From Candidatus Limimonas coprohippi (GTDB lineage Bacteria > Bacillota > Clostridia > Oscillospirales > Acutalibacteraceae), in contig JAGHSI010000045.1 in NCBI GenBank assembly GCA_018065925.1, positions 1 through 33,229 of the forward strand: a stretch of DNA of 33,229 bases, in the 5' to 3' direction. Made by a program: the position numbers and the translations under genes. Shown piece by piece: positions 1 to 33,229 of the stretch (its first letter is position 1; each line of letters starts with the position of its first letter). Below the pieces are notes generated by a model that worked only from the letters and a program-made list of their open reading frames with translations, ran no database searches and was not told where the DNA came from.

Positions 1-23
1 ATTAATGAGTGGGAGGTAGACAA

Positions 24-420
24 ATGGCAACATTACTCAAAAATTGTAAAATTTATGATGGTACTGGCGCAGATGCATTTATGGGCTCCGTCCTCTTTGA
101 AGATGATAAGATTTTAGAGGTTGGCGAAGTTGACGAAACCAAGGCAGATAAGGTGTTTGACCTCGGTGGCAAGTCACTTGCATCTGGATTTATCGACATC
201 CACTCACACAAAAGGCTATGAGGAGTACGAGGGTTACACAGTACACGAACTTGCCAAGAAATATGGCAAGAAGGATCTTGATGAAATCCTTGCTGCAATA
301 CCAAATCAGACACATTCCTTTGGTATTGACAAGGTATTCATCAATGGTACGCTTGTATGTGATGAAAATGTTGTCGATGCAGAAGCATGCAAGACCTCTG
401 GCTATGCATTGACAGTTTAA
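24..420 (+). pseudogene. Remnant of N-acyl-D-amino-acid deacylase / amidohydrolase family protein (two internal deletions, frame change)
   Basis: ORF 24-221 gives the family N-terminus (MATLLKNCKIYDGTG...GKSLASGFIDIHSH) then stops after HSHKRL. The next frame continues with GYEEYEGYTVHELAKKYGKKDLDEILAA and the C-terminal IPNQTHSFGIDKVFINGTLVCDENV. Most of the catalytic barrel is missing. Confidence 0.7.
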
Positions 421-435
421 TGAGGAGAGATAATT

Positions 436-2490
436 ATGCAAAAACAGTATGAACCACTGTTCACACCGTGGAAGATTGGCGAACTTGAAATCAAAAACCG
501 CATAGTACTCGCACCTATGGGCGGCACATGCATTTTTGGTTTTGGTGAGCCAAACCATTTTGATAAAGAAGCGGCACGTCTTATGAAGACAATTGCAGAT
601 AACAACTGCGGCCTTATTATCCCTGGTGTTGCTCCTATCAAGGATCTTGTTGGTGGTGCTTGGCTCTATGAGCACAAGTGGAAATTTAAAGAGCTTAAGA
701 AGTTCATGGACGAAGTCCATAAGACAGGTGCAAAACTCTTTGTTCAAATGACAGCGGGTGTTGGTCGTTCATTTGCTCTTTCAGCTATGATGACAATGCT
801 TATTAACAACAAGATTATCGGTACTGTTGCAAAACCGCTTATGGATCCAGCATATTTGACAACTGCACCATCAGCAGTTCCAAATCGTTGGGCAGAGGAC
901 GTTACATGTCCAGTTATGACCAAAGAGCAAATAGCTGATATAGTTTATGCTTTTGGTGAGACTGCGCGCCTTTGCAAAGAAGCTGGTGTGGATGGCGTAG
1001 AAATACATGCTGTTCATGAGGGATATCTTCTCGATCAGTTTACACTTCCTTATGTTAATTCACGTGATGACGAATACGGTGGATCTTTTGAGAACCGCTA
1101 TCGTTTTGCAGTTGAAATCGTTCAAGAAATCAAGAAAACTTGTGGTAAGGATTATCCAGTTTCTCTTCGCTATTCAGTAGTTTCAAAGACAAAGGGATTC
1201 TGTCAGGGCGCAGTTCCTGGAGAAACTGATTATGTTGAAGTTGGCCGAACAATGGAAGAATCTGAAAAGGCTGCAAAATACCTTCAGGATGCAGGATACG
1301 ACCTTCTTAACTGCGATAATGGTACATATGATGCTTGGTATTGGCCACATCCTCCAATGTATATGCCACAAAACTGCAACCTTGAAGAGGTTAAGCATAT
1401 CAAGAAATTTGTTGACATCCCAGTAGTATGCGCTGGTCGTATGACACTTGATGTTGGTGCAGACGCTGTTAAAAATGGTGAGATTGACGCTGTTGGTATC
1501 GGTCGCCAGTTCCTTGCTGATCCAAAATGGCTCACAAAGGTTTTAGAAGATAGAGAAGAGGATATCAAGCCTTGTCTTTCTTGTCACGCAGCTTGCCTTA
1601 CAATGGCAAAGCATGGTAAATCTGCTAATGACCAGGATCTTATCGAGTCAATCAAGATGTGCCGTTGTGCAATAAACCCTGCTTCAATGCAGTCTAAAAA
1701 ATATGAAATTCACAAGGCTCTAAAGAAAAAGAAAGTTGCCATCATCGGTGGCGGCATCGGTGGCATGGAGGCTGCTCAGCGCCTTAAACTACGTGGTCAT
1801 GAGCCTGTAATCTATGAGAAGTCAGGCGAACTCGGTGGCGTATTTATCGCTGCTGCAGCACCAGATTTCAAAGAGCATGATAAGGCCCTTATCGAGTGGG
1901 AAAAGCGTCAGCTTGACAAGATGGGTATCGAAGTTCATCTCAATACTGAGGTTAAGTCGCTCTCTGACATCAAGGCTGATGAGTACATCATCGCAACAGG
2001 TGCCAAGGCTAGAACATTAAATGTTCCTGGTGCTGAAAAGGCTATGGATGCAACGGATTATCTCCTTGAGAAAAAGAGCGTTGGTGATACAGTAGTAATC
2101 ATTGGCGGTGGTCTTACAGGTTCAGAGATAGGCTATGATTTACACAGAAAGGGCAAGAAGCCAATCATCGTAGAGATGCAGGATGACCTTATGTGTGTTA
2201 AGAATCTTTGCCTTGCAAACTCATCATTCCTTCGCGATTACTTCAAATCAAATAACGTACCTGTTTATCTCAATACTAAAACTAAGGAAATAGGCGATGG
2301 ATACGTTGTTATTGAGACTCTAGAAGGCGAGAAAAAGATCCCATGTGACAGTGTAATCACATCTGTTGGTTATACATCAACCCCTCTTGCAGCTGAAGGC
2401 AAGAACGTTCACCTTATCGGTGACTGCGCAAAGGTTGGTAACCTTAGAACAGCTATTTGGGGCGCTTGGGATATTGCTCAAAAGATTTAA
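436..2490 (+). CDS. FAD/FMN-dependent NADH:flavin oxidoreductase (old yellow enzyme / 2,4-dienoyl-CoA reductase-like, Fe-S)
   Basis: N-terminal OYE barrel (PLFTPWKIGELEIKNRIVLAPM; EIHAVHEGYLLDQF), CxxC...C cysteine set (CLSCHAACL...MCRCAINPA), C-terminal dinucleotide-binding folds (VAIIGGGIGGMEAA; VVIIGGGLTGSE). SD ggagag upstream. Confidence 0.9.
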   Translation: MQKQYEPLFTPWKIGELEIKNRIVLAPMGGTCIFGFGEPNHFDKEAARLMKTIADNNCGLIIPGVAPIKDLVGGAWLYEHKWKFKELKKFMDEVHKTGAKLFVQMTAGVGRSFALSAMMTMLINNKIIGTVAKPLMDPAYLTTAPSAVPNRWAEDVTCPVMTKEQIADIVYAFGETARLCKEAGVDGVEIHAVHEGYLLDQFTLPYVNSRDDEYGGSFENRYRFAVEIVQEIKKTCGKDYPVSLRYSVVSKTKGFCQGAVPGETDYVEVGRTMEESEKAAKYLQDAGYDLLNCDNGTYDAWYWPHPPMYMPQNCNLEEVKHIKKFVDIPVVCAGRMTLDVGADAVKNGEIDAVGIGRQFLADPKWLTKVLEDREEDIKPCLSCHAACLTMAKHGKSANDQDLIESIKMCRCAINPASMQSKKYEIHKALKKKKVAIIGGGIGGMEAAQRLKLRGHEPVIYEKSGELGGVFIAAAAPDFKEHDKALIEWEKRQLDKMGIEVHLNTEVKSLSDIKADEYIIATGAKARTLNVPGAEKAMDATDYLLEKKSVGDTVVIIGGGLTGSEIGYDLHRKGKKPIIVEMQDDLMCVKNLCLANSSFLRDYFKSNNVPVYLNTKTKEIGDGYVVIETLEGEKKIPCDSVITSVGYTSTPLAAEGKNVHLIGDCAKVGNLRTAIWGAWDIAQKI

Positions 2491-2509
2491 GTTTTAAAGG
2501 AGAAATTCA

Positions 2510-3034
2510 ATGAGAATTCTCGGTGTTGACCCTGGCTATGCTATTGTCGGTTGGGGCATTTTGGATTATGAAAAAGCAAAGTTTTCCATAGTGGATTTTG
2601 GTGCAATTACGACTGATAAAGATACGCCATTTCCAAAAAGACTCGTTGAAATTTATAACGATATGGATTACATAATTAAGCGCTGTCATCCAGAGGCGCT
2701 ATCAATGGAAAAATTGTTCTTTCAGACAAATGTTAAGACGGCAATCGACGTAGCACAGGCGCGCGGCGTACTTTTACTTTGCGCCGAAAACAACGGGATT
2801 CCCGTGTACGAATACACGCCTTTGCAGGTTAAGCAGGCGGTAACAGGTTACGGCAAAGCGGACAAGAAACAGGTCATGCAAATGACCAAAAATATTCTTG
2901 GACTCTCTAAAGTGCCGAAACCAGATGATACCGCCGATGCTCTCGCAATGGCCATTTGTCACGGTCATGTTGGAGGCTCCGGACTTTCTGCTGCGCCTTC
3001 GAGAAGAAAGTTAACTGAAAGAAAAGGAATTTAA
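2510..3034 (+). CDS. ruvC: Crossover junction endodeoxyribonuclease RuvC
   Basis: MRILGVDPGYAIVGWGILD N-terminus, SMEKLFFQTN, PDDTADALAMAICH; upstream of ruvAB; SD aaaggag. Confidence 0.95.
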   Translation: MRILGVDPGYAIVGWGILDYEKAKFSIVDFGAITTDKDTPFPKRLVEIYNDMDYIIKRCHPEALSMEKLFFQTNVKTAIDVAQARGVLLLCAENNGIPVYEYTPLQVKQAVTGYGKADKKQVMQMTKNILGLSKVPKPDDTADALAMAICHGHVGGSGLSAAPSRRKLTERKGI

Positions 3035-3041
3035 AATTTTG

Positions 3042-3075
3042 AAAGCCAAGTTGGGCAACCAACTTGGCTTTTTTA
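3042..3075 (+). terminator. Intrinsic terminator after ruvC
   Basis: Hairpin AAGCCAAGTTGG-gcaa-CCAACTTGGCTT followed by a T run. Confidence 0.85.
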
Positions 3076-3087
3076 TTATGTAACCAT

Positions 3088-3116
3088 TTGATATTTACTT
3101 TAATGCGTGATATAAT
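3088..3116 (+). promoter_or_regulatory. Sigma70-type promoter for ruvAB
   Basis: TTGATA (3088-3093), 17-nt spacer, TATAAT (3111-3116); sits between the ruvC terminator and ruvA. Confidence 0.65.
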
Positions 3117-3206
3117 TACACAGTTATTCATATATTATAATGCGCGTATTATATTTATATGGACTTAGGGAAATAATGGGGAATAAATCTTGAAAGGGGA
3201 ATAAAC

Positions 3207-3809
3207 GTGTTTTTTAGTTTAACTGGAGAACTTGCTTTCACAGATAATAACACTGCTGCAGTTGATTGTAATGGTGTCGCTTATCTCTGCTATGTCTCAT
3301 ACAACACGCTTAAAGAACTTGGACCTATCGGTTCAAAAGTAACGCTCTACACTTATCTTAAAGTTGGTGAGGACGTAATGGACCTCTATGGCTTCTTTGA
3401 TAAGGAGGAACTTGATGCATTTAAACTTCTCATATCTGTCTCTGGTGTTGGACCAAAGGCAGGACTTTCAATACTTTCAGAGATGACCCCATCCCAGCTT
3501 TACCTTGCTATCGCATCGGGCGATGCAAAGTCAATCACCGTTGCGCAGGGCGTAGGCCCTAAGGTTGCTCAGCGAGTTTGCCTTGAACTTAAGGACAAGG
3601 TCGGCAAACTTGGCGGGACAACAGGTGGCGCAACTTTTGCAGCAGCCGTTTCCGCTTCAACTGGAAAGGGCGAAGCACCAAAGGCTATTGCAGCTCTTGT
3701 TGGGCTTGGCTACAGCCAGTCAGAAGCTGCCATAGCGGTTGGCAACTGTGATCCTTCACTTCCAGTTGACCAGATGATTAAACAGGCTTTAAAGCAACTC
3801 TCACGTTAA
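3207..3809 (+). CDS. ruvA: Holliday junction branch migration protein RuvA (GTG start)
   Basis: MFFSLTGELAF..., SVSGVGPKAGLSILS, VAQGVGPKVAQRVCLELKDK helix-hairpin-helix motifs; GTG start with SD aaagggga. Confidence 0.95.
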   Translation: MFFSLTGELAFTDNNTAAVDCNGVAYLCYVSYNTLKELGPIGSKVTLYTYLKVGEDVMDLYGFFDKEELDAFKLLISVSGVGPKAGLSILSEMTPSQLYLAIASGDAKSITVAQGVGPKVAQRVCLELKDKVGKLGGTTGGATFAAAVSASTGKGEAPKAIAALVGLGYSQSEAAIAVGNCDPSLPVDQMIKQALKQLSR

Positions 3810-3821
3810 GGAGGAAGGCAT

Positions 3822-4886
3822 ATGAATACTAGCACATTCAGTCCTGAGGATATGGACTTTGAAGGCAGATATGTTGATCCTCATTATAGTGGACAAGAGG
3901 ATGCCTCAGTAGAACTTTCACTTAGACCTAAGACTTTGAATGACTATATTGGCCAGGAAAAAGTTAAGGAAAATTTAAAAATATACATAGACGCCGCAAA
4001 GAGACGTGGCGAACCTATGGACCATGTCTTGCTTTATGGACCTCCGGGACTTGGCAAAACAACACTCGCAGGTATTATAGCTTCAGAGATGGGCGTAAAT
4101 ATCAGAGTTACTTCAGGTCCAGCAATTGAAAAGCAGGGTGACCTTGTCGCTTTGCTTACAAACCTCGATGATGGCGATGTACTCTTTATTGATGAGATTC
4201 ATCGTCTCTCAAAGCAGATTGAAGAGATCCTTTATCCTGCAATGGAGGATGGCGCTGTCGATCTCATCATTGGTAAAGGACCTTCGGCTCAGTCGATTAG
4301 ACTTGACCTTCCAAGATTTACTTTGGTGGGTGCTACAACAAGAGCAGGTCAAATTGCAGCACCACTCCGTGACCGTTTTGGTGTTATTCTTCGACTTGAA
4401 CTTTATACACCAGACGAACTCGCTGGTATTGTTAAACGCTCTGCTGGAGTGCTTGATATCGGTATCGACGAGGAGGGCGCTTTTGAACTTGCTTCTCGCT
4501 CACGTGGCACACCTCGTATTGCAAATAGACTTTTAAAGCGTGCCCGTGACTTTGCTGAAGTTGTTGGTAATGGAACTATTACTAAAGAGACTGCAGAACT
4601 TGCTCTCGCAAGAATGGAAATCGATCCACTCGGCCTTGATAATATTGACCGACTTCTTCTCACGGCAATGATTAGGAATTATAATGGTGGACCAGTTGGT
4701 CTTGACACTATCGCTGCTGCGATAGGCGAGGAGGCCATAACCATCGAGGACGTGTATGAACCATATCTCATGCAGATAGGTTTCCTCTCACGTACTCCTC
4801 GAGGAAGAGTGGTTACACCGGCAGGTTATAAACACCTCGGTATCCCATATCAGGGAAAAATAGAACAGATAAAGTTTGAGGACTAA
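3822..4886 (+). CDS. ruvB: Holliday junction branch migration helicase RuvB
   Basis: [19 protein letters not shown], Walker [17 protein letters not shown], Walker [28 protein letters not shown]. Confidence 0.97.
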
Positions 4887-4888
4887 GA

Positions 4889-5776
4889 ATGCGAGCTACA
4901 GAATATTGGCAGGATTATGAACTTATTGATTGCTCATCTGGAGAACGTCTTGAGCGTTGGGGTGACATCATTTTAATCCGTCCTGATCCACAGGTAATTT
5001 GGAAAACTCCAAAGACAAATAAATACTGGAAAAATGCGCATGCGCATTATCACCGTTCGACAAAAGGTGGCGGTGAATGGGAGTATTTAAAACCGATTCC
5101 AGATGAGTGGAAGATTAATTACCGTGACTTAACATTCAAAATTAAGCCAATGGGCTTTAAACATACAGGTCTTTTTCCGGAACAGGCAGTCAATTGGGGC
5201 TTCCTTCGCGATGTAATAAGAGAGAACCAGGGTAAAGGCTGCGGTGAGAATGGACAGGTAAAAGTACTTAATTTATTTGCCTATACAGGTGGCGCAACAA
5301 TAGCAGCACTTTCAGAGGATGCAGCTGTAGTTCATGTTGATGCCTCAAAGGGAATGGTTGCTTACGCAAAGGAGAACGCACAGGCATCTGGCCTTCAGGA
5401 TAGATTTTGCCGTTGGCTCGTCGATGACTGCGAAAAGTTCATCGAGCGTGAAATCCGCCGTGGGAACAAATATGACATCATAATAATGGACCCACCTTCA
5501 TATGGTAGAGGACCGGGCGGTGAGGTTTGGCAACTTGAGGATAAAATCTTTGACTTCGTTGACCTTGCATCAAAGGTACTTTCAGATAATCCTCTTATGG
5601 TACTTATAAATTCATACACAACAGGTCTTTCACCATCAGTTATGAGCTATATCTTAGGCTCAACCGTTTCAAAGAAATATGGTGGCAAAGTTACCTGTGA
5701 TGAAATTGGACTTAAAACTACAGACACAAATATGTGTCTTCCTTGTGGAGCTAGTGCAATATGGACAAAGACGTAA
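4889..5776 (+). CDS. Class I SAM-dependent methyltransferase (RlmI/RlmK-like, rRNA methyltransferase family)
   Basis: VLNLFAYTGGATIAALSEDAAVVHVDASKGMVAYAKEN and IIMDPPSYGRGPGGEVWQLE motifs. Confidence 0.85.
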   Translation: MRATEYWQDYELIDCSSGERLERWGDIILIRPDPQVIWKTPKTNKYWKNAHAHYHRSTKGGGEWEYLKPIPDEWKINYRDLTFKIKPMGFKHTGLFPEQAVNWGFLRDVIRENQGKGCGENGQVKVLNLFAYTGGATIAALSEDAAVVHVDASKGMVAYAKENAQASGLQDRFCRWLVDDCEKFIEREIRRGNKYDIIIMDPPSYGRGPGGEVWQLEDKIFDFVDLASKVLSDNPLMVLINSYTTGLSPSVMSYILGSTVSKKYGGKVTCDEIGLKTTDTNMCLPCGASAIWTKT

Positions 5777-6603
5777 TTTTAAAATTTGATAACGTCTATT
5801 TCACTTATGACGAAGAGACTCAGGATGGTATAGAACCACACTGGGCTGTAAGCGGTGTGTCACTCGATGTACATAAGGGTGACTTTATTGCTGTGCTTGG
5901 TCATAACGGCTCTGGTAAATCAACACTCTCAAAACTGTCAAACGCAATTTTGATTCCCGACAAGGGACAGGTTTCGGTAAATGGTATACCGACAACTGAC
6001 GAGGAACAAACTATGACTATTCGTCAACATGTCGGTATGGTCTTCCAAAACCCCGATAATCAAATTGTCGCTACAGTTGTTGAGGAGGATGTCGCTTTTG
6101 GACCTGAGAACTTAGGACTTGCTCCAGAAGAGATTAGAAAGCGCGTAGATGATGCCTTGAAGGCTGTTGGCATGTACGACTTTCGTGAGATGGAGCCTCA
6201 TAAGCTTTCTGGTGGCCAAAAGCAGAGAATTGCTATTGCCGGCATTATCGCTATGCAACCCGAGTGTATTGTTCTCGACGAGTCTACTGCTATGCTTGAC
6301 CCTAAGGGACGAAAAGAGGTAATGTCGACTATCAAATCACTCCATGATGATTTGGGAATGGCAGTTGTATTTATTACTCACAACATGGATGAGGCTGTAA
6401 TGGCAGATAAGGTCGTGGTTATGGAGAAGGGAAAGATACTTCTTTCGGGCACACCTCGTGAAGTGTTTATGAATGTAGACGAAATAAGACGTGTAGGACT
6501 TGACGTTCCTCAGTCTACACTTCTTTCTATGAGACTGGGGTTAAAAGATGAGGTCTTAACACCAGTTGAATGCGCAGAAGCTATTATTAACGATTGGAAG
6601 TAA
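5761..6603 (+). CDS. ecfA1: Energy-coupling factor transporter ATPase EcfA1
   Basis: ABC ATPase: GHNGSGKSTLSKL, LSGGQKQRIAIAG; paired with a second ABC ATPase and EcfT. Overlaps the upstream CDS by 16 nt. Confidence 0.93.
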   Translation: MDKDVILKFDNVYFTYDEETQDGIEPHWAVSGVSLDVHKGDFIAVLGHNGSGKSTLSKLSNAILIPDKGQVSVNGIPTTDEEQTMTIRQHVGMVFQNPDNQIVATVVEEDVAFGPENLGLAPEEIRKRVDDALKAVGMYDFREMEPHKLSGGQKQRIAIAGIIAMQPECIVLDESTAMLDPKGRKEVMSTIKSLHDDLGMAVVFITHNMDEAVMADKVVVMEKGKILLSGTPREVFMNVDEIRRVGLDVPQSTLLSMRLGLKDEVLTPVECAEAIINDWK

Positions 6604-6608
6604 ACAAG

Positions 6609-7472
6609 ATGTCGATTTTAAAAACCGACAATTTAACATTTAAGTATAGTGTGGGTACTCCTTTTGAAGTAACTGCACTTGATTCAGTAAACCTTGAAAT
6701 CGAAGAGGGTGAACTTGTCGCTGTAATTGGCCATACAGGTTCTGGTAAATCAACTCTTATTCAGCATTTCAACGGTCTCTTAAAACCTACCTCTGGTAAA
6801 GTCATCGTCGATGGTCAGGATATTTGGGAGAGTAAAGCTACTCTTAAAGAAGCCCGTTTTAAAGTTGGCCTCTGTTTCCAGTATCCTGAGTATCAACTTT
6901 TTGAGGAGACAGCATTTAAAGATATTGCTTTTGGTCCAAAAAATATGGGCCTCTCTGAAAAAGAGGTGGAGGAGAGAGTTCTCCGTGCTGCTGAGTTTAC
7001 GGGTGTAACATCGGAGATGCTTGATAAGTCACCTTTTGATTTATCAGGTGGCGAGAAGAGACGTGTCGCTATTGCCGGAGTAATGGCAATGGAGCCAAAA
7101 ATCTTAATTCTCGACGAGCCAACATCTGGACTTGACCCAAAGGGTCGCGACCAGATTCTCCATCTCATTCGAAATTATAAAAATGAGACGGGTAGTACAG
7201 TAATGATCGTATCTCATTCGATGGAGGATGTTGCGAGATACGCAACAAAGGTGCTCGTCGTAAACAAATCAAAAATTGTAAGCTACGATACACCGCCTAA
7301 GACTTTCTCAAGAGCTGAAGAACTTGAATCATATGGTCTTGACGTGCCAGAAATAACTAAAGTTTTCTTAGAACTTAAGAAACGTGGACTTCCTGTAAGA
7401 ACAGATGTCTACACTTTGGAATTTGGTCTCAATGAACTTAAAAGACTCCGAGAGGAGGGCTTTAAGTTATGA
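6609..7472 (+). CDS. ecfA2: Energy-coupling factor transporter ATPase EcfA2
   Basis: GHTGSGKSTLIQHFNGL, LSGGEKRRVAIAGVMAMEP; ATG at 6609 preferred over the TTG at 6594. Confidence 0.93.
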   Translation: MSILKTDNLTFKYSVGTPFEVTALDSVNLEIEEGELVAVIGHTGSGKSTLIQHFNGLLKPTSGKVIVDGQDIWESKATLKEARFKVGLCFQYPEYQLFEETAFKDIAFGPKNMGLSEKEVEERVLRAAEFTGVTSEMLDKSPFDLSGGEKRRVAIAGVMAMEPKILILDEPTSGLDPKGRDQILHLIRNYKNETGSTVMIVSHSMEDVARYATKVLVVNKSKIVSYDTPPKTFSRAEELESYGLDVPEITKVFLELKKRGLPVRTDVYTLEFGLNELKRLREEGFKL

Positions 7473-8281
7473 GTAATATTTCAATAGGTCAGTTCTTTCC
7501 AGGTAACTCTATAATTCATAGGCTTGATCCTAGAATGAAACTGGTTTTGACTTTTATTTATATTATCGTGATTTTCCTTTGCAAGAATTTCTATGCTTTG
7601 GGAGTTATGGTTTTAAGCCTTTTTGTGATTGTATTGGTTTCAAAGATTCCACTTAAGATAATTGCAAAGAGTATTAAACCGATTTTGATAATTATCATCT
7701 TCACTGCGATTTTAAATGTCTTTTATGTGGATAAAGGAAATATGCTTTTTGAATGGCATTTCCTAAAGGTGACAACTGGTGGTATTTATACAGCCGTCTT
7801 TATGATTGTTAGAATTACTGCACTTGTTGTTGCAAGTTCAATGCTTACTTATACAACGAGCCCAACACTAATAACTGATGGTATTGAGCAACTTCTTTCA
7901 CCACTTAAGTTCATGAAGAATAGTGTTCATACTATCGCAATGATGATGACAATAGCTTTGAGATTCATCCCAACACTTGTGGATGAATTTGAGAAGATTA
8001 CAAACGCGCAGAAGGCGAGAGGCGCCGATCTTGAAACCGGCACTCTACTTGAGAGAGCAAAGGCATTGATACCTGTGCTCGTCCCACTTTTCATAACCTC
8101 ATTTAGACGAGCATATGAGCTTGCCTTTGCCATGGAGTGCCGTTGTTATCACGGCGCCGAGGGCAGAACAAGAATGAAAGTAATGAAGTATTCGAAACTT
8201 GATGTTTTTGCTTCTCTTTTCATCTTGATTTCAACTGGTGGAGTTGTGGCGTTAAATATTTTATTCCCGCATTTAATTTGA
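7469..8281 (+). CDS. ecfT: Energy-coupling factor transporter transmembrane protein EcfT
   Basis: Multi-TM; motifs ITNAQKARGADLETG and FAMECRCYHGAEGRT (ARG-type coupling motifs); follows ecfA1A2. Confidence 0.93.
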   Translation: MSNISIGQFFPGNSIIHRLDPRMKLVLTFIYIIVIFLCKNFYALGVMVLSLFVIVLVSKIPLKIIAKSIKPILIIIIFTAILNVFYVDKGNMLFEWHFLKVTTGGIYTAVFMIVRITALVVASSMLTYTTSPTLITDGIEQLLSPLKFMKNSVHTIAMMMTIALRFIPTLVDEFEKITNAQKARGADLETGTLLERAKALIPVLVPLFITSFRRAYELAFAMECRCYHGAEGRTRMKVMKYSKLDVFASLFILISTGGVVALNILFPHLI

Positions 8282-8328
8282 TTGTAAGATTAATTTAAGT
8301 ATGTTTTAAGTTTGACGGGGTATTCGTA

Positions 8329-9081
8329 ATGAGACAGATACTTTTAAAAATTAAATACCTCGGTACAAACTACCATGGTTGGCAAGTACAGGATAATGCT
8401 GTGACTGTCCAGGAGAGGCTTCAAGATGCTGTTGAAGAGATTTTGGGCCAGCGACTTGATTTGACTGGATGCTCGCGTACAGACGCTGGTGTGCATGCTA
8501 ATGAGTACTGCTGCACTATAAAAACAGAATCAGATGTTGACTGCTTTAAACTTCAAGGCGGATTAAATGCGAAACTTCCTGATGACATATCGGTTTTTTC
8601 TGTCTCTGATGTCGACCTTGATTTTCATCCGCGTTATTCCTGTGTGAAGAAACAGTATGTGTATAAGATTTTGAACAGTAGAGCTAAAGATCCTTTCCTT
8701 AATGGCCGTGCGCTTCTTTATCCACAGCCACTTGACGTTGAACTTCTTGATAGATGTGCAAAGGATTTTATTGGAACACATGATTTTACAGCCCTGTCTG
8801 GTTCAAAATGTGAATTGGAGGATTGCACACGCACCATTTTTGATGCATCGGTTGAACGCGATGGCGACCTCGTGACATTTAGTGTCACAGGTGACGGCTT
8901 CCTCTACAACATGGTACGCATCATGGTTGGAACTTTACTCTTCATAAATGAAGGTAAGATAAAGCCGGATGGCATTAGAATAATTCTTGATAAAAAAGAC
9001 AGAGCTGCAGCCGGTAGAACAGCACCAGCACATGGCTTGTACCTAAATAAAGTTTATTATGGAGGTGATGTAAATGAATAA
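8329..9081 (+). CDS. truA: tRNA pseudouridine(38-40) synthase TruA
   Basis: LKIKYLGTNYHGWQVQ, GCSRTDAGVHANEY, YNMVRIMVGTLL; canonical ecfT-truA neighbourhood. Confidence 0.95.
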   Translation: MRQILLKIKYLGTNYHGWQVQDNAVTVQERLQDAVEEILGQRLDLTGCSRTDAGVHANEYCCTIKTESDVDCFKLQGGLNAKLPDDISVFSVSDVDLDFHPRYSCVKKQYVYKILNSRAKDPFLNGRALLYPQPLDVELLDRCAKDFIGTHDFTALSGSKCELEDCTRTIFDASVERDGDLVTFSVTGDGFLYNMVRIMVGTLLFINEGKIKPDGIRIILDKKDRAAAGRTAPAHGLYLNKVYYGGDVNE

Positions 9082-10237
9082 GAAACATAGAAGGTTTAAC
9101 TTCAAAATTACGAACGGTATGAAGGTGGGCATACGCATTATGCTTACGCTTGTTGTAGTTTTCTTTTTATTCATTATGGCGGCGGAACGCCTCAATATTG
9201 CAACAGTCACCGATATCACCGATAGCCTTAGAAGTTTTATGTCGGGACTCAATCCTGGACCCGGTTATCCATACAATTTGAATTCGGGATCTGTAAAAGA
9301 AATCACAGTTCTTAATGGAGATCTCTTTGTTCTTACTGATCAAGATACCTTTACTCTTGATTCAACTGCGAAACTGATAAAGACTACATCGCATACATAT
9401 TCATCTCCAAAAATGAGTTCAAGAGGTAGCAAGGTTATTTTATACAACCGAAACGGAAATCGTTTTAGAGTTGAAAATAGAACTGATACACTCTTCTCTG
9501 GAGAAACTAAGGACGATGAGAAGATAATTACAGCCGCTATGGGCGCAAAAGGTAATATCGCTATTGCAACATTTTCAGATGATTGCGCATCAAAACTCAA
9601 AGTTTATAGCAACAATTATAAGAGCGAGATATTCTCTTGGTCTTGTGCACAGGATATGATTACATCCCTCGACCTTGCAGATAATGGACGTTATGCAGCT
9701 GTGTCTGTTGTGGGTGCACGTGATGGAGAGATTTATTCAAAAGTTATTGTGTTTGACTTTAACTATTCTGAGCCAAAGGCTGAATTTGAATATCCAGGAA
9801 CAGCAGCTCTTGCAGTACATTTTTCAAAGAATGATAACATTGTTATGATTGGTGACAACTTAACATCGTTCATCAAAGGTCTTAAGAATAAGACAGAACT
9901 TGAATATGGTTCAAGCACGCTTCAAAATTTCACTTTTTCAGAGGATGGCTATACTGCAATAGCACTTGCACAGCACGGAAGTACAAACGATGTCAAGATT
10001 CTCTGTTACTCAAGTGGTCTCTCACAGACATTTGATAGAGATTTTGATAAATCTGTAAAATCGCTTTATATGAGCAACGGCCGTATATCAGCAGTTTTTG
10101 ATGACCAGGTTTGCGTGATTAGGTCCGGTGGCTCAATTCAGAAAAAGTATGATGCTGATAGTTCGGCAATTATGGCTTTTAATCTTGGCAATAGAACTTA
10201 TTTATACTCCGTAGGCGAGATAAAAAAGTGTAAATAA
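9074..10237 (+). CDS. DUF5711-like membrane-anchored beta-propeller protein
   Basis: Single N-terminal TM (IMLTLVVVFFLFIMAA) followed by an extracytoplasmic repeat-rich beta domain; SD ggaggtg inside truA. Confidence 0.6.
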   Translation: MNKKHRRFNFKITNGMKVGIRIMLTLVVVFFLFIMAAERLNIATVTDITDSLRSFMSGLNPGPGYPYNLNSGSVKEITVLNGDLFVLTDQDTFTLDSTAKLIKTTSHTYSSPKMSSRGSKVILYNRNGNRFRVENRTDTLFSGETKDDEKIITAAMGAKGNIAIATFSDDCASKLKVYSNNYKSEIFSWSCAQDMITSLDLADNGRYAAVSVVGARDGEIYSKVIVFDFNYSEPKAEFEYPGTAALAVHFSKNDNIVMIGDNLTSFIKGLKNKTELEYGSSTLQNFTFSEDGYTAIALAQHGSTNDVKILCYSSGLSQTFDRDFDKSVKSLYMSNGRISAVFDDQVCVIRSGGSIQKKYDADSSAIMAFNLGNRTYLYSVGEIKKCK

Positions 10238-10252
10238 GAGGAGATAGTAATT

Positions 10253-10939
10253 ATGGGAAAAATTAGTAAATTTAGTAATCTTGAAGCCCAGTTTGAAGAT
10301 ATGGGAAAGGACGCTTGGACTATTCCTAACCTTTTATCTGTTCTTCGAATTATTGCGATTCCATTCTTTGTTTATTTCTTTGTTACAAAGAGATACTTGA
10401 TAGCGGTTGCAGTAATTTTCATCTCTGGAATAACAGACTTATTTGATGGAAAAATTGCTCGACATTTTAATCAGATTAGTAAACTTGGTAAGCTTCTCGA
10501 TCCAGCAGCAGACAAACTTACAGAGATTACAGTGACCCTCGTATATTTTAGAGAATTCCAGGAGTCTGAGGATAAGGCTCTCAAATTATTCTCATATGTG
10601 TTCTTACTCTTTATCTTAAAGGAACTTTCAATGCTTATTGGAAGCTTTGTACTTTTATCTATGGATATAGTTCCACAGGCTGCCATTATCTATGGTAAAG
10701 TTGCAACAGTTGTCTTTTATTTGGTCATGGGCCTTTTGATGCTGTTTGCTCCAAGCTTTGGTGCAATTTCAAATTTTTGGATTATGCCACATGAACTTCT
10801 CATGATACTTGTTGCCATATCAGCTACATTGACGCTAGTTGCATTTGCTTCATATATCCCAGATGTTGTTGCAAAGATTAAAGCGAAGAAGAATGAAAAA
10901 GATTCAGATACAAATATAGAAACAGAGGAAATAAAATAA
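10253..10939 (+). CDS. pgsA: CDP-diacylglycerol--glycerol-3-phosphate 3-phosphatidyltransferase
   Basis: IPNLLSVLRIIAIPFFVYF; CDP-alcohol phosphotransferase motif SGITDLFDGKIARHFNQISKLGKLLDPAADKL. Confidence 0.9.
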   Translation: MGKISKFSNLEAQFEDMGKDAWTIPNLLSVLRIIAIPFFVYFFVTKRYLIAVAVIFISGITDLFDGKIARHFNQISKLGKLLDPAADKLTEITVTLVYFREFQESEDKALKLFSYVFLLFILKELSMLIGSFVLLSMDIVPQAAIIYGKVATVVFYLVMGLLMLFAPSFGAISNFWIMPHELLMILVAISATLTLVAFASYIPDVVAKIKAKKNEKDSDTNIETEEIK

Positions 10940-13270
10940 ATGAAACAGATGCTTTGCGTAAGATGCAAAAAGAACCCAGCTGTTGTTTTTGTGTCTAAAA
11001 TAGATGGCCCTGATGGCCAACAGCAGGGTGAGCCAGAGGGATACTGCATTAAATGTGCCGCTGAACTCAATATCGGTCCTGTTAAGCAGATGATGGACAA
11101 AATGGGTATTAATCCCGACGACATTGATTCAATTTCTGAGCAATTTAGTTCTCTCATGGGATTCAATGATGATGCAGATGATTTTGAAACAGGCGGTTCT
11201 CCATCAATGCCGGACCTCTCGAGCCTTTTCGGTGCACTTGGCAACTTTGGAGGAGCACTTCAAAATGATCCAGACATGGTTGTTTCAAAGAAACCGGAAG
11301 AAGAGAACAATAAAAAAGAACGCCGCAGAAAGCGTGGGGAGAAAGGCGACAGAAAAAAGCGCCGTTATCTCGGCACTTATTGCACGGATCTCACTGAGAA
11401 GGCAAGGGATGGCAAACTTGATGCCATCATTGGCCGTGATCAGGAAATCAGCCGTGCTGTACAGATTCTCTGTCGCCGTTCAAAGAACAATCCTTGCCTC
11501 ATCGGTGAACCTGGTGTAGGTAAAACTGCTATTGCAGAGGGTCTTGCTCTTAGGATTGCGTCTGGCGATGTTCCTGCAAAACTTAAGGATAAGGAAATTC
11601 ACTTACTTGATTTGACTGCACTCGTTGCTGGTACACAGTTCCGTGGGCAGTTTGAGAGCCGTATAAAGGGTCTTATTGAGGAAGTTAAAAAAGAGGGAAA
11701 TATCATTCTCTTTATAGATGAGGTGCATAATCTCGTTGGTACAGGCGATTCTGAAGGTACTATGAATGCTGCCAATATCTTGAAACCAGCTCTCTCTCGT
11801 GGTGAGATTCAGGTTATTGGTGCTACAACGTTCACAGAGTATAGAAAGCATATTGAAAAAGATGCCGCTTTAGAACGACGTTTCCAGCCAATTAAAATTG
11901 ATGAGCCATCAATTGAACAGACTTATGAAGTTCTCTGTGGCATTAAGTCATATTATGAGAACTATCACAGAGTAAAGATTTCTGACTCACTTGTTCACAG
12001 AGCAGTTGTACTCTCTGAACGCTATATTACTGATCGTTTCCTCCCTGATAAGGCTATTGACCTTCTTGATGAGGCTTGTACTTGTGCAAACCTTAGAAAC
12101 AAGGCGATTTCAGAAGCTGAAATCATGGAGAAGGAACTCGCAGATGCAAAGCTTGACCTTCAAGATATGGAGGAAGAAACTGAGGATCCTGATTACGAGG
12201 AACAGGCTAAGACAAAGGCAGAAATTTTAGCTTTTGAGCAGAAACTTCCAGAACTTCAAAAGGCTGCATCAGATAATGAAGTGAAAGAGGAGGACCTTGC
12301 AAAGGTTATTCACCTTTGGACGGGCATTCCGGCAGCAAAAGTTATTGAATCTGACCTTAAAAAGCTTGCTGACCTTGAGGAGAACCTCAAGGCGCACGTA
12401 AAAGGTCAGGACGAAGCTATTCGCGCTGTTGCTGCCGCAGTTAAACGTTCACGTATTCAAATAAATTCACGTAGACGTCCTGCGTCATTCATATTTGTAG
12501 GACCTACAGGTGTAGGTAAGACTGAACTTGTAAAACGTCTCTCTATGGAACTCTTTGATACACCAGAGACTCTTATTCGTCTTGATATGTCTGAGTTCAT
12601 GGAGAAGCATAGTGTCTCAAGAATTATTGGCTCACCTCCAGGATATGTTGGCTACGACGAGGCAGGCCAACTTACTGAGAAGGTTCGCCGTAAACCTTAC
12701 TCTGTAATTCTTTTCGATGAGATTGAAAAGGCGCATCCAGATGTTATGAATATACTTCTTCAGATTCTTGATGAGGGAAAAATCAACGATGCGCAGGGTA
12801 GAACTGTTAACTTTGAAAACACTGTAATTATTATGACCTCTAATGCTGGCTCAGACCGCCGTGAAAACGCTTTGGGATTTGGTAAGACTCAGGATGAGGC
12901 TAATAAGGATAAGGCCATGAAGGCTCTCAAGGACTTCTTAAGACCAGAGTTTATTGGCCGTGTTGATGAAGTTGTTCTATTTAACGATCTCACGGAAGAA
13001 AACTATGCGGATATCGCAAAACTCATGCTTTCAGAGCTTGAAGAACCTCTTCGCGATAAGGGCATTACACTAAAATATGCAGAGGATGTTCCAATGGCTA
13101 TCGTTAAAAAGATGGACTCTGGAGTACGTGGCGCACGTGATCTTCGTAATGTTATTAGAAGGAATATTGAGGATAAAATTGCTGATATTATTATTGAGGC
13201 AGATGGTACTCCTGTGACATGTATTGAAGTGTCTGTTTCAAACGAAGAAATCGTTGTTAAAAGTTGTTGA
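10940..13270 (+). CDS. ATP-dependent Clp protease ATP-binding subunit (ClpE/ClpC type, N-terminal zinc finger)
   Basis: N-terminal CxxC...CxxC (MLCVRCKK...[10 protein letters not shown]), two AAA+ modules ([30 protein letters not shown]), ClpP-binding-type loop NALGFGK. Confidence 0.92.
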
Positions 13271-13295
13271 CACTCGGCGGTGGGTATGTTAGAAT
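13267..13295 (+). promoter_or_regulatory. Promoter of tRNA cluster (overlaps the clp stop codon)
   Basis: TTGACA (13267-13272), 17-nt spacer, TAGAAT (13290-13295); first tRNA begins at 13314. Confidence 0.75.
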
Positions 13296-13313
13296 ATTCA
13301 CCGTCGCAAAGAT

Positions 13314-13387
13314 GCGGGTGTAGTTCAATGGTAGAATCCCAGCCTTCCAAGCTGGTTGTGTGGGTTCGATTCCCATCACCCGCTCCA
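13314..13387 (+). tRNA. tRNA-Gly (anticodon TCC), CCA encoded
   Basis: Acceptor GCGGGTG/CACCCGC, anticodon loop cTTCCAA, T arm GTGGGTTCGATTCCCAT, 3' CCA. Confidence 0.95.
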
Positions 13388-13403
13388 TTTTTTGCGGATA
13401 TAC

Positions 13404-13480
13404 GCGCTGATAGCTCAGTTGGATAGAGCATCTGCCTTCTAAGCAGAGGGTCGGGGGTTCGAATCCCTTTCAGCGTGCCA
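13404..13480 (+). tRNA. tRNA-Arg (anticodon TCT), CCA encoded
   Basis: Acceptor GCGCTGA/TCAGCGT, anticodon loop cTTCTAA, T loop GGTTCGAATCC, 3' CCA. Confidence 0.95.
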
Positions 13481-13483
13481 TAT

Positions 13484-13561
13484 GGTGGGTATAGCGTAGT
13501 TGGTTAACGCGCAAGTTTGTGGCACTTGAGACCATCGGTTCGAATCCGATTATCCACCCCA
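13484..13561 (+). tRNA. tRNA-His (anticodon GTG), with G-1, CCA encoded
   Basis: G-1:C73 extra pair, acceptor GTGGGTA/TATCCAC, anticodon GTG (tttGTGgc), 3' CCA. Confidence 0.95.
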
Positions 13562-13568
13562 CAAAGCT

Positions 13569-13598
13569 GAAAGGCGGCTAAAAAGCCGCCTTTCTTTT
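13569..13598 (+). terminator. Intrinsic terminator after tRNA-His
   Basis: AAGGCGGCT-aaaa-AGCCGCCTT hairpin followed by TCTTTT. Confidence 0.85.
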
Positions 13599-13605
13599 AA
13601 TATTA

Positions 13606-13680
13606 GGGGATGTCGCCAAGGGGTAAGGCAACGGACTTTGACTCCGTGACTCGTAGGTTCAAATCCTGCCATCCCTGCCA
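13606..13680 (+). tRNA. tRNA-Gln (anticodon TTG), CCA encoded
   Basis: Acceptor GGGGATG/CATCCCT, anticodon stem ACGGA/TCCGT with loop CTTTGAC, T arm TAGGTTCAAATCCTG, 3' CCA. Confidence 0.93.
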
Positions 13681-13724
13681 GATAAAAGAGTCATGCTTTA
13701 TGCGTGGCTCTTTTATCTTTTTTA
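13680..13724 (+). terminator. Intrinsic terminator after tRNA-Gln
   Basis: AGATAAAAGAGtCATGC/GCGTGgCTCTTTTATCT hairpin followed by a T run. Confidence 0.85.
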
Positions 13725-13733
13725 TGGTATAAT
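13725..13733 (+). promoter_or_regulatory. Extended -10 promoter (TGGTATAAT) for the GNAT gene
   Basis: TGGTATAAT right after the tRNA-Gln terminator; the likely start ATG lies only 13 nt further on, implying a very short leader. Confidence 0.45.
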
Positions 13734-13746
13734 ATTAGACGTTGTT

Positions 13747-14487
13747 ATGATTAAATTTATAGAAGAATTAACGGATGAAAAACTTGATACGATAATTAGA
13801 TTTGCTGAGTCTGATTGCCTCGGTGTGCGTTTGCTCGGTCCAATTCTTGCATATGGCACAAAGTATGATTTTTTAAGAATTTGGTTGGGAGAAAATAGTA
13901 ACGGAAAGGTAACAGCCCTTATCACCAAATTCTATGGTGCTGTCACTGCCGTTGCCAGTGAGGATGCTGATATTGAAGAACTTGATGAATTTCTTGAAGT
14001 TATAGGATATTCAGGGCTTTGTTTGAATTACAGATCTGGTGATAAGTATGTCATGAAACTTGAAAAAGGCAAGGATTGTATAGCAAAGACATTAAATACT
14101 TGTAACCTTATTGTGAATAGTAATTATAGGGACTTTTATGGTATAATATCCGAGTGCCACAAAGACTATTCACTTGATAGTTTTGATGAATGGTTTGTTG
14201 ATATAAGCCATAGAGTGAGACATAAAACTGCAGATACGTTTATGCTCTCGGTAGATGATAAATTTGTCTCTACTGTTGCAGCTTTATCTGTCACTGAGAA
14301 ATCTGTCTTTATCACTGCAGTGTCTACATTGCCAAATTATAGGGGCAAGCACTATGCACATTCGCTTATTAAAGCAGTTTGTGAAAAGTATAGTGATAAG
14401 TCGATTTACCTTTTCTGCGTAGAGGATAAAGTTCCTTTCTATGAAAAGGCTGGCTTTATGAATACGGATAAAATTTTTGTGAAATAA
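13747..14487 (+). CDS. GNAT-family N-acetyltransferase
   Basis: C-terminal GNAT motif AVSTLPNYRGKHYAHSLIKAVCEKY...LFCVEDKVPFYEKAGF. The upstream ATG at 13693 lies inside the terminator, so 13747 is preferred. Confidence 0.8.
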   Translation: MIKFIEELTDEKLDTIIRFAESDCLGVRLLGPILAYGTKYDFLRIWLGENSNGKVTALITKFYGAVTAVASEDADIEELDEFLEVIGYSGLCLNYRSGDKYVMKLEKGKDCIAKTLNTCNLIVNSNYRDFYGIISECHKDYSLDSFDEWFVDISHRVRHKTADTFMLSVDDKFVSTVAALSVTEKSVFITAVSTLPNYRGKHYAHSLIKAVCEKYSDKSIYLFCVEDKVPFYEKAGFMNTDKIFVK

Positions 14488-14499
14488 AAGGTGAGCTAA

Positions 14500-16023
14500 A
14501 TGCTAAACGAAATCTATGGACCTCTTAAAAGCGGAACTGATATTCGCGGTACTGCAGCCTCTGGTGTCCCAGGAGAATCGATTAACTTGACTGACGAGGT
14601 GTTGACTGCTATCGGCTATGGCTTTGCTGCGTGGCTTTATGAAAACGTAACTCCACAGTATGGCGAACTTTACACTGTAGCTATTGGCCATGATTCGAGA
14701 GTATCTGCAGAGAGAATTAAGGCAGCTATTCTTCCAACACTTCTTGACTGTGGAATTAATGTCAAAGACTGTGGACTCTCATCAACACCAGCTATGTTTA
14801 TGACTACTGTTGATTTTGATTGTGATGCATCTATTGAGATCACTGCAAGCCATCATCCTTGGAATAAGAATGGACTTAAATTCTTTATTCGTAAGGGTGG
14901 ACTCGAGGGAACTGATATTGAGGCAATCCTTACAAATGCACAGTATGACATAAGACCTGACCTTCCAGAGGATATGCCTAAGGGTACAGTTACTGAGGCA
15001 AATTATATGACAATTTACGCTAAGACCCTTCGTGAGAAAATCTGCAATGACGTAAATGCTGATGATTTTGCTCGTCCTCTTCGTGGCTTTAAAATCGTTG
15101 TTGATGCGGGTAATGGTGTTGGCGGATTTTACGCTGAAAAGGTACTTGCACCTCTTGGCGCTGATGTTGAGGGAAGCCAGTTCCTTGAACCAGGTGGCAT
15201 GTTCCCAAATCACATTCCAAACCCAGAAAATAAGGATGCTATGGCAGCTATCTCAAAAGCTGTACTTGATAATGGCGCTGATCTTGGTGTGATTTTCGAT
15301 ACAGATGTTGACCGCGCCGCATGCGTTGCAGCTGATGGCAAAGAGATTAATAGAAACTCACTTATTGCCCTTGCTTCTGTTATTGCTCTTGAGGGAAATG
15401 AGGGCGGTACTATCGTTACTGATTCTGTAACAAGTTCTGGCCTTAAGCTCTTCATTGAAAATGATCTCGGTGGTAAGCATCATCGCTTCAAGAGAGGTTA
15501 TAAAAACGTTATTAACGAGTCGATTAGACTTAATCGTGAGGAATGTGTAAACTCTCCACTTGCTATTGAGACTTCAGGACACGCAGCAATGCGTGAAAAC
15601 TATTTCCTTGATGATGGCGCTTATCTCATGACTAAGATTATCATCAAGGCTGCTCAAATGCGCAAAGAGGGTAAGACACTTGACTCTCTTATTGAAACTC
15701 TTCAACAGCCGGTTGAGGCTGAGGAGTATAGAGTTAAGATTTTAGCTCATGACTTTAAAGCATATGGCATGAAGGTCCTTCATGATTTTGATGCTTGGCT
15801 TCGCGCAAATGAGGAATATGAAGTTGCAAATGATAGTTTTGAGGGTGTAAGAGCCACAAAACTTGTAGCTGATGGTTGGATGCTTCTTAGACTCTCAGTT
15901 CATGATCCTATCCTTCCACTTAATATTGAGACTAATAAGGCTGGTGCTATCTCAACAATTCTCTACGATGCAAAGGAATTCCTTGCAAAGTACGATGAAC
16001 TTGACATCTCAGCACTTGGATAA
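14500..16023 (+). CDS. Phosphomannomutase/phosphoglucomutase family protein
   Basis: ITASHHPWNKNGLKFF (phosphoserine loop), FDTDVDRAA (metal loop), AIETSGHAA (sugar loop). Confidence 0.9.
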   Translation: MLNEIYGPLKSGTDIRGTAASGVPGESINLTDEVLTAIGYGFAAWLYENVTPQYGELYTVAIGHDSRVSAERIKAAILPTLLDCGINVKDCGLSSTPAMFMTTVDFDCDASIEITASHHPWNKNGLKFFIRKGGLEGTDIEAILTNAQYDIRPDLPEDMPKGTVTEANYMTIYAKTLREKICNDVNADDFARPLRGFKIVVDAGNGVGGFYAEKVLAPLGADVEGSQFLEPGGMFPNHIPNPENKDAMAAISKAVLDNGADLGVIFDTDVDRAACVAADGKEINRNSLIALASVIALEGNEGGTIVTDSVTSSGLKLFIENDLGGKHHRFKRGYKNVINESIRLNREECVNSPLAIETSGHAAMRENYFLDDGAYLMTKIIIKAAQMRKEGKTLDSLIETLQQPVEAEEYRVKILAHDFKAYGMKVLHDFDAWLRANEEYEVANDSFEGVRATKLVADGWMLLRLSVHDPILPLNIETNKAGAISTILYDAKEFLAKYDELDISALG

Positions 16024-16040
16024 ATTTTTAAGAGGACTTT

Positions 16041-16763
16041 ATGAGTGAGAACAAACTAAAGCTTGAGAATAAACTTCATGAAATAGCAAAAGATAATAAA
16101 ATTGCACTCGCTTATTCTGGTGGAGTTGATAGCAGTATATTAAAGACTGTCGCAGAACTTGCTGGGATTGATGTCCTGCCACTTACTTTTGATCTCAGCG
16201 AATCGTTGAAATTAAAAGAGGTTAGGATGAATGATAAGGAGCGTTGTTATTATTGCAAATCACTCATGATGAGCACTTTTAAAAGAATCGCAGCGGAGGC
16301 TGGATATGAGGTTCTCTGTGACGGCACGAATGCCGATGATAGAAAACAGTATAGGCCAGGCCTTCGTGCGCTTGAAGAGAACGGTGTTATAAGCCCTATA
16401 GCCGAAGCTGGTATTACAAAAGAGGAACTTCGTGCTATCGGTAAAGAACTTGGTCTTCCTGTCGCAAGTAAGCCATCATCTCCATGTCTTCTCACTCGTT
16501 TCCCATATGGTACTTTCGTTACTGACGAGATGCTTGATGCTGTTGACAACGCCGAAAGGATTGTAAAAGAGGCGGGATTTGAGGCTTGCCGTGTGCGTGT
16601 TTATGGGGCTTTATCAAAGGTTGAAGTGCCAGTAGAGGAAATTGCTCTCGCACAAAAAGAAAACCTCACAGAGAAGCTCTGTGAGGTACTGAGATCTATA
16701 GGCGTTGAAAAAGTTGATTTTGACCCTAAAGGTCTTAGATCTGGAACTATGGATGAGAATTAG
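16041..16763 (+). CDS. larE: ATP-dependent sulfur transferase LarE
   Basis: PP-loop SGGVDSSILK, RCYYCKSLM, DGTNADDRKQYRPGLRAL, ASKPSSPCLLTRFPYGT. Confidence 0.92.
   Translation: MSENKLKLENKLHEIAKDNKIALAYSGGVDSSILKTVAELAGIDVLPLTFDLSESLKLKEVRMNDKERCYYCKSLMMSTFKRIAAEAGYEVLCDGTNADDRKQYRPGLRALEENGVISPIAEAGITKEELRAIGKELGLPVASKPSSPCLLTRFPYGTFVTDEMLDAVDNAERIVKEAGFEACRVRVYGALSKVEVPVEEIALAQKENLTEKLCEVLRSIGVEKVDFDPKGLRSGTMDEN
16654..16687 (-). terminator. Minus-strand intrinsic terminator for the larB-larC2 operon, inside larE
   Basis: Perfect 11-bp stem ACCTCACAGAG-(3 nt)-CTCTGTGAGGT (16663-16687). On the minus strand it is followed immediately by TTTCTTTTT. Confidence 0.75.
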
Positions 16764-17173
16764 TTTTTATAAATATCATTAATAGAAATATCATTCTCAT
16801 CAGCAAGTCTTTTTACATCTGAATATTCAAGACTGATCTTTTTGATGTCTTCGTATGAGAATTCGTTTGCCTTAACTGTGCCGAACTTTGTCTCTACAGT
16901 TGTTGGCTGTCGATCCATGATAACTCTATCAAGTTCCGAACGTCTCATACCAACAGCGCTTGTATGCTTAAAGATAATCTTAATTAAATCATTTTCCTGC
17001 TCAGGTTTGCACATTACTGAAAGTGCATAAGCTGGGCGGGATTTTTTCATATAAATAGGTGAAAACCAAGCATCTTTTGCACCGGCATCCAGAAGCTTTT
17101 CAAGAGTATAGCCAAGAACTTCGCCGCTACAGTCATCAATGTTTGTCTCAAGGAGAATAATCTTATCAGTCAT
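16760..17173 (-). CDS. larC2: Nickel pincer cofactor biosynthesis protein LarC, C-terminal part only (LarC2)
   Basis: MTDKIILLETNIDDCSGEVLGYTLEKLLDAGAKDAWFSPIYMKKSRPAYALSVMCKP...FKHTSAVGMRR. SD gaaggagg lies in the last codons of larB. Confidence 0.85.
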   Translation of the reverse strand: MTDKIILLETNIDDCSGEVLGYTLEKLLDAGAKDAWFSPIYMKKSRPAYALSVMCKPEQENDLIKIIFKHTSAVGMRRSELDRVIMDRQPTTVETKFGTVKANEFSYEDIKKISLEYSDVKRLADENDISINDIYKN

Positions 17174-17174
17174 A

Positions 17175-17855
17175 TTATTTTCCTCCTTCAACCATGGCGT
17201 TTATCTGAGCTGCGCTGTAACCGGCGCCAAAGCCGTTGTCGATGTTGACGACACTTGTTCCCGCAGCACAGGAATTAATCATAGAGAGAAGGGCAGAGAC
17301 GCCTTCAAAGTTGGCGCCGTAACCTATTGATGTAGGAACTGCAATTACTGGTACAGTTACAAGTCCACCGATAACTGTGCAGAGCGCACCTTCCATGCCG
17401 GCAACTGCAACGATAGCAGTTGCTGTTCTAATGTCATCGATTTTATCGAGGAGACGGTGAAGACCGGCAACACCCACATCATAAAACTTCTCTACATTAG
17501 CACCACACATATATGCTGTCACAGCAGCTTCTTCAGCAACAGGGATGTCAGTAGTACCTGCTGTGCAAACAGCAACTTTTCCGACAAGTTTCTCTGGCTC
17601 GCCAATTGTGATACAACGAGCTTGTTCGTGCCATACGGCCTCGGGAATTTCTGCTTTTACAGCCTCATATTGAGCGAGCGTTGCTCTTGTTCCGAGAACA
17701 AGGCCGTTATTCCTGTATAAAGTTTTAAATATTTCTACGCACTGGTCGACTTTTTTGCTCTGACAGAAGACTACTTCTGGAAATCCAGTGCGTCTTTTTC
17801 TGTCAAGATCAAGGCAAGCAAAGTCGCCAACTGCTTCATACATCTTATCTGACAT
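17175..17855 (-). CDS. larB: Nickel pincer cofactor biosynthesis protein LarB
   Basis: AIR-carboxylase-like: AVCTAGTTDIPVAEEAAVTAYMCGANVEKFYDVGVAGLHRLL, VVAVAGMEGALCTVIGGLVTVPVIAVPTSIGYG. Confidence 0.92.
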   Translation of the reverse strand: MSDKMYEAVGDFACLDLDRKRRTGFPEVVFCQSKKVDQCVEIFKTLYRNNGLVLGTRATLAQYEAVKAEIPEAVWHEQARCITIGEPEKLVGKVAVCTAGTTDIPVAEEAAVTAYMCGANVEKFYDVGVAGLHRLLDKIDDIRTATAIVAVAGMEGALCTVIGGLVTVPVIAVPTSIGYGANFEGVSALLSMINSCAAGTSVVNIDNGFGAGYSAAQINAMVEGGK

Positions 17856-17865
17856 AGGTCTTCTC

Positions 17866-18543
17866 CTAGTTTATGATATAAATGCCGGATGATAAAACTA
17901 CTACTTCTTGACCTGCCACACGGAGGTAACGAAGTACTGGCTCTTCAAATTTTTTGTAGTCAGTAGTTATGTAGTTGTCAAGCGAGATTCTTTTGATAGC
18001 TTGTGCGTTTTTACAGCAGACATAAAGATCATTTCCAATACGACTGACAGACATTGGCCTGCCAATGTCTGTAGTTGCTGCGCCACCGATTCTAAAGTCG
18101 ATTCGCTGAAGCTTCTTTGAATAGCGAACGACAGCGTTCTGGTCGGGTACGCAGCACCAAATGCAACTGTCCTCAGGTGCACAACTACGAACTGAACAGT
18201 CGTGGTAGGAGAGGTCCCCTGTCCAAATAAGTGTTCCGTTATAGTCAAATATGCCGATTTCACCTGTAGGATAAACAACGTTGATAAATCCTTCAGGACC
18301 TTCGCATACTGTGCAAGTGAGGTAGTCTTTTACCTGCTGAATTATTTCTACATATCCGCGTCCGAACTTATACTGAGCATAGAAGTTCTTTTTAACCTTT
18401 TGAACTTTGTGTGTAGTGAAGTTAAAGAAGCGGAATGCAACATTTATTCTTCCTCTCTCGTCACGACCATCTGGAATAGCTATAATAAAGCCTTCTGGAT
18501 GTGGCACGATGTCAAGAGGAGTACGACTCATTAATTGTTTCAT
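17866..18543 (-). CDS. Uncharacterised Cys-rich, probably beta-propeller-like protein
   Basis: 225-aa ORF with SD, overlapping the rex stop by 4 nt. Contains TCTVCEG, DCSVRSCAPEDSCIWCC and YVCCKN; no family recognised. Confidence 0.7.
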   Translation of the reverse strand: MKQLMSRTPLDIVPHPEGFIIAIPDGRDERGRINVAFRFFNFTTHKVQKVKKNFYAQYKFGRGYVEIIQQVKDYLTCTVCEGPEGFINVVYPTGEIGIFDYNGTLIWTGDLSYHDCSVRSCAPEDSCIWCCVPDQNAVVRYSKKLQRIDFRIGGAATTDIGRPMSVSRIGNDLYVCCKNAQAIKRISLDNYITTDYKKFEEPVLRYLRVAGQEVVVLSSGIYIIN

Positions 18544-19175
18544 TTCGAATTAATCACCTGATAGCAAAGTGTCATAAGGCTATCGTTGAAGTGCATGTTC
18601 TCAACGATAACTCTTGGATATTTTTCATTGATATTATAGTGCGAGAAGTTCCAAAAACCTTTAATTCCACAATTTTCAACATAGAGTTCGATGTTCTCAA
18701 CAGCTTCATTGTAAGGAATACAAAGAATGGCAACTTCTACGTCGTTCTCTTTACAGAAATCTTCAATGTCAGAAGCAGGACGAATTGGAAGACCACGGAG
18801 TACTTGGCCTGAAAGAGCTTCTTTCTTGTCAAATACACCGATGAGATCAAAGCCACGGGCGTTGAAGTCCATCTGAAGTGCGAGGGCACGACCGAGATTT
18901 CCGGCGCCGATAAGAATAGTCTTAAGGCCAGAATCTACACCGAGAATTTTGCCGATTTCCTTCTGAAGACAATCGATGTTATATCCATATCCTTGCTGGC
19001 CAAAACCGCCGAAACAGTTTAAGTCCTGACGAATCTGTGATGCTGAGAGTCCCATTCTATCTGCAAGTTCACGGCTTGAAATTCTTACCATACCGGCATT
19101 CTTTAAAATGCCAAGGAAACGGTAGTAACGTGGAAGTCTTTTAATTACTGAAATCGAAATGTACTTTGAACCCAT
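18540..19175 (-). CDS. rex: Redox-sensing transcriptional repressor Rex
   Basis: SVIKRLPRYYRFLGIL, SSRELADRMGLSASQIRQDLNCFGGFGQQGYGYN, GAGNLGRALA. Start at 19175 chosen because of SD gaggtg. Confidence 0.95.
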   Translation of the reverse strand: MGSKYISISVIKRLPRYYRFLGILKNAGMVRISSRELADRMGLSASQIRQDLNCFGGFGQQGYGYNIDCLQKEIGKILGVDSGLKTILIGAGNLGRALALQMDFNARGFDLIGVFDKKEALSGQVLRGLPIRPASDIEDFCKENDVEVAILCIPYNEAVENIELYVENCGIKGFWNFSHYNINEKYPRVIVENMHFNDSLMTLCYQVINSK

Positions 19176-19185
19176 TTTTAACACC

Positions 19186-20352
19186 TCATACTTCAAGAGA
19201 CTTTACTGTCTCCATTACATAATTTCCAAATTCTTCACATGAAGCACCATCTTTATGACCGGTGATAACAACCTTTTTCTTTGTCTCAAGGCATATGTTC
19301 ATTGCTTTTGCGAGAAGGTCCGCTTTTTCACTATAGCCGATGTGACGGAGAAGCATTTCTGTTGCTTTAAACATTGAAGCAGGATTTGCATAAGCGCCGT
19401 CGCCACGTTCAATCATTCTTGGTGCTGAACCGTGAATTGCCTCAAACATAGCATAGTGATCACCGATGTTTGCAGAACCTGCTGTACCAACACCACCCTG
19501 AATCTGTGCTGCTTCATCTGTTATGATATCGCCATAGAGGTTAGGGAGGACAACGACCTGGAACTTTGAACGCTTTTCAGTGTTTACAAGGTTTGCGGTC
19601 ATGATGTCAATGAACCATTCCTCAGCTTCAATTCCTGGGTATTCGGCTGCGATTTCATGAGCAATCTTTGAAAATTTGCCATCGGTCTTTTTCATGATAT
19701 TTGCTTTTGTTACGATAGCGACATTTGTCTTACCGTTGTTCTTTGCATAATCAAAAGCTGCACGTACAATACGCTTGGTGCCGAGATCTGTAGTTACTTT
19801 AAAATCAAAAGCAAGTTTTTCGGGAATTTCGATACCCTTTGAACCGAGAACATACTCACCTTCGGTGTTCTCTCTATAGAAGACCCAATCAATACCCTCA
19901 GAAGGAACTGAGACTGGGCGAACGTTGGCATAGAGGTCGAGTTCACGACGCATTGCAACATTTGCACTTTCCATAGTTCCACCAGTTGGTGTTGTTGTAG
20001 GACCTTTTAAAATTACTGGACAAGTTTTAAGAAGGGCAAGTACATCATCTGGGATGGCTTTGCCACAGGCAAGGCGGTTTTCGATTGTGAGACCGTCGAT
20101 GTCAACGAATTTTATCTTTCCGGCAGCGACGTCATCCTCAAGCATAAAACGAAGAAGACGCTCTGCTTCCTTTGAGATGATAGGGCCGATGCCGTCACCA
20201 CCGCAGATACCAATACGTATCTCAGGGAGAGTAGAAAAATCAACCTTAGAAGTATCTGCTGCCATCTTGTCGCAACGTTCGAGCTGGTCGCAGAGGAGAT
20301 TTTTAAAATGCTCTACTGCAGCTTCAACTGCAGGAGTGTTTTCATAACCCAT
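19186..20352 (-). CDS. icd: Isocitrate/isopropylmalate dehydrogenase family, probable isocitrate dehydrogenase
   Basis: GICGGDGIGPIISKEA, GPTTTPTGGTMESANVAMRRELDLYANVRPV, YRENTEGEY; adjacent to aconitase. Confidence 0.88.
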   Translation of the reverse strand: MGYENTPAVEAAVEHFKNLLCDQLERCDKMAADTSKVDFSTLPEIRIGICGGDGIGPIISKEAERLLRFMLEDDVAAGKIKFVDIDGLTIENRLACGKAIPDDVLALLKTCPVILKGPTTTPTGGTMESANVAMRRELDLYANVRPVSVPSEGIDWVFYRENTEGEYVLGSKGIEIPEKLAFDFKVTTDLGTKRIVRAAFDYAKNNGKTNVAIVTKANIMKKTDGKFSKIAHEIAAEYPGIEAEEWFIDIMTANLVNTEKRSKFQVVVLPNLYGDIITDEAAQIQGGVGTAGSANIGDHYAMFEAIHGSAPRMIERGDGAYANPASMFKATEMLLRHIGYSEKADLLAKAMNICLETKKKVVITGHKDGASCEEFGNYVMETVKSLEV

Positions 20353-20355
20353 AGT

Positions 20356-22284
20356 TTATTTGTTTCCTTTCGTAAACTGGAGAAGGTCGCCAGCTTTTAA
20401 GATTTCTTTCTGTCTATCTGTGAAGATGCCAACAAGAGGAATTTCGATGTTCTTTGTCTCATTAACAAGGACAAATTTGCCGGAGTCAAGTGACTCGAAG
20501 ATGTTCTTTAAGATGAGAGAATCAGTCTGATCAATCTTGTCGTAATCATCTGGGTTTTCGAATGTCAATGGCATAATGCCTGCGTTGATGAGGTTTGCTG
20601 CGTGGATACGAGCAAAACTCTTTGTAATAACGGCTTTTATGCCAAGGTAGAGAGGAACGAGAGCAGCGTGCTCACGAGATGAGCCCTGTCCGTAGTTCGC
20701 ACCACCGATGATGAATCCTTTGCCAGCAGCTTTACAGTTCTCTGCGAATTGCTCATCACACTGTCTAAAGCAGAACTGGGAGAGGAAAGGAATGTTTGAA
20801 CGATAAGGGAGAATCTTTGCGCCTGCAGGCATGATGTGGTCAGTTGTTATGTTGTCACCAACTTTTAAGATGGCAGGAGCTTTAATCTCGTCAGTTAAAA
20901 CGTTTGAGTCTGGGAATGGCTTAATGTTTGGACCATAGAGTACTTCAACTGCGCCTGCTTCTTCTGGAGTAGCAGGAAGTTCAACCATATTATCGTTTAT
21001 AAGGAACTTCTCAGGCATCAAGATGTGAAGTGGCTCTCCGAGCTCACGCGGATCTGTGAGAACGCCAGTGAGGGCAGAAGCAGCAGCTACTTCAGGGCTC
21101 ACGAGGTAGATACCTGCGTCAGCAGTACCCGAACGGCCTTCAAAGTTTCTGTTAAATGTACGGAGTGAAATACCAGCACTATTTGGTGACTGTCCCATAC
21201 CGATACAAGGACCACAAGCTGATTCGAGCACACGCGCGCCAGCATCGATGATGTCTGTAAGTGCACCGCAGGTTGCAAGCATAGAGAGAACCTGCTTTGA
21301 ACCAGGTGCGATAGCAAGGCTTACATTTGGAGCAACTTTCTTACCTTTGAGGATGGCTGCAACCTTGAGCATATCTGAGAGGGAAGAGTTGGTGCAGGAG
21401 CCAATGCAGACCTGATCAACTTTAATCTTTCCGATATCTTTAACCTTACGTACGTTGTCTGGCATATGAGGCATGGCTGCCATTGGCTCGAGCGCTGACA
21501 AGTCAATGTCGATAACCTCATCATATATAGCATCCTCGTCAGCGAGTAGCTCGGTCCAGTCGGAACCTCTGCCCTGAGCCTCGAGGAAGGCTTTTGTAAT
21601 CTCATCAGAAGGGAAGATAGATGTTGTAGCACCGAGCTCTGCACCCATGTTTGTAATAGTTGCACGCTCAGGTACAGAGAGTGTTTTAACGCCAGGACCT
21701 TGGTATTCAATAATCTTACCAACGCCACCCTTAACACTCATAATTCTGAGCACCTCAAGGATTACATCCTTTGCGGCTACATATGGTTGAAGTTCACCAG
21801 TGAGGTTAACTTTTACCATCTTAGGCATGGTTATATAGTACTCGCCGCCACCCATGGCAACGGCAACGTCGAGACCACCAGCGCCCATAGCGAGCATACC
21901 GATACCGCCACCTGTAGGTGTGTGGCTATCAGAACCGATGAGAGTCTTTCCTGGAATACCAAAACGTTCTAAATGTACCTGGTGGCAGATGCCGTTGCCA
22001 GGACGTGAAAAACGAACGCCGCGTTTTTTGCACACGCTTTGAATAAAGCGGTGATCATCAGCGTTCTCAAAACCTGTTTGAAGGGTGTTGTGATCAATAT
22101 AAGCTACTGAGAGTTCGGTTTTAACTCTGTCGATACCCATGGCCTCGAGTTCAAGATATGCCATAGTACCTGTAGCATCCTGTGTAAGAGTTTGGTCGAT
22201 ACGAATTCCAATTTCGTTACCGGCCTTCATTTCACCTGTAACAAGGTGATTACTAATGATTTTTTGACTTAATGTCTGTCCCAA
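20356..22284 (-). CDS. acn: Aconitate hydratase (TTG start)
   Basis: GSDSHTPTGGGIGMLAMGAGGLDVAVAMGG, IGSCTNSSLSDM, ACGPCIGMGQSP, GSSREHAAL. TTG start with SD aaaggag. Confidence 0.92.
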   Translation of the reverse strand: MGQTLSQKIISNHLVTGEMKAGNEIGIRIDQTLTQDATGTMAYLELEAMGIDRVKTELSVAYIDHNTLQTGFENADDHRFIQSVCKKRGVRFSRPGNGICHQVHLERFGIPGKTLIGSDSHTPTGGGIGMLAMGAGGLDVAVAMGGGEYYITMPKMVKVNLTGELQPYVAAKDVILEVLRIMSVKGGVGKIIEYQGPGVKTLSVPERATITNMGAELGATTSIFPSDEITKAFLEAQGRGSDWTELLADEDAIYDEVIDIDLSALEPMAAMPHMPDNVRKVKDIGKIKVDQVCIGSCTNSSLSDMLKVAAILKGKKVAPNVSLAIAPGSKQVLSMLATCGALTDIIDAGARVLESACGPCIGMGQSPNSAGISLRTFNRNFEGRSGTADAGIYLVSPEVAAASALTGVLTDPRELGEPLHILMPEKFLINDNMVELPATPEEAGAVEVLYGPNIKPFPDSNVLTDEIKAPAILKVGDNITTDHIMPAGAKILPYRSNIPFLSQFCFRQCDEQFAENCKAAGKGFIIGGANYGQGSSREHAALVPLYLGIKAVITKSFARIHAANLINAGIMPLTFENPDDYDKIDQTDSLILKNIFESLDSGKFVLVNETKNIEIPLVGIFTDRQKEILKAGDLLQFTKGNK

Positions 22285-22300
22285 AACTTATAGTCTCCTT

Positions 22301-22371
22301 TAACAAACTTGTTCGTTTTTCTAACAAACTTTGTTAATAATTATAACAATATCGTTAAATTAGTCATTATA
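22301..22371 (-). promoter_or_regulatory. acn operon control region: candidate -10 elements and three phased TAACAA-type inverted repeats
   Basis: TAACAAACTTGTT (22301), TAACAAACTTTGTTA (22322), TAACAATATCGTTA (22344). Minus-strand TATAAT at 22371-22366 and extended -10 TGTTATAAT ending at 22340. Confidence 0.6.
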
Positions 22372-22410
22372 ACGCGCGTATATTTTATTTTCATTTTATT
22401 ACACAATATA

Positions 22411-22439
22411 TTGCGCTATTGCTTCGAGTTTGTTATAAT
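22411..22439 (+). promoter_or_regulatory. Promoter for ftsK/spoIIIE
   Basis: TTGCGC (22411-22416), 17-nt spacer, TATAAT (22434-22439). Confidence 0.6.
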
Positions 22440-22471
22440 ATTTTCCGTATATATTGTGTTGAGGTGAAGAA

Positions 22472-25000
22472 ATGGCTACTAAAAAACCAGCAACAAAAAA
22501 GGCGCCAGCTCAGAAAAAAACTCCTGCAAAGAAAAATACTAAGAGCGCGTCTACTACTAAGAAAAATACCCAAAATGGAAAAATGTATATTGAGAGGGAG
22601 AAGAACAAAGAAGCTTCTCGTCAGCGCAACGCAATTATTCTCTTCGCTGTCGCTGCATTTTTGCTCTGCGTAATTATTATTCCAGGTGCAAATGTATGGT
22701 TTTTTATCCATAACGTGTTCTTTGGACTTTTTGGTATTGATGCATTTGTATGGCCTTTCATACTCATGTACCTTGCAATTATGCTCTCGCTTGATAAGCC
22801 TATTGGCAATTTAAAATTCACGGTTATTGTTGCATCTATTCTTGTAATGATGCTCGGTGGTGCTATCCACATCTTTGCATCTGTTGATGATGTGACATGC
22901 TGGTCTGACTTCGCAGACGGAATTAAAAATGCTTATGTTATGGGTAATGAGCCGTCAAACGGTGGCGCAATTGGTGCAATCATCGGCGGCATCCTTCTTT
23001 TGCTCTTTGGAGCAAAGACTCCAGCTGTTGTTACAATTATCATTCTCTGCTTCGTATTCACGATGCTCGTAACAGGTACAACACTCATAGAGTTTTTCAA
23101 GTCAATGTGGAAACCAGTAGAAAAGGGTTCTCAGGTTGCTACTGAGTCATATGAGGCAACAAGACGTATAGTGGAAGAACGTCGTGAGCAGAGACAAGTT
23201 AAGCCAAATGTAGACGTTGATTTAGGACCAGAATTTAATCCAAATGGTTCTGAAGAGGAGACTGTTGAAGTTAAGCCAAAACGTTCAAAGAAGAAGGGCG
23301 AGTCCTTCGGTGAGAACTTGAATATTGTTGAGCCTGTAAAGGAGACACCTGTCGATCTCTCAACAACTGAGCAAAAACCATCAGTTCTTCTCGATGACAT
23401 CATAAAAAAGGCTGCAGCCCAGAACAAACCAATTGAAAAGCCAGTTGAGGATGAAAAACCAACTCTCGCTATTCACGATGAGAATGAAGTAAATGATTAT
23501 AAATTCCCACCATTATCATGTCTCTCACTTCCAAAGCCTACTAACTCTACAAATTCTGAGGCTGAGATGAAAGAAAATGCTCAGAAACTCATTGAGTCGC
23601 TCAGAAGTTTTGGTGTTGAGACTACACTTGTTGATATCTGTCGTGGCCCTTCAGTAACTAGATATGAACTTGCTCCTGCACAGGGCGTACGTATTAGCAA
23701 AATCACTGGTCTTGCTGACGATATCGCTTTAAGTCTCGCAGCAACAAGCATTCGTATTGAAGCACCAATCCCTGGTAAGGCAGCTGTCGGTATTGAGATC
23801 CCAAATAATGGCCGTGATGCTATTAATCTCCGTGAAATCCTTGAGTCTAAGGATTATAAAGACCGTGTAAAGAAGAGCAAACTTACTGTTGCTCTCGGCC
23901 GTGGTATTACTGGCGAGGTACAGACTATGGATATCGCTAAGATGCCTCATATCTTAGTTGCCGGTACAACGGGTTCTGGTAAATCAGTTTGCATGAATGC
24001 AATGATTCTTTCAATTCTCTATAATGCAAATCCAGACGAAGTTAAATTTGTAATGATTGACCCTAAGTCTGTTGAACTTACAGGCTACAACGGCCTTCCT
24101 CACATGCTCGTACCTGTAGTAACGGATCCAAAGAAGGCATCTGGTGCACTTGCGTGGGCTGTTAAAGAGATGCTCAACCGTTATAAAGCATTCTCAGAAA
24201 ATAACGTCCGTGATATCTCTGGTTACAATGAACTTGCAAAGCTTGATCCAGACAAAAAACCAATGCCACAAATCGTTATCTTTATCGATGAGTTCGCAGA
24301 TCTTATGATGGCTGCTGCAAAGGACGTCGAGGACTCTGTGTGTCGTCTTGCACAGATGGCTCGTGCCGCTGGTATGCACCTTGTAATTGCAACTCAGTCT
24401 CCACGTGTAGACGTAATCACTGGTCTTATTAAAGCTAATATTCCTAGCCGACTTGCTCTCAAGGTATCAAATGGTACAGATTCTCGTATTATTCTCGATA
24501 CTATGGGCGCTGAGAAACTTCTCGGAAACGGTGATATGCTATTTAATCCTGTTGGTGCATCAAACCCAATTCGTATCCAAGGCTGCTACGTTCCAGATAG
24601 TGAAATTAAGAGTGTAATTGATTTCATCAAGCAGGAGGGTGAAGCGAATTACAGTGAATCCGTCCTTGAGGAAATTGACAAGCATGCCGCATCATCAGAA
24701 GGCAAGAAAACAGGTGGTGTTGACGCTCCACAGGGTGAAGATGATGGAGATGCACTTCTTCCACAGGCTATAGAAGTTGTGGTAAATGCGCAACAAGCGT
24801 CAACAACCCTTATTCAGCGTAAACTCAAGGTTGGATATGCACGTGCTGCTCGTATTATTGATGAGCTTGAAGAACGTGGAATTATTGGACCATTTGAGGG
24901 CTCAAAACCACGTCAGGTATTGATTACAAGAAATCAGTGGCTTGAGATGAATGCAACCGCTATGGACGCACCTGAGCCAGTTCCAGAAGAAATTGATTAA
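22472..25000 (+). CDS. ftsK: DNA translocase FtsK/SpoIIIE
   Basis: 4 TM-like segments, VAGTTGSGKSVCMNAMILS, IVIFIDEFADLMM, C-terminal gamma domain LIQRKLKVGYARAARIIDELEERGIIGP. Confidence 0.94.
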   Translation: MATKKPATKKAPAQKKTPAKKNTKSASTTKKNTQNGKMYIEREKNKEASRQRNAIILFAVAAFLLCVIIIPGANVWFFIHNVFFGLFGIDAFVWPFILMYLAIMLSLDKPIGNLKFTVIVASILVMMLGGAIHIFASVDDVTCWSDFADGIKNAYVMGNEPSNGGAIGAIIGGILLLLFGAKTPAVVTIIILCFVFTMLVTGTTLIEFFKSMWKPVEKGSQVATESYEATRRIVEERREQRQVKPNVDVDLGPEFNPNGSEEETVEVKPKRSKKKGESFGENLNIVEPVKETPVDLSTTEQKPSVLLDDIIKKAAAQNKPIEKPVEDEKPTLAIHDENEVNDYKFPPLSCLSLPKPTNSTNSEAEMKENAQKLIESLRSFGVETTLVDICRGPSVTRYELAPAQGVRISKITGLADDIALSLAATSIRIEAPIPGKAAVGIEIPNNGRDAINLREILESKDYKDRVKKSKLTVALGRGITGEVQTMDIAKMPHILVAGTTGSGKSVCMNAMILSILYNANPDEVKFVMIDPKSVELTGYNGLPHMLVPVVTDPKKASGALAWAVKEMLNRYKAFSENNVRDISGYNELAKLDPDKKPMPQIVIFIDEFADLMMAAAKDVEDSVCRLAQMARAAGMHLVIATQSPRVDVITGLIKANIPSRLALKVSNGTDSRIILDTMGAEKLLGNGDMLFNPVGASNPIRIQGCYVPDSEIKSVIDFIKQEGEANYSESVLEEIDKHAASSEGKKTGGVDAPQGEDDGDALLPQAIEVVVNAQQASTTLIQRKLKVGYARAARIIDELEERGIIGPFEGSKPRQVLITRNQWLEMNATAMDAPEPVPEEID

Positions 25001-25009
25001 GGAGAAAAT

Positions 25010-25693
25010 ATGTCATATTTAGTAGCAAAAGACATATACAAATCCTACGATAGAGAAGAAGTATTAAAGGGTATAAATTTGGAGGTCGACCAAGGGGAGT
25101 TTGTAACTCTCCTTGGCGCTTCTGGTTGTGGCAAGACAACTTTTCTTCGTATCATTGCCGGTCTTGATGCTGCTGACAGCGGCAGCGTATTTCTCGACGG
25201 CAATGATATAACTGGTCTTGCTCCAGAGAAGCGCCAAATAGGAATGTTCTTCCAAAATTATGCGCTCTTTGAGCACATGACTGTTGAGGAGAATATCGCA
25301 TATTCTTTGAAACTTAAGAAACTTCCAAAGGATGAGATAAGCCAAAGGGTAGAAGACATGCTTAAGGTTGTGAAGCTCGAAGGCGAAAACAAGCGCATGC
25401 CGGACATGCTCTCTGGCGGCCAGCGTCAGCGCGTGGCGCTCGCGAGGTCGATTATCTCAACACCAAAGGTGTTGCTCCTCGACGAGCCTCTTGGGGCGCT
25501 TGACGCCGCCCTTAGAAAACGTATGCAGGAGGAACTTAAAGAACTTCAGCACACATTGGGTATAACTTTTATCAATATTACTCATGACCAAGATGAAGCG
25601 CTCATAATGAGCGATAGAATTGCTCTTATAGAAGATGGAATTATAAGAAAGATTGGAAAACCAGATGAAATCAAGGATGAAATCAGACTTTAA
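25010..25693 (+). CDS. potA: Spermidine/putrescine ABC transporter ATP-binding protein (short PotA)
   Basis: LGASGCGKTTFLRIIAGLD, LSGGQRQRVALARSI; followed by potBCD. 227 aa, with no C-terminal TOBE/regulatory domain. Confidence 0.85.
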   Translation: MSYLVAKDIYKSYDREEVLKGINLEVDQGEFVTLLGASGCGKTTFLRIIAGLDAADSGSVFLDGNDITGLAPEKRQIGMFFQNYALFEHMTVEENIAYSLKLKKLPKDEISQRVEDMLKVVKLEGENKRMPDMLSGGQRQRVALARSIISTPKVLLLDEPLGALDAALRKRMQEELKELQHTLGITFINITHDQDEALIMSDRIALIEDGIIRKIGKPDEIKDEIRL

Positions 25694-26474
25694 AAAAGTC
25701 TTGCCTCTGTATTTGTTCACGGCTTTCTTTGTCATAATTCCTATTGCTTATGCATTTTTCTTGAGCTTTATGACTAGGACTAACACATTCTCTGTTGAAT
25801 ATGTTTTTACCTTGGACAATTACAAAGAACTTTTAAAACCAATTTACTTAACTACTTTTTGGGATAGTTTTAAACTTGCTATTGTAGTGACAACCATAAA
25901 CATTGTTGTCGGCTATCCTGCTGGTCTATTCATGGCCAAACTCCCAGAACGTCAACGCAAATTCTTCTTTGCAGCTTTGACTTTTCCATTCTGGATTAAT
26001 TCGATAGTAAGAATTGCTAGTATTATCATTCTTTTAAGAACTTATACTACAATTCTTTACTCATATTTTGCCGTTGTAATCACAATGGTATATGCGCTTA
26101 TGCCATTTATGATTTACTCGGTATATTCAGCTGGTGTAAAGCTTGATAGGTCTGCACTTGAGGCCGCTCGTATGCTTGGCGCTTCAGAGATTAGGGCTTT
26201 TCTTGACATTACATTGCCACTGACAGCAAAAGGTCTTCTTTCGGGTGTCACTTTGACCTTTGTTCCGAGCATGTGTCTCATTTATATTTCAAACTTGCTT
26301 GGTGGAGGAAAGTTTATTCTTGCTGGTAATCTTATTGAAAATCAGCTGATAAAGACACATAACACTCCTCTTGCTGCTGCTATTTCAGTAGTACTTATGA
26401 TGCTTACTGGACTTGTAATCCTTATCTGTAATAGGCTTGAACCTGTTGCACGTAGAAGGAGGCGAGCAAAGTGA
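25665..26474 (+). CDS. potB: Spermidine/putrescine ABC transporter permease PotB
   Basis: Multi-TM permease with LDRSALEAARMLGASEIRAFLDITLPL EAA loop. Start uncertain (25653, 25665 or 25677). Confidence 0.88.
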   Translation: MKSRMKSDFKKVLPLYLFTAFFVIIPIAYAFFLSFMTRTNTFSVEYVFTLDNYKELLKPIYLTTFWDSFKLAIVVTTINIVVGYPAGLFMAKLPERQRKFFFAALTFPFWINSIVRIASIIILLRTYTTILYSYFAVVITMVYALMPFMIYSVYSAGVKLDRSALEAARMLGASEIRAFLDITLPLTAKGLLSGVTLTFVPSMCLIYISNLLGGGKFILAGNLIENQLIKTHNTPLAAAISVVLMMLTGLVILICNRLEPVARRRRRAK

Positions 26475-27238
26475 GGAAAAAGATACCACTTATCTATGTT
26501 GCACTTGTAATTGGTGTGCTTTATATTCCTATCATAGTTGCGATAATTTTCAGTTTTAATGACAGTCGTCTTTATACAACTTGGGGAGGGTTTTCTCTTC
26601 GCTGGTATGCGACTTTGTTTAGAGATGAAGATATTTTTATCTCGCTCTTAAATTCTATACTTGTTGCAACTGTATCAAGTGTGCTTTCTGCAATTATTGC
26701 AACGGCAGCTGCACTTGGATTTAGAAAGAAACTTCCGGCGGAAGGATTCTTTAAATCGACATCGATGATCCCAATTTTGGTGCCGGAGATTATACTCGGT
26801 ATGGCATTTCTTGTATTCTTTAGATTTTTAAACTTGCCATTCGGTTTTATAACTCTTGTACTTTCACACATGACATTTTGTATTCCGTATATCTTCCTTC
26901 AAGTCTCAACGAGGGCTGTAGCACTTGATATGTCTAAAACGGAAGCGGCTCGTATGCTCGGAGCAGGACCATTTAGAGCTTTTTTTAATATTACGCTACC
27001 TGATCTTCTTCCAAGCATACTTTCAGGCATATTCTTGGCTTTTGCAATGAGCTTCGATGATGTAGTAATCAGTATGTTTGTTGTTGGACCGAGATTTAAC
27101 ACATTGCCGATTAAGATTTACACTCAGGTTAAGACAGGGATTACTCCTGAGATAAACGCGCTTTGCACTTTGATGCTTTTGGTGACAGTCATCTGTCTCA
27201 CAGCATCGAAAATTATTAAAACGAGGACTAAAATATGA
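26471..27238 (+). CDS. potC: Spermidine/putrescine ABC transporter permease PotC
   Basis: SFNDSRLYTTWGGFSLRWY, EAA loop MSKTEAARMLGAGPFRAFFNITLP, FAMSFDDVVISMFV. Confidence 0.9.
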   Translation: MRKKIPLIYVALVIGVLYIPIIVAIIFSFNDSRLYTTWGGFSLRWYATLFRDEDIFISLLNSILVATVSSVLSAIIATAAALGFRKKLPAEGFFKSTSMIPILVPEIILGMAFLVFFRFLNLPFGFITLVLSHMTFCIPYIFLQVSTRAVALDMSKTEAARMLGAGPFRAFFNITLPDLLPSILSGIFLAFAMSFDDVVISMFVVGPRFNTLPIKIYTQVKTGITPEINALCTLMLLVTVICLTASKIIKTRTKI

Positions 27239-28284
27239 AAAGAATAGTTTCAATTTTACTTTGTCTTACATTTCTTTTTTCTTTCGCAGCTTGTGGAAAG
27301 TCTGCCGAGAAGGAACTTGTAATTTATACATGGGCGGGTATGTTCCCAGACGAGGTAATTGATAATTTTGAGAAGGAGACAGGTATAACTGTTATCTACC
27401 AAAATTTCGATACTGATGAGAATATGCTCATGACGCTTGAGACAACAAAAGGCTCGGATTATGACCTTGTAATTGCTGATGACTATATCATTGAACAGGT
27501 TATAAGTGAGGGGCTTGCTCAGAAACTTGATAAGACAAAAATTTCAAATTATGAGAATATCAACCCTACTTTTATGGGCCAGTTCTATGATAAGGATGAT
27601 GCGTATACTGTTCCATATGGTGCTGGCATCATGCAGATTGCATATAACCCAGATAAGGTCAATGTCGATATTAAGGGATATAAAGATCTCTTTGATAAAT
27701 CTCTCGAGGGAAGAGTCGGCGTTGTTGGAAACAACCGCGTAGTTACAGGCCTCATTCTTAAGATGCTTGGCTACTCAATGAATACAGAAAATGAGAATGA
27801 AATTCGTGAGGCGGGAACTAAGCTCAAGGAGCTCGCTCCAAATATTAATCTCATTAAGGACGAATATTTAAACGAAGATCTTCTCGCTGGTACTATCGAT
27901 GTTGCACTCGTATATCAGTCTCAGGCAACATTGACCGCTACAGATGAGAAAGGCTCAAACTTCAAATTTGTAATGCCAGAAGAGGGCTTGGGCTTCGGTG
28001 TTATGGGAATGTTCGTTCCAAGTAATGCAAAAAATTCTGATGCTGCACATAAGTTTATTGACTATATCCTTGATGGTGAAGTTGGAGCTTCTTGCTTCTC
28101 ATGGATGGGATACTGTTCAACTAACTCTGCAGCAGATAAGTATATTGATGACAGTCTTAAATCATTCCTTACACTTCCAGAGAATTTGAACACTGAAAAT
28201 GCGGAGATAGTACAAAATATTTCTGCGGATGCTGCTGATGTTCATGAGGAAATCTGGAACGAATTTGTTAAGAGCTGTAATTAA
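27235..28284 (+). CDS. potD: Spermidine/putrescine ABC transporter substrate-binding lipoprotein PotD
   Basis: Lipobox FAAC; ELVIYTWAGMFPDEVIDNFEKETGI; VPYGAGIMQIAYNPDKV. Confidence 0.9.
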   Translation: MKRIVSILLCLTFLFSFAACGKSAEKELVIYTWAGMFPDEVIDNFEKETGITVIYQNFDTDENMLMTLETTKGSDYDLVIADDYIIEQVISEGLAQKLDKTKISNYENINPTFMGQFYDKDDAYTVPYGAGIMQIAYNPDKVNVDIKGYKDLFDKSLEGRVGVVGNNRVVTGLILKMLGYSMNTENENEIREAGTKLKELAPNINLIKDEYLNEDLLAGTIDVALVYQSQATLTATDEKGSNFKFVMPEEGLGFGVMGMFVPSNAKNSDAAHKFIDYILDGEVGASCFSWMGYCSTNSAADKYIDDSLKSFLTLPENLNTENAEIVQNISADAADVHEEIWNEFVKSCN

Positions 28285-28301
28285 GTAAAAGAAGGTAAAA
28301 T

Positions 28302-30191
28302 ATGTTTCTTCCAATTTGCAAACAGGATATGGAGCAGAGGGGCTGGGATGAGGTCGATTTTGTATATGTCAATGGCGATGCATATGTTGATCATCCAAGC
28401 TTTGGTGCTGCAATAATTACTAGAGTTCTCGAGCATGAGGGCTTTAAAGTTGCATTCCTTGCACAGCCAAATTGGAGAACAACTGATGATTTTATGCAGT
28501 TTGGGGAACCGAGGCTTGGATTCCTTGTGTCCTCGGGTAATATCGATTCGATGGTTGCTCACTATACTGCAGCAAAGAAACCTCGCTCAGATGATGCATA
28601 TACTGAAGGGGGCAAAGCGGGCAAACGCCCTGACCGCGCTGTCACAGTTTATTGCAAAAAGATTCGCGAGGCATATCCAAATGCAAATATTATCATAGGC
28701 GGTCTCGAAGCTTCGCTTCGACGCTTTGCCCATTATGACTACTGGGATGATGAGATTAAACCTTCAATTCTTATAGAGTCTGGTGCAGATATTTTGAGCT
28801 ACGGCATGGGAGAGAAATCAATTGCCCAAATTGCGCATAAACTTGACCAGAATATCCCAATTAGTGAAATAACTGATATTAAGGGAATTTGCTATCTCTG
28901 TGATCCAAAAGATACACCACTTACGGGAAAAGAGTGCCCAAGTTATAAGAACGTTTTAGAGAGTAAGAAAGAATATGCAAATTCTTGTCGCATACAGCAG
29001 GATGAGCAGGACCATATTCGTGGAAAACTCATAAAGCAACGCCACGGGGATAAGATGCTTGTTCAAAACCCTCCAATGGAACCACTTTCAACAGAGGAGT
29101 TTGATGGAGTATATGATCTTCCGTACGAATATACATATCATCCGATTTATAAAGATGGAGTACCTGGTATTGAAGAAGTAAAATTCTCTTTAACTCATAA
29201 CCGCGGATGTTTTGGCGGATGTAATTTCTGTGCAATTCAGCTTCATCAAGGTAGATTTGTATCAAAGCGTAGTAAAGAATCTCTCCTTAAAGAAGCAAGA
29301 CTTATGACGGAGTTTTCTGACTTTAAGGGATATATTCATGATGTCGGTGGACCTACTGCAAACTTTAGAGATCCAAGCTGCGAAAAACAGCTTACAGAAG
29401 GTCTTTGTAAGAACAGAAAGTGCCTTGCGCCGACACCTTGCAAGAACTTAAAGTCAGACCATTCCGAATATATTGATATACTTAGAGAACTTCGAGAATT
29501 ACCAAAAGTAAAGAAGGTTTTCATACGTTCGGGTATTCGATATGACTATCTTCTTGAAGATAAAAAAACTTCATTTACTGAGGATCTTGTAAAGTACCAC
29601 GTAAGTGGACAACTTCGAGTTGCGCCTGAGCACTGCAGTCAGACCGTACTTGATTTTATGGGTAAGCAACATATCGAGAGTTATGAAAGATTTGAGAAGC
29701 AATTCTACTATCTCTCAAGCAAAGTGGGAAAGGAACAGTACCTTGTTCCATATCTCATGTCCAGCCATCCGGGCTCAACTCTTGATGATGCTATTGAGCT
29801 CGCACTTTTCCTTAAGAAACATAAGCTTAGACCTGACCAAGTTCAGGACTTTTATCCAACTCCAGGTACAATTTCTACCTGTATGTTCTACACAGAACTT
29901 GACCCTTATACAGGCGAGCCAATCTATGTTGCAAAAACTTCAAAAGAGAAGTCGCTTCAACGTGCACTTCTTCAGTACTATGATCCAAAGAACAAAGAAT
30001 TAGTACTTGAGGCGCTTAAAAAGGCGAATCGCTATGATCTCATAGGTCCGGCGAAAACTTGCCTTATAAACGCACCAATTCACCGCCCTAATCAACAGAC
30101 AAGGACGGTACAAAATGGACAGAACAGACCAAATAGGAGCCAAAAGCAACAGGGCAAAAGGCAAACAAATAAGAAACAAAAAAGAAAGTAA
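28302..30191 (+). CDS. YgiQ-family radical SAM protein
   Basis: FLPICKQDMEQRGWDEVDFVYVNGDAYVDHPSFG, radical SAM motif CFGGCNFC, APEHCSQTVLDFMGK. Confidence 0.93.
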   Translation: MFLPICKQDMEQRGWDEVDFVYVNGDAYVDHPSFGAAIITRVLEHEGFKVAFLAQPNWRTTDDFMQFGEPRLGFLVSSGNIDSMVAHYTAAKKPRSDDAYTEGGKAGKRPDRAVTVYCKKIREAYPNANIIIGGLEASLRRFAHYDYWDDEIKPSILIESGADILSYGMGEKSIAQIAHKLDQNIPISEITDIKGICYLCDPKDTPLTGKECPSYKNVLESKKEYANSCRIQQDEQDHIRGKLIKQRHGDKMLVQNPPMEPLSTEEFDGVYDLPYEYTYHPIYKDGVPGIEEVKFSLTHNRGCFGGCNFCAIQLHQGRFVSKRSKESLLKEARLMTEFSDFKGYIHDVGGPTANFRDPSCEKQLTEGLCKNRKCLAPTPCKNLKSDHSEYIDILRELRELPKVKKVFIRSGIRYDYLLEDKKTSFTEDLVKYHVSGQLRVAPEHCSQTVLDFMGKQHIESYERFEKQFYYLSSKVGKEQYLVPYLMSSHPGSTLDDAIELALFLKKHKLRPDQVQDFYPTPGTISTCMFYTELDPYTGEPIYVAKTSKEKSLQRALLQYYDPKNKELVLEALKKANRYDLIGPAKTCLINAPIHRPNQQTRTVQNGQNRPNRSQKQQGKRQTNKKQKRK

Positions 30192-31074
30192 AACAAATAG
30201 GCATAATCTAACAAAAAGCAAAAGAAAAAATAAAATAGAAATACTAATCAAACGAACGACAGCCGCCATATTTGTCGTCCTGACGCTGGCAATTACGTAT
30301 TTGCCAGGAACGCCGTCTTGGGATGACATTTACGCGGCTGTCGGTCTTTGTTCGGCCACCCAGACGTATGAGCTTGATGACTTAAATGTGTTTTTTATAG
30401 ACGTGGGTCAAGGCGATTCAATACTTGTATATACAGAAGGTTCTTCAATCCTCATAGATACGGGCTCGGAGGGGAATGAGGACAAGATATACAGATTGTT
30501 AAAAGACTTGGATATTGAAACTTTGGACTATCTCATTATTACTCATCAACATGAGGATCATATGGGCTCACAAAAGGGGCTTGAGAGACGCATAAGAATT
30601 AGCAATGAAATCATTCCAAGTTCCACTTCAAAGATGTCGGGTATGACCCTTGAACTTCCCGTAAATGAGAGGGATAAAATTACCTTGAATTTTCTGGGTC
30701 CAATATTTGGTAGTGATAATCAAAACAATATGTCACTTGTCATAAAATTGGTCTATAAAAATACGAGCTTTCTCTTTACGGGTGATGCCGAGGAAGAGGA
30801 GGAGATGAGTCTTGTGAGGCAGTGTGGGGACGCATTAAAATCAGACGTTTTAAAGGTCGGGCATCACGGCTCGGAAAGCTCGTCGACAATGACTTTTTTA
30901 AATATGGTGCAACCGAAGTTTGCCGTCATCTCGGTTGGCGCCGGGAACGATTACGGACACCCGCACGAATCAACCCTTGAGTCGCTTAAAAGGGTGGGTG
31001 CCGAGACCCGTCGCACCGACCGTGACGGCACAGTTCTCTGCACCACAAATGGTGAGAAAGTTGAATTTAAATAA
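30115..31074 (+). CDS. MBL-fold metallo-hydrolase, ComEC/Rec2 C-terminal domain-like, membrane-anchored
   Basis: FIDVGQGDSILVYTEGSSILIDTG, LIITHQHEDHMGS, LFTGDAEEEEE, LKVGHHGSESS; N-terminal basic segment plus a TM segment. Confidence 0.85.
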   Translation: MDRTDQIGAKSNRAKGKQIRNKKESKTNRHNLTKSKRKNKIEILIKRTTAAIFVVLTLAITYLPGTPSWDDIYAAVGLCSATQTYELDDLNVFFIDVGQGDSILVYTEGSSILIDTGSEGNEDKIYRLLKDLDIETLDYLIITHQHEDHMGSQKGLERRIRISNEIIPSSTSKMSGMTLELPVNERDKITLNFLGPIFGSDNQNNMSLVIKLVYKNTSFLFTGDAEEEEEMSLVRQCGDALKSDVLKVGHHGSESSSTMTFLNMVQPKFAVISVGAGNDYGHPHESTLESLKRVGAETRRTDRDGTVLCTTNGEKVEFK

Positions 31075-31077
31075 TTC

Positions 31078-31106
31078 TTGCATTATATATATGCGCGTGT
31101 TATAAT
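31078..31106 (+). promoter_or_regulatory. Promoter of rpsB-tsf
   Basis: TTGCAT (31078-31083), 17-nt spacer, TATAAT (31101-31106). Confidence 0.7.
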
Positions 31107-31122
31107 TGTCGAGCAATTCGCA

Positions 31123-31200
31123 CGCAAGGCGTAGAACGCTGCTGTTGAACGTCGTGTAAGCAATCGGCGTTGTTAAGCGTTTCTTTAAGACGCACTTGCG
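31123..31200 (+). promoter_or_regulatory. Candidate structured cis-regulatory 5' leader of rpsB
   Basis: Outer stem CGCAAG (31123-31128)/CTTGCG (31195-31200) encloses AACGTCG/CGGCGTT (31148-31154/31165-31171) and alternative helices; lies between promoter and SD. Confidence 0.5.
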
Positions 31201-31233
31201 GAGGTTGAAACATTATTTTTAGGAGGACATAAC

Positions 31234-31971
31234 ATGTCAGTAATTTCAATGAAACAATTGCTTGAAGCTGGTGTACACTTCGGTCACCAGACAAGAAGAT
31301 GGAACCCTAAGATGGCTGAGTACATCTTCACAGAGAGAAATGGTATCTATATCATCGATCTCCAGAAGACAGTTAAGAAGCTCGAGGAAGCTTATAACGT
31401 TGTACGTGACATCTCTGCTGAAGGCGGAGAGATTCTCTTCGTTGGTACAAAGAAGCAGGCTGCGGATTCTGTTAAGGAAGAAGCTATCCGTGCAGGTATG
31501 CCATACGTAAATGCTCGTTGGCTCGGCGGTATGCTCACAAACTTTAAGACAATTCAGAAAAGAATTAAGAGACTTGAACAGCTTCGTGCAATGAGAGAAG
31601 ACGGTACATTCGATCTTCTTCCAAAGAAGGAAGTAGCAAAGCTTGAACTTGAGATTGAAAAGCTCGAGAAGTTCATGGGTGGTATCACAGAGATGAAGAA
31701 GCAGCCAGCTGCTATGTTCATCGTTGACCCACGTAAGGAAAGAATTGCTGTTGCTGAAGCTCACAAGCTCGGTATTCCAATCATTGCTATCGTTGATACA
31801 AACTGTGACCCAGATGAAGTTGATTACGTTATCCCAGGTAACGACGACGCTATTCGCGCAGTAAGACTTATTGCTGGCGCTATGGCTGATGCTATTATCG
31901 AGGGTCGCCAGGGCACAGACGCTCCTGTTGCAGCACCAGCTGCTGAGGAAGCACCAGCAGAGGAGGAATAA
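31234..31971 (+). CDS. rpsB: 30S ribosomal protein S2
   Basis: [48 protein letters not shown] aggagg. Confidence 0.98.
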
Positions 31972-31973
31972 TC

Positions 31974-33080
31974 ATGGCATTTACAGCTCAGGACGTAAAA
32001 GCTCTTCGTGAGAAGACAGGCGTTGGTATGATGGAGTGCAAGAAGGCACTTGTTGAATCTGACGGTGATATGGATAAGGCTATTGATTATCTTCGTGAGC
32101 GTGGACTTGCTGCTGCTACAAAGAAGGCATCAAGAGTTGCTGCTGAAGGCGTAGTACTTGCTTACTTAGATGAAGCTAAGAAAATCGGTGTACTTGTAGA
32201 AGTTAACTCAGAGACAGACTTCGTTGGTAAGAACGAGAAGTTCCAGTCTTTCGTACTTGACGTTGCTAAGACAATCGTTGAGAAGAACCCAGCTGATGTT
32301 GAGGATCTCGTAAACGTTAACCTCATCGGTACTGATAGAACAGTTCAGGAGAACCTTCAGGATCTCATCCTTTCAATTGGTGAGAACATGAAGATTCGTC
32401 GTTTCGCTAGAATCGAAGGTTACACATGCTCATACATCCACGGTGGTGGATCTGTAGGCGTTGTTGTTGAATTTGACGCTAACGATGAAGCATTCGCTAC
32501 AGAAGACTTCAAGGCTATGGGTAAGAACATTGCTATGCAGATTGCTGCTATGCACCCAGAGTACCTTTCACAGGATAGCATCTCAGCTGATGAACTTGCA
32601 AAGATGAAGAATATCATCATCGAGAGCTCACTCAACAAGCCAGATTCTCTTCCAAAGCCAATTCTTACAAAGGTTATCACAGAAGCTATTGATAAGAAAC
32701 TTTGGAGCGATGCAGACATCGCTGCATATGAAGAGCAGAAGAACAACAAGTTCCTCTTCAACTTCCTCTCAGATGAGGCTGTTGCAACACTTGCTTCACT
32801 TGCAGTTGCAGGCAAGGACGAGTTCGTTAACGATAAGATCTTCGCTGGCGCTTTCGATGGCCGTATGAAGAAGCAGATTAAAGAAATCTGTCTTCTCGAG
32901 CAGCCATTCGTACGTACAGACCTCTTCGAAGGTAGCGTAGGCGGCTATGTTGCTGACGTTGCTAAGAAGCTTGGCACAGACATCAAAGTTAAGAACTTCA
33001 CTTGCTTCGTAAAGGGCGAAGGTATTGAAAAGAAAGAAGAGAACTTCGCTGACGAAATCGCAAAGATGGTTAATGGCTAA
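31974..33080 (+). CDS. tsf: Translation elongation factor Ts (extended, 368 aa)
   Basis: MAFTAQDVKALREKTGVGMMECKKALVESDGDMDKAIDYLRERG, VNSETDFVGKNEKF, KEICLLEQPFV; follows rpsB. Confidence 0.97.
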   Translation: MAFTAQDVKALREKTGVGMMECKKALVESDGDMDKAIDYLRERGLAAATKKASRVAAEGVVLAYLDEAKKIGVLVEVNSETDFVGKNEKFQSFVLDVAKTIVEKNPADVEDLVNVNLIGTDRTVQENLQDLILSIGENMKIRRFARIEGYTCSYIHGGGSVGVVVEFDANDEAFATEDFKAMGKNIAMQIAAMHPEYLSQDSISADELAKMKNIIIESSLNKPDSLPKPILTKVITEAIDKKLWSDADIAAYEEQKNNKFLFNFLSDEAVATLASLAVAGKDEFVNDKIFAGAFDGRMKKQIKEICLLEQPFVRTDLFEGSVGGYVADVAKKLGTDIKVKNFTCFVKGEGIEKKEENFADEIAKMVNG

Positions 33081-33120
33081 TAGCTGATTAGAATTTTAAT
33101 TCAACTTAACTAACAAAATT

Positions 33121-33150
33121 AAGGCTCCCAATTTTGGGAGCCTCTTTTTA
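33121..33150 (+). terminator. Intrinsic terminator after tsf
   Basis: AGGCTCCCA-attt-TGGGAGCCT followed by CTTTTTATT. Confidence 0.9.
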
Positions 33151-33213
33151 TTGTTATAATACCTTATATATGTTATATTTCTGCGGTTTAAAAATTTTTA
33201 AGGGGAAATTGAA

Positions 33214-33229
33214 ATGGTAGCTAATATTG
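33214..33229 (+). CDS. Start of an unidentified CDS cut by the window edge
   Basis: SD-like aagggg upstream of ATG (MVANI...); too short to identify. Confidence 0.4.

Follow-up and report, generated by a model that had tools for sequence, protein, structure and literature searches.

A predicted intrinsic terminator for larB-larC2 lies within the coding sequence of the convergent gene larE

Overlaps between convergent genes require Rho-independent terminators to lie within coding sequence, as was set out in a 2007 analysis in Biology Direct (PMC2174442). Among 58 convergent overlaps in E. coli, one gene uses an in-coding terminator in 19 and both genes do so in 2, giving at least one such terminator in 21 of the 58 (PMC2174442). 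A case that has been studied experimentally is mscL/arfA of E. coli, in which the 64-nt 3' untranslated region (UTR) of mscL overlaps the 3' coding sequence of arfA and the two mRNAs have complementary ends (PMC10070815). The excludon, or overlapping 3' UTR, concept likewise describes convergent 3' ends that overlap, often with termination sites in the coding sequence of the neighbour (PMC7154746). Convergent genes may also share an intergenic bidirectional terminator, as described for Z. mobilis (PMC7566282) and, as cited there, for E. coli.

The predicted terminator described here, within larE, is of a kind already known, given the E. coli analysis (PMC2174442) and the mscL/arfA pair (PMC10070815). 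As with the E. coli in-coding terminators, the gene overlap forces the signal into the coding sequence of the partner; the E. coli counts were predictions made without orthologous comparison, however, whereas here a single locus is followed across gene arrangements and the frequency is high (8 of 10 gapless pairs) in a clade that lacks Rho. The comparative evidence and this frequency are what the present analysis adds. An antisense regulatory role was tested for mscL/arfA, while the mRNA overlap of larE/larC2 is a prediction from sequence; reciprocal regulation is a trait of the excludon, with which larE/larC2 would share the overlap, as judged from its geometry. The hairpin and U-tract chemistry is that of the intergenic bidirectional terminators, which prevail in this genus (42 of 45 gapped convergent pairs have a hairpin between the genes). 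The larE element differs from them in being unidirectional and in its position within a coding sequence.

The window, that is, the whole stretch of 33,229 nt that was analysed, contains larE on the plus strand (16041-16763), predicted to encode a LarE-type ATP-dependent sulfur transferase. The ORF has an N-terminal HUP-type ATP-binding fold (Pfam) and orthologs in 10 of the 11 genus genomes, and its identity as LarE was assigned via the conserved neighbours larB and larC2. Facing it on the minus strand is larC2 (16760-17191), which corresponds to the C-terminal portion of LarC, the nickel insertion protein (PF01969 positions 237-375, E 7e-48), and is preceded in the same transcript by the AIR carboxylase-like larB (17175-17855; PF00731, E 1e-14). 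The rest of the likely operon, identified by ORFs and Pfam, occupies 17866-22284 of the minus strand and encodes a 225-aa protein, the Rex repressor, isocitrate dehydrogenase and aconitase. All six genes are tightly packed: they overlap or stand no more than about 10 nt apart. From 22.3 kb down to 16.69 kb a scan gave no site resembling a minus-strand terminator, which makes the hairpin in larE the first candidate for the end of the entire minus-strand unit. The convergent larE and larC2 overlap at their 3' ends, where the stop codons share 4 nt (16760-16763) and leave no intergenic space. An intergenic terminator is thus impossible, and a terminator for either gene must sit inside the other. 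Rfam gave no RNA family at the junction.

An earlier note on this DNA had placed a perfect 11-bp stem with a 3-nt loop at 16663-16687, and that exact position was recovered both from the sequence and by an independent terminator scan, which called a minus-strand terminator with 11 pairs, a loop of 3 and the tail TTTCTTTTTG. The hairpin spans larE codons N208-V216, and directly after it on the minus strand comes the U-tract TTTCTTTTT (16654-16662), the complement of larE AAA GAA codons, which the note had also described and which has the top U score in the whole window by our own scorer. Read on the plus strand, the region runs AAAAAGAAA (16654-16662), ACCTCACAGAG-AAG-CTCTGTGAGGT (16663-16687) and then ACTGAGATC; as claimed, no T-tract follows the stem on this strand, so the element is not a bidirectional terminator. 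Six of the 11 bp are G-C, and the stem has a dG of -17.8 kcal/mol (own scorer), among the most stable hairpins of the window; ViennaRNA gave -19.9 kcal/mol for the minus strand and -18.1 kcal/mol, with z = -6.0, for the plus-strand fold. The hairpin and U-tract together (16654-16687) lie fully within the larE reading frame. They combine the features of an intrinsic terminator, namely a stable G+C-rich hairpin (about 5-15 bp, short loop), a U-rich tract directly 3' of it and a position past the same-strand unit. The stem had been put some 75-100 nt past the larC2 stop; the placement holds, with distances that measure 73-97 nt.

We conclude that the element is very probably the unidirectional intrinsic (Rho-independent) terminator of the aconitase-icd-rex-(225 aa)-larB-larC2 transcript, lying in codons 205-216 of the convergent larE. 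That the larB-larC2 transcript would end within larE had been predicted before, and the prediction is strongly supported by orientation, strength, the stop-codon overlap and comparison across the genus. In intrinsic termination, a hairpin folds in the nascent RNA and transcription ends in the U-tract that follows it. RNA polymerase reaching this site would be 73 nt beyond the larC2 stop with no ribosome trailing it; because RNA past that stop is untranslated, the hairpin should be able to fold, and folding while the polymerase transcribes the U-tract would produce a minus-strand 3' end near 16654. larE itself should be unaffected, since the plus strand has no U-tract and ribosomes translating larE would open the hairpin. 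In LarE, the hairpin falls in a variable segment that immediately precedes the conserved GLRSGTMDE of the C-terminus, and few protein constraints would therefore act against it. With no Rho in the genus (see below), an intrinsic signal would be the expected end of the minus-strand transcript. On the other strand of the window genome, no strong plus-strand terminator was found after larE, the nearest candidate being a hairpin of -14.6 kcal/mol with a weak tail at 17399-17425, so the larE transcript may extend far into larC2-larB. From the layout of the two genes, the larE and larC2 mRNAs would be complementary at their 3' ends over at least about 110 nt.

One alternative is chance: the codons for NLTEKLCEV might happen to form a palindrome beside the AAA-GAA run, without any function on the minus strand. 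Antisense hairpins of moderate strength followed by a T-tract do arise in this way, as any minus-strand terminator above a moderate threshold was seen in the last 250 nt of larE in 5.8% of 1000 synonymous recodings, and 8 of 532 co-directional gene ends in the genus carry one. The observed strength, however, was reached in none of the 1000 recodings (0/1000). A strong minus-strand terminator (dG <= -15, U >= 3) appeared in the last 200 nt of larE in 0.5% of 2000 recodings, and a perfect stem at the ten larE codons has P = 0.0014 under the codon usage of the genome. A chance hairpin would moreover have had to fall at the right distance past larC2, at the only gapless convergent pair in the sample of the window genome, and then to follow gene spacing in the relatives: the stem is kept in G008, replaced by a different one in G006 and present as a mere remnant where the gap has its own terminator. 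We therefore regard chance as very improbable.

To compare arrangements, larE gene order was determined by tblastn in the 10 genomes with the gene, and a scan was combined with inspection by eye to compare the 3' ends. In each of the three larE/larC2 pairs that are convergent and gapless (3/3), those of the window genome (G000), G008 and G006, the 3' end of larE contains a minus-strand terminator. In G008 the genes are convergent and overlapping and the stem is that of the window, with 14 pairs including one G-U, at L080:13526-13556 (-22.8 kcal/mol for the stretch); across the 11 genus genomes the same sequence pattern occurs only at these two orthologous larE sites. G006 is also convergent and overlapping, without a stem at the codons used in the window; a different minus-strand terminator (GTGTCAGAGGAAGTTCTTCCTTTGGCAC TTCAATTTTTGC) lies about 25 nt further into larE, at L083:8962-8989. 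A plus-strand terminator inside larC2 (L083:9095-9119) accompanies it, so in G006 each gene hosts the signal of the other. The convergent genes of G002 lie 46 nt apart, and the gap holds a bidirectional terminator immediately behind the larE stop; larE of G002 shares the left arm and the T-tract codons with the window but not the right arm, and a weak hairpin remnant is left, while the U-tract itself is conserved in both G008 and G002. The scan gave no terminator inside larE in G001, G003, G004, G005, G007 and G009. Four of these (G003, G004, G007 and G009) have larE-larB-larC2 in one direction; in G001 and G005 no larC2 was found adjoining larE, which is followed by its own terminators. The in-larE terminator is thus found in 3/3 gapless convergent arrangements versus 0/7 without overlap (Fisher P = 0.008). 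In the larE tree, G000, G008 and G002 group together, followed by G006 with G001/G005, with weak basal support, so G002 may have lost the full stem or may never have had it. A single stretch of DNA would specify protein on one strand and a transcription stop for the other, and the relatives show its retention, replacement and absence as gene spacing changes.

Two further expectations of the earlier note were borne out in part. Synonymous conservation is raised at the stem, although its strength is suggestive only as a sign of selection on the terminator: G000 and G008 share 14 residues, EEI to LCE, across the T-tract and stem, and all 14 are encoded by identical codons (14/14, compared with 51% over larE), a degree of identity that occurs in 1.2% of 17,439 14-residue windows from 63 ortholog pairs, mostly in three strongly conserved genes. 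Stem covariation among relatives is limited, with the outermost A-U pair replaced by G-U in G008. The different hairpin at neighbouring codons of G006 is stronger evidence. Scans of viral contigs gave no larE relatives, and a scan of genome contigs added one member of the genus, apparently the G006 contig again (L044), together with distant LarE relatives. In G002 the larE reading frame stays open on its upstream side and joins that of a Fic-domain protein which also has a helix-turn-helix (L082:1413-3056, minus strand; 547 aa in total), either a real fusion or the product of a lost stop codon.

The same comparison bears on a role for the hairpin on the plus strand, in which it would pause translation or stabilise the larE mRNA and the minus-strand T-tract would be incidental. 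The stable plus-strand fold is in keeping with such a role, and long complementary 3' ends could affect RNA stability; nevertheless, the presence of the hairpin tracks gene arrangement, co-directional and lone larE genes have none like it, and in G000, G008 and G006 alike it is the minus-strand side that has the U-tract, all of which makes a plus-strand role highly unlikely. It is less probable still that larE lost a stop codon and so took in an old intergenic bidirectional terminator: this seemingly happened at the YfhO/phosphoribosyltransferase pair of G008, where the hairpin encodes codons past the end of the Pfam domain and acts in both directions, and G002 has a bidirectional terminator just after the larE stop, but the larE hairpin is unidirectional and lies upstream of the C-terminal GLRSGTMDE motif common to its closest relatives, both of which favour an origin inside existing coding sequence.

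The reading of the larE element as a terminator of the convergent transcript was extended by a survey of nine genus genomes, sampled over about 1.3 Mb in total. Genes were called as simple ORFs, longest first, and supported by similarity or length; a codon-usage gene finder had missed larE. Pairs with a gap of at most 20 nt were taken as gapless, and antisense terminators were counted if they fell in the final 250 nt of the partner gene; because the stop codon sets the 3' end of a gene, the gaps are immune to start-site errors. An in-gene antisense terminator was found in 8 of 10 gapless convergent pairs, in 1 of 45 gapped convergent pairs (42 of which have a hairpin in the gap) and, as background, in 8 of 532 co-directional gene ends (1.5%). 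The differences are significant by Fisher test (8/10 versus 1/45, P = 3e-7; 8/10 versus 8/532, P = 3e-12) and stable over thresholds. Three of the eight positive gapless pairs are larE/larC2 in three species, and in two (L107 and L114) the host ORF has no Pfam match. Both partners are backed by Pfam in larE/larC2, YfhO/phosphoribosyltransferase (L091), PucR-type regulator/Cpn60 chaperonin (L122) and a glycerophosphotransferase pair (L138), as well as in dinB/rnhA of G008 (L098), which the support filter left out of the survey. A second pair on L138, GGDEF/FAD oxidase, consists of two real genes, and no terminator was found there.

Judged from these relatives, the predicted in-gene terminator is a real and recurrent answer to lack of space and not a coincidence, and the genus comparison and survey together argue that the larE terminator is kept by selection for termination. 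The 8/10 frequency against a 1.5% background suggests that, in these Rho-less bacteria, genes that collide have in-gene terminators as a rule. Such signals would escape terminator prediction limited to intergenic regions, and optimising the codons of one gene, or deleting it, could disrupt the neighbouring transcript.

Among individual loci, the minus-strand terminator of rnhA lies inside dinB at L098:7970-7997, where the genes overlap by 34 nt. In G005, the terminator of a Cpn60-family chaperonin gene lies inside the convergent PucR-type regulator gene (L122:10710-10747; 41-nt overlap). The bidirectional terminator at L091:15835-15864 of G008 encodes codons near the end of the YfhO-family membrane protein, beyond the Pfam domain, and looks as if it had been absorbed into the gene after loss of a stop codon.

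The Rho RNA-binding domain (PF07497) was found in 0 of 11 genus genomes and in 0 of 150 sampled family genomes, all near-complete, whereas 9 of 14 controls gave matches. A full-length Rho model gave only sub-threshold matches, which are taken to be related ATPases. In the order, 4 of 197 sampled genomes have PF07497 and 193 lack it. The absence of Rho fits a strong reliance on intrinsic terminators and might be its cause. The Rho-positive relatives G215 and G236 yielded just two convergent pairs that were gapless, and one of the two had an in-gene terminator. A lack of Rho is no guarantee of intrinsic termination: the Rho-less cyanobacterium S. elongatus ends just 22% of its units at intrinsic terminators, and most of its transcripts end otherwise (PMC13289151). 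Tentatively, and with more doubt than confidence, we suggest a broader scheme: without Rho every transcription unit would need an intrinsic terminator, so convergent genes might overlap only with a terminator in the opposing coding sequence, where the protein would be under dual selection; such terminators might arise anew at variable protein segments when a gap is lost and decay when it returns.

Elsewhere in the window, a tRNA cluster (Gly-Arg-His-Gln) with two terminators occupies 13314-13718. The hairpin at 13680-13718 is strong and is kept across the genus while its sequence varies. It was considered as an attenuator of the plus-strand operon and rejected; it lies directly 3' of tRNA-Gln and is most simply the tRNA-Gln terminator. 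A minus-strand ORF at 13003-13431 and the start of a GNAT ORF at 13693 look like artefacts of the tRNA region.

LarC is split in the window genome. larC2 stands beside larB, and LarC1 (PF01969 positions 1-246) is encoded on another contig (G000:C116; L001:1009-2118, minus strand). LarC1 continues at its C-terminus into a metal-sensing repressor domain of the CsoR/RcnR type (PF02583, E 4e-18); this fusion is full-length in most genomes of the genus, and in G004 its two halves match separate places.
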